Part shown: positions 1 to 41,882 of the stretch, one piece after another | How positions within the stretch are numbered: position 1 is the first letter of the stretch | Layout of the letters: the number at the start of each line of letters is the position of its first letter | Source: Chloroflexota bacterium | GTDB lineage: Bacteria; Chloroflexota; UBA6077; FW602-bin22; CADDYW01 | Reading direction: 5' to 3' | DNA length: 41,882 nucleotides | Assembly (NCBI GenBank): GCA_021323915.1 | Contig: JAJPKB010000437.1 | Location: 1 to 41,882, forward strand | Position numbers and translations under genes: made by a program | The notes under the pieces: generated by a model | The model's database searches: none | What the model saw: only the letters and a program-made list of their open reading frames with translations | Told to the model about the DNA's origin: nothing

Positions 1-15
1 GGGGCCCTCCCTTGA

Positions 16-1034
16 TCAGCAGTCTCGGGAGACCATCTGGTCATCCCCGGCAACCATTGTTGCCAGAATCACCCCTTTATTCGTCAAAGAATTTCGCCGG
101 CGACAATCTGTCATCTCTTACGGGAGCACGCCGACCGAGCCCCACATGCGGCCGATCCGTTTCTCTGGAACGTTGCGACCGACGCCGAGATCAATGATGA
201 TCTCCGGGGCGAGGGCGTTTCGCTCCCTGGTGTACCGGTCTATCCGTCGACAATCGATCAGGCGGACGGTCTTCTCGCCGAGGAATATTACGCTGCTATC
301 GCGACGCTACCTACGCGCAGCACTCGTCGCGCTCAAACGCCATCCGCTGCTCCACCGGCCGCCGCTACGCGAGCGATGACCACGAGGATTTACCCCGGCT
401 TTGCCCCAAAGCGCGCTCAGTCGCCCAAAGGACGCGAAGCCGAGGAGGCAGCGACGCTTGGCAGGTCCGTGATTGGCTGCGGCTCGGGTGCGACCGGTCA
501 GTTGGCGGCCTGGGAGGACACACTCCCCTCGAGGCCAGGCATTCCGAGTGGGATCACCGAGGCGGAACGATCATCGCGATCGGGGAAGAGTGCCAGCACC
601 ATGTTGGGCTGTACTCACCCGGCAATGCCCCGGATGACTTTTACTCTCCGCTGGATGAACTGGCGATTCCACGACTGCCCAAGATCATGCGAGACGATCG
701 AGCCTGGCTTGTATGTCAAGCCAGGAAAGTCTTTCGTCGTTGCCTGTGGCTATGGGAAGCATACGACAACGCCATGGAAGAAAACTTCACAGCCCCCCAT
801 ATCAACCATGAGCTGTTCTGTAGCATCATGGGTCACTTGAAGGTCCGGATTCGTATCGCCACGTTCGAAGAAAACTGCATGTGGGGCAGCATCTGGTATC
901 ACTATCTCACCGCGCAGCCAAGGCAGCTCCAGGATGAACTGGCCGAGCTCATGGGCCGACTGGAAGAGGGATTTGAGGCGCTCGTGAAGGATTACGCCAC
1001 GAGCCACCCGGGAGTCGGCTTGTCTCTTGAGTGA
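16..1034 (+). pseudogene. Unknown protein gene, apparently frameshifted
   Basis: I do not recognise this gene. Two stretches read like real protein but lie in different frames. Frame 1 is open from 16 and gives a plausible acidic sequence around 145-330 (motifs FLWNVATDAEIND and GLLAEEYYAAI). Frame 3 becomes protein-like from about 531 and runs to the stop at 1034 (IIAIGEECQHH, YSPGNAPDDFYSPLDEL, then an aromatic-rich helical tail with WLWEAYDNAMEENF). The only ATG in the second part is at 687 and would give 115 residues, yet the coding character clearly begins upstream of it. The simplest reading is one gene with a frameshift near 340-540. It could be a sequencing error, a decayed gene, or a shorter real gene starting at 687. 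The left end may also be cut by the window edge. No family or neighbour suggests a function. Confidence 0.3.
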
Positions 1035-1216
1035 TGATGGCCCCGACGAAGGGGATGACGAGTAACGTGCCGATTTTCCTGTCAGTAGACGTCCTTACGT
1101 TTATGGGCGCAGTCGCCGATCGCTGTAGAAGAGGCGGTTGAAACAGACGACTTCGACCTCCTTAGGGGGATGGCCTGCCGGCCACCAGGGCAGGTGAAGG
1201 CGGTAGGCCGCCCGTA

Positions 1217-1243
1217 CCCTAACCCTCTAGGAGAGGGTTAGGG
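1217..1243 (-). terminator. 12-bp hairpin just after sdhB
   Basis: A perfect inverted repeat with 12-bp arms (CCCTAACCCTCT / AGAGGGTTAGGG) and a 3-nt loop lies 17 bp beyond the sdhB stop. It could stop the sdh transcript, but no T-run follows it on the minus strand. It may instead be one of the CCCTCTCC/GGAGAGGG dispersed repeats; a similar pair of arms occurs at 30445-30503. Confidence 0.4.
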
Positions 1244-1259
1244 AAGCCACCGTTTCCTC

Positions 1260-2018
1260 CTACTTTCGCCCGGTCAGCTTCCTTACGACCCACACCACCG
1301 GATCGTAGTATTCGGTGACAACGCGCTCTTTGAGGGGGATGATCGCGTTGTCGGTAATGTGGATCTGCTCCGGGCAGACCTCGGTGCAGCACTTGGTGAT
1401 GTTGCAGAAGCCGAGGCCGGCCCGCTGCTTGAGCAGCTCGAGGCGGTCATTGGTATCCAGCGGGTGCATCTCGAGGGCGGCGAGCCGGACAAACAGCCGC
1501 GGTCCGGCGAAGGCTGGTTTGTTCTCCGGGTGGTCGCGGATGACGTGGCAGACGTTCTGGCAGAGGAAGCACTCGATACACTTGTGGAATTCCTGGACCC
1601 GGTCGACCTCTTCCTGGTACATGCGACGCGTGCCATCGGCCTCCTTCGGCTTCGGCTTGAAAGCGGGAACGGACTTCGCCTTCTCGTAATTGAAAGAGAC
1701 GTCGGTCACCAGATCCTTGATCAGGGGAAAGGTCTTCAGCGGGGCGACGGTGATCGGCTCGCCGGGCGGGAAGATGTTCATGCGGGTCATGCACATGAGC
1801 CGGGGGCGCCCGTTCACCTCGGCGCTGCAGGATCCGCAGCGCCCGGCCTTGCAGTTCCAACGGACGGCCAGGTCCGGCGCCTGGGTCGCTTGAATCCGAT
1901 GAAGGACGTCGAGGACGACCATGCCTTCTTCGTAAGCGACCGGGTATTCCTTGAATTCACCACCGGAGGCATCACCGCGCCAGACCTGCATCCGAACCTG
2001 GATTGGGGAAGCAGCCAT
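1260..2018 (-). CDS. sdhB: Succinate dehydrogenase iron-sulfur subunit
   Basis: This 252-residue subunit carries electrons from the flavin of SdhA to the membrane quinone through three Fe-S clusters. An N-terminal plant-type ferredoxin domain has the [2Fe-2S] cysteines C56, C61, C64 and C76. The C-terminal domain has C147, C150, C153 and C157, followed by C205, C211 and C215-Pro, which supply the [4Fe-4S] and [3Fe-4S] clusters. All expected cysteines are present, so the enzyme should be functional. The start codon overlaps the sdhA stop as TGATG, showing translational coupling in an sdhC-sdhA-sdhB operon. It is the last gene of the operon and a hairpin follows the stop. Fumarate reductase is the alternative, since these families cannot be told apart from sequence alone; the single-membrane-subunit layout resembles the Sdh1 type of mycobacteria. 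Confidence 0.95.
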   Translation of the reverse strand: MAASPIQVRMQVWRGDASGGEFKEYPVAYEEGMVVLDVLHRIQATQAPDLAVRWNCKAGRCGSCSAEVNGRPRLMCMTRMNIFPPGEPITVAPLKTFPLIKDLVTDVSFNYEKAKSVPAFKPKPKEADGTRRMYQEEVDRVQEFHKCIECFLCQNVCHVIRDHPENKPAFAGPRLFVRLAALEMHPLDTNDRLELLKQRAGLGFCNITKCCTEVCPEQIHITDNAIIPLKERVVTEYYDPVVWVVRKLTGRK

Positions 2019-3820
2019 CAGACCTTCTCCTCCAAGATTTTTTTGAGCTCGTCGGGAATCTCCGGCAGGGGCTCCTGGCCAACGCTCATATCTCCCCTCA
2101 CCTGGCGAATCACAACGTTCACGCGCGCAAAGCGCGGGTCGAGGCCGGGGTAATCGTCACGGGTGTGGCCACCGCGGCTCTCTTTCCGTTCGATTGCCGA
2201 GCGAGTCACCGCCTCGGCGACCGTCAGCATGTTGTGGAGGTCGAGCGCCAGGTGCCAACCGGGATTGTATTGGCGGTTTCCCTCGACGCTCACCCGGGCC
2301 AGGCGCCGCTTGAGCTGGGCGAGCTCGTCCAAAGCACGTTCGAGCTCGGCTTCGGTGCGAATGATTCCCACCAGGTTCTGCATGCAATCTTCCAGGTCGG
2401 CGTGGATCGCGTAGGGGTTCTCGCCACCGTTGCCCTCAAACGGGGCGAGCATGGTACGGGCGCTCGCTTCGACCTCATCCGGATTGATCGCAAGCGCCCC
2501 GGGATGGTCTTTCGCGTACTTGGCGGCATAGAGGCCCGCGCGCCGCCCAAAGACCAGCAGGTCCGAGAGCGAATTGCCCCCCAGGCGATTCGCGCCGTGG
2601 AGCCCGGCCGCCACTTCGCCCGCCGCGAAGAGGCCGGGTACAGTCGTCGCCGTCGTCTCGGCGTCGACCCGGAGGCCTCCCATCACGTAGTGGCAGGTCG
2701 GCCCCACCTCCATCGGCTGCCTGGTGATGTCGACGTCGGCCAGCTCGAGGAACTGCTGGTACATCGATGGCAGCCGCCGCTTGATGTAGTCGGGAGAACG
2801 GCGAGAGGCGATGTCCAGGTAAACCCCCCCGTGCGGACTGCCCCGGCCGGCCTTTACCTCGGCATTGATCGCCCGGGCCACCTCGTCGCGTGGCAGGAGA
2901 TCGGGAGTGCGTCGCTTCGTCTTGTCGGTATACCAGGCGTCGGCTTCCTCCTCGGTCTCGGCGGTTTCGGCGCGGAAGAACTCCGGGATGTAATTGAACA
3001 TAAAGCGCTGGCCCAGGGAGTTTTTGAGGGTTCCGCCGTCGCCGCGCACCCCCTCGGTGACGAGGAGGCCGCGGACGCTGGGAGGCCAGACCATCCCAGT
3101 CGGATGGAACTGGACCATCTCCATGTCGATCAGATCGGCGCCGGCGTGGTAGCCCATGCTCATCCCATCGCCGGTGTACTCCCAGGAGTTCGAGGTCACC
3201 TTGTAGATTTTGCCAAGGCCACCAGTGGCCAGCACGACCGCCTTCGCTTTGAAGAGCACGAACCGCCCGCTCTCGCGCCAATAGCCGAAAGCGCCACAGA
3301 TCCGGTCGCCATCCTTCAAGAGACGGTGCATGGTGCATTCCATGAACACGTCGATGCCCTGGTGCACCGCGTGGTTCTGGAGGGTACGGATCATCTCCAG
3401 ACCGGTCCGGTCGCCAACGTGGGCGAGGCGAGCGTAGCGGTGTCCGCCGAAGTCGCGCTGGAGAATCAGGCCATCGGGAGTGCGGTCGAAGAGGGCGCCC
3501 CACTCTTCGAGCTCGAGAACCCGGTCGGGCGCCTCCTGGGCGTGGATCTGGGCCACGCGCCAGTTGTTCAGAAGCTTGCCGCCGCGCATCGTGTCACGGA
3601 AGTGGACCTTCCAATTATCCTCTGACCACACATTGCCGAGCGCGGCGGCAATGCCTCCCTCGGCCATCACGGTGTGCGCCTTGCCGAGGAGCGACTTGCA
3701 GAGCAGCGCGGTTCTCACCCCTTGGGCGGAGGCTTCGATCGCCGCGCGCAGACCGGCTCCCCCGGCGCCGATAACGATGACGTCGTATTCGTGCGTCTCG
3801 TACTTCTGGTCGACTTCCAT
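2018..3820 (-). CDS. sdhA: Succinate dehydrogenase flavoprotein subunit
   Basis: The 600-residue catalytic subunit oxidises succinate to fumarate in the TCA cycle at the cytoplasmic membrane. The Rossmann FAD motif GAGGAG lies at 18-23. H49, in KAHTVMAEGG, matches the histidine that binds FAD covalently. Substrate-site motifs follow: HPTG at 239-242, RGDGG at 259-263, the catalytic-type arginine in RDEVARAI near 311, H377 in CHYVMGG, and NRLGGNSLSD at 411-420. The C-terminal RGGHTRDDYP segment is typical of the family. Both ends overlap neighbours by one base (TGATG), so sdhC, sdhA and sdhB are translated together. Length is usual for the family. All key residues are present. Confidence 0.97.
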   Translation of the reverse strand: MEVDQKYETHEYDVIVIGAGGAGLRAAIEASAQGVRTALLCKSLLGKAHTVMAEGGIAAALGNVWSEDNWKVHFRDTMRGGKLLNNWRVAQIHAQEAPDRVLELEEWGALFDRTPDGLILQRDFGGHRYARLAHVGDRTGLEMIRTLQNHAVHQGIDVFMECTMHRLLKDGDRICGAFGYWRESGRFVLFKAKAVVLATGGLGKIYKVTSNSWEYTGDGMSMGYHAGADLIDMEMVQFHPTGMVWPPSVRGLLVTEGVRGDGGTLKNSLGQRFMFNYIPEFFRAETAETEEEADAWYTDKTKRRTPDLLPRDEVARAINAEVKAGRGSPHGGVYLDIASRRSPDYIKRRLPSMYQQFLELADVDITRQPMEVGPTCHYVMGGLRVDAETTATTVPGLFAAGEVAAGLHGANRLGGNSLSDLLVFGRRAGLYAAKYAKDHPGALAINPDEVEASARTMLAPFEGNGGENPYAIHADLEDCMQNLVGIIRTEAELERALDELAQLKRRLARVSVEGNRQYNPGWHLALDLHNMLTVAEAVTRSAIERKESRGGHTRDDYPGLDPRFARVNVVIRQVRGDMSVGQEPLPEIPDELKKILEEKV

Positions 3821-4617
3821 CAGAATACGATCCTCGGATCCAGAATGATTCCCGACGCCACCAATCGGACGTACAGGTCAGCGAGCGCGACTCCGAATAG
3901 GCTGATCCAGGCGTAGAGCATATGGTGCTCATTCAGGCGCGAGACCAACCGCCAGAGTCGATAGCGAAAAGGCGATCCCTTGAAGACGTCGAGGTAACCA
4001 CCGCAGAGGTGGCGGCAGGAGTGACAAGAGAAGGTGTACAGAGTGAGCAGGGCAGAGCTGACGACCAGAACAATGGTCCCCAGGCCGATGCCGAATCTGA
4101 GACCAGACGTGGTCGGGAAGAAGAATGCGATGATCGCGTCCCACCAGAGGAAGACCAGGACGACAACGGCGAAATAGAAAAAGTAGCGGTGGAGGTTTTG
4201 GAGCACCCAGGGAAAGCGCGTCTCGCCCTGATAGGACGGCCGCGCGTCGCGAATCATGCAGGCCGGCGGCGACCAGAAAAACGAGCGGTAGTAGGCCTTG
4301 CGATAGTAGTAGCAGGTCACACGGAAGCCGAGCGGAAACGCGAGGACGAGGATCGCCGGGGAAAGGTTCCACCACGAGCCGATAATCGGAAGCGTAACGT
4401 GCACGCAGTTGGCCGCGATGCAGGGCGAGTAGAACGGCGAAAGATAGGGATCAGCGTAATAGTTGGCATTTTGGAGTGCCGCCCAGGTCGAATAGACGAC
4501 GAAAGCCCCGAGAACGATCACGATGGTGAGCGGCTCGATCCACCACCGGTCCGTCCGCTTCGACTCCGCCGCGAGCGAACGCGGCTTAGCGGTGCTCGCA
4601 CCAGGCGCTAATGCCAT
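3820..4617 (-). CDS. sdhC: Succinate dehydrogenase membrane anchor subunit (cytochrome b-type)
   Basis: This 265-residue integral membrane protein is the first gene of the sdh operon. It has about five or six hydrophobic segments (about 28-46, 85-100, 145-165, 175-200 and 230-255). Several histidines lie near them, in NLHRYFFY, SCHSCRHLCGG and NEHHMLYAW, and are candidates for haem or quinone binding. There is no separate sdhD: a single large anchor followed by sdhA and sdhB is the order seen in the Sdh1 (Rv0249c-Rv0247c) locus of mycobacteria, and I infer the same class. The start follows a good ribosome site (GGGGGAAGATC then ATG). A small stem (GTGGGC / GCCCAC) sits in the leader just before this site and could affect translation. 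Confidence 0.88.
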   Translation of the reverse strand: MALAPGASTAKPRSLAAESKRTDRWWIEPLTIVIVLGAFVVYSTWAALQNANYYADPYLSPFYSPCIAANCVHVTLPIIGSWWNLSPAILVLAFPLGFRVTCYYYRKAYYRSFFWSPPACMIRDARPSYQGETRFPWVLQNLHRYFFYFAVVVLVFLWWDAIIAFFFPTTSGLRFGIGLGTIVLVVSSALLTLYTFSCHSCRHLCGGYLDVFKGSPFRYRLWRLVSRLNEHHMLYAWISLFGVALADLYVRLVASGIILDPRIVF

Positions 4618-4691
4618 GATCTTCCCCCTCGTGGGCCCGCTGGCGAGCCCACAAAATTTGGCGACTGGGTTTCCTCATCCGACCTTGCGCC

Positions 4692-5195
4692 CTATCTATC
4701 CGTATACGGCTCGTAACGTTCCTCGGAGGCCGGTACTACCTGCGGATTACGTAGCATCAGCCGGACACAGGCGTTCCACCGGAGCAGCACGTCGTCGTTG
4801 CCGGGCGGGCGGAGCAGCTCCGCCTTTTCATACCAGCTCATCGCTTGCTCTAAGAGATCGTACGCCATGTGACCGGCGCCAAGCATGCCCTGGCGAAGCA
4901 CGGCCTTGGCACGACGCTCGCAGATGATCCCGCTGTAATAGGCTCGCTCATATTCGTCGTGGAGGCGAGACAGCACCTCTCGCGCCCGCTGGACCGCTCC
5001 GGGCAAACCTTGCTCGAACTGATCGGTAAGAGCTAAGAGGAGGCCGACGAGCGCCTCCTGGTTGTCCGGGGAGATCGCGAGCACGTCGAGGTAGATGTTC
5101 TCGGCTTCCCAGGGTTGGCCAAGGAGGCGATATCGCTCCCCCTTGGAGAGGGCGCTCGGGATGCCTTCGGGTGAGAGCTGCTTGAGGGCGACCAT
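4692..5195 (-). CDS. TPR-like helical protein of unknown role
   Basis: A 167-residue soluble protein, probably all helical. Segments such as KGERYRLLGQPWEAENIYLDVLAISPDNQEALVGLLLAL have the size and spacing of tetratricopeptide repeats, and a further one ends in YDLLEQAMSWYEKAELLRPPG. It would act as a protein-binding scaffold; no enzyme motif is visible. I chose the ATG at 5195 because GGAGAGGAGG lies 6 bases upstream; an ATG two codons earlier abuts the ribosome site and is less likely. The open frame extends further upstream but reads as non-coding there. It lies 172 bp downstream of recD2 on the same strand, so co-transcription is possible. A 10-bp palindrome CCGTATACGG (4700-4709) overlaps its last codons and sits upstream of sdhC. 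Confidence 0.7.
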   Translation of the reverse strand: MVALKQLSPEGIPSALSKGERYRLLGQPWEAENIYLDVLAISPDNQEALVGLLLALTDQFEQGLPGAVQRAREVLSRLHDEYERAYYSGIICERRAKAVLRQGMLGAGHMAYDLLEQAMSWYEKAELLRPPGNDDVLLRWNACVRLMLRNPQVVPASEERYEPYTDR

Positions 5196-5367
5196 CGCCA
5201 TCCTCCTCTCCGGCCTCGCAGGCACAATACACCGGATGCCACCTAGAGTATTGCCGGATTCTGGATTCACTTGGGCAGATTCACCATACCATACATGGCC
5301 CTGCTGTGACAAGCCGGCGATCCCGTCGAACTCTCCCCCATCAGCACTTTGCGCCGTGGCCGACGCA

Positions 5368-7731
5368 TCAGATGGTCGTCGGTGCCCCTTCACCCATCAC
5401 GCCTTCCCACTCGCCAGCATCCTCATCCTCGGCACTCCGAGAATCCGTTCGCGTGACCGTCCACTCAAATTCCAGCGTGCCCATCAGCAGGGGCTCGAGA
5501 GCGGTGGTGCGCTCGGTGCGGCGCCAGTCTTTGACGGCGAGGTGGAGGGCGCGGCGCTGGCCGACCAGGACGACGAGCTGTTTGGCCCGGGTCAGGGCGG
5601 TGTAGAGCAGGGTGCGGCCCAGCATGGGGGCGTGGCTGGTGAGTAATGGCAAGACGACCGCGGGGAACTCAGCTCCCTGCGCCTTGTGCACTGAGATCGC
5701 GAAGGCGTGGTTGAGGGCGAACAGGCCGGCGAAGGGGTAAGACACCTCGCGGCCGTCGTCGAGAAGCAAGCTCAGCTCCTGCTCAACCGGATCGATCCGA
5801 CCAACCGTGCCCAGGTCGCCGTTGAAGACCTTCAGATCGTAATCGTTGCGCAATTGGAGGACGCGATCGCCGGGACGAAACACCCGGCCGCCGCTCCGCG
5901 CTTCGAGCGTCCCCTCCCGGGCCGGATTCAGCCGCTCCTGAAGCCGCAGGTTGAGCGCGCCGACTCCCGCCTCGCCCCGGTGCATCGGCGCGAGAACCTG
6001 GATCTCGCCTGGTCCGAAGCCATAGCGGCGAGGCAGACGCTCGGTGACCAGAGAAACGACAGTGTCAGCCGCGACAGCGGGAGTATCGGCCTCGACGAAG
6101 AAGCAGTCGGCCACGTCGCTGCCGAACCAGGGGGGCTGACCCGCTTTGACGCGCTCGGCATTACGGGCGATCCCGGACCCGGCGCCCTGACGGAAGATCC
6201 GGGTCAGACGAGTGACCGGGAACTGGGCGGCGCCGAGCAGATCGGCGAGGACGTCGCCGGCCCCGACACTCGGCAGTTGATCCGGGTCGCCCACCAGCAG
6301 GAGGTGGCAGCCCGGGCCGATCGCCTTGACGAGCTGGTTCGCCAGCAGAACGTCGAGCATGCTCGCCTCATCGACGACGATCAGGTCGGCGGGCAGAGGA
6401 CGATCAGCGTTGAAACTCGCCTTGCCTCCCGGGCGAATCTCCAGGACCCGGTGGAGCGTCCCGGCCGGCACGCCGGTCGCCTCCTCCATACGCTTTGCCG
6501 CTCGTCCGGTCGGCGCGGCGAGCAGACAGCGCAGCCCCTTGGCTCGTGCCACGGTCAGGAGCGCGCGCAAGGTATGGGTCTTGCCAGTGCCCGGGCCACC
6601 GGTCAGGATCGCCACCGTCTCGGTTAGCGCCATCCGCACGGCGGCTTCCTGCTCGTCCGATAGCACAATCTGGTAGCGGCTCGCCAACCAGTTGAAGACA
6701 ATTGTCCAATCGACAGCGCCGAAGATCTGGCAAGCGCGGCTGCGCGGGCGTGCCGTGGCGAGGGAACGAAGGCGGTGCGCGAGCCCAGACTCGGCACGGG
6801 CGAAGGGAGCCAGCGCCAGTTGCCCCTCGACCGTGGTGGGTTGGCGGGTGAGGATCACCTCGCCCGTCGTGCGCAGGGTGGCGATGGCCGCCTTGATGCC
6901 TTCCAGGTCCACTTGGAGGAGTTCCGTGGCCCGCTTGGCGAGCTCGGTCTCAGTGAGGAGGGTATGCCCCTCCTCGGCCGCCATTCCCAGCGCGTGGAGG
7001 ACACCGGCCTGAAGCCGAGCCGGCGCATCCGGCGCGATACCGACGCAGGCGGCAATCTTGTCCGCGGTCTTGAAGCCGATTCCCCAGACCTCGCGTGCCA
7101 GGCGGTAGGGCTCGGCGGTCACGACCCGCGCGCTCGCCCCACCGAACTTCTGGTAAATCCGCACCGCGAGCGAGGTCGAGACCCCATAGGAATGGAGAGC
7201 TGCCATCACCTCCCGGATCTGGCGCTGCTCCGCCCAGGCCATCCCGATCCGCTTGGCGCGCACTTTCCCGATCCCGGCGACCTCGGTCAGCCGCTCGGGC
7301 GTCGTGTCGATCACCTCGAAGGTCTCCTCGCCAAAGGCATCGACGATGCGGGCGGCGTAGACCGGGCCGATCCCTTTGACGAGGCCGCTGCCAAGGTAAC
7401 GCCGCATGCCGGCGAGAGTCGCCGGGAGGATGATGCGATAGTCGGCGACGAGAAACTGCCAGCCGTACTTGGGATCCTGGCGCCACCAGCCGCTGGCGAC
7501 AATGCTTTCCCCCGGGCTCAGATCGAGAAGCGTGCCGACCAGGGTGAGGAGCCGATCGTCGCCGCGGGCGAGGGAGACATCCGTCGTGAGCTGCTCGGGG
7601 GCAAGGCGGGCGATGGTGTAGCCGTTCTCGGGGTTCTGGTAGGTAATGCGCTCTACCACTCCCCGTACTTCTCGAAAGGGAGCGGGAGACGAGCTTTCTG
7701 AGCTATTTTTCGTAAATGCGGGACCTGTCAC
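5368..7731 (-). CDS. recD2: RecD2-family ATP-dependent DNA helicase
   Basis: A 787-residue superfamily 1B 5'-3' helicase of the RecD2 type, found in bacteria without a full RecBCD. An N-terminal OB-like segment (VRGVVERITYQNPENGYTIARL) is followed by tandem helix-hairpin-helix motifs at about 115-165 (KGIGPVYAARI, AGIGKVRAKRIG). The helicase core has Walker A GGPGTGKT at about 375-383, Walker B VVDEASMLD near 448, GDPDQLPSVGAGD, then HKAQGAEFP near 680 and YTALTRAKQLVVL near 708. I place the start at GTG 7731, five bases after GGGAG, because the family begins here. The open frame continues upstream for 244 codons, but that part is only the antisense of the divergent gene. It probably acts in DNA repair. 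Confidence 0.92.
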   Translation of the reverse strand: MTGPAFTKNSSESSSPAPFREVRGVVERITYQNPENGYTIARLAPEQLTTDVSLARGDDRLLTLVGTLLDLSPGESIVASGWWRQDPKYGWQFLVADYRIILPATLAGMRRYLGSGLVKGIGPVYAARIVDAFGEETFEVIDTTPERLTEVAGIGKVRAKRIGMAWAEQRQIREVMAALHSYGVSTSLAVRIYQKFGGASARVVTAEPYRLAREVWGIGFKTADKIAACVGIAPDAPARLQAGVLHALGMAAEEGHTLLTETELAKRATELLQVDLEGIKAAIATLRTTGEVILTRQPTTVEGQLALAPFARAESGLAHRLRSLATARPRSRACQIFGAVDWTIVFNWLASRYQIVLSDEQEAAVRMALTETVAILTGGPGTGKTHTLRALLTVARAKGLRCLLAAPTGRAAKRMEEATGVPAGTLHRVLEIRPGGKASFNADRPLPADLIVVDEASMLDVLLANQLVKAIGPGCHLLLVGDPDQLPSVGAGDVLADLLGAAQFPVTRLTRIFRQGAGSGIARNAERVKAGQPPWFGSDVADCFFVEADTPAVAADTVVSLVTERLPRRYGFGPGEIQVLAPMHRGEAGVGALNLRLQERLNPAREGTLEARSGGRVFRPGDRVLQLRNDYDLKVFNGDLGTVGRIDPVEQELSLLLDDGREVSYPFAGLFALNHAFAISVHKAQGAEFPAVVLPLLTSHAPMLGRTLLYTALTRAKQLVVLVGQRRALHLAVKDWRRTERTTALEPLLMGTLEFEWTVTRTDSRSAEDEDAGEWEGVMGEGAPTTI

Positions 7732-7839
7732 GGACACTCCCAGGGTTAAACGATCGTCCGCCGATAATTCTACATAATCTCGCGAGGGGTTGGGGACGGG
7801 GGGCGAGGCAACGAAAGGCCAGGGTTCGGTCAGGTCACG

Positions 7840-7868
7840 TTGCCCGGGAGCACGGAATCCGGTACGAT
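7840..7868 (+). promoter_or_regulatory. Candidate sigma-70 promoter with overlapping inverted repeat
   Basis: TTGCCC (7840-7845) and TACGAT (7863-7868) are separated by 17 bp, upstream of the GTG at 7905. A 6-bp-arm inverted repeat GGAATC-N6-GATTCC (7853-7870) covers the -10 region and could be an operator. It lies in the divergent gap between recD2 and the nuclease-like gene. Confidence 0.4.
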
Positions 7869-7904
7869 TCCACCACCAATGACCGGGCAAAAGGGAAGAC
7901 CAAC

Positions 7905-9215
7905 GTGGATCGCCTACGGGTGAGGGCACACCTCCGATCGGATTCAGGGCCGGAGCTGACACGTTTCGCACTGGACTTTGCTCCGCACGCCGGGGGTGAT
8001 CTTCTCTGGCTGGCCTACGTGCCCGATGGTCTGCGGGCCTGGTTCCGACGGTTTGCCGACTCCTGCGATCCCACCAAAGGAGTTCACCATCCCTTCCGAG
8101 TCGCACGCCTCTTTGACTCGCCCTCGCTGAGCGAGATCGAGTTTCTGGTCGGCCGGATTCGGAGTCGGGGCCAGACGGCAGGGAGAAGCGGACCTCAGCA
8201 GATAGCACGGGCCGGCCGCCCTCACCCTCTCCTAGAGAGCGAGGACATTTCAGGAGCGACACGGGCGGTGGCCGATGAGATCGACAGTGGTCGGCTGCAT
8301 GTAACGACGATCGTCGTCGACGTCCATCACCTGCCGATCCTGACCAGCCTGATTCGCCCCGAACGGACTCGCGTGCCGCTGGCGGTCGGCGGCACGCGGG
8401 AGGGATGGGACCGCTACGTCGTCCTCCGCTTACGCGCGCTGCTGACGAAGCTCCGGGAAGCAAACCTCCACTTCTTGATCACCACGCCGTTGCCCCAACG
8501 GGTCGACCGCGGACGGACGGCCCTGGAAAGCCGCCTGATCGACGCCATCGAAGCCGAGGTGGATCTATCGTTGGTCGTGGGCAGAGGCAGTCCGTCCTGG
8601 GAGCAAATCCTCCCCCTGCGCTCTCCGACGTCGTGGTGGGAGCGGCTGAACCAAACCTGCCCACGGATCGCCGACCGCGCGGTGATGGAGCGCAGCGCGT
8701 CCGCGACCTACTGGGCAGATCAGACCCAGGAGGAGTTCGCCGCGCTGGCGCAATCCCGTGGCTGGATGGTCCGGCGAGCAGCGAGCGAGGAAGACCGACG
8801 GGAGCACTGGGATTTCGAGATCGAGCGAGCGGGCGAGCGCTACCGGGTGGACGTGAAGGGACAAAGCCGGCTCCGGCGCGGCGATGCTTCGCCGCAGGAC
8901 GGTTGGCATTGGATCGAGCTACGCGGCGTCGTCGACGACGGCTGGCTCTTTGCTGGAAAAGCCGACCTGATCGCCTTCCGGACGGAAGACTCCTTCATCC
9001 TCGTCCCGCGGACCGCCCTGATCGACCACGTCCACCATCACGTCGATCCTGACGACCTCGTCTCCGACCAACCGAGCACCGAGTATCGCCTCTACCACCG
9101 GCGTGACCGGTCGGCCGTCCGGACAGCACGATCGACCGGCTCGGATCGCGGGGTGCTAACCCTGGTCCCGACCAACCGGCTGCGCATGCTGGGCTGGGCG
9201 GAATGGCCAGTCTAG
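7905..9215 (+). CDS. Unknown protein with PD-(D/E)XK nuclease-like C-terminal domain
   Basis: A 436-residue protein of no family I can name. The C-terminal part has the layout of a PD-(D/E)XK nuclease: D303 in EHWDFEI, then D316-V-K318 in YRVDVKGQSR, followed by WIELRG and KADLIAF strands. The first about 240 residues contain a Walker-B-like strand (VTTIVVDVHHL), then LREANLHFLITTPLPQ and AEVDLSLVVGRG. This reads like the second half of a RecA/DnaB-type fold, but no Walker A loop is visible, so ATP binding is doubtful. I chose GTG 7905 because AAGGGAAG precedes it and upstream residues look non-coding; GTG 7920 is possible. Divergence from recD2 suggests, but does not prove, a link to DNA repair or defence. 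Confidence 0.65.
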   Translation: MDRLRVRAHLRSDSGPELTRFALDFAPHAGGDLLWLAYVPDGLRAWFRRFADSCDPTKGVHHPFRVARLFDSPSLSEIEFLVGRIRSRGQTAGRSGPQQIARAGRPHPLLESEDISGATRAVADEIDSGRLHVTTIVVDVHHLPILTSLIRPERTRVPLAVGGTREGWDRYVVLRLRALLTKLREANLHFLITTPLPQRVDRGRTALESRLIDAIEAEVDLSLVVGRGSPSWEQILPLRSPTSWWERLNQTCPRIADRAVMERSASATYWADQTQEEFAALAQSRGWMVRRAASEEDRREHWDFEIERAGERYRVDVKGQSRLRRGDASPQDGWHWIELRGVVDDGWLFAGKADLIAFRTEDSFILVPRTALIDHVHHHVDPDDLVSDQPSTEYRLYHRRDRSAVRTARSTGSDRGVLTLVPTNRLRMLGWAEWPV

Positions 9216-9409
9216 TGGCCGTGGAGAGGCCACCGCGTCAAGGTAGCCAGGTGCTCCGTGTCTTAGCCCTTGCACAATACGATATACTAGATTCACCTGA
9301 CTCGCGTCAATCGCCGTCCGGCCTGTGTTGTTCTCACCCGCCAGACGCGGTAAGGCTCGCATGGCTCATCTTCCCCGTGGCCCTGGGGAAAAGAATCAGG
9401 AGGGTGATC

Positions 9410-9742
9410 GTGCCAATCTACATCTACCAGGCCGCCTATACCGGCGAGTCCCTTGCGGCCCAGATTAAGGAACCGCAGGACCCGATCGAAGTGTCAGCGC
9501 GACCGGTCATTGAGTCTGCCGGAGGCAAGCTCCTAGCCGGAGGATTCAGCTTCGGCGAGTATGATATTGCGGTCGTCTACGAGGCGCCCGACGACACGAG
9601 CGCGGCGGCGGTGGCGGTGGCCGTCGCCGCCGGAGGGGCGATCAAGTCGGCAAAGACGACGAAGCTCCTCAGTGGAGCCGAGTGGGTCCAGGTCCTGCGC
9701 AAAGCGCCATCGGTTAGCCGCGCCTACCGCCCTGCCCGTTGA
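9410..9742 (+). CDS. GYD domain protein
   Basis: A 110-residue protein of the GYD family (PF08734), small ferredoxin-like alpha/beta proteins whose exact role is not established. The hallmark GEYDIAVVYEAPDD is at 49-62, preceded by VIESAGGKLLAGGFSFG and followed by an alanine-rich helix. The GTG at 9410 is preferred because AGGAGG ends six bases before it; an in-frame GTG at 9404 overlaps the ribosome site. Upstream in-frame sequence does not look like protein. It stands alone, 194 bp after the nuclease-like gene. Confidence 0.85.
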   Translation: MPIYIYQAAYTGESLAAQIKEPQDPIEVSARPVIESAGGKLLAGGFSFGEYDIAVVYEAPDDTSAAAVAVAVAAGGAIKSAKTTKLLSGAEWVQVLRKAPSVSRAYRPAR

Positions 9743-9854
9743 TCGGCTGAGGGCGACCGCGTGGCATAGCTGGGGCCGGCGGCGGTGGCGGTCGTCCGAA
9801 GGGAGCACCGTGGGGTCGATAAGACAGCAATACGGTGCTGGGTTTCCGCGAGCC

Positions 9855-9990
9855 TCAATGGCTCGGTGGAGCGAACGTGGTGACGATGCCGGCGTTGTCC
9901 CGGATATGGCTCACCGGCCACGGCGTCGCCGATGCCGATAAACTTGCCGCGCGGCACCACCGCGCCAATGTCTTGACAGCGCTGAAACCC
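9855..9990 (-). pseudogene. Relic of a D-2-hydroxyacid dehydrogenase with the middle deleted
   Basis: On the minus strand the segment at 9855-9902 reads RDNAGIVTTFAPPSH and stop, closely matching the C-terminus NRADIVTRFNPPSH of the intact dehydrogenase at 15327-16370. Directly beside it, 9898-9985 reads AVVPRGKFIGIGDAVAGEPY, matching AVAPRGEFIVVGDAAAGEPY near residue 40 of the same protein. DNA identity is strong over both blocks and their order is the same as in the intact gene. About 0.85 kb of the middle is therefore missing. It is the decayed remains of a paralog lost beside the first sugar-importer operon. The fragment cannot encode an enzyme. Confidence 0.8.
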
Positions 9991-10002
9991 CAGTGCTACA
10001 CT
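9973..10002 (+). promoter_or_regulatory. Promoter of the first sugar-importer operon
   Basis: A consensus -35 TTGACA (9973-9978) and a -10 TACACT (9997-10002) are 18 bp apart. They point at the binding-protein gene starting at 10214 and would give a leader of about 200 nt. The -35 lies at the edge of the dehydrogenase relic. The -10 is inside the inverted repeat described at 9997-10037. Confidence 0.5.
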
Positions 10003-10037
10003 CCGTACAGTGTATCGACGAGTGTGTGCACGATACA
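9997..10037. promoter_or_regulatory. Overlapping inverted repeats, candidate operator
   Basis: Two inverted repeats overlap: TACACT-N6-AGTGTA (9997-10014) and TGTATCG-N13-CGATACA (10011-10037). They cover the predicted -10 and transcription start, as expected for a repressor site. Nothing further is recognisable in the rest of the gap, 10038-10213, apart from the ribosome site GGAGG at 10203-10207. Confidence 0.5.
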
Positions 10038-10213
10038 TGGCCGGTCTTTGGGTGCACCGCCGTAGCTCTTAATGGTGGGTGCGGATGCTCAATGCTATTT
10101 CGTAACTTGGGCGGTGCCGCTGATTACTGAGCTAGTCAGGCATCCCAACAAGCCCCTTGTAGATTCAAGGCATACTGGACAGCGATTTACTGACGTCGTC
10201 TTGGAGGTATGTG

Positions 10214-11596
10214 ATGGACAGACGGTGCGGGCTACTTTCGCGGCGTAACTTCCTGCACGGTGCATGTGGGGTGGCCGGGGTCACACTGCTCGCGGCCTGC
10301 TCTGCGGGACCGAGCCAGAATCCCACGGCCGCGCCAGCGGCGCCGGTAACGACCGCGACGCAAGTGTCGGCGGCGCAGTCGATTCAGCTAAAGATTGGCG
10401 GCTGGTACGATGCCGGAACGCAGAAGGTCGTCCAGCAGCAGATCTCCCTCTTCCAGAAAAAGTATCCGAACGTTAGCGTCGCGGTGGTGGTGATCACCGG
10501 GACGCTCGCGAAGGATGTGGTCCTGATCGCCAGTGGCGCTTCGCCCGACGTCTTCTGGGTGAACAATGATCAGACCGCGCCGTGGGCTTCGCGCAACGCG
10601 CTGCGTCCTCTCGACTCCTACATCAAGACGGACCAGGTCGACATGAACGATCAATTCGACGTCGGCAAGGTCTTGTACTCTTACAAAGGAGTCACCTACG
10701 CCTTGCCGGAATCGCTGGCGCCGCTGCTGATCTTCTACAACCCCAAGGCCTTTGAAGCCGCCGGCGTGAAGCCCCCTCCGTCCGATCACAACGATAAGAG
10801 CTGGACACTCGACGCGCTCATTGAAAAAGCCAAGGCTTTGACCAAGCAGTCAGGCTCCGGGCCCGCCCAGCAATACGGCTTCTTCGTCTCGACGAGCCTC
10901 CTTCGCTGGTACCCCTTCCTGTGGGACTTCGGTGGGGACATCGTCGACAATACCGAAGCCCCGACCAAGATCATCTTCGACTCGGAGCAGTCGCGCCAGG
11001 CCTTGCAATGGGTGGTCGACCTGTGGCTCAAGAACAAGGTCACCCCGACGATCGCCGAGTCGCAGAGCTTACCCTGGCAGCCGGGGTTTGAAACCGGGCG
11101 CATTGTGATGCTCGACGAAGGACCCTGGATGTGGCCGAGCTTCCAGGCGCCCACGGTGCGCAGTAAAGTCCCCTGGGAGATGGCGGCCATGCCCTACGGC
11201 CCCGCCGGAGCGTTCACCAGGATGGCAGGAAACGGCGATGGTCTATCGGTCCAGTCCAAGAATCCCGACATGGCCTGGAAGCTTTTGGAGTTCAACACGG
11301 TGGGCGATGGCCAATCGCTCGAGTGGACGCAACTGTACTCCAACGGCATCCCCGGCAAGAAGTCATTCGCCAACGACCCGCGCTGGGCCAGTTGGTTCTC
11401 CCCGAGCTCGAAGCAGACGCTGGTCCAGCTCCCGGACTACGCCCGCACGTCACCCAAGCATCCCAACTGGGCGGAGGTGCAAACCGTCCTGGCTTCCGCC
11501 CTGGATCAGATGTGGACCGGCCAGATTTCGGTCGACCAGGCGGTCAAAGACGCTCAGGTCAAGATGGAGCAAGCGCTGACCAAGGGCAGCTCCTAA
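10214..11596 (+). CDS. ABC transporter sugar-binding lipoprotein
   Basis: A 460-residue extracellular solute-binding protein of family 1 (MalE/UgpB-like), the receptor of a sugar importer. The N-terminus has a Tat-like SRRNFL motif followed by a hydrophobic stretch and a lipobox LLAAC (C29), so it should be exported and lipid-anchored. A Thr/Ala-rich linker separates this from the mature domain. Family features include the early KKYPNVSVAV block, the ALPESLAPLLIFYN segment, and a late ILDEGPWMWPSF-type hinge region. The ATG at 10214 lies six bases after GGAGG. It heads a three-gene operon with two permeases. The ligand cannot be read from sequence; the neighbouring dehydratase suggests an acid sugar or its glycoside. 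Confidence 0.9.
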   Translation: MDRRCGLLSRRNFLHGACGVAGVTLLAACSAGPSQNPTAAPAAPVTTATQVSAAQSIQLKIGGWYDAGTQKVVQQQISLFQKKYPNVSVAVVVITGTLAKDVVLIASGASPDVFWVNNDQTAPWASRNALRPLDSYIKTDQVDMNDQFDVGKVLYSYKGVTYALPESLAPLLIFYNPKAFEAAGVKPPPSDHNDKSWTLDALIEKAKALTKQSGSGPAQQYGFFVSTSLLRWYPFLWDFGGDIVDNTEAPTKIIFDSEQSRQALQWVVDLWLKNKVTPTIAESQSLPWQPGFETGRIVMLDEGPWMWPSFQAPTVRSKVPWEMAAMPYGPAGAFTRMAGNGDGLSVQSKNPDMAWKLLEFNTVGDGQSLEWTQLYSNGIPGKKSFANDPRWASWFSPSSKQTLVQLPDYARTSPKHPNWAEVQTVLASALDQMWTGQISVDQAVKDAQVKMEQALTKGSS

Positions 11597-11615
11597 AGCA
11601 TACCGGGCAGTGCAC

Positions 11616-12563
11616 ATGGGTTCGGTGACATTTTCGGACAGTCATTCCTCGACAAGTTCGGGCCCCCCGCGCCGGCGCTTCCGCGTCCGCGCCGAATGGG
11701 TCGAGGGATACCTTTTCATGGCGCCGTGGCTGATCGGGTTCTTCATCTGGACACTTGGGCCGATGCTTTTCGCGGCGTGGCTCGCCTTCACGAGCTGGGA
11801 GCTGCTCACGCCGATTCGCTGGGTGGGCACTGCCAACTTCGCCCACCTCTTGGGCGACGACCTTTTCGTCAAGTCTCTCTACAACACCGCCTACTTCACC
11901 TTTATCGCGGTGCCCCTCCAACTGGTGGCTGCTTTGCTCGTCGCCCTGGCGCTGAATCTCAAACGGCGGGGCGTCTACGTTTATCGGGCCGCGATCTACA
12001 TCCCGACGATCACGCCCTACGTCGTCAGCGTGATCCTTTGGGTGTGGATTTTCAATCCGGATTTCGGCCTGGTGAACGCGCTCTTCCGTCTGGTTGGCCT
12101 GCCGCCACAGTTGTGGCTGCTGGACCCCCAGTTGGTGAAGCCGGTCTTCATCTTCTGGAGCTTATGGGCCATTGGCAATCAGATGGTCATCTTCCTCGCC
12201 GGTCTGCAAGGGGTACCGGAATCGCTCCTCGAAGCCGCCATGATTGACGGCGCGACCGCCTGGCATCGCCTGCGCCAGATCACCCTTCCCATGATTAGCC
12301 CGGTCATCTTCTTCAACCTCGTGATCGGGATCATCGGCTCCTTCCAGGTTTTCACGACCGCCTACCTCGCGACCAACGGCGGCCCTAACAATGCGTCGCT
12401 CTTCTATGTCCTGTACTTGTATCAAAATGCCTTCCAGTTCCTCCGCATGGGCTACGCGTCGGCGCTCGCCTGGATCCTGTTCGCGATTATCCTCGTGTTT
12501 ACCCTGCTTCAATTTCGGATGGCCGATCGCTGGGTCTACTACGAAGGGACAAGTAGGGAGTAA
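11616..12563 (+). CDS. ABC sugar transporter permease, MalF type
   Basis: A 315-residue inner-membrane permease with six predicted transmembrane segments. The EAA loop that docks the ATPase reads EAAMIDGATAWHRLRQITLP at about residues 206-225. The C-terminal FRMADRWVYYEG is a typical end for this subfamily. It follows the binding protein by 19 bp and is followed by the MalG-type partner. An in-frame GTG two codons earlier (11610) is an alternative start. No ATPase gene accompanies the operon. Confidence 0.9.
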   Translation: MGSVTFSDSHSSTSSGPPRRRFRVRAEWVEGYLFMAPWLIGFFIWTLGPMLFAAWLAFTSWELLTPIRWVGTANFAHLLGDDLFVKSLYNTAYFTFIAVPLQLVAALLVALALNLKRRGVYVYRAAIYIPTITPYVVSVILWVWIFNPDFGLVNALFRLVGLPPQLWLLDPQLVKPVFIFWSLWAIGNQMVIFLAGLQGVPESLLEAAMIDGATAWHRLRQITLPMISPVIFFNLVIGIIGSFQVFTTAYLATNGGPNNASLFYVLYLYQNAFQFLRMGYASALAWILFAIILVFTLLQFRMADRWVYYEGTSRE

Positions 12564-12580
12564 GCTGGAGCAAACCGGTG

Positions 12581-13474
12581 ATGGAGCAGACCGCACCCCT
12601 CGAACGTGAACTCCCGACCCTCTTGAAGGGACACCCTCGGCTCGTTCGCGCGATCATCGGGCCGGGGCTCTGGCACGTGGTCGCCCTTGCCGTCTGCCTT
12701 ACGACGCTCGCGCCACTCGCCTGGATGATTTCCACGTCGCTGACCCAGACCGGCAACGAGTTCCAGTTTCCGCCCCAGTGGATCCCCGACCCGATCGTCT
12801 TGACCAATTACCCGGACGCGCTGACCGCCCTGCCGTTCAATCTTTTCTTTCGGAACACCCTCGTCGTCGTCGGGGTGTCGCTCCTGGGTACCCTCCTCAC
12901 GGCGTCGCTGGTGGCGTTTGCCTTTGCCCGTTTGAACTACCCGGGCCGGGATTTCTGGTTCATGGTTCTCCTGTCAACGATGATGCTGCCGAGCGCGGTG
13001 ACCTTGATCCCGCACTACGTGATCTTCAAGACCCTTGGCTGGGTTGATTCGCTTTTGCCCCTGATGGTCCCAGCCTGGTTCGGGGGGAGCCCCTTCTACA
13101 TCTTCCTGATCCGCCAGTTCTTTCTGACGATTCCGGTGGACCTCGACGAAGCGGCGAGAATCGACGGCGCCTCGACCCTCCGGATCTTCGCTCAGATCTT
13201 CCTGCCCCTGTCGCGACCGGCGATGACCGCCGTGGCCATCTTCTCGATCGTCTATCATTGGAACGACTTCCTGGAGCCGCTCATCTACCTCAATTCGACC
13301 AATAACATGACCATCTCGGTGGGTCTCACCTTATTCGAGAATCAGTATACCGGCCAGTGGAACCTGATGATGGCCGCCGGCGTGACGAGCGTGATGCCGA
13401 TCATTCTCCTGTTCATTTTTGCCCAACGTTACTTCACCCGGGGGATCGCCTTGACGGGGTTGGCCGGCCGGTGA
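12581..13474 (+). CDS. ABC sugar transporter permease, MalG type
   Basis: A 297-residue inner-membrane permease that pairs with the preceding MalF-type protein to form the channel. The EAA loop is EAARIDGASTLRIFAQIFLP, and the end, QRYFTRGIALTGLAGR, is typical of MalG-type permeases. It starts 17 bp after its partner; a GTG one codon earlier is possible. The operon ends here and meets an enolase-superfamily gene on the other strand 11 bp later. Confidence 0.9.
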   Translation: MEQTAPLERELPTLLKGHPRLVRAIIGPGLWHVVALAVCLTTLAPLAWMISTSLTQTGNEFQFPPQWIPDPIVLTNYPDALTALPFNLFFRNTLVVVGVSLLGTLLTASLVAFAFARLNYPGRDFWFMVLLSTMMLPSAVTLIPHYVIFKTLGWVDSLLPLMVPAWFGGSPFYIFLIRQFFLTIPVDLDEAARIDGASTLRIFAQIFLPLSRPAMTAVAIFSIVYHWNDFLEPLIYLNSTNNMTISVGLTLFENQYTGQWNLMMAAGVTSVMPIILLFIFAQRYFTRGIALTGLAGR

Positions 13475-13485
13475 GGCCACGGTGT

Positions 13486-14652
13486 TCAGGCCGAGACCTG
13501 GATCCGCGCGTCGGCCCGATCTCGCACCTCAGGACGGAGGCGGGTGCCGAGGCCCGGGGTCGTGGGGATCATCAGGTGTCCGTCATGGACGTCAACGTTC
13601 GGGGTGATGATCTCGTCGTAGTAGCCACGGTAGAAGGCCCGGACGGTTTCCATGATCATCACGTTGGGGCAGTTTGCGCACAGGTGGGCGCAGGCGAAGA
13701 CGTTGACCGGCCCGCTGCAGTCATGCGGCGCGATTGGTAAGTGGTAGGCCTCGGCCATCGCCGCGATCTTCTTCCCCTCGGAGATACCGCCGGTCCAGAT
13801 GATGTCCGGCATCACGATGTGGGCCGCTTTCCGCTCGAGGACCTGGCGGAAGGCGTAGCGGGTGAACAGGCGCTCCGAGACGCAGATCGGCACCCGGGTC
13901 TCCTGGACGAGCCGGGCGAGGTCGTCGACGGGGTCGGGCGTCAGCGCCTCCTCGAACCACATCACATCGTATGGTTCGAGCGCGCGGGCGATCCGAATGG
14001 CACTTGGCAGACTCCATCGGCCGTGTAATTCGATCGCGATCTCCATTTTGCTTCCCACTGCCTCGCGGATTCGACGCACCGGCTCCAAGCCCTGCGCGAC
14101 CTGCTCGGCGGTGATGAATGGACCGACGGTGAAGCGGTCGTCAGTGGTGCGTCCGGCGGCGGGAGCGGCGAGGCGATCGAACGGCCAGATCTTCATCGCG
14201 TTGATCCCCATGTCCAGCAAGCTCTGGGCAAGCTCGGCCGGTCGCTCGTGAAACGCGGTGAAGTCGTCGATAGCACCAAAGCTCGCGCAGGTATTGTAGA
14301 CCCGAATCCGGTCGCGGACTGTCCCGCCCAGCAGCTTATGGATGGGTTGCCCGGTGGCCTGACCAGCGATATCCCAGAGGGCGATGTCGAGGGCCGAGAC
14401 CGCGCGCATCTCCGCGCCGGCGTAGCCGTAGTAGTTCGTGATGTGAAAGAGGGCGTGCCAATGCCGCTCGATGTCGAGCGGATCCTCCCCGAGGAGCACC
14501 GGCGCCGCGACGTCGTGGATGACCGCGGCGACCGCCCCGGGAACGTAGAAAGTCTCGCCGAGGCCAGTCAAACCAGCGTCGGTGTGAACCTGAACCCAGA
14601 GAAGCTGGGGATGCTGGGTCAGGCGGATCGTTTCAATCTTGGTGATACGCAT
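13486..14652 (-). CDS. Enolase-superfamily (mandelate racemase/muconate lactonizing type) sugar-acid dehydratase
   Basis: A 388-residue enzyme with the N-terminal capping domain and TIM barrel of the superfamily. Metal ligands on successive barrel strands are E208 (IELHGRW), E234/E235 (WFEEAL) and E260 (VSERL). H310, in APHDCSGPV, is the likely general base or acid, and K154 (MKIW) sits at the end of strand 2. Members remove a proton next to a carboxylate and usually dehydrate aldonates. The precise substrate is not readable; a mannonate, gluconate or similar acid is plausible given the uxuA homolog at 37393. ATG 14652 follows GGGAGA at a 6-base spacing. It is convergent with the importer operon and may share its substrate. 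Confidence 0.88.
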   Translation of the reverse strand: MRITKIETIRLTQHPQLLWVQVHTDAGLTGLGETFYVPGAVAAVIHDVAAPVLLGEDPLDIERHWHALFHITNYYGYAGAEMRAVSALDIALWDIAGQATGQPIHKLLGGTVRDRIRVYNTCASFGAIDDFTAFHERPAELAQSLLDMGINAMKIWPFDRLAAPAAGRTTDDRFTVGPFITAEQVAQGLEPVRRIREAVGSKMEIAIELHGRWSLPSAIRIARALEPYDVMWFEEALTPDPVDDLARLVQETRVPICVSERLFTRYAFRQVLERKAAHIVMPDIIWTGGISEGKKIAAMAEAYHLPIAPHDCSGPVNVFACAHLCANCPNVMIMETVRAFYRGYYDEIITPNVDVHDGHLMIPTTPGLGTRLRPEVRDRADARIQVSA

Positions 14653-14755
14653 GGGTCTCTCCCATGGAGACATCTCTTGCTATCCTGGTCGCGCTGACTC
14701 TAGCAATTCCCACGTGACACACGGCGGACCGGTACAACAAGGTTCATTTGCCTAG

Positions 14756-14977
14756 TCACGGCCGGCCAAACACGGCCTGATGAATGATGCTGGTGAGTTC
14801 GTGTAAGAGATTCTCAGGAGCGATGACCGCGATCTTGCCTTGATCGGCATCTGCTTGGACCCGCCGAGATTCCTCGACGTACGGCGGGTTGTTGACGTAC
14901 CAGCGGCCAGCAATCGAAGCATCAAGGACGTATGCTCGCTCAGCCAATCGGCTTCTCACCTCGTTCTCGGCGGACAA
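14756..14977 (-). pseudogene. Truncated PIN-domain (VapC-like) toxin
   Basis: Only the first 73 residues of a PIN nuclease are present. The first acidic residue is D19 in YVLDASIAGRW and the second is E60 in NLLHELTS. A complete VapC has about 130-140 residues with further acidic residues in its second half; these are missing after the stop at 14756. The start overlaps the last 38 bases of the putative antitoxin gene, the usual arrangement of such pairs. I judge it an inactive remnant. Confidence 0.65.
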
Positions 14978-15158
14978 TGTCCTTGATGTCTTCTTCTAGT
15001 GGCTCCATCTCATCGACGATCTTGTTACCTTCCGCGGAGAGCTTGCGTCGGCGTTCAATTTCCTCCGAGGAAAGCGGTGGCCGCTTCCGCAGCTCCTCTA
15101 GGACAGAGGGCGCTTCGTCCAGGCTTACAATTCGCATTCGCCCTATTGTTCGCATCGT
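14940..15158 (-). CDS. Putative antitoxin of a decayed PIN toxin pair
   Basis: A 72-residue, charged, largely helical protein (MRTIGRMRIVSLDEAP, then KRPPLSSEEIERRRKL and DIKDIVRRERGEKP). It matches no antitoxin family that I can name. Its role is inferred from size, charge and the overlap with the PIN gene that follows. ATG 15158 is preceded by AAAGAGGTGAAACG, a good ribosome site; upstream in-frame codons are probably not translated. The partner toxin is truncated, so this may be a leftover. Confidence 0.55.
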   Translation of the reverse strand, partial: TMRTIGRMRIVSLDEAPSVLEELRKRPPLSSEEIERRRKLSAEGNKIVDEMEPLEEDIKDIVRRERGEKPIG

Positions 15159-15173
15159 TTCACCTCTTTCCTG

Positions 15174-15179
15174 ATTATA
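15174..15179 (-). promoter_or_regulatory. TATAAT -10 element before the antitoxin gene
   Basis: A perfect TATAAT on the minus strand lies 16 bp before the antitoxin ATG at 15158. No convincing -35 is visible, and the leader would be very short. Confidence 0.3.
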
Positions 15180-15235
15180 AACTGCCCTGAAAGTGCTGCG
15201 TAGATCGGTGAGCGAAGCGGCTAATTGAATCTCAT

Positions 15236-15305
15236 CATTCCGCGTATCATAGCCGGCTGACAAGGAGGGAAAACATGTCTCAGCAATACATTCCTTTCGA
15301 CCGTA
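15236..15305 (+). pseudogene. 5' end relic of a crotonase gene, copy 1
   Basis: A ribosome site (AAGGAGGG) and an ATG at about 15270 start a 12-residue peptide, MSQQYIPFDRTD, before a stop. The segment, including about 30 bp upstream (GCGTATCATAG), is roughly three-quarters identical to 24446-24515, where the same leader and MSEQYILFDR precede a crotonase fragment. It is therefore the leftover beginning of an enoyl-CoA hydratase-type gene. The rest of the gene is gone; the dehydrogenase on the other strand begins 22 bp later. Confidence 0.55.
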
Positions 15306-15326
15306 CGGATTAGAGAGGGAATTTTA

Positions 15327-16370
15327 TTAGTGGCTCGGCGGATTGAACCTGGTGACGATGTCGGCGCGGTTGAGCTGGTAGAGGAGCGGGCGCCCGGCGA
15401 CAAACCGCCGCAGGTTAGTGGCAATCTCCTGGGCAGTGTCCTCGGCGAGGTTCGGGCCAACACCACCACAGTGCGGCGTGACGATCACGTTGGGCATATC
15501 CCAAAGGGGACTCGCCGGGTCCAGCGGTTCGTGCTCGAACACGTCGAGGGACGCGCCGGCGAGCCGTCCTTCCTGGAGCGCGCGGATCAGCGCCTCCTCG
15601 TCGATGATCGGACCGCGGCTGTTGTTGATGAGATAGGCGGTGGGCTTCATCGCCCGCAGCTCGGCCTCGCCGATCAGATGGTAGGTCTGGTCGGTCAGCG
15701 GCGCGGTAACGGCAACGAAGTCGACCTGGGCGAGCATCTCGCCCAGCCGATCGCTGGGGTAGACCGCGTCGACGTGGGGAAGGCGATCAACCGTCGTCCG
15801 CTTCACGCCCACCACACGCATCCCGAAGGGCTTCGCGCGTCGGGCGATAGCCAGCCCCGCGTGTCCCAGCCCGACCAGCCCGAGGGTCTTGCCGTGGATC
15901 TGGATCAGCTCGGAGGTCGGCCACTCCGATGCCCGCGCCCAGCGTCGCTCGGCCTGGAGAGCGCGGTATTCCAGCGCGCGGCGTGCGATTAGGAGAATCT
16001 GGGCCATCACATGCTCGGCCATCGGAATCACCGAGCCGCGGACCTTGTGAGTGATGACGAAGGGTGCGTCGCGCAGCCCGGCGATCGAGAAGCCATCGAC
16101 ACCGGCGCCAGCGATGTGCAGCCAGCGGAGGCGGGGAGCGCATAGGTAGGACGGCCGGAGGCGATCGGCCATGTAGACAGCCTCGACGTCGTCCAGATAC
16201 GGCTCACCAGCCGCGGCGTCGCCCACGACAATAAACTCGCCACGCGGCGCCACCGCACGGAGCCGCTCGACCAGGAGCGGGCTGCCACGCACGAGGAGCA
16301 TCCGCACCGGGCGCTCGACAGTGCGATCCGGGGACTTTGCTACTGCGCGGTTCAGGACTGATTCAGCCAT
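15327..16370 (-). CDS. D-isomer-specific 2-hydroxyacid dehydrogenase
   Basis: A 347-residue NAD(P)-dependent enzyme that interconverts 2-keto and D-2-hydroxy acids. The nucleotide fold carries GLVGLGHAGLAIA at 164-176. Catalytic elements are R252 in NNSRGPIIDEEAL, the acidic DVFEHEP motif at 277-283 and H300 in VTPHCGG. Start ATG 16370 follows GTGAGGAACG. It lies 29 bp after the MalG-type permease gene and is most likely the last gene of the second importer operon, reducing or oxidising a keto acid from the imported sugar. A deleted paralog lies at 9855-9990. Substrate is unknown; glyoxylate/hydroxypyruvate reductase and phosphoglycerate dehydrogenase share this fold. Confidence 0.9.
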   Translation of the reverse strand: MAESVLNRAVAKSPDRTVERPVRMLLVRGSPLLVERLRAVAPRGEFIVVGDAAAGEPYLDDVEAVYMADRLRPSYLCAPRLRWLHIAGAGVDGFSIAGLRDAPFVITHKVRGSVIPMAEHVMAQILLIARRALEYRALQAERRWARASEWPTSELIQIHGKTLGLVGLGHAGLAIARRAKPFGMRVVGVKRTTVDRLPHVDAVYPSDRLGEMLAQVDFVAVTAPLTDQTYHLIGEAELRAMKPTAYLINNSRGPIIDEEALIRALQEGRLAGASLDVFEHEPLDPASPLWDMPNVIVTPHCGGVGPNLAEDTAQEIATNLRRFVAGRPLLYQLNRADIVTRFNPPSH

Positions 16371-16399
16371 CGTTCCTCACTTCTCGCTTTACCGGGGCA

Positions 16400-17290
16400 C
16401 TATGCCTTGAGACCGGAGAGGACCACCCCTTCGATGAAATAGCGCTGGGCAACGAAGAAGAGCAACAATGGCGGCAACGTCGCGAGGGTCGCCGCGACCA
16501 TCAGCAGGTGAATCTGCGGAACGCCCTCGCCGGAGAGCGAGCTTTGCAGGTAGTTCAGTCCCAGCGACAGAGTAAACTTCGTCGGGGTGTTCAGATAGAT
16601 CAGCGGATTGAAGAAATCATCCCATTGGCCGATGAAGGAAATGACGGTCACCGCCACGATCGCGGGCTTCAGGAGCGGCGCGATCACGCTCAGCAGGGTC
16701 TGCAGCGAGCTGGCGCCGTCGATCTTCGCCGCGTCGTCGAAATCGCGCGGGATGGTCAGCAAGAACTGCCGGAGGAGGAAGATGTAGAAAGCGCCTCCTC
16801 CAAGCCAGGAGGGAACGATCAGCGGACGGAAGCTATCGAGCCAGCCGAGCCCGCGGAAGATCAGATAGGTCGGCACGATCGTCACCTCGCCCGGCAGGAT
16901 CAGCGTAGCGATGGTGACGAAAAAGAACAGGTCGCGTCCGGGATAGCGAAAGCGCGCGAACGAGTAGGCCACGACCGTCGCGGAGACAACCGTGCCAAGT
17001 GTGGCAAGAACGGTGATTTGCACGGTGTTCACGATCCAGAGCGCGAACGGCATGGTCTGGAAAATGGTGACATAGTTCTCCCACCGGAGGCGCGGCGGGA
17101 GGAGTGGCGGTGGGAATTGAAAGACCTCCGCAACGTCCCGAAAGGAGTAGGAGACGGCCCAGAAGAACGGAATCACTGCCAGTAAACCGAACAGGATAGC
17201 GATAAGATAGGTGAGAACCGCGATCCCAGGCTGGACGATCTGAGCTGCCGACGCGGCGGTCTCCGCGCGGGGTGCAGCGCGCGTTGCCAT
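16400..17290 (-). CDS. ABC sugar transporter permease, MalG type
   Basis: A 296-residue permease with six membrane segments. The EAA-type loop is DDAAKIDGASSLQTLLSVIAP, where the usual EAA is DDAA, as in the paralog at 32611. The end QRYFIEGVVLSGLKA is characteristic of MalG-type permeases. The start shares one base with the stop of the MalF-type gene (TGATG), so translation is coupled. It is closer to the permease at 32611 than to the one at 12581. Confidence 0.9.
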   Translation of the reverse strand: MATRAAPRAETAASAAQIVQPGIAVLTYLIAILFGLLAVIPFFWAVSYSFRDVAEVFQFPPPLLPPRLRWENYVTIFQTMPFALWIVNTVQITVLATLGTVVSATVVAYSFARFRYPGRDLFFFVTIATLILPGEVTIVPTYLIFRGLGWLDSFRPLIVPSWLGGGAFYIFLLRQFLLTIPRDFDDAAKIDGASSLQTLLSVIAPLLKPAIVAVTVISFIGQWDDFFNPLIYLNTPTKFTLSLGLNYLQSSLSGEGVPQIHLLMVAATLATLPPLLLFFVAQRYFIEGVVLSGLKA

Positions 17291-18222
17291 CAGTGGACCT
17301 CACCCTCGTAGTGAACCCAACGCGAACTGGTACGGAACTGCAGCCAGGTCAGAACCAGCACGATGAGCAGGAAGATCCAGGCGAGGCACGCGGCGTAACC
17401 CATCTGGAAGAACTGGAAGGCCTGGGTGTAAATGTGCAGGGCGTAGAACCAGGTCGCGTAGGCCGGCCCGCCTTGAGTCGCCACGAACGCCGTGGCGAAC
17501 ACCTTCAGGCCGCCGATGATCCCGAGAATCAGGTTGAAGAGAATCGTCGGGGAGATCAGCGGGACCGTGACCTTCCAGAAACGCTGCCAGCGGTTCGCCC
17601 CGTCGAGGTCAGCGGCTTCGTACAGCTCGCGCGGAACCCCCTGTAGGCCAGCGAGGAAGATGAGCATCGTTTCGCCGCCGGCCGAACGCCAGAGGCTGAG
17701 GAGGATGAGCGAGGGAATCGCCCACTCGACCGTCCCGAGCCAGCCAGGACCGGCGATGCCCACCCGACTCAGCAGGTAGTTGACGAGCCCCACCTGCGGG
17801 TGGAGGATCCAGACCCAGATAACGGTCGTCGCGACGATCGGCATCAGACGTGGCAGAAAGTACACCGCTCGGAAGACGAGAACTCCCCGGAAGGCGCGGT
17901 TCAAAAAGAGTGCGAGCGCGAGCGATGCCATAATAGTCAGGGGAACGTAGACACCGGCGAAGTAAAAGGTCTTCAGCAGCGACGGCCAGAACTGGGGATC
18001 GGCGCCGAATGCCCGCAGGTAGTTCCCGACCCCGATGACGGTCGGCGCGTGGACAATGTCGTAGCTGGTGAAGCTAAGGAAAAGTGAGGCGAGTGTCGGG
18101 CCGGCGATGAATGCGAGAAAGCCAACCGCCCAGGGCAGCAGGTAACAGTAGCCTTCGATCGCCTCACGGCGGCGGGTGGTCAGCCACGGGCGCCGCGTAG
18201 ATCCCATCGCTGAGTGCGCCAT
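17290..18222 (-). CDS. ABC sugar transporter permease, MalF type
   Basis: A 310-residue permease with the loop YEAADLDGANRWQRFWKVTVP and the C-terminal FRTSSRWVHYEGE. Start ATG 18222 follows AGGGAGG. It lies 30 bp after the binding-protein gene and overlaps the MalG-type gene by one base. The operon order binding protein, MalF, MalG, oxidoreductase is repeated at 31394-35877. Confidence 0.9.
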   Translation of the reverse strand: MAHSAMGSTRRPWLTTRRREAIEGYCYLLPWAVGFLAFIAGPTLASLFLSFTSYDIVHAPTVIGVGNYLRAFGADPQFWPSLLKTFYFAGVYVPLTIMASLALALFLNRAFRGVLVFRAVYFLPRLMPIVATTVIWVWILHPQVGLVNYLLSRVGIAGPGWLGTVEWAIPSLILLSLWRSAGGETMLIFLAGLQGVPRELYEAADLDGANRWQRFWKVTVPLISPTILFNLILGIIGGLKVFATAFVATQGGPAYATWFYALHIYTQAFQFFQMGYAACLAWIFLLIVLVLTWLQFRTSSRWVHYEGEVH

Positions 18223-18252
18223 CTCCGTCCTCCCTAGAGAGAGGTAATCAGT

Positions 18253-19674
18253 TCACTTGGGCTGCTTCAGGATGTCGTTAATGGTCTGCTGGAGTTTGAC
18301 CGCGCCATCTTCCGGGCCGATCTTGTTGAGCCAGATCTCGTCTTCGACCTGAGGAACGGCGGACTGGATCTCGGTGGTCCGGACATTCCAGGGAATGATT
18401 GGGGCGACCGCCTCCTCCATGACGATGTGCCCCACCTTGTACCATGGGTAGGGCCCAGTCAGGCGCGGATCCTGGTAGACGTCCGGGCGCGCGCCGGGCG
18501 AGCCAGAGCCCATCAGGACTTTCTGAACTCCCACCTCGTGGGTCGTAATGTACTGGAGGAACTTCCAGGCTGCCGCTGGTTGTTTCGCCTGGCTGGTAAT
18601 CGCGGTCACGTTACCGAACGTCGTCGCACCGCGGCTGGTTCCACCAGGACCTTTCGGCAGGATAAACACGCCCCATTCAAACTTGTCGCCGACAACCGGC
18701 CCGGTCGTCGTGACCGGCGCCGTGGCCTCCTGGAACATGGCAAGCTTGCCCGAGGCAAAGAACTGGGCCAAGCCGACCCCCTGGACGAGGTCAGTCGGGG
18801 CCGGGGCGACTTTGGACTTGTAGATCAGGTCGTACCAGTAGCGATAGTTCTGCTTGCCGAGATCGTTGCCCACGGTGCACGATCGCCCATCCGAGGTGAG
18901 GAGGTCGGTGCCAAACATGCGCAGGTCGCTCACCGTGGCGGGCATGAAATCGCGCGTCGGCAAGAAGCCCCACACCTCGACCTTGCCGTCACTGCTGACC
19001 TTGGTCAGCGCTTGGGCCGCCTTCAGGAGGTCGTCCCATTTCCAGACTTCATCTGGCGACTTCGCGTCCGGCGGGGTGATCCCGGCCTTCTGCATGAGCG
19101 TCCGGTTGAAATAGATGTTCGTGTAGCAGGCGTGCCCGATCGTCGGCAGACCATAGAGCTTCCCGTCGAGGCGACAGGCATCAATCACACCCTTGTAGAA
19201 CTGCCCGAGGTCGTACTTGTCTTGCGCAACATAGTCGTCGATCGCGCGCAGCATCTGTTTGTACGCCCAGGGGGGGAGCCAAGGGAACGTCCAGCTAAAG
19301 ACGAGGTCGCCGAGCTGCTGGGCAGCGAAGAGAACCGGGATCTTCTCGAAATACTGCGCGTCAGGAATGTCCTCGATGATCAGTTTGATGCCGGTTTCCT
19401 TCTCGAACTGGGGCCCGTAACGCTTCCGAACGAAATCCTCGACCTGGTTGGAGCGCTGCTGATATTTGATAGAGATTCCGCCCGCGGCCGATGCCGCAGT
19501 CTGGGCAGGGGCTGCGGTTCCAGATCCGGCGCCAGTGGTTCTGGCCGTCGACACGGACGTCGGCGATGCGGCGGGCTGCTGGCACGAGACGAGTAAAGCG
19601 CCGGCCGCGGCCAGTGAGACGGCGAGGAAGCGACGCCGGCCGATCGCCACGGCATGGCTTGGGATACGCATCAT
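18253..19674 (-). CDS. ABC transporter sugar-binding lipoprotein
   Basis: A 473-residue family 1 solute-binding protein. The N-terminus has a Tat-like GRRRFL followed by a hydrophobic stretch and the lipobox LLVSC (C31), predicting export and lipid anchoring. An Ala/Thr-rich linker follows. Core features include KRYGPQFEKETGIKLIIEDIP, the YTNIYFNRTLMQKAGI segment and the FASGKLAMFQE region. I start it at ATG 19674, eight bases after AAGGAGGT; upstream in-frame codons pass through the ribosome site. The enolase-superfamily gene on the same strand ends 93 bp upstream, so the operon may begin with that gene. Ligand unknown, probably an aldonate or oligosaccharide. Confidence 0.9.
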   Translation of the reverse strand: MMRIPSHAVAIGRRRFLAVSLAAAGALLVSCQQPAASPTSVSTARTTGAGSGTAAPAQTAASAAGGISIKYQQRSNQVEDFVRKRYGPQFEKETGIKLIIEDIPDAQYFEKIPVLFAAQQLGDLVFSWTFPWLPPWAYKQMLRAIDDYVAQDKYDLGQFYKGVIDACRLDGKLYGLPTIGHACYTNIYFNRTLMQKAGITPPDAKSPDEVWKWDDLLKAAQALTKVSSDGKVEVWGFLPTRDFMPATVSDLRMFGTDLLTSDGRSCTVGNDLGKQNYRYWYDLIYKSKVAPAPTDLVQGVGLAQFFASGKLAMFQEATAPVTTTGPVVGDKFEWGVFILPKGPGGTSRGATTFGNVTAITSQAKQPAAAWKFLQYITTHEVGVQKVLMGSGSPGARPDVYQDPRLTGPYPWYKVGHIVMEEAVAPIIPWNVRTTEIQSAVPQVEDEIWLNKIGPEDGAVKLQQTINDILKQPK

Positions 19675-19767
19675 GGGTAGTACCTCCTTCATCCGTCGTG
19701 ACCAGGCATTCCTCAAGAGTGCCTGACGAAAGGCAACTCACGCGGGTCGGCGACAGCGGGCACGTGC

Positions 19768-20904
19768 TCACACATCGACGACCGCGCCATAGGCATCGGT
19801 GGCGTCCTGGCGGCGAGGACGTGGGTTGTACGGTGAGGCACGGAGCGCCTCCTCGTCCAGATCGATGCCGAGGCCAGGGAGGATAGGAAGCTCGACGTGC
19901 CCATCGCGAACGACTAACGGCTGACTCTGAATTCGATCACGCCAAGGCTGGCTGTGCACATACTCCAAAATGGCAAAGTTAGGAATCGCGGCCCCAAGCT
20001 GAACGCATGCCGCCATGGAGACCGGGCCCTGGGGATTGTGGGGCGCGACCTGAACGTAGTACGTTTCCGCGAGAGCAGCGATTTTCTTCAACTCGGTGAT
20101 TCCTCCGGCGTGGCACACGTCGGGCTGGATAACGTTGACGAGTTGGCGTTCCAACAACTCCCGGAATCCCCACTTCGTATACAGACGCTCGCCGGCCGCG
20201 ATGTCCATGTCGAAGCCGGCCTGCACGACCTTCGCGAGCGCTTCCAGGTTCTCCGGCGGGGTCGGCTCCTCGAAGAAGTACAGATCGTAGGGCTCGAGGG
20301 CGCGCATCAGCCGGATGGCAGCGCCCGGACGGCTTCGGCCATGGTTGTCGATCATGAGATCGACGTCCGGGCCGGCTATCTCGCGGAGTTGGGCAACACG
20401 CTGGGCGAACACCCGGACTGCCTCGCGCTCGCTGAGTCTCGCATCGCCGTGCCAGGCGCCAGTCTTGAAGGCAGTGAACCCCTCCGACTTGTGTCGCTCG
20501 ACGTCATCAATCATCCGGGTCGGATCGTAAATGCCGACGTGGGTGTACAGGCGGATGCGCGAGCGCGTCGGACCGCCGAGGAGGCGATACACTGGCTTCC
20601 CGCAGGCCTTTCCGGCGATGTCCCAGCAGGCTTGGTCGAGTGCCGAGAGTGCCGAGGTGAGAATCACCCCTCCTTTCCAGAAGCCCAGCCGAAAGAGACG
20701 CTGCCAGTGGTGCTCAACCGCCGTCGGATCCTCGCCAATCAACGCGTCGCCGACCTCGTGGATCGCAGCTTCGACGGTGCGTTCCCTCCCCTCGACGGTC
20801 GCTTCGCCCCAACCATAGATCCCCTCATCGGTCTGAACCTTCACGAATACCCAGTTGCGGGGATCCCCCCAGGTAATGTAGGTCGTCAGCGCAGTCACTT
20901 TCAT
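19768..20904 (-). CDS. Enolase-superfamily dehydratase, D-galactonate dehydratase-like
   Basis: A 378-residue enzyme of the mandelate racemase group. Metal ligands are D186 (MIDNHGR), E212/E213 (FFEEPTPP) and E239 (AAGERL). The acid/base histidines are H188 and H289, the latter in APHNPQGPVS. This D-x-H plus APHNPQGP pattern and its spacing match D-galactonate dehydratases, which convert galactonate to 2-keto-3-deoxygalactonate; gluconate-type dehydratases are close relatives, so I leave out the symbol. ATG 20904 is preferred because the protein motif MKVTALTTYITWG is the usual start. It lies upstream of the second importer operon on the same strand and is divergent from the response regulator. 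Confidence 0.88.
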   Translation of the reverse strand: MKVTALTTYITWGDPRNWVFVKVQTDEGIYGWGEATVEGRERTVEAAIHEVGDALIGEDPTAVEHHWQRLFRLGFWKGGVILTSALSALDQACWDIAGKACGKPVYRLLGGPTRSRIRLYTHVGIYDPTRMIDDVERHKSEGFTAFKTGAWHGDARLSEREAVRVFAQRVAQLREIAGPDVDLMIDNHGRSRPGAAIRLMRALEPYDLYFFEEPTPPENLEALAKVVQAGFDMDIAAGERLYTKWGFRELLERQLVNVIQPDVCHAGGITELKKIAALAETYYVQVAPHNPQGPVSMAACVQLGAAIPNFAILEYVHSQPWRDRIQSQPLVVRDGHVELPILPGLGIDLDEEALRASPYNPRPRRQDATDAYGAVVDV

Positions 20905-20947
20905 GCTTTCCGATCCTCGACGTAGTGCTCCCATAGCTTACTGAACC

Positions 20948-20976
20948 TTGTCAGGAACGTGCAAGATGTGTAGTAT
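20948..20976 (+). promoter_or_regulatory. Promoter of the response-regulator gene
   Basis: TTGTCA (20948-20953) and TAGTAT (20971-20976) are separated by 17 bp, a good sigma-70 match. Transcription would begin near 20983, just past the ATG at 20982. This favours the next in-frame ATG at 21027 as the real start. Confidence 0.55.
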
Positions 20977-21026
20977 CAAGCATGTCCCATTTTGATCCCA
21001 TCTTGTCGGGCGGAGAAACTACCTCC

Positions 21027-22310
21027 ATGCGTGACGACGTACAAGAGGCGAGCGCCTTCGCGGAGTTTACCGAGCTGCTCCGAGACGCTCTGCTGCACCT
21101 CTACGATCCCGCGCATCTCCAAGAGCACCGATTATTGGCGCTGATTCCCGACGACGGCCTCGGGATGGTGAGCCGGGCGCGACTCCTGCGGCAGCGGCTC
21201 CTCGACGCGATCGAATCTTTGCGTCCGGCTGGCGGAGTCTCGTCGCGGTCGCACGCCTGGCGGACACACCACCTCCTCGAGCTCCGCTACCTCGAGGCAA
21301 ACGAGATTACCGAGGTAATGGAACAGCTCGGGATCGGGAAGAGCCAGTACCACCGCGATCACCACCACGCACTCCAGTGTCTCGCTTCGGTGCTCTGGCA
21401 CGACTGGCAGCGTACTAGGTGGGAAACTGACGAGGGAATTTCCGACCGCGCGGTCAACGCGTCCTCTCGGGTGGTGGCGGAGCGCGTGGACCCGGCCGAG
21501 ATCCTGCGCGGGGTTGTAATGCTTCTGGAGCCGCTCTGTCGCGCACGTGTCGTCGACATCTGCGTGACTCCGGACGAGCACCTCCCGGCGATCGGCGGAG
21601 ATCGGGTCGCACTCCGTCAGGTGCTGCTTGCCCTCCTCGTAGCCACGGTCAACGCGACCGATCACGGCACGATCCATGTGCGGGCACGGGCGCGACCCGG
21701 CGAGGTCGAAATCCAGGTCGCGACCCCGCTTGAGAATGCACCGTCGGCATTCGAAGCAAGAATCGCGGAGTGTCGACCATTCTTTGCTACGCTTGGCGGA
21801 TCTATCAGTCATGGCAGCGGTCCGGAGAATCCCCGTGGTTGGAGCGTTTGGCTACATATCCCCTCTCTGAGCCGTCCGACGGTGCTCGTCGTGGACAACA
21901 ACCCCGACTTCATCCAGCTCGTCGACCGCTACCTTGCCGGTCACGGATGGGATGTCGTCGGGGCGCCTGACGTTGCCCAGGCATCGACGCTCGCACGCCG
22001 CCTCCAGCCCCGGGTTGTTGTGCTCGATATCGTTCTGCCAGAGCACGACGGCTGGGAGCTACTGCTCGAGTTGAAGGAGATACCCGGCGTTAAGGACATC
22101 CCCGTGGTGGTCTGTTCGGTGCTGGAGAACGCCGACGTCGCCACGTCACTCGGGGCAGCGGCCTACCTTCACAAACCGATCAGTCAGGCCCAACTCATCG
22201 CGCTGCTCAGCCAGTTTCGTGTAGGTAGCGTTGGGGCGGCTCAAGATTGCCAAGAACCGCGTCGATCGTGCGCAGCAGCTCCTCGAGCCCGAAGCCTTCC
22301 GGCTTTTTGA
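21027..22310 (+). CDS. Response regulator with HTH-like and degenerate HATPase-like regions
   Basis: A 427-residue protein with a C-terminal receiver domain (about 284-395: VLVVDNNPDF, phospho-acceptor D334 in VVLDIVLPEHDGW, conserved lysine in YLHKPIS). At about 80-120 the segment LLELRYLEANEITEVMEQLGIGKSQYHR resembles sigma-70 region 4 or a LuxR-type HTH. At about 155-275 the sequence resembles a HATPase domain (GDRVALRQVLLALL), but the usual Asn pair is replaced by Ala, so ATP binding is doubtful. I use ATG 21027 because the promoter predicts transcription from about 20983; ATG 20982 would add 15 residues. Its 3' end overlaps the convergent hybrid kinase gene by 104 bp. The pair probably signals together; the target is unknown. 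Confidence 0.75.
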   Translation: MRDDVQEASAFAEFTELLRDALLHLYDPAHLQEHRLLALIPDDGLGMVSRARLLRQRLLDAIESLRPAGGVSSRSHAWRTHHLLELRYLEANEITEVMEQLGIGKSQYHRDHHHALQCLASVLWHDWQRTRWETDEGISDRAVNASSRVVAERVDPAEILRGVVMLLEPLCRARVVDICVTPDEHLPAIGGDRVALRQVLLALLVATVNATDHGTIHVRARARPGEVEIQVATPLENAPSAFEARIAECRPFFATLGGSISHGSGPENPRGWSVWLHIPSLSRPTVLVVDNNPDFIQLVDRYLAGHGWDVVGAPDVAQASTLARRLQPRVVVLDIVLPEHDGWELLLELKEIPGVKDIPVVVCSVLENADVATSLGAAAYLHKPISQAQLIALLSQFRVGSVGAAQDCQEPRRSCAAAPRARSLPAF

Positions 22311-24408
22311 TCGACAGCGAACCGTCGAAGCGAACGTGTCTGTCGAGCTGGTCCTGGGCCGAGACAATGACCACGGGAACACTGGCAAGGTCCAGAGACT
22401 GGCGCATCGTGGCAATGACCTCTAATCCACCTCCTTCGGGCATAACCAGATCGAGGAGGACAAGGTCTGGTCGCGCTTCTCCCATCTGTTCCAGAGCTTC
22501 CTGGCCGTTGCACGCACGCAGGATCTCGAAGCTGCCCGATTCGGAAACGGACTTCAACATGCGCACCATCAAGCGCAGGAACCGGGGGTCATCGTCGACG
22601 ACAAGGACGCGGTGGACCGGACGTTCCAATTGGCGAAGCGTGTTTTGCAGATCGGTCCGAGTGACCGGCTTCGTGAGATAGGCAGTGACGCCCAATCGTG
22701 CGGTCACGCGCTGGCTGTGAGGCAGGGGAGCCAAGCAAATCGGGACAGGAAGCGTCCCCACGTCAACGTCGCCGATGGTCTCCGGATCCGCGATGATCGC
22801 GGACGCGCGGTGCTCGATCGCGGCATCGACGGCGCAACTCAGATCACTGGTGGTGATGACGTGGGTCGCGCGCAGATGGCGCTGTAGGAAATCCGCGAAC
22901 CGCTGATCAACCCCGACGACAACCGCTACGCGGCCGTGTGACTGGACGACGGTCGGCAGACCCGCCGACCGCCAGGAGTTTGGCTGTGCCGCCTCCCCAT
23001 CGGTACTGAGCGGAAGGGTGAACCAGAAGGTGGTTCCCACCCCGGGCGTGCTCTCGACGCCAATCGTTCCCCCGTGCAGCTCGATGAGACGCTTGCTGAT
23101 GGGCAGACCGAGCCCATAACCCATCCCACGCCACGGATCAGACGGCTTGTCTGCCGGCGCAGCATGGTAGAACTCGTCGAAGACCTTCTGCTGGTCATCG
23201 GGCGCGATGCCACACCCGGTGTCGGCCACACGAACCACAACCGAGTCCGATTCCAAAGTGGTGGAGACGGTAATTCCTCCGCACTCGGTGAACCGTACCG
23301 CGTTGGTGACAAGATTGAGGAGCACCTGACGAATCCGCAGGCGGTCCACCAGCAGGGGAGGGATGCCCGGCGGCTGCTCGATCCGAAGCCAGAGATTCTT
23401 GGTCGCTACGTACTCGCCCACGAGCGAACATGCATCGTTGATGAGATGGGCGAGGTCCACCGGTTCGCGGGCCAGGGCAAGCCGACCGATGCCGACTCGT
23501 GCCAGGTCGATCACGTCATTGGTCAGCGTCAGCAAGTGCTGGGCGCTGCGGTAGACAGCGTTCAAATCCCCCCGGTAAACGGCCGGCAGCGGGACGTCGT
23601 AGCTCTCGGGAGACATGAGAATCGTCTCACTGAAACCCATAATGAGGTTGAGAGGGGTTCGCAGTTCGTGGCTGATGTTCGTGACGAACTCCGACTTCGC
23701 TCTCTCGGCGGCCTCGGCTGCTTTCCAGGCCATCCCCAGTGCTGCATTTGCCCGTTCCAGGCGATAGTATGCCGCGTCTAATTGCTTGAGAGCCTGCACC
23801 AGCTCGGCACGATGGCGCTGCGCCTCATCCGCACTTCTGGCCGCGCTCGCGTAGCTCGAAAGCGACCACTCGACCGCGATGACGAGGTTACGTCCCAGTG
23901 TCCAGGCAACGGCGACGGTCACTCCGGAGACACACGCCGTTTCCCAGATCCGCTCCGGGGGAAGAAAGACGAAGACTCCAACGACCCGCAGCGCGATCAG
24001 CAAGGCAACGCAGCCGGCGCTGACCACGACGCCGGCCAGAGGATCGAGGAGCACGACCGCCACCAGGGTGAGAAGGGGATAGAGCGCGACGACCGTGGGG
24101 GCGGAGAAAATCCAGGTCGCGGCCGTGATGGAAAGCACCGAGGTTCCCAGAAAGCACCAGACCGCGAGGCGTGATCGCCTCCCAAGAAGGGCGGAGGTCA
24201 TCCCCAGACCGGACGCCGCGACGACTACGACCTCCCAGTGGTACACAAGCGCCTCCGGCGGGGCCTGATCGGTGCTAGCAATGTGCCAGCCGAGCAGCCC
24301 CAAACTGGTGATCAGGAGAAGAAACCGCAAGGTGTCTGTCCGCAGGCTCTCCACCTGGCAAGCGATGTCCGGGTCGCGTAGCACGGGCCAGGTAAGGGCT
24401 GTCCACAT
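22207..24408 (-). CDS. Membrane-bound hybrid sensor histidine kinase
   Basis: A 733-residue protein. The first about 175 residues hold several membrane helices (about 28-42, 60-75, 84-103, 110-146 and 160-178) with no large sensor domain. A coiled-coil-like linker leads to the HisKA domain with H247 (ISHELRTPLNLI). The ATPase domain follows: N369 in NLVTNAVRF, DTGCG at 396-400 and GYGLGLPISKRL near 430-441. A degenerate receiver (about 492-595, lacking the acidic pair) precedes an intact one (599-720, D653 in LLDLVMPEGGG, K701/K702). The ATG at 24408 follows GGAGGAGCGACG. It would phosphorylate its own receiver and perhaps the convergent response regulator; the stimulus is unknown. Confidence 0.9.
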   Translation of the reverse strand: MWTALTWPVLRDPDIACQVESLRTDTLRFLLLITSLGLLGWHIASTDQAPPEALVYHWEVVVVAASGLGMTSALLGRRSRLAVWCFLGTSVLSITAATWIFSAPTVVALYPLLTLVAVVLLDPLAGVVVSAGCVALLIALRVVGVFVFLPPERIWETACVSGVTVAVAWTLGRNLVIAVEWSLSSYASAARSADEAQRHRAELVQALKQLDAAYYRLERANAALGMAWKAAEAAERAKSEFVTNISHELRTPLNLIMGFSETILMSPESYDVPLPAVYRGDLNAVYRSAQHLLTLTNDVIDLARVGIGRLALAREPVDLAHLINDACSLVGEYVATKNLWLRIEQPPGIPPLLVDRLRIRQVLLNLVTNAVRFTECGGITVSTTLESDSVVVRVADTGCGIAPDDQQKVFDEFYHAAPADKPSDPWRGMGYGLGLPISKRLIELHGGTIGVESTPGVGTTFWFTLPLSTDGEAAQPNSWRSAGLPTVVQSHGRVAVVVGVDQRFADFLQRHLRATHVITTSDLSCAVDAAIEHRASAIIADPETIGDVDVGTLPVPICLAPLPHSQRVTARLGVTAYLTKPVTRTDLQNTLRQLERPVHRVLVVDDDPRFLRLMVRMLKSVSESGSFEILRACNGQEALEQMGEARPDLVLLDLVMPEGGGLEVIATMRQSLDLASVPVVIVSAQDQLDRHVRFDGSLSIKKPEGFGLEELLRTIDAVLGNLEPPQRYLHETG

Positions 24409-24445
24409 CGTCGCTCCTCCGTTCCAAAACGGCGGTTGGTTGGAT

Positions 24446-24670
24446 CTTGTCGTTCAGCGTATCATAGCGCGCAAAGAGGGAGGGGAAGCGTGTCTGAGCA
24501 ATACATACTGTTCGATCGTGGCGATGGGCCTCGAGATCCTCGACGCGCTGAAAGCATGTGAGCACGACGAGGCGGTGCGGGTCGTCGTGCTCACCGGCGC
24601 CGGCCGGAGCTTCTGCGCGGGCGACGATCTGAAAGGGATGACCGAAAGTGGTCTCCTCGCTTCAATGGCC
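24446..24670 (+). pseudogene. Crotonase (enoyl-CoA hydratase-like) gene relic, copy 2
   Basis: A GTG at 24490 after GAGGGAGGGG begins the peptide MSEQYILFDR. In the next frame, from 24524, comes MGLEILDALKACEHDEAVRVVVLTGAGRSFCAGDDLKGM, an obvious crotonase segment with the AGRSFCAGDDL oxyanion-hole motif. The intervening strand-1 region is deleted and the frame is shifted, and everything after residue ~80 is missing. The leader is shared with the stub at 15236-15305. It cannot be functional. Confidence 0.75.
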
Positions 24671-24748
24671 GGGGCCTACCGTGTGATCACTAACGTGGGC
24701 GCGGGGAGCGCCCCGCGTGGGTGAGGCAAGGCAACCTTGGCACCAAAC

Positions 24749-24769
24749 CGCGGCCCACAAGAGGCCGCG
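24749..24769. repeat. Short GC-rich hairpin between two relics
   Basis: CGCGGCC (24749-24755) and GGCCGCG (24763-24769) form a 7-bp stem with a 7-nt loop. The sequence resembles the GCGGCC...GGCCGC hairpin at the end of the 39469-39587 element, so both may belong to one dispersed palindromic repeat family. Confidence 0.4.
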
Positions 24770-24828
24770 TGACAGACTGAACGTAGGGGCGTGGCAGATG
24801 GGCAATTTGCCGCTGGCCGGCCGGTCCG

Positions 24829-25090
24829 TCAATGAATGCTGCCCACCTGCTTGGAGATCCCCCTCTTCAAGAGCGGGGGGCGTTCGTCGAGGTCGACTCG
24901 CCGGCCGGCCAGCGGCACCTGACCCGCTGGCGGCGCCGTTCCAAATCGAGCCCGGATTCCAGCCAATCTACCACCCAGCGCCACGCCTTGGCCAGGACAA
25001 CGCCTACGTCTTCCAGACCCGCCTTGCTTGGCATGAGCGACCGCGAAGTCGCCGAGCTGATCGAGAGCAAGGTCGCGTATGCGAGCGCGG
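24829..25090 (+). pseudogene. CaiB/BaiF CoA-transferase C-terminal relic with frameshifts
   Basis: The last about 85 residues of a class III (CaiB/BaiF) CoA-transferase can be followed through two frames. Frame 1 from 24832 gives MNAAHLLGDPPLQERGAF and then VEVDSPAGQRHL. Frame 3 then gives APFQIEPGFQPIYHP and PRLGQDNAYVFQ. Frame 1 resumes with LLGMSDREVAELIESKVAY. These blocks appear in the order expected for the family. Two compensating shifts and loss of the 5' part make it a pseudogene. It follows the crotonase relic, suggesting the remains of one CoA-metabolism cluster. Confidence 0.7.
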
Positions 25091-25095
25091 TGCCC

Positions 25096-25350
25096 TTACG
25101 GTTTGCCACCGCGCCCGGTCGCGGCAAATTGCTGGTTGAACCAGTCCTGGAGCTGTTCTGGTGTGCTCGGGAATGGCTCCCCCGAGTGCTTCTCCTTCCG
25201 GACGAGCGGGATCATCAGATCAATCAGAGTATCCGAAATCCCATCGACTTTCCCCTTGTGTTGCTGTAGGACATGCTCCAACTGCGACCAGGATTTCGGG
25301 TTGGTATCGTAAAACAGCTCTCGGGCGTCATCAATCGGTACGTGCGCCAT
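25096..25350 (-). CDS. Small hypothetical protein
   Basis: An 84-residue soluble protein of unknown family. It has helical segments (IDDARELFYDTNPKSWSQLEHVLQQHKG, ISDTLIDLMIPLVRKEKH) and an acidic/aromatic C-terminal part (TPEQLQDWFNQQF). ATG 25350 follows AGGAGG at a 4-5 base spacing, which is strong evidence that it is translated. It stands alone and is antisense to the end of the CoA-transferase relic. No function can be assigned. Confidence 0.55.
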   Translation of the reverse strand: MAHVPIDDARELFYDTNPKSWSQLEHVLQQHKGKVDGISDTLIDLMIPLVRKEKHSGEPFPSTPEQLQDWFNQQFAATGRGGKP

Positions 25351-25700
25351 GTTGCCTCCTAGCATGAACGGATATGAAAGAATGCCTCTCCCCGATCTCT
25401 GAGCACGATTGGTTCCCGCGGCGCGCAAGGTAGACGGGCAAGAGGCCATCCGTTGCGATTTCGATTCTTTGTCGAGTGAAGATCTGGAAGGCGGAAGACT
25501 TTGAGCGACTCGATCGCCCGGGCAGGCGACGTCGCTGATTTTCGGCTCGCCGAGCGCGGAATTCTGAATCTACCGCTTGGCAGATGTGGCCCGGTCTATG
25601 AGACTCCCACCTCGAAGCCACCAGCGGTTTGTCGTCTCGCCCTCCGACGCGGCGCGTTCCTCTGGGCTTGAAAGATTCTTTGCTCGTCGCTGGAACTGAA
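25351..25700. other. Intergenic stretch without a recognisable gene
   Basis: About 350 bp between the small hypothetical gene and the restriction endonuclease gene. Reading frames here do not look like protein on either strand. I see no clear repeat, promoter or RNA. It must hold the endonuclease promoter unless the gene is read from far upstream. Confidence 0.4.
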
Positions 25701-26405
25701 GTGTCTGACACACCTCACAAGATCACCGTCGTTCCCTACAATCCATTGACGTCGCACCATCTTGGCGAGAGCGTCCGACGGGCGCTGCTTGAGCAGTCTT
25801 GCTACCCGCTGGGCGAGATCCCTTCGTTTGATGGCGCCGGCGTTTATGCCATCTACTGCCACGGCGGATCGCCCTACTATACGCCAATCGCCGAGCAAAA
25901 CCACGATGGCTGCAAGGCTCCCATTTATGTTGGTAAAGCGGTCCCTCCGGGATCACGAAAAGGGATCGACGTCGGCAGTGCTAGTCGGACGCTCTACCGT
26001 CGCTTGAGGGAGCACGCCGACTCCATCCGGGCAGTGTCGAACCCCGGTACGCCTGGGCACCTCGACATCGCAGATTTCCGGTGCCGTTTCCTTGTTGTCG
26101 AGGAGGTCTGGATTCCTCTCATCGAGTCGCTATCGATCACCAGCTTCAAGCCACTGTGGAATGGCTGTATTGACGGCTTCGGACACCACAACCAAGGCGC
26201 GGCGAGGCGTGGACAGCAAAGGCCGTTCTGGGATACGCTTCACCCCGGACGGGCCTGGGCTAAAATGGTCAGGCCCAATCGCTTGTCGGTTGATCAGATC
26301 GCTAAACGGTTGCAAGAGTACTACGTCGATCCGGCGGCACGGCCGAAGCGTGGCGCTCGACGAGAGCCAGACGAGAGAGACGTCGATTCGGATGCGGGCA
26401 ACTGA
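25701..26405 (+). CDS. Eco29kI-like GIY-YIG restriction endonuclease
   Basis: A 234-residue type II endonuclease of the Eco29kI family, whose members cut CCGCGG. The GIY and YIG elements are GVYAIY (Y49) and IYVGKA (Y76). The helix RLREH gives R101 and H105, the metal-binding glutamate is E142 in LIESLSITSF, and N154 ends PLWN. This set and its spacing are those of the family, including the C-terminal GFGHHNQGAARRGQQRPFWDTLHPGR signature. I chose GTG 25701 because upstream codons add residues not typical of the family. It is convergent with the methyltransferase gene, 11 bp away, forming a restriction-modification pair. The actual site cleaved here is an inference. Confidence 0.88.
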   Translation: MSDTPHKITVVPYNPLTSHHLGESVRRALLEQSCYPLGEIPSFDGAGVYAIYCHGGSPYYTPIAEQNHDGCKAPIYVGKAVPPGSRKGIDVGSASRTLYRRLREHADSIRAVSNPGTPGHLDIADFRCRFLVVEEVWIPLIESLSITSFKPLWNGCIDGFGHHNQGAARRGQQRPFWDTLHPGRAWAKMVRPNRLSVDQIAKRLQEYYVDPAARPKRGARREPDERDVDSDAGN

Positions 26406-26416
26406 GCGCTCTGCGC

Positions 26417-27862
26417 TCAAGCGGACGGCTTTTGGACGATCACGGCTGCCTCGTACAGCTCGACCGGCCTGAAAGACTTCTCACGAAGACCCGTCCCGAT
26501 GATCGACGACCCAACACGCTGGCAACGCACGACCTCCCGATGCCCGACCAACCCGAGGGATTCGCTAATCTTCACGAGCTCCTCATCGACCTTGAACTCG
26601 ATGCCCTGCAAGATGTTATTCCCTACCACAATCACTCCTGTACCGCCCGGACGCAGCAGGCGCTTCAGTTCGCGAAGGAAACGGTAGCCGTCGTTGAAGT
26701 AGGTAGCCGCGTAATTCGCCCAGCCGGCCCCACCATAGATACCCTTGTGCCGATTCAGGCCCCGCAATTCGGCAATCCGCTTGGAGAGACTGGGCATGTC
26801 AAAGTCCAGATCGATCGCCGCCGACTCGCGCACGGTCTGCCAAAACTTGCCGAAGTTTTCCTCTTCGTAGTGCGCGAGATCGCGCGACGACGAAACGAAG
26901 CCAAGCCAGAAGAGGTGGGGACGGGTATTGCGGACGTAATGATAGTTATTCAGGTAAGGGGGTGAGGTCACGACCAGGTCGACGCTACCGTCGCCAAGCC
27001 GACTGGCTCCTTCGAAGAAGCTTCCGAGGTGGAGCGAGAATTCTGGCAGCCTGGCCAACCGGCGAAGCTCCCGGGCGTAGCCGGAGATGTCATCGGCCAT
27101 GTGCACCAACTTGGTCCGAATCGTCTCAACGACCGGTGCGTTCTCCTGGAGCGGCTTGCCTGCGCCGGGACGGGTCGAGAGCGAGGGCTCGTAGGTGTAG
27201 TTCGAGAAAGAAACCATTGTCGTCGCGAACGCCAGGCGAAAGAGATCGGCGACCGGAGCTTCTTCAATCGCATCAATGTAGTCGAGACAGAGTAAAACTT
27301 TCCGTTCGACTTTCGGCGAGAAGAACGGCACCCGCGACCGGAAGCCGGTTGGCACCGTTCTCCGCGGCGTCGGAGCAGCATCGACACCGGCGATGTCAAT
27401 GGCTGCCTCGATAGGGCGAAGGGCCGTCCCAAACTCCTGAATCCGCATACGGAGTAGGTTAACATCGACCCAGGCAGCTTCCAGCTCGGCCTTTGCGGCA
27501 AGGTAGGGAAACGGATTGATCTCGAACCCGACACAGTCAACTCCGCGTCGCTGGGCCTCAATTAGAGTCGTCCCAACGCCGGCAAATGGATCCAGAACGA
27601 CAGCCCCATTCCGGCCTGGCCCCTCTGGTACGAAGCGATCGATAGCGTCACCAGCGAATTGCCAGGAAAAACCAGCGATCCAGTTAACCCAGCGGTGAAT
27701 ACGGTGTGTCTTGTTGGTAGCAAAGGCCGGATTGGACAGAATAGCGGTTCCGTACGTTCCATCGGCTTCGGCTATCTCGCCGGCCTCAGCATCGTCCTGA
27801 AGCTCAAAATCATTGTCGTCGATCAAGGTCTGCAAGGTCTCATACGCCCGATGTCGTGTCAA
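26417..27862 (-). CDS. DNA amino-methyltransferase (N4-cytosine or N6-adenine), restriction partner
   Basis: A 481-residue SAM-dependent DNA methyltransferase. Motif I is DPFAGVGTT at 91-99 followed by VGFEINPF, and the catalytic motif IV is TSPPY at 299-303. The long stretch between them may hold the target-recognition domain, which gives an alpha-like motif order. TSPPY is typical of N4-cytosine (and some N6-adenine) enzymes, not of C5-cytosine ones. The TTG at 27862 is taken as start because AGGAGA lies seven bases upstream and no ATG fits. It should protect the host DNA from the facing Eco29kI-like nuclease. The known Eco29kI system uses a C5 methylase, so this pairing is unusual. Confidence 0.88.
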   Translation of the reverse strand: MTRHRAYETLQTLIDDNDFELQDDAEAGEIAEADGTYGTAILSNPAFATNKTHRIHRWVNWIAGFSWQFAGDAIDRFVPEGPGRNGAVVLDPFAGVGTTLIEAQRRGVDCVGFEINPFPYLAAKAELEAAWVDVNLLRMRIQEFGTALRPIEAAIDIAGVDAAPTPRRTVPTGFRSRVPFFSPKVERKVLLCLDYIDAIEEAPVADLFRLAFATTMVSFSNYTYEPSLSTRPGAGKPLQENAPVVETIRTKLVHMADDISGYARELRRLARLPEFSLHLGSFFEGASRLGDGSVDLVVTSPPYLNNYHYVRNTRPHLFWLGFVSSSRDLAHYEEENFGKFWQTVRESAAIDLDFDMPSLSKRIAELRGLNRHKGIYGGAGWANYAATYFNDGYRFLRELKRLLRPGGTGVIVVGNNILQGIEFKVDEELVKISESLGLVGHREVVRCQRVGSSIIGTGLREKSFRPVELYEAAVIVQKPSA

Positions 27863-28087
27863 CGACTTCTCTCCTGACTATAGTCCGGCCGACCTCACGG
27901 GCGGCAGTCGCTTCACTCGGCCACCGGGTTCTGCCCGATTCGATCCTAGCTCATCGTGGATCGACCCAGCAATCCTTCACGGGTTAGAGATGCATTAGCC
28001 CTCTACCCTTCACACGACCGCGCCTCCGGGTTGGAGAAGGAACATATGTTCAACACACCGATAACATACCAATCGCAGGCAGCCATG

Positions 28088-28684
28088 TCAAGCGCAAACC
28101 CGGCTCCTGAAGCCGGTCGCGATTGACCGGCCTCCCCCGGCAGTCGATACCGATCCCGACAAGCAGGGTGCTCCACCGGTCATGCCCATCATCAGGCGGG
28201 GACCAGTGATCGCGACGGCGTCATTGCCGTTGTTGATGACGTACACTATGACCCGATCGCCCGGACTGAAGGCGCTCAGCGCTCCCTGATGCGGTCGGCT
28301 CACCACCCAGGTGTTCGACGTAATGTTGAATGTCCGAGTTTGGGTCGATCCGTTAGGCGTGATCGTGAGCGAGCTGGCACTGATCGTCGAGACCTTGCCC
28401 GGAATCGAGTTCAGATAGACGTTCTGTCCCTGGGGATTCACGAAGCCGGTCTGGGTCCCCAGATAATGATCGAACCGTTGAGTTGACGTCATCCCTTGCA
28501 GAAAGGCGAGCTCGGGGGGCAACGGGTGCATGGGCGCTTGGGCTGCCGCCTGCCCGGGAGTCGATGGCTGCTGGGCCACCGCGGCCTGGGCCGTTCGGGT
28601 CAGAGCAAAGCCACCGGCCGCGCCGATCGTCGCCAGCACAAGCATCACGAGCACGGCGATCAACGGAAATAAACGACGAGTCAT
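28088..28684 (-). CDS. Exported or membrane-anchored protein, DUF5666-like
   Basis: A 198-residue protein with an N-terminal hydrophobic segment (LFPLIAVLVMLVLATIGAAG) followed by an Ala/Gln/Pro-rich linker, so it is exported or anchored. The mature part has a beta-rich unit (KVSTISASSLTI, TRTFNITSNTWVV, FSPGDRVIVYVIN) like the DUF5666 family, small beta-barrel domains of unknown role. The C-terminus is Gly/Ser-rich with two cysteines. ATG 28684 follows GGGAGGTTTCCA. It stands alone. Confidence 0.7.
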   Translation of the reverse strand: MTRRLFPLIAVLVMLVLATIGAAGGFALTRTAQAAVAQQPSTPGQAAAQAPMHPLPPELAFLQGMTSTQRFDHYLGTQTGFVNPQGQNVYLNSIPGKVSTISASSLTITPNGSTQTRTFNITSNTWVVSRPHQGALSAFSPGDRVIVYVINNGNDAVAITGPRLMMGMTGGAPCLSGSVSTAGGGRSIATGFRSRVCA

Positions 28685-28861
28685 TGGAAACCTCCCGCTA
28701 GGGTTGAATCTAGCCTTCAAGCTTTAGATGTACACGGCGCGTCTCATCCGATAGGTGAGGGGCGGATTCAGCATATCTGGTGCCATCGGAAGATGAATTT
28801 TCGCAAAGGCGACCATTTTGTAGGCCAAACCTGCGCCTTCGGCGCTCGTTTCCTGTGGTAT

Positions 28862-28891
28862 TTGACATGGAGGGATCTGCGTAACTATACT
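28862..28891 (+). promoter_or_regulatory. Strong sigma-70 promoter of the initiator module
   Basis: Perfect TTGACA (28862-28867) and TATACT (28886-28891) with an 18-bp spacer. It would start transcription near 28898, just before the wHTH gene. It is one of the best promoter matches in the window. Confidence 0.65.
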
Positions 28892-28913
28892 TCGGCCGCC
28901 GATGAGGCAGCCG

Positions 28914-29468
28914 ATGGAACAGTCACGTTCCCTGGTCACGACCCGTCAGGCAAGAAGAAGGAGGCATACTATCGACGCGATCGTCCTCCCCCGCTGCTTC
29001 GTCGATTCCCCGTTATTCCGGGAGTGGTCCGGCGATAGCCAGAAGCTCTATTTCTGGCTGCGGGCTCGGATCGGGCGCGCGGATCCGCTTGCCCCGGAAA
29101 CCTATCGCCAGCTTCTCGCCGACAATTATTTGGCCACCTTCGCGAGCGCCGAGCTGCTGATGGAGCAGGCTGTCGACTGCTCACGTAATACACTCACCAA
29201 GCTGATCCGCGAGCTGGCCGAGCGACGAGTCGCCCAGGTGCCAGCGACCCGGCCGGGCTATGTCTTTATTCTCGGTGAGCGCCAGCCCCGGCAAACGCGC
29301 TGGCTGAGCGAATCGATCACCTGTGACGTCTATTATCTCGACCAGCTCGTCGCCAGCAGTGGGACGAGCGAGCCGACAGACCGCCAGGGGTTAGCGGTCA
29401 GGGGGCAGGAATCCACAGAGGAAGGGCACGGAGACCACGTTCCCGGCCCCCCGACTCCTGCCCCCTGA
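28914..29468 (+). CDS. Winged-helix DNA-binding protein of the initiator module
   Basis: A 184-residue protein with a winged-helix fold at about 45-120 (LYFWLRARIG, LLMEQAVDCSRNTLTKLIRELAERRVAQV, PGYVFILGERQ). The C-terminus is low-complexity. It resembles the N-terminal part of replication-initiator proteins and has the same style as the 543-residue protein downstream. The ATG at 28914 (with GAGG six bases before) is in reach of the promoter at 28862. A much better ribosome site, AGAAGGAGG at 28955-28963, lies inside this frame and is followed at ideal spacing by ATC (28971), not ATG. A start at 28971 would fit the protein better, so the true start is open. No family is certain. Confidence 0.6.
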   Translation: MEQSRSLVTTRQARRRRHTIDAIVLPRCFVDSPLFREWSGDSQKLYFWLRARIGRADPLAPETYRQLLADNYLATFASAELLMEQAVDCSRNTLTKLIRELAERRVAQVPATRPGYVFILGERQPRQTRWLSESITCDVYYLDQLVASSGTSEPTDRQGLAVRGQESTEEGHGDHVPGPPTPAP

Positions 29469-29642
29469 CCGGTGTACCAGCATACGCCCATCACAAATTT
29501 TACTGCGAATGCTACCAGGCCAAAGCTGGCAGATTTCATCGCAATAATTACGAAATAACCCATGGTGGGCAAATGCTCTAGACATGATCGGCGCCAAAGT
29601 GCTATTATCGCAAAAAGCGAGATGTTTCACGGGAGGTGAGGC
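29469..29642. promoter_or_regulatory. AT-rich leader with candidate promoter
   Basis: This 174-bp gap is noticeably more AT-rich than its surroundings. A promoter TAGACA (29579-29584) and TATTAT (29603-29608), 18 bp apart, precedes the initiator-like gene. The ribosome site GGGAGGTGAGGC touches its ATG. A short dyad CCAG-N7-CTGG lies near 29513-29527. Confidence 0.45.
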
Positions 29643-31274
29643 ATGGGCGAGCCGTCGGCCGTCGGACCGGAGCATGGTGGTCCGGCCGACAACGCATCCG
29701 CGCAAGCGCGACTGGACGCACTGATCGCGCGTCTCGCTGGCGAGCATCTCGAGGTCCTCCCGTTCTATCATGATCTGCGCAACCAGATCGTTCGACCACT
29801 AAACTTACACGTCGAGACGCGCTACTTCTTCCGGCGCTGGAAGCCGATTCTCGGGCCGGTTCTGACCCTGCTCATCATGGAGCTGCGCGATCGCTGCTAC
29901 TACAACCCCCGGACCGGCGAGCGACGCGATTACTGCTGGCCCTCCCAGGAGGAGCTCGCCCGGGCGATCGGCGTCTCCACCCGCACGGTCATTCGTGCCC
30001 TCCAGGATCCCCGTGCCCAAAAGTTCATCCGGATCCAGCACCGCTACCGCTACGATCCGGTGCTCGGAAAGAAGGTCCGCACCTCCAGCGCCTATGTCGT
30101 GGCAATGGACGACCCGCTATTGCCCGAGGATGAGCCCAAGCTCACCCGCCTGGTCGCCGAGCAGATTCTGGCCCGCGAGACCACCGAGCGCCACCAGCTC
30201 CAGATCGCGAGCCCCCCCGATCTAGCTGACGCGTTGGCAGCTAGATCGAACAAGGGGAACCTCGCTGACCTTACTGACAATCTGACACCAAGCGGCGGGA
30301 CCGACCAGACTGACAATTTGTCAGACATAAATATAACTGACAACATGTCAGAAGAAGAGATCCTTTCCGGTCATGACTCTTACCAGAAGGAGAGTCTCCC
30401 GAAGTGTCGATCAACGGTTGGACGTCAGAAGCCCCCTCTATCCCCCTCTCCCCCCCAGGGAGAGAAGATTCGGCGTGATTCCCCTCCCTCGGCAGGGGAG
30501 AGGACCGGAGAGAGGGCGGCTCCGCTCGTCCCCGAGCCGGTCGTTCGGGCCTATCAGGAGGCCAACGGCCGGACGGCGACGCCACTGGAGCTCCGCCGGC
30601 TTGCGGAGTTGATCGAGCGCTTCGAGCCGGCGGCTTGCCAGGCTCAGCCGCCGGGTAGCGGCGCTGCCTGGGTTCTCGCCGCGATCATCGAGGCGGTTGA
30701 CAGCGGTAGCAGCTTCGTCGCTCCTCGCCGCATCGCCACGATCTGCGAGCGCTGGCAACGCAGGAGCCAGGGGGCACAAGGAATGGGAGGGCGGGGGTCT
30801 TGCCCCCCAGGAATCGAAGCGAAGGCGGGGGCCTCGCCCATCCTCCTGGAGGGTCTCGACGATCCCGTGTCATACTCTGACGTGTCCCAGGATCCGACTC
30901 CGGTAGAGACGGAGACGGGACGATGGCCGGTCTCTCCCCGGCTCCCGACTCCTTCATCTCCCCCGTCTCCCCTGTTTCTCGTCGACGCTGCCCGGCCGCT
31001 AACCAATCGTCAGCTTTGGCGGCTTGTCGTCGACGAGTTGACTCGGCAGATCGCCAATGCGCAAGATCGTTCCTGGCTGAGCCAGGCCGCTTTGATCGGC
31101 GAGAAGGACGACGTGCTGGTGATCGGCGCGCCCAGTCGCTTCACTCGAGATCTTCTGGAACGCCGCTTCGCCGAGCCAATCGCTCGGGCGATCGCTACCG
31201 CCCTCGGTACAGCACGGCCAATTGCCTTCGTGGTTAGTCACGAATGGCTGAGGCCGGCCGCGCGCGAGGGGTGA
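29643..31274 (+). CDS. Putative replication initiator: winged helix plus DnaA domain I-like C-terminus
   Basis: A 543-residue mosaic protein. At about 75-135 a winged helix is visible (CWPSQEELARAIGVSTRTVIRALQDP). The C-terminal 456-532 (LWRLVVDELTRQI, WLSQAALIGEKDDVLVIGAPSRFTRDLLERRF) resembles domain I of DnaA, which recruits helicase and regulators; this assignment is from pattern only. Between them is a long disordered linker with TDNL/TDNM repeats (210-238) and proline-rich inserts (266-296, 375-445). It has no ATPase module, so it is not DnaA itself. With the small wHTH gene upstream it looks like a phage- or plasmid-type initiation module now in the chromosome. The linker DNA carries iteron-like repeats. 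Some other role, such as transcription factor, is possible. Confidence 0.65.
   Translation: MGEPSAVGPEHGGPADNASAQARLDALIARLAGEHLEVLPFYHDLRNQIVRPLNLHVETRYFFRRWKPILGPVLTLLIMELRDRCYYNPRTGERRDYCWPSQEELARAIGVSTRTVIRALQDPRAQKFIRIQHRYRYDPVLGKKVRTSSAYVVAMDDPLLPEDEPKLTRLVAEQILARETTERHQLQIASPPDLADALAARSNKGNLADLTDNLTPSGGTDQTDNLSDINITDNMSEEEILSGHDSYQKESLPKCRSTVGRQKPPLSPSPPQGEKIRRDSPPSAGERTGERAAPLVPEPVVRAYQEANGRTATPLELRRLAELIERFEPAACQAQPPGSGAAWVLAAIIEAVDSGSSFVAPRRIATICERWQRRSQGAQGMGGRGSCPPGIEAKAGASPILLEGLDDPVSYSDVSQDPTPVETETGRWPVSPRLPTPSSPPSPLFLVDAARPLTNRQLWRLVVDELTRQIANAQDRSWLSQAALIGEKDDVLVIGAPSRFTRDLLERRFAEPIARAIATALGTARPIAFVVSHEWLRPAAREG
30218..30351. repeat. Iteron-like repeats and inverted repeat inside the initiator gene
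   Basis: A perfect inverted repeat with 11-bp arms (CGATCTAGCTG, 30218-30228; CAGCTAGATCG, 30238-30248) is followed by three 15-nt related repeats beginning CTGACAA at 30274, 30310 and 30337. The second is itself a dyad (CTGACAA-T-TTGTCAG), and the third nearly so. The DNA between the last two (ACATAAATATAA) is AT-rich. Such a set is typical of a binding region for an initiator. Since it also codes for TDNL/TDNM repeats, protein repetition alone is an alternative explanation for the three repeats but not for the 11-bp inverted repeat. Confidence 0.6.
30445..30503. repeat. GC-rich palindromic insert within the coding linker
   Basis: CCTCTCCCC (30445-30453) and GGGGAGAGG (30495-30503) are perfect 9-bp arms. 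The element encodes a Pro/Ser/Gly-rich linker in frame. The CCCTCTCC-type arms resemble the hairpin after sdhB (1217-1243). Confidence 0.45.
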
Positions 31275-31284
31275 TGGGAATCCC

Positions 31285-31303
31285 TCCGGGGACACGCCCC
31301 GGA
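31285..31303 (+). terminator. Hairpin after the initiator gene
   Basis: TCCGGGG (31285-31291) and CCCCGGA (31297-31303) form a 7-bp stem with a 5-nt loop, 10 bp after the stop. There is no T-run, so termination is uncertain. Confidence 0.35.
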
Positions 31304-31393
31304 CAAGTTCCCGCCCTAGCTTGACGCGTTCGATCCCAACCTGGGATTCAAACGACGTCTTGCTTTGCAACGAGGCATGAGTCAGGTCCGCCT

Positions 31394-32428
31394 CTACGCA
31401 AGAACGACCTGGCGCACGTCAACGGGTTTGCCCGTGCGCTCGGCTTCGTAGATCGCTTGGATCACCGCCAGCGAGGGTAAGGCGTCCTCGCCTTTGATCA
31501 CCGGGTCGCGCCGCTCCTGAATCGCACGCACCATGTCCTGGATCTGGAGGAAGTGACCGACGCTGGTCCCGCGGTCCGCACCGGGTATTGCCAGCTCGGC
31601 GGCGGCGGGCTCGCCCTGGGTGACCCCGTCGACCTCCCACTGGGTGATCTTGTAATCCTCGATGACGATCGTGCCCTTCTCCCCGTTCAGCTCGATCCGA
31701 TCCGGCTGGCGTGGGTAGACCGAGGTCGTGCACTCGATGACGCCCAGTGCGCCGGATTCGTACTCGCACACCGCTATAGTCGTGTCGTCGGCTTCGATGT
31801 TATGGCGCAGGTGCTTGGCGTAGCCCTGCACCCGCTTGATCGGACCGGCGATCCAGGTCATCAGATCGACGCCGTGGACGCCCTGATTGATCAGCGCCGC
31901 TCCCCCCTCTTTGCTCCAGGTGCCCCGCCAGCCAGATTCGTCGTAGTACTCCTGGGTTCGCCAGGACTTGAAGAACATGTCCGCCACGACGAGCTTGCCC
32001 AGCTCGCCGTTGTGCACGGCGGCGTGGGCGCGCCGCGTGCCGAAGACAAAACGACGGTTGAAAATCGTGGCGAGCTTGACGCCGTTCTGTCGGCAGGTGG
32101 CGATCAGCTTGAGCGCACGGTCGATGTTCAGCTCGATTGGCTTCTCGACGATGACGTGCTTGCCGGCCTCGGCGGCAGCGGTCGCTACCTCGAGGTGGAG
32201 CGCCGTGGGCAGGCAAATGTTGACGACCTGGACGTCCGGGCGCTGCATCACCGCGCGGTAGTCAGTCAGCCACTCCGCGCCGTATTTCTCGGCGAGGGGC
32301 TTACCGCGATCCTCGCGCAGATCGCAGATCACCTTGAGCTCGGCCCCTTCGGCCTGAGTGATAAAGCGGGCGTGGGTTGGGCCGACCAGTCCGACCCCGA
32401 TGACCGCGAAGCCAACTGTCTGGGGCAT
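31394..32428 (-). CDS. Gfo/Idh/MocA family oxidoreductase
   Basis: A 344-residue NAD(P)-dependent sugar oxidoreductase. The dinucleotide motif GVGLVG is at 11-16 and the EKP motif at 95-97. The C-terminal domain has GGAALINQGVHGVDLMTWI, where a histidine and aspartate typically bind or act on the sugar. Substrates in the family are inositols, sugars and sugar derivatives; which one applies here cannot be told. ATG 32428 follows GGAGGAAAGATC. It is the last gene of the third importer operon, separated from the MalG-type gene by a palindromic repeat. Confidence 0.92.
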   Translation of the reverse strand: MPQTVGFAVIGVGLVGPTHARFITQAEGAELKVICDLREDRGKPLAEKYGAEWLTDYRAVMQRPDVQVVNICLPTALHLEVATAAAEAGKHVIVEKPIELNIDRALKLIATCRQNGVKLATIFNRRFVFGTRRAHAAVHNGELGKLVVADMFFKSWRTQEYYDESGWRGTWSKEGGAALINQGVHGVDLMTWIAGPIKRVQGYAKHLRHNIEADDTTIAVCEYESGALGVIECTTSVYPRQPDRIELNGEKGTIVIEDYKITQWEVDGVTQGEPAAAELAIPGADRGTSVGHFLQIQDMVRAIQERRDPVIKGEDALPSLAVIQAIYEAERTGKPVDVRQVVLA

Positions 32429-32484
32429 GATCTTTCCTCCTTCTTACGTGCTTACATGGTGCAGCCGCCAAGTCCGTGCGACGT

Positions 32485-32579
32485 GTCATGCTGAGCGCTA
32501 GCGAAGCATCTCCCGTGGCACACACCAGGTGATGCTTCGCGGAGTTTCCCCTTGAGCCAGGCGAAGGGCTCAGCATGAC
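32485..32579. repeat. 95-bp nested palindromic repeat element
   Basis: Perfect 12-bp terminal inverted repeats GTCATGCTGAGC (32485-32496) and GCTCAGCATGAC (32568-32579) enclose a second pair of 10-bp arms, GCGAAGCATC (32501-32510) and GATGCTTCGC (32531-32540). The whole can fold into a cruciform or RNA stem. It looks like a small dispersed, non-autonomous repeat. It sits between two genes read in the same direction and may weaken expression of the downstream oxidoreductase. Confidence 0.7.
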
Positions 32580-32610
32580 CATGCGTGGCACTTTAGGGTG
32601 GATGGACCAG

Positions 32611-33504
32611 TTAGCCTTTAATTCCACTCAGTGTAACACCCTGGACAAAGTAGCGCTGACCAACGAAGAACAAAATGATGCACGGAAGCGCCATCATCAG
32701 CGCCGCCGCCATCAACAGGTGAGTGAGGGGCTTGCCCCCGAGCGACCCCTGCTCCTGAAAGTAAGTGATCCCGACGGCCAGAGTGAAACGATCGGGGGAA
32801 TTCAAGTAGATCACCGGCTGCAAGAACTCGTTCCAACGTGCTAGGAACGACAGGATGGCGGCGGTAGCAAGCGCTGGCTTCGACAACGGTCCGAGCACGG
32901 ACCAGAGGATGCGCAGGGGACCGGCACCGTCGACCTTGGCCGCATCGTCGAAGTCACGGGGAAGGGTCAGGAAGAACTGACGCAGCAGAAAGATGAAGAA
33001 AGCGCCGCCTCCGAACCAGTGGGGAACGATCAAAGGGGCGAGGGTATTTAACCAGCCAAGGTACTTGAAGAGGAGGAAGGTTGGCACGAGGAGGACCTCG
33101 GCGGGCAGGATCAGCGTACCGAGGGTGATCAGGAAGAGCAGGTCACGACCGGGGAAGCGGAAGCGCGCGAATCCGTAGGCGACGAGCGTTGCCGTTCCTA
33201 CCTGGCCGATGACTCCTAGCACCGCCACGACCAGCGTGTTCTCGACAAAGCGGGCGTACGGGACCACGCTCCAAACTTCGACGTAGTTCACCCACCGCGG
33301 AACCGGCGGAAGCCACTCTGGCGGAAAGATGTAGATTTCGTCTGCCGACTTCAGCGAGGTGATGATCGTCCAGTAGAAGGGGAGAATGAACACGAGGGCG
33401 AAGGCGACCAGGATGGCAAACAGAAGGACCATCCTGAATCGCCAGGTAGCAGCCGGCTGGTGTGCACGCGCGCGAAGGGTGATCTCACCAGTTGCGCTAC
33501 TCAT
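32611..33504 (-). CDS. ABC sugar transporter permease, MalG type
   Basis: A 297-residue permease with six membrane segments and the loop DDAAKVDGAGPLRILWSVLGP, very like that at 16400. The end QRYFVQGVTLSGIKG is standard. ATG 33504 follows GGGAGGT at eight bases and overlaps the end of the MalF-type gene by 8 bp; an in-frame ATG six codons earlier lies before the ribosome site and is rejected. Confidence 0.9.
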   Translation of the reverse strand: MSSATGEITLRARAHQPAATWRFRMVLLFAILVAFALVFILPFYWTIITSLKSADEIYIFPPEWLPPVPRWVNYVEVWSVVPYARFVENTLVVAVLGVIGQVGTATLVAYGFARFRFPGRDLLFLITLGTLILPAEVLLVPTFLLFKYLGWLNTLAPLIVPHWFGGGAFFIFLLRQFFLTLPRDFDDAAKVDGAGPLRILWSVLGPLSKPALATAAILSFLARWNEFLQPVIYLNSPDRFTLAVGITYFQEQGSLGGKPLTHLLMAAALMMALPCIILFFVGQRYFVQGVTLSGIKG

Positions 33505-34447
33505 TGCGTTCACCTCCCTCATAGTAGACCCAATGCTGCGACCAGCGCACCTGGAGGTAGGTGAAAGCGAGGACGAGCACCAGGAAGATCCACGCCATCG
33601 CCGCGGCGTAGCCCATGTGGTAGAAGTTGAATCCTTGCTGGAAGAGGTAGTACACGTAGAACCAGGTCGCGTAGGCTGGGCCGCCGTTGGTCGCGACGTA
33701 GGCGATCGAAAAGACCTGGAAAGCTCCGATGATTCCGAGCACGACGTTGAAGAGCATCGTGGGCGAGAGCATCGGCAAGGTCACGTGCCAGAATTTACGC
33801 CAGTTACCCGCGCCGTCGATCGCGGCGGCGTCGTAGAGCTCGGCCGGCACACCCTGCAAACCGGCCAGGAAGATGATCATTGTCGTGCCGCCGACGCTGC
33901 CCCAGAAGGTGACCAGAACGAGCGAGGGCAGCGCAGTCGACGAGCTCCCGAGCCAGGCCGGTCCCTGGATGCCGATCAAGCGGAGAAGGTAGTTGAGGAG
34001 ACCGACCTGGGGTTGGAAGATCCAGACCCAGAGGATCGCCGAGGCGACGACCGGGACCAGTGAAGGCATGAAGAAGACGGTTCGGAAGAGGCTTGTGCCC
34101 GGAACGCCGCGATTCAAGAGCAACGCCAGGCCCAGCGACCCGAGGATGACGGTCGGAACGACCAGGATAACGTAAGTGACCGTCCGATTGATCGCAATCG
34201 GGAAGAGCTGGTCCGCTGTGAAGGCGGTAACATAATTCTGGATGCCGACGAACCGCGGTGGACGGAGAACGTTGTAATCAGTGAAGCTCAGGTAGAGCGA
34301 CGCGAGCACCGGTCCGACGATAAAGATCACCAAACCGGCGATCCAGGGAGAGACGAGCAAGAGTCCCTGGATCGCCTCCTGCCGACGTAGCGTGCCGGGC
34401 CGCGACTGCGCGACCACACGTACCTCCTCTGAGCTGAGTACTGCCAT
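33497..34447 (-). CDS. ABC sugar transporter permease, MalF type
   Basis: A 316-residue permease with the loop YDAAAIDGAGNWRKFWHVTLP and the C-terminal WSQHWVYYEGGE. It follows the binding-protein gene by 20 bp and overlaps the MalG-type start, so the three genes are one translation unit. Closest in layout and motifs to the MalF-type gene at 17290. Confidence 0.9.
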   Translation of the reverse strand: MAVLSSEEVRVVAQSRPGTLRRQEAIQGLLLVSPWIAGLVIFIVGPVLASLYLSFTDYNVLRPPRFVGIQNYVTAFTADQLFPIAINRTVTYVILVVPTVILGSLGLALLLNRGVPGTSLFRTVFFMPSLVPVVASAILWVWIFQPQVGLLNYLLRLIGIQGPAWLGSSSTALPSLVLVTFWGSVGGTTMIIFLAGLQGVPAELYDAAAIDGAGNWRKFWHVTLPMLSPTMLFNVVLGIIGAFQVFSIAYVATNGGPAYATWFYVYYLFQQGFNFYHMGYAAAMAWIFLVLVLAFTYLQVRWSQHWVYYEGGERNE

Positions 34448-34467
34448 GATCTTCCCTCGCGAGCCGG

Positions 34468-35877
34468 TTAGATCGGCTCGTCGATAATCTGCTGGACCTT
34501 CTGGTTGACCTGGTTGATCACGCTCGTATCGAGCTTGTTTCCGTTGAGCCAGACCGGGTCCATCCCTTGGATGACCGCCTGCGCCGCCTCCTTACCATGG
34601 AAGTTCGCCGCGATGACGTAGGGCTCGGCTTCTTCGAAGACCGTCTTGAAGACGGTGAGGTAGGGATACTGCTTATCGAGGTTAGGATCACCGTACACGT
34701 CGGGGCGACCACCCGGCGTGACCCCCTTCTGCACGTGCAGTACGCCGCTAGCGTGGTCTGAGATCCAGACAGCCCACTGCCAGGCCACGTCGGGGTTCTT
34801 CGAGGCGGCGGTTACCTGGCAGGTATTCGCCTCGGCCATCGAGCCCCGCTTGCCGACCGGTCCCCTGGCGAGTGGGGCGAGACCCCAGTCGATCTTGGTT
34901 GCCTCGACGGTATTCGCGTCCCAAGTGCCGGAGTTGAACATCGCCAGCTTCCCAGCCGCGAAGACGGTCCCATAGCTCTGGTCAGCCGACCCTGTATCCG
35001 AGGTGGCGGGTAGACTGCACTTCCACTGGTAGAGGGTGTTCCAGACCCAGGTGATGCCCTGCATCGACTCGGGCGTAGTGAGTGTCACCTTCTTACCGTC
35101 CTGCGAATAAAGATCACCGCCGAAGGAGCGCAGCCAGATCAATAGCTCCACCGAGTCGCGGTGCAAGGTATGCAGACCGTAGATGCCGTTATGGGTGAGA
35201 GCCTTTGCGGCCTGGACCAGCTTATTGAGATCCCAGTCGGCGTTCGGCTCGGCGAGGCCGGCCTGCTTGAAAAGGGTCTTGTTGTAGTAAAGGCCGGCTC
35301 GTCCGGGACTCGCGCCATCGAGCATGGCGACCAGCTTACCACTGAGGTGGATCTGGTCGACGGCCGTCTTGTACCACTGGGACCAGTCCACCTTGTCCGC
35401 GTTGGCGTAGTCGGTGAGATCCCGGGCGATGCCCGATGAGAAGAACAGGTAGTGTTCCGCCCAGACGGTCGGAACGAAGTAAGCGTCGCCAACGGTGCCC
35501 GCCGCGGCCATGGTCTGGATCTTCTGGGACAGGACGTCGGAGGAGAATGGCTCGATCGCCGTCTTGACGTTGGGATGCTTCTGCTCAAAATCCTTGCCGC
35601 GCTGGGTCCAAACGTCCCCGTAGGGGCCAGTACGGATGTGTAAGCGGAGAGTGATCGATGCCGCGGATGCCTGACTGGCCTGCGATGAAGGCTGCGTTCC
35701 CTGACTAGCCGACGGCGAAGCAGCGGAAACGGTACTGCTGACCGATTTTGCCGCGGGACTGGACGTCGGCCCGGTCGCTGAAGGGCTGGAACACGCGGCG
35801 AGGAAGATCGCCCCCACGGCCGCGCCAAAAGTCTCGATCATCTTTCGACGGGAGACCTGTCTACCGGTTATTCTCAT
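34468..35877 (-). CDS. ABC transporter sugar-binding lipoprotein
   Basis: A 469-residue family 1 solute-binding protein. The N-terminus carries SRRKMIE, a Tat-like element, then a hydrophobic stretch and the lipobox FLAAC (C29), followed by a long Ser/Ala-rich linker. The mature part has HPNVKTAIEPFSSDVLSQ, the GLYYNKTLFKQAGL segment and FAAGKLAMFNSGTW. ATG 35877 is chosen since it gives a compact signal; an ATG at 35901 with AAGGTCAG before it is possible. The GntR gene ends 84 bp upstream on the same strand, so the regulator probably heads the operon. Confidence 0.88.
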   Translation of the reverse strand: MRITGRQVSRRKMIETFGAAVGAIFLAACSSPSATGPTSSPAAKSVSSTVSAASPSASQGTQPSSQASQASAASITLRLHIRTGPYGDVWTQRGKDFEQKHPNVKTAIEPFSSDVLSQKIQTMAAAGTVGDAYFVPTVWAEHYLFFSSGIARDLTDYANADKVDWSQWYKTAVDQIHLSGKLVAMLDGASPGRAGLYYNKTLFKQAGLAEPNADWDLNKLVQAAKALTHNGIYGLHTLHRDSVELLIWLRSFGGDLYSQDGKKVTLTTPESMQGITWVWNTLYQWKCSLPATSDTGSADQSYGTVFAAGKLAMFNSGTWDANTVEATKIDWGLAPLARGPVGKRGSMAEANTCQVTAASKNPDVAWQWAVWISDHASGVLHVQKGVTPGGRPDVYGDPNLDKQYPYLTVFKTVFEEAEPYVIAANFHGKEAAQAVIQGMDPVWLNGNKLDTSVINQVNQKVQQIIDEPI

Positions 35878-35961
35878 GTACGTCGCCTTTCGTCCTTCCA
35901 TCTGACCTTGCTCGATATTCAAAGCACGTTGACGAACGAAAACGCTTGGTTGGCCAGAACC

Positions 35962-36717
35962 TCACCCCCTTCTGCCGTTGAAGAGAGACGCTTCCCCTGC
36001 CTCATGCCGCGTGGCTGCCTTTCCCATGGCCGCGCACAGCAATTGGCCGACGCGGTTGACGTTGGCGCGATGCAACCGCTCAGCCGTGTCAGCATCGCCG
36101 GCCCGCAGAGCCGCCAACAATTGCCGGCGACTTTCGCCAGTCTCTTCCGCGCGCTGCTTCAGAACGTCGGGGAAATTGCGATAGCGTGGGCTACGGTCAC
36201 GCTGAAGATCGATGAGGGCGACGAGGTCGGGAGATCTGGAACAGTCGAAGAGAAGTTTATAGAAGGATAAATTGCATTCATCCCACGCGTTGAGGTCCGA
36301 AGCGGCGGCGAGCTGATCAAGCTGACGATCGAGCACTACGAGACGATCCAGGTCGGTTGGTGTCAGATTCATCGCGGCAAGCCTGACCGCCAACCCTTCG
36401 AGCACGCCGCGAATCATAAAGTGAACTTCGACCTTTTCGACGTTGAGCACTGCGACGATTGCACCGGCGTGCGGACGGTTGCTGATCAGCCCATCCGATT
36501 CCAGTCGACGCAGCGCTTCACGCACCGGGTTGGTGCTGACTCCCAAGCGCTGGGCAATCTCGTCGAGGTAAAGGCGCTCTCCCGGCAGAAGCGCTCCACT
36601 CACGATCATGTCGCGCAGATGCTGATAGACGAGCTCGGCTTTCGTCGCGTAAGGGAGAGCCCACGACGAGCGCTCCGCTAACGGCGCCGGATCGGACGGC
36701 AAGTTGGGGCGGGTCAT
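35962..36717 (-). CDS. GntR-family regulator with FCD domain
   Basis: A 251-residue transcription factor. The winged helix at about 25-90 reads LVYQHLRDMIVSGALLPGERLYLDEIAQRLGVSTNPVREALRRLE. The all-helical FCD effector domain follows (about 95-225). In most FCD proteins a His-based metal site binds the effector; here the usual FH is FY (NLSFYKLLF) and the later EHR is ESR, so the site is incomplete. It stands before the third importer operon on the same strand and close to the uxuA homolog, so control of acid-sugar use by an aldonate or uronate is likely. ATG 36717 has only a distant GGAG. A candidate operator lies 18 bp upstream. Confidence 0.88.
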   Translation of the reverse strand: MTRPNLPSDPAPLAERSSWALPYATKAELVYQHLRDMIVSGALLPGERLYLDEIAQRLGVSTNPVREALRRLESDGLISNRPHAGAIVAVLNVEKVEVHFMIRGVLEGLAVRLAAMNLTPTDLDRLVVLDRQLDQLAAASDLNAWDECNLSFYKLLFDCSRSPDLVALIDLQRDRSPRYRNFPDVLKQRAEETGESRRQLLAALRAGDADTAERLHRANVNRVGQLLCAAMGKAATRHEAGEASLFNGRRG

Positions 36718-36734
36718 CAGTGCGACCAAGCTCC

Positions 36735-36786
36735 CACATATGCAATGGATCTGATATGTGTGTGATCGATGGGACATGTGTACACA
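36735..36786. promoter_or_regulatory. Candidate GntR operators
   Basis: An inverted repeat CACATAT-N12-ATATGTG (36735-36760) and a 10-bp palindrome TGTGTACACA (36777-36786) lie directly upstream of the GntR start. The palindrome resembles the TGT-N-ACA core seen in FadR/GntR sites. Autoregulation is inferred. Confidence 0.5.
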
Positions 36787-36814
36787 CTGCTGCTTCCTTT
36801 GTCAAGCCCTCTTG

Positions 36815-37020
36815 GCAGTGGTTCCAGGGTCTGGTGGATGCGATCCTCGTGCAAGGTCACATCGCGGGGCTGGTGCAGGCCGTTTTCGATGCCCAGTAGT
36901 CCCGGACAAAGGGCCAGAGTATACCAAAGGTCGTGTAAGTCCTTGGTCAAGACGGTCTGTCGACTCAGGCTCGTCAGGCCGCGGACGACCTCGGACCGGA
37001 CCGCGTGCTCTTCGGGACTG
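36815..37020 (-). pseudogene. ISAs1-family transposase fragment
   Basis: On the minus strand this reads EEHAVRSEVVRGLTSLSR, then a diverged block, then LLGIENGLHQPRDVTLHEDR. The last part matches the HWGIEN-LH-VRDVT-EDR signature of ISAs1-type transposases, and the first matches their EVVYGLTSLSRE segment in the right order. Only about 70 residues remain, with HW changed to LL, so it is a dead relic. I see no inverted ends of an insertion sequence around it. Confidence 0.65.
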
Positions 37021-37069
37021 ACTCCCCCTTCGATACCCAGGGAGGCTCCCACTAAGCGATGAGAAACGG

Positions 37070-37105
37070 AAGAGCCCAAGAAACCTTGCGGCCTCTTGGG
37101 CTCTT
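37070..37105. terminator. 12-bp-stem hairpin, possible bidirectional terminator
   Basis: AAGAGCCCAAGA (37070-37081) and TCTTGGGCTCTT (37094-37105) form a perfect 12-bp stem with a 12-nt loop, ending in TTTCCC on the plus strand. It could end transcription arriving from the uxuA side or be the end of the old insertion sequence. From 37106 to 37392 I see no gene or further structure beyond a 6-bp dyad GATCCG/CGGATC near 37311-37325. Confidence 0.55.
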
Positions 37106-37392
37106 TCCCATCAAACCTGACGCTAAGAAATCTTTACCCCGACAGCCTTACGACTGCCGCCCCCCTGGAAGAGGTGCGAGGTGCGGGTTCAGCGACGATT
37201 TCAGTCTCTACCGCTTTCGCTTGTCACATCCGTCTGACATTCGTAGAATAGCAGAAGCCCTCAGTGAATGCAATAGGTTAGACATTAAGAATCCATAAGA
37301 GAGCGCTCCGGATCCGCATCGGATCAGACGCGGGCTGCCCGATGGGGAAAGGACCAGGTCGCTGTTGTCAAGCGTGCCGCGGTGCTCCCAGC

Positions 37393-38370
37393 CTACGCGT
37401 ACACCGCCTGGCGCAGCCCCTTGATGTAGCCGATGGCGAAGAGACGGCCGATGGCCGAGTAGGAGGGGCGGTCGTTGCTGTCACCTTCCATGGTAGGAAC
37501 GTGGTCGGGGCGGCAGACGCCGTCGAAGCCGATCTCGCGGTAGGCCCGCATGCACGCCAGCATGTCGGTCTTTCCGTCGTCGTGGAAAGTCTCGACGAAC
37601 TTCTCCGGGGTTCCGCGCACATCACGGAAGTGGACGAAGAAGATCTTGCCCTGGCGGCCAAAGTGGCGAATCGCGCCGGGGAGGTCGTCCGTCATCAGGG
37701 TGAAGTTCCCCTGGCAGAGGGTGATGCCGTTGACCGGGCTGGGGACAAGGTCGAGCAGTCGCTGGTAATTCTCGAGGCTGCGCATGATCCGTCCCAGGCC
37801 GCGGATGGGGGAGAGCGGCGGATCGTCCGGATGCATCGCCAGCTTGACGTTGGCCTGCTCGGCCACGGGTACCACGGCCTTTAAGAAGTATTTCAGGTTC
37901 TCCCAGAGCTGATCCTCGGTCACCACACCGTACTCGGTGAGAGGCGCGTTGCGCATCAGGTCGTAGTCGAAGGCCGTGGCCAGGGCGCCACCACGAGCCG
38001 GGGCAGTGGTCGAGGTGCGCATCCAGTTGAACACTGGCATCCACTCGTAGCACCAGACCGGAATCCCCAGGGCGCCCATGTTGCGGATCAGGTCGCAAAC
38101 GGTCTCGATCTCCTCGTCGCGTCCCGGCAATCCCAACTTGGCCCTGGTGAGCGGAGGCCGGCTCTCGAGCACGTCAAACGTGAAGCCGGCATCCTCGTAG
38201 GCGGTCTTCACCCGGAGAAGCGACATATAGCTCCAGGGCAGCTCCTCACGGCCGACGTTGAGGCCCCGGCTGAAGTCCATGGCGCCAACCACGTGGTCAA
38301 CGCCGCACTGCTTGACCATTCTCCAGAGTGGCGAGGGCTGCGGTGGCAGGAACTCGGCAATCTGCATCAC
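37393..38370 (-). CDS. uxuA: Mannonate dehydratase, UxuA-like
   Basis: A 325-residue TIM-barrel enzyme of the UxuA family, which converts D-mannonate to 2-keto-3-deoxygluconate in hexuronate breakdown. Metal-binding and active-site motifs are H180 (AMHPDDPP), C219 (ITLCQGN), H247 ([10 protein letters not shown]) and D289/H290 ([12 protein letters not shown]). E. coli UxuA is about 70 residues longer; the shorter form lacks some loops but all motifs are here. The start is GTG 38370 or ATG 38367, both after AAGGAG. The aldolase gene lies 154 bp upstream on the same strand, so the two steps of the pathway are adjacent. A related sugar-acid dehydratase activity cannot be excluded. Confidence 0.85.
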
Positions 38371-38451
38371 GTGCGATCTCCTTGAATCTCAATGCTTGAA
38401 ACGGGTCTGCTGGCCGTGCCGGGCGAACAGGTGTGCCCCCGACGCGGGTAC

Positions 38452-38497
38452 GGGGCAAGTCGAGTATAGCATAGAAGCGAGAGATCCCCCTTGCCCC
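38452..38497 (-). promoter_or_regulatory. Candidate promoter region of uxuA
   Basis: A minus-strand -10 TATACT (38463-38468) lies between the 8-bp arms GGGGCAAG (38452-38459) and CTTGCCCC (38490-38497). No good -35 is present. It might be a uxuA promoter with an operator dyad, or the terminator of the aldolase gene. Confidence 0.3.
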
Positions 38498-38524
38498 CGC
38501 GGCGAGGGCTCTCCGAGCGCCGGC

Positions 38525-39304
38525 TCAACTGATCTTCCCTGCGTTCTCACCTGCTCCGTCGAGCTTATCCCCGGCATGCTGGCGGACGAATGCGCGGCCG
38601 CTGGTGAGCATCAAGTCCTGGATGTCAATCGTCACCGTCATATCGCCGCCGGCGCGCTTGCCGGCCTTGCGGGCGCGCTCGTCGATCTCGCGAGTGAGGC
38701 GCTGACGCTCCGGGTGATCGGGCTCGCCGGGGTGACCGAGCGAGGCGGCGAAGTCGTTTGGACCGCCAGCCAGCGCGGTCAGTCCCTTAACGGCAAGGAT
38801 CGCGTCGAGGTTATCGTACGCTTTCTTCGACTCGATCTGGGCGGAGACGATCATGTTCGCGTTGGCCCAGCGCATATAGCCAAGCTTGCCGCCGAATTTT
38901 TCATTCAGATAAGCATCCTCATTGAATTCGGTGCCGCGCCAGCCGCCCCACGAGCGCCGACCGTCCGGCGGGAAGAGGCAGGCATCGACCAGTCGCTGGG
39001 CTTCCTCGCCGCTCTCGACGTGCGGCCCGAGGATGCCCTGGATGCCCCGATCCAGCCAGAGGTTGATCAGGTAGGCGTCGATGCTCGGCACCCGTGCCGT
39101 CACCGACATCCCGTAGCCGTTGGCGACTCGGCAAATCAGGTCGACCGACGCCGGGGTGAAGACGCCGTGCTCGCCGTCGAGGTTGATCGCATCGAAGCCG
39201 GCCCGCGCCGCTAACTCAACCAGCTCGGTCGAGGGGAACGGCAGCGCGAAGACGAGCGCTTTGAGCCCCTCCCGGTTCTTCCGGAGAATCGTGTTTTCGA
39301 TCAT
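38525..39304 (-). CDS. HpcH/HpaI-family aldolase
   Basis: A 259-residue class II aldolase of the HpcH/HpaI family. Members split 2-keto-3-deoxy sugar acids or related 4-hydroxy-2-keto acids to pyruvate and an aldehyde using a divalent metal. Visible motifs are DGEHG at 43-47, VTARVPS with the substrate-binding arginine R71, E158 in SAQIESKKAYDNLDAIL, and D184 in GGPNDFAASLG. An insertion near 110-140 (RRSWGGWRGTEFNEDAY) is typical of several sugar-acid members. ATG 39304 lies six bases after AAGGAG. With the mannonate dehydratase downstream, it probably cleaves 2-keto-3-deoxygluconate or a similar acid. Confidence 0.88.
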   Translation of the reverse strand: MIENTILRKNREGLKALVFALPFPSTELVELAARAGFDAINLDGEHGVFTPASVDLICRVANGYGMSVTARVPSIDAYLINLWLDRGIQGILGPHVESGEEAQRLVDACLFPPDGRRSWGGWRGTEFNEDAYLNEKFGGKLGYMRWANANMIVSAQIESKKAYDNLDAILAVKGLTALAGGPNDFAASLGHPGEPDHPERQRLTREIDERARKAGKRAGGDMTVTIDIQDLMLTSGRAFVRQHAGDKLDGAGENAGKIS

Positions 39305-39373
39305 CGCCAACTCCTTTTCGGCCGTTCGGACCGGTCGGTGCCGGCGCCGCGGCCGCGCTTGATTGTGGATCCT

Positions 39374-39440
39374 CGGGTTAGCTGGTTGCCGTGGCCATTA
39401 TAGCGGAGATCGGACTGCGTGAGTGGAATAAGCTAACCCG
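39374..39440 (-). promoter_or_regulatory. TATAAT flanked by 10-bp inverted repeat
   Basis: A perfect -10 TATAAT on the minus strand (39397-39402) precedes the aldolase gene and would give a leader of about 85 nt. The arms CGGGTTAGCT (39374-39383) and AGCTAACCCG (39431-39440) flank it symmetrically, 47 bp apart, and may be paired regulator sites. No consensus -35 is visible. Confidence 0.4.
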
Positions 39441-39468
39441 AATTACTAATAGCTAGTCGGCAAGGGGA

Positions 39469-39587
39469 CTGTAGCGCGGGGTCTTGCGCTCCGCTGGGGT
39501 GGGGACGGGAGGGGAATCTCTGCATAGAGGCAGCGCGACCGAGATTTGAAACAGGGACGGCGGCCCGCAAGGGGGGCCGCGCTACAG
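39469..39587. repeat. 119-bp element with 11-bp terminal inverted repeats
   Basis: Perfect ends CTGTAGCGCGG (39469-39479) and CCGCGCTACAG (39577-39587) bound a GC-rich, non-coding segment. Its right part contains a GCGGCC...GGCCGC hairpin like the one at 24749-24769. It looks like a small non-autonomous mobile element or dispersed repeat. No clear target duplication is visible. Confidence 0.6.
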
Positions 39588-39959
39588 ATCCTCCGAGCTA
39601 GTGCTCGGCGATCAACTGCGGCCATCATGCGAGCGCGATTCAGGCGACGAGGGTAGTACCGTGCAGCCATTTCCATCCCTGGCAGGCTTGAGCTGGACGC
39701 AGATCCGGGCGCTGGCGCGTGAGCTGGCGGCCTCGGCGCCGGCCGACGACGTGAGCCAAGTTGATTTTCCTGTCCGCACGGTCCTGGTCCCGGAAAGATC
39801 AAGGCTCGCGTGCCACGACGTCACCTCGGGGCGGAGACCTTTTCCGCCGAGTTCAGGATAGCACGCCCGCTCGATCTCTTCACAGCGAGCTTATTGCATG
39901 CGAGAATGGCTACTGGCAAGGTGACTGGCTAATTCGTCAGATGAGGTAAAGGCAAACCG
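39588..39959. other. Intergenic stretch, no firm gene
   Basis: About 370 bp before the glycosylase gene. A short frame from GTG 39661 (QPFPSLAGLSWTQIRAL..., 66 residues) has GAGG upstream but no recognisable family, and it overlaps equally long antisense frames. I do not call it a gene. A ribosome-like GAGGTAAAGG precedes the ATG at 39960. Confidence 0.4.
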
Positions 39960-41048
39960 ATGGTGACCGACGTCGCCATCCGACGTCTCCACGCCCAGCG
40001 GCTCATCGGCGAGCCCTTCGCCTCGGCGATCGACGCGGTCTCCTGGCTGGGCGCGGTGCAGGCCCAGGATTATGCCGGCGCCAAGTGGGGACTGGGCCAG
40101 CGCACACGCGACGTCAGCGACACGGCGCTTGACCGACTTTTCGACGCGGGCGCCATCCTGCGCACCCACGTCATGCGGCCGACCTGGCACTTCGTGCTCC
40201 CGGACGACGTCCGGTGGCTGCTCGATCTGACCGCCCCCCGCGTCAAGGTTTCGCTGGCCCACTACGACCGCCGGCTCGAGATCGATCTGCCCCTCCTGCG
40301 GCGTAGCCACGCCGTCCTGGAGGGGGCGCTACGGGATGACTCCTACCGGACGCGCGGCGAGCTCGCCGGGGAGCTCGCGCGGGCCGGGATTCCCGCCGTT
40401 GGTCAGCGGCTGGGGCATCTCTTGATGCACGCTGAGCTGGACGCGATCGTCGTCAGCGGCCCGCGCCGCGGCAAGCAGTTCACCTACGCCCTGCTCGCCG
40501 AGCGGGCGCCGCGAGCGCGCCGTCTCGACCGTGACGAGGCGCTCGCCGAGCTGACCCTTCGCTACTTCGCCGGACACGGGCCGGCCCAGGTGCAGGACTT
40601 CGCGTGGTGGTCTGGCCTCGGGGCGGCCGACGTGAGGCGCGGCCTGGCGCTGGTCGGGTCGGCGCTCGCGCAGGAGGTGATCGACGGCAAGCCGTACTGG
40701 AGCTTGCCCAACGCGCCCCCGGCGGGAGTGTCGGCGCCGATTGTCCACCTTCTCCCGAACTACGACGAGTTCCTGATCGCCTACCGCGACCGCTCCGCCT
40801 CGCTCGACCCGGCCCGCGGGTTTGACCTGGCCCCCTTTCCCTACGGCAGCATCCTTAGCCATGTCGTGATCCTGAACGGGCAGGTGTGGGGCGGCTGGAA
40901 GCGACGCCTCCAGGGCCGGCAGGTTGTTGTCGAGCTGGGACCGCTCGACGTCCTCGATGCGGCCGAAAAGGCCGCCCTTCGGCAGGCCGTGGAGCGTCTC
41001 GCCCGCTTCCTCGGCGTGCCGGCGATCGAAACTCTTTGCTTGTCTTGA
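39960..41048 (+). CDS. AlkZ-like DNA glycosylase (winged-helix, HTH_42 family)
   Basis: A 362-residue protein of the HTH_42/YcaQ-AlkZ family, glycosylases with three tandem winged helices that excise alkylated bases or unhook interstrand crosslinks. The motif AVQAQDYAGAKWGLGQR places Q34 and Q36 in the QxQ position of AlkZ-type enzymes; YcaQ-type enzymes have QxD. Other family marks are THVMRPTWHFV, LLPNYDEFLIAYRDR and the C-terminal GGWKRRLQG. Length is usual. It stands alone, convergent with the thioesterase gene 9 bp away. Glycosylase activity is known for the family and inferred here. Confidence 0.85.
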   Translation: MVTDVAIRRLHAQRLIGEPFASAIDAVSWLGAVQAQDYAGAKWGLGQRTRDVSDTALDRLFDAGAILRTHVMRPTWHFVLPDDVRWLLDLTAPRVKVSLAHYDRRLEIDLPLLRRSHAVLEGALRDDSYRTRGELAGELARAGIPAVGQRLGHLLMHAELDAIVVSGPRRGKQFTYALLAERAPRARRLDRDEALAELTLRYFAGHGPAQVQDFAWWSGLGAADVRRGLALVGSALAQEVIDGKPYWSLPNAPPAGVSAPIVHLLPNYDEFLIAYRDRSASLDPARGFDLAPFPYGSILSHVVILNGQVWGGWKRRLQGRQVVVELGPLDVLDAAEKAALRQAVERLARFLGVPAIETLCLS

Positions 41049-41057
41049 CAATGTTGA

Positions 41058-41522
41058 TCAAGGCACGGACGAAGGGTGCACCACTGGGTTAGTCGTAGCT
41101 GGGCGGGGCTCGACGTTCTGGAGGCGGACCTGACCGCGGGCGAGCAGGGCGCCGTCGGAGTCGCGGCGGATCTCCACCTGCCAGAGTTGCTGGGTGCGCC
41201 CCTGGTAGATCGGTGCAGCGGTCACCTGAGCCCGCCCGGCCGCCGCCGAGCGGAGAAAGTCGGTCGTGTTGTTGACCCCGACCGCGATCTGACCGCGATC
41301 GGCGACTGCCACCGAGGCGCCAACGCTGGCGGCCGACTCGATGGCAGTGGTGTAGACGCCGCCGTGCACCATGCCCCACGGCGTATGGTGCTCCGGCCCC
41401 AGGTCCAGGTATCCCACCACCCGCTCCGGGCCCACCTCGGTGAGCTGGAGTCCGGACGCCCGCATGAAGGCGCTCGCCTGGCTGAGGTCGGGCAACGCGT
41501 TGAGCGCTTTCCCCTCGTGCAT
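41058..41522 (-). CDS. PaaI-type hotdog-fold thioesterase
   Basis: A 154-residue acyl-CoA thioesterase. The hotdog helix carries HHTPWGMVHGGVYTTAIESAAS (45-66), with the HGG (53-55) and acidic E62 that are typical of the PaaI/YbgC-like group. FLRSAAAGRAQVTAAPIYQGRTQQLWQVEI follows as the beta sheet. The substrate is probably an aromatic or short acyl-CoA. The start at 41522 gives the usual family length. A palindromic site at 41581-41597 lies 59 bp upstream. Confidence 0.88.
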   Translation of the reverse strand: MHEGKALNALPDLSQASAFMRASGLQLTEVGPERVVGYLDLGPEHHTPWGMVHGGVYTTAIESAASVGASVAVADRGQIAVGVNNTTDFLRSAAAGRAQVTAAPIYQGRTQQLWQVEIRRDSDGALLARGQVRLQNVEPRPATTNPVVHPSSVP

Positions 41523-41580
41523 CCTTTCGTTCCTCTGTTCCCTCCGACGGGCTTGCAGTCAGTGCCTCTGACTGCCGATC

Positions 41581-41597
41581 GTTATAATCGTTATAAC
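41581..41597. promoter_or_regulatory. AT-rich palindrome, candidate operator/promoter
   Basis: GTTATAATCGTTATAAC has perfect 7-bp arms around a 3-bp centre and contains TATAAT on the plus strand and TATAAC on the minus. It stands out in GC-rich DNA. It likely controls the thioesterase gene on the minus strand or a gene on the plus strand. Confidence 0.45.
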
Positions 41598-41652
41598 TGT
41601 ACCGTTTTGGTGGAACGATGGCAAGGGGCAGGCCCTCGTGCTTGCCCGCTGA

Positions 41653-41811
41653 ACGAGCAGATGCTTACTCGGTCTCCCGAAGGTACTGCCGAGTGAGGCG
41701 ACCGAGGTGGTTCGCCGGTGGGAGACGTTTGATACCCTGCGCTCGCTCGCGGCGATTGCCGCCTTCGCCTGCCAGGTGGGTGCTACCGTGCGTGGCCAGT
41801 TGCTCACCTAG
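41653..41811 (+). pseudogene. Possible C-terminal fragment of a small membrane protein
   Basis: An open frame without a start codon reads LPSEATEVVRRWETFDTLRSLAAIAAFACQVGATVR and ends at 41811. The pattern of a W plus TLRSLAAIAAF hydrophobic helix is reminiscent of the end of DUF1772-type membrane proteins. It is weak evidence and could be chance. After 41811 I see nothing. Confidence 0.2.
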
Positions 41812-41882
41812 CCCTCACAGCGGAGGAGATTGGCTTCAACCCGTGGAGGTACGTATACATCGCTTTGAGCTCGTCATTCGAA

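What the first reader, a model, noticed from the sequence alone, without database searches (positions are those of the whole stretch)
30218..30351. Possible replication origin inside the gene of a putative initiator (lambda O-like layout)
Within the linker-coding part of a winged-helix/DnaA-domain-I-like protein gene there is an 11-bp-arm inverted repeat, three CTGACAA repeats of which the second is a perfect dyad, and an AT-rich patch. Phage lambda has its origin iterons inside gene O, whose product binds them with its N-terminus and recruits helicase with its C-terminus. This protein would have the same order: N-terminal DNA binding, internal site region, C-terminal DnaA-I-like contact domain. 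A small wHTH gene and two good promoters complete a module of about 2.5 kb.
Basis: partly seen in the sequence, partly recalled or inferred. Interest (0 to 1): 0.75.

Follow-up and report, generated by a model that had tools for sequence, protein, structure and literature searches.

The report
Replication origin inside initiator gene
A gene for a likely replication-starting protein carries, in the stretch that encodes its floppy middle, a row of short palindromes that the protein probably binds to start DNA copying; the same arrangement recurs in plasmid-like and chromosomal genes across the bacterial phylum Chloroflexota.

Summary

In relatives down to about 36% identity the linkers keep TGACAAWTTGTCA-type dyads far beyond synonymous-recoding expectation (p about 0.0005 each). 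In one relative the three dyads lie in three different reading frames, so DNA, not peptide, is conserved. In four whole genomes 7 of 9 TGNCAAWTTGNCA sites fall inside these linkers. About two-thirds of 21 linkers tested carry excess repeats, and all are AT-richer than the rest of the gene. Relatives lie beside ParA/ParB, DnaB helicase or a DnaC-like loader, and two lie on plasmids.

I read it as a RepA_N/lambda-O-like initiator whose iterons lie in its own linker-coding DNA. The family seems undescribed in the papers searched.

Not shown: binding, origin activity, or whether the window's copy is on an autonomous replicon. GC-skew evidence is mixed and the window's neighbours look chromosomal. 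The 11-bp inverted repeat is not conserved. RepA_N membership is not met by sequence. Verdict: new variant of a known kind.

The parts
29643..31274 (+). initiator-like gene, 543 aa: wHTH domain, linker, DnaD-like domain, linker, DnaA domain I
29682..30242 (+). N-terminal wHTH domain (residues 14-200), presumed dyad reader
   Evidence: HTH_36 E 3.6e-7; AF2 pLDDT mostly above 80; weak fold matches to DnaD 9a5c and pSK41 RepA NTD 4pql/4pt7
30218..30248 (.). 11-bp-arm inverted repeat; its centre TGACGCGTTGGCA (30227-30239) is a degenerate fourth dyad (4 mismatches)
   Evidence: a dyad-like site is present at the matching place in L006 (TGACATCGTGTCA, 3 mismatches) but the arm sequence is not conserved
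30274..30288 (.). dyad/iteron 1, CTGACAATCTGACAC
30310..30324 (.). dyad/iteron 2, perfect CTGACAATTTGTCAG
   Evidence: identical 13-bp core in L006, one mismatch in L002
30325..30336 (.). AT-rich patch between dyads 2 and 3 (candidate unwinding region)
   Evidence: sequence; local GC minimum
30337..30351 (.). dyad/iteron 3, CTGACAACATGTCAG
30534..30782 (+). DnaD-C-terminal-like helical domain (residues 298-380)
   Evidence: PF07261 E 0.036 (T. roseum homologue 0.0063); AF2 pLDDT 91; 2i5u DnaD domain TM 0.60/0.70, rmsd 2.3, prob 0.94
31005..31235 (+). DnaA domain I (residues 455-531)
   Evidence: PF11638 E 4.9e-8; 4tps TM 0.83-0.85
28902..29468 (+). partner wHTH-like gene (188 aa; conserved from about residue 25, nt 28974)
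   Evidence: paired upstream of the initiator in C451, G002, G293 and G251; co-occurs with the initiator in relatives
28862..28891 (+). promoter-like site TTGACA-18-TATACT ahead of the partner gene
   Evidence: 11 of 12 consensus matches
29579..29608 (+). promoter-like site TAGACA-18-TATTAT with TG ahead of the initiator gene
   Evidence: 10 of 12 consensus matches

Best explanation
The 543-aa protein is a theta-type replication initiator. Its N-terminal wHTH domain, probably as a dimer, binds three or four TGACAAWTTGTCA dyads that lie in the DNA encoding its own disordered linker. The bound array, with the adjacent AT-rich patch, forms (or derives from) the replication origin. The DnaD-like domain and DnaA domain I then recruit the replicative helicase or its loader, so that one polypeptide supplies site recognition and the helicase contact that DnaA and DnaD supply at chromosomal origins. 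The small upstream wHTH gene is a conserved partner, perhaps a regulator. Shown here: domain architecture, presence and DNA-level conservation of the dyads, AT-richness, recurrence in relatives, linkage to partition and helicase genes. Inferred: binding, origin firing, helicase recruitment, and whether the window's copy is still active.
For: The motif defined on the window recurs at up to 2 mismatches in the linkers of L006 (3 sites, 0.011 expected), L002 (3, 0.057), L007 (3, 0.029, in three different reading frames) and L008 (1, below 0.001); each p about 0.0005 against synonymous recoding. In four genomes totalling about 18.6 Mb, 7 of 9 TGNCAAWTTGNCA sites are inside these linkers and reversed controls give 0. 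Codons in the dyad block are conserved more than elsewhere (36/47 vs 409/734, Fisher p 0.003, pairs not independent), with GC3 0.50 against 0.81-0.88. Of 21 linkers tested, 14 have repeats beyond a within-linker synonymous shuffle (p 0.015 or less), and GC is lower than the rest of the gene in 21 of 21. Several Anaerolineae linkers show tandem iterons followed by an AT-rich tract. AF2 makes residues 203-291 disordered between folded domains. DnaA-I and DnaD folds are matched. ParA lies near 11 homologues or next to them, ParB-like genes near several, DnaB near 3, DnaC-like near 2. Homologues sit on plasmids of T. roseum and Leptolinea. Distribution is sporadic, 29 of 400 genomes.
Against: No binding or replication data exist. 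The window, C451, G002 and f56 copies have no ParA/ParB and lie among chromosome-type genes. GC skew is mixed: the gene is 6 kb from the minimum on the Leptolinea plasmid and within 17 kb on the G040 contig, but about 170 kb away on the T. roseum megaplasmid and not at the minimum in the window or G251. There are no DnaA boxes in the module. Seven of 21 linkers, including the window's own under the generic test, show no significant repeat excess. L008 has a single dyad.
Confidence: 0.7

Rival explanations
1. The dyads are an intragenic operator: the protein (or the partner wHTH protein) binds them to repress or road-block its own transcription, and the origin, if any, lies elsewhere.
For: Dyads are typical dimeric wHTH operators. 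No DnaA boxes, and T. roseum's copy is far from the GC-skew switch. The partner wHTH gene is conserved.
Against: No good copy of the motif lies at either promoter: within 3 mismatches of CTGACAAWTTGTCAG the window holds only the three dyads and one weak match at 30999. Arrays of three or more sites plus AT-rich DNA recur 0.6 kb inside the gene in distant relatives. Linkage to DnaB and ParA favours an origin.
Confidence: 0.14
2. The window's copy is an integrated or domesticated relic: once a plasmid-type initiator with its origin, now a chromosomal gene with another role (primosome or DnaD-like), its dyads retained for regulation or as fossils.
For: Chromosome-type neighbours in the window, G002, C451, G040 and f56. 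G000 and G002 each have a normal DnaA. C-rich palindromic inserts have entered the linker.
Against: Dyad codons remain conserved between paralogues and species, so the sites are under selection. Two full copies and a third fragment in one genome fit several replicons as well as relics.
Confidence: 0.12
3. The repeats are a by-product of a repetitive, disordered peptide (TDNLS repeats) and have no DNA-level role.
For: In window, L006 and L002 the dyads are in one frame and encode similar peptides. The generic repeat test on the window alone is not significant.
Against: L007 has the dyads in three frames with unrelated peptides. Rare AT-ending codons are used in a GC-rich gene. Genome-wide the motif is concentrated in these linkers.
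Confidence: 0.03

Closest known systems
RepA_N plasmid initiators (pSK41 Rep; also PLE RepA)
   Same: N-terminal DNA-binding domain, Rep boxes lying centrally within the rep gene in the part that encodes a dispensable linker, and a DnaD-like C-terminal domain (PMC5703833). RepA_N iterons are typically semi-palindromic (PMC7145576).
   Different: No PF06970 match in the protein or in any of 7 N-domain relatives, only weak fold matches to 4pql/4pt7. This family adds DnaA domain I and occurs in Chloroflexota.
Phage lambda O protein and ori-lambda
   Same: Iterons and an AT-rich tract in the middle of the initiator gene (PMC7466680); N-terminal binding and C-terminal helicase-loading contact (general knowledge of lambda O).
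   Different: No O-family match at strength (PHROG O-like E 0.006 or worse, covering only the HTH). Different iteron sequence. Plasmid and chromosomal contexts, no viral relative found (the one weak phage hit covers DnaA-I only). DnaD and DnaA-I domains instead of the O C-terminus.
repABC plasmids, RepC with oriV inside repC
   Same: oriV in an AT-rich region within the initiator's coding sequence; relatives here sit beside ParA/ParB (PMC3155836).
   Different: repC of p42d has no iterons; no RepC-type family was matched here.
DnaA and DnaD of the Bacillus chromosomal origin
   Same: Shares DnaA domain I and a DnaD-type domain, proteins that interact at oriC (PMC10201431).
   Different: No AAA+ or domain IV; the parts are fused in one protein with its own site-specific DNA-binding domain.

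Membership tests
RepA_N (PF06970) initiators | RepA_N N-terminal domain by sequence | tested here: not met
   No PF06970 match for the protein or 7 N-domain relatives at E up to 1; the partner 188-aa protein gives E 0.23 only
RepA_N (PF06970) initiators | N-terminal domain fold | tested here: inconclusive
   4pql and 4pt7 among top-50 fold hits at E 0.07-0.13, mixed with generic wHTH proteins
RepA_N (PF06970) initiators | Rep boxes centrally inside the rep gene, in linker DNA | tested here: met
RepA_N (PF06970) initiators | DnaD-like C-terminal domain | tested here: met
   2i5u TM 0.60/0.70; PF07261 below cut-off
Lambda O-like initiators | Iterons plus AT-rich tract inside the initiator gene | tested here: met
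Lambda O-like initiators | Sequence relationship to O | tested here: not met
   Only weak HTH-region PHROG matches (E 0.006 or worse)
Lambda O-like initiators | Initiator binds the iterons and loads helicase | not testable with these tools
   needs biochemistry
DnaA | Domain I | tested here: met
DnaA | AAA+ domain III and DNA-binding domain IV | tested here: not met
   TIGR00362 matches domain I only; domains absent
DnaD/DnaB_2 (PF07261) | DDBH2-type C-terminal domain | tested here: inconclusive
   fold match good, profile below gathering score
Plasmid replication module | Linkage to partition or helicase genes | tested here: inconclusive
   Met for many relatives, not for the window's own copy

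The most novel reading that the evidence does not exclude
In some Chloroflexota this plasmid-type initiator with in-gene iterons has been captured as the chromosome's initiator, replacing or supplementing DnaA. Leads: G040 (96% complete) has no detectable DnaA while its homologue lies near the GC-skew minimum of a 360-kb contig of housekeeping genes. In family f56 the homologue has chromosomal context in two loci (same downstream gene) while DnaA is very divergent or not found in 3 of 9 incomplete genomes.
Probability: 0.08. Interest if true: 0.88.

Novelty: new variant of a known kind. Interest (0 to 1): 0.62.

Why it matters
It gives Chloroflexota, which have few characterised replicons, a candidate family of replication initiators with a predictable origin position inside the gene. 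That could supply vectors and makes in-gene origins directly testable. It also suggests that the 'origin in the linker of the initiator' layout (lambda O, RepA_N, RepC) is a recurrent design, and shows DnaA domain I and a DnaD-type domain joined in one polypeptide with its own site reader.

Tried and rejected
Chance repeats or peptide-only repeats: rejected by synonymous-recoding tests, frame independence and genome-wide site counts. A generic palindrome count gave only weak signals and was replaced by motif and repeat tests. Phage origin: no relative in viral contigs; one weak phage hit covers DnaA-I only. GC-skew proof of origin: inconclusive. DnaA boxes: none. Genome-wide DnaA absence as proof of replacement: G040 is the only genome of its order held, so not decidable; f56 DnaA genes are divergent but several are intact. 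Paenibacillus plasmid proteins with HTH plus C-terminal DnaA-I lack in-gene iterons. No paper on Chloroflexota plasmid initiators was found.

Full report
OBSERVATION. The block is the AT-richest part of the gene. In the window the motif at up to 3 mismatches occurs four times against 0.35 expected. In the whole 5.78-Mb genome TGACAANNTGTCA occurs at six places, two in this gene and two in its paralogue on contig C451, with none for the reversed control.

PROTEIN. Profile searches give HTH_36 (residues 96-121) and DnaA_N (457-517) over their cut-offs. AlphaFold2 shows a folded domain at 14-200, disorder at 203-291, a helical domain at 298-380, a second disordered linker, and a folded domain at 455-531. 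The dyads occupy codons 192-237, at the end of the first domain and in the disordered linker. The last domain matches DnaA domain I (4tps, TM 0.83-0.85, 1.5 A). The helical domain matches the DnaD domain 2i5u (TM 0.60/0.70, rmsd 2.3, probability 0.94, although Foldseek E is only 0.65) and weakly PF07261. The N-domain is a wHTH with weak similarity to DnaD and pSK41 RepA; RepA_N is not matched by sequence.

CONSERVATION. Using the window-derived motif on independent relatives with the peptide held constant, L006, L002 and L007 each have three sites and L008 one, each at p about 0.0005. L007 (about 36% identical overall) carries its three sites in three reading frames, encoding unrelated peptides. 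Spacing between dyads is 36 and 27 bp in the window, L006 and L002. Over four genomes 7 of 9 TGNCAAWTTGNCA sites are in these linkers. Codon identity in the block is raised and GC3 is 0.50 instead of 0.81-0.88. In distant relatives the sequence of the repeats changes but repeats remain: T. roseum has TGTTGC/GCAACA-type dyads, G038 a TTTGCAA-containing iteron, Anaerolineae tandem iterons followed by AT-rich tracts. Under the strict within-linker codon shuffle 14 of 21 linkers are significant, and linker GC is lower in 21 of 21. Linker boundaries were set by eye, and the sequences are related, so these counts are not independent trials.

CONTEXT. Relatives are patchy (29 of 400 Chloroflexota genomes). 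G042 has the gene followed by ParA and ParB. G038 has it followed by a DnaC-like loader, DnaB helicase, a ParM-like protein and an FtsK/TraB-like protein (names from sequence inspection). ParA lies near the gene in 11 loci overall and DnaB in three. Homologues are on T. roseum's megaplasmid and a Leptolinea plasmid. In contrast, the window, C451, G002, G040 and f56 copies have chromosome-type neighbours. The upstream wHTH gene is paired with the initiator in the window, C451, G002, G293 and G251.

MECHANISM. The most economical reading is that the N-domain binds the in-gene dyads and the two other domains bring in helicase or loader. This matches published layouts: pSK41 Rep boxes centrally in rep with a dispensable linker and DnaD-like CTD (PMC5703833), lambda O (PMC7466680), repC (PMC3155836). 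DnaA domain I is the part of DnaA that recruits DnaD or helicase (PMC10201431). Binding and firing are not shown. GC skew is mixed: near the minimum in Leptolinea (6 kb), G040 (17 kb of 360) and G230 (about 6 kb of 93.5), not in T. roseum, G251 or the window.

NOVELTY. The layout is known; the combination of wHTH, in-gene dyads, DnaD-like domain and DnaA domain I, and its spread in Chloroflexota, appears undescribed in the held literature. I class it as a new variant of a known kind. The boldest open reading, a captured chromosomal initiator in G040 or f56, is only a lead.

Noticed in passing
G040:C56, gene at 57443-58864: A 96%-complete genome with no Bac_DnaA match at all; the initiator homologue sits near the GC-skew minimum of a 360-kb contig among serS, dcd, thyX and serA.
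   Followed up: partly
family f56 (G272, G300, G230, G181, G202, G244, G321, G328): The homologue is chromosomal with the same downstream gene in L181 and L188; DnaA in this family is unusually divergent, with no match in 3 of 9 genomes.
   Followed up: partly
window 30440-30502 and 30787-30839: C-rich palindromic repeat units (CCCCTCTCCC..GGGAGAGG; GGCGGGGGTCTTGCCCC) inserted in frame in the linkers; absent from the relatives' proteins, so probably dispersed mobile repeats.
   Followed up: no
window 25629-26405 (+) and 26417-27862 (-): Eco29kI-type restriction endonuclease (E 2.4e-58) next to an N6/N4 DNA methylase gene: a restriction-modification pair.
   Followed up: no
L105 (G000:C451) 8271-10217 and L106 (G000:C324) 13053-14204: A full paralogue and a third, contig-end-truncated homologue in the same genome, suggesting several replicons or integrated elements.
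   Followed up: partly
L135, L145, L146 linkers: A shared AT-rich tract TCTTTAACTCTTAAAACC directly follows the in-gene iterons in Anaerolineae homologues, resembling an unwinding element.
   Followed up: no
L216 (Paenibacillus lautus pAZOPL1) 4266-5252: A plasmid-borne HTH protein with C-terminal DnaA domain I near annotated replication initiators in Bacillota, similar architecture without in-gene iterons.
   Followed up: partly
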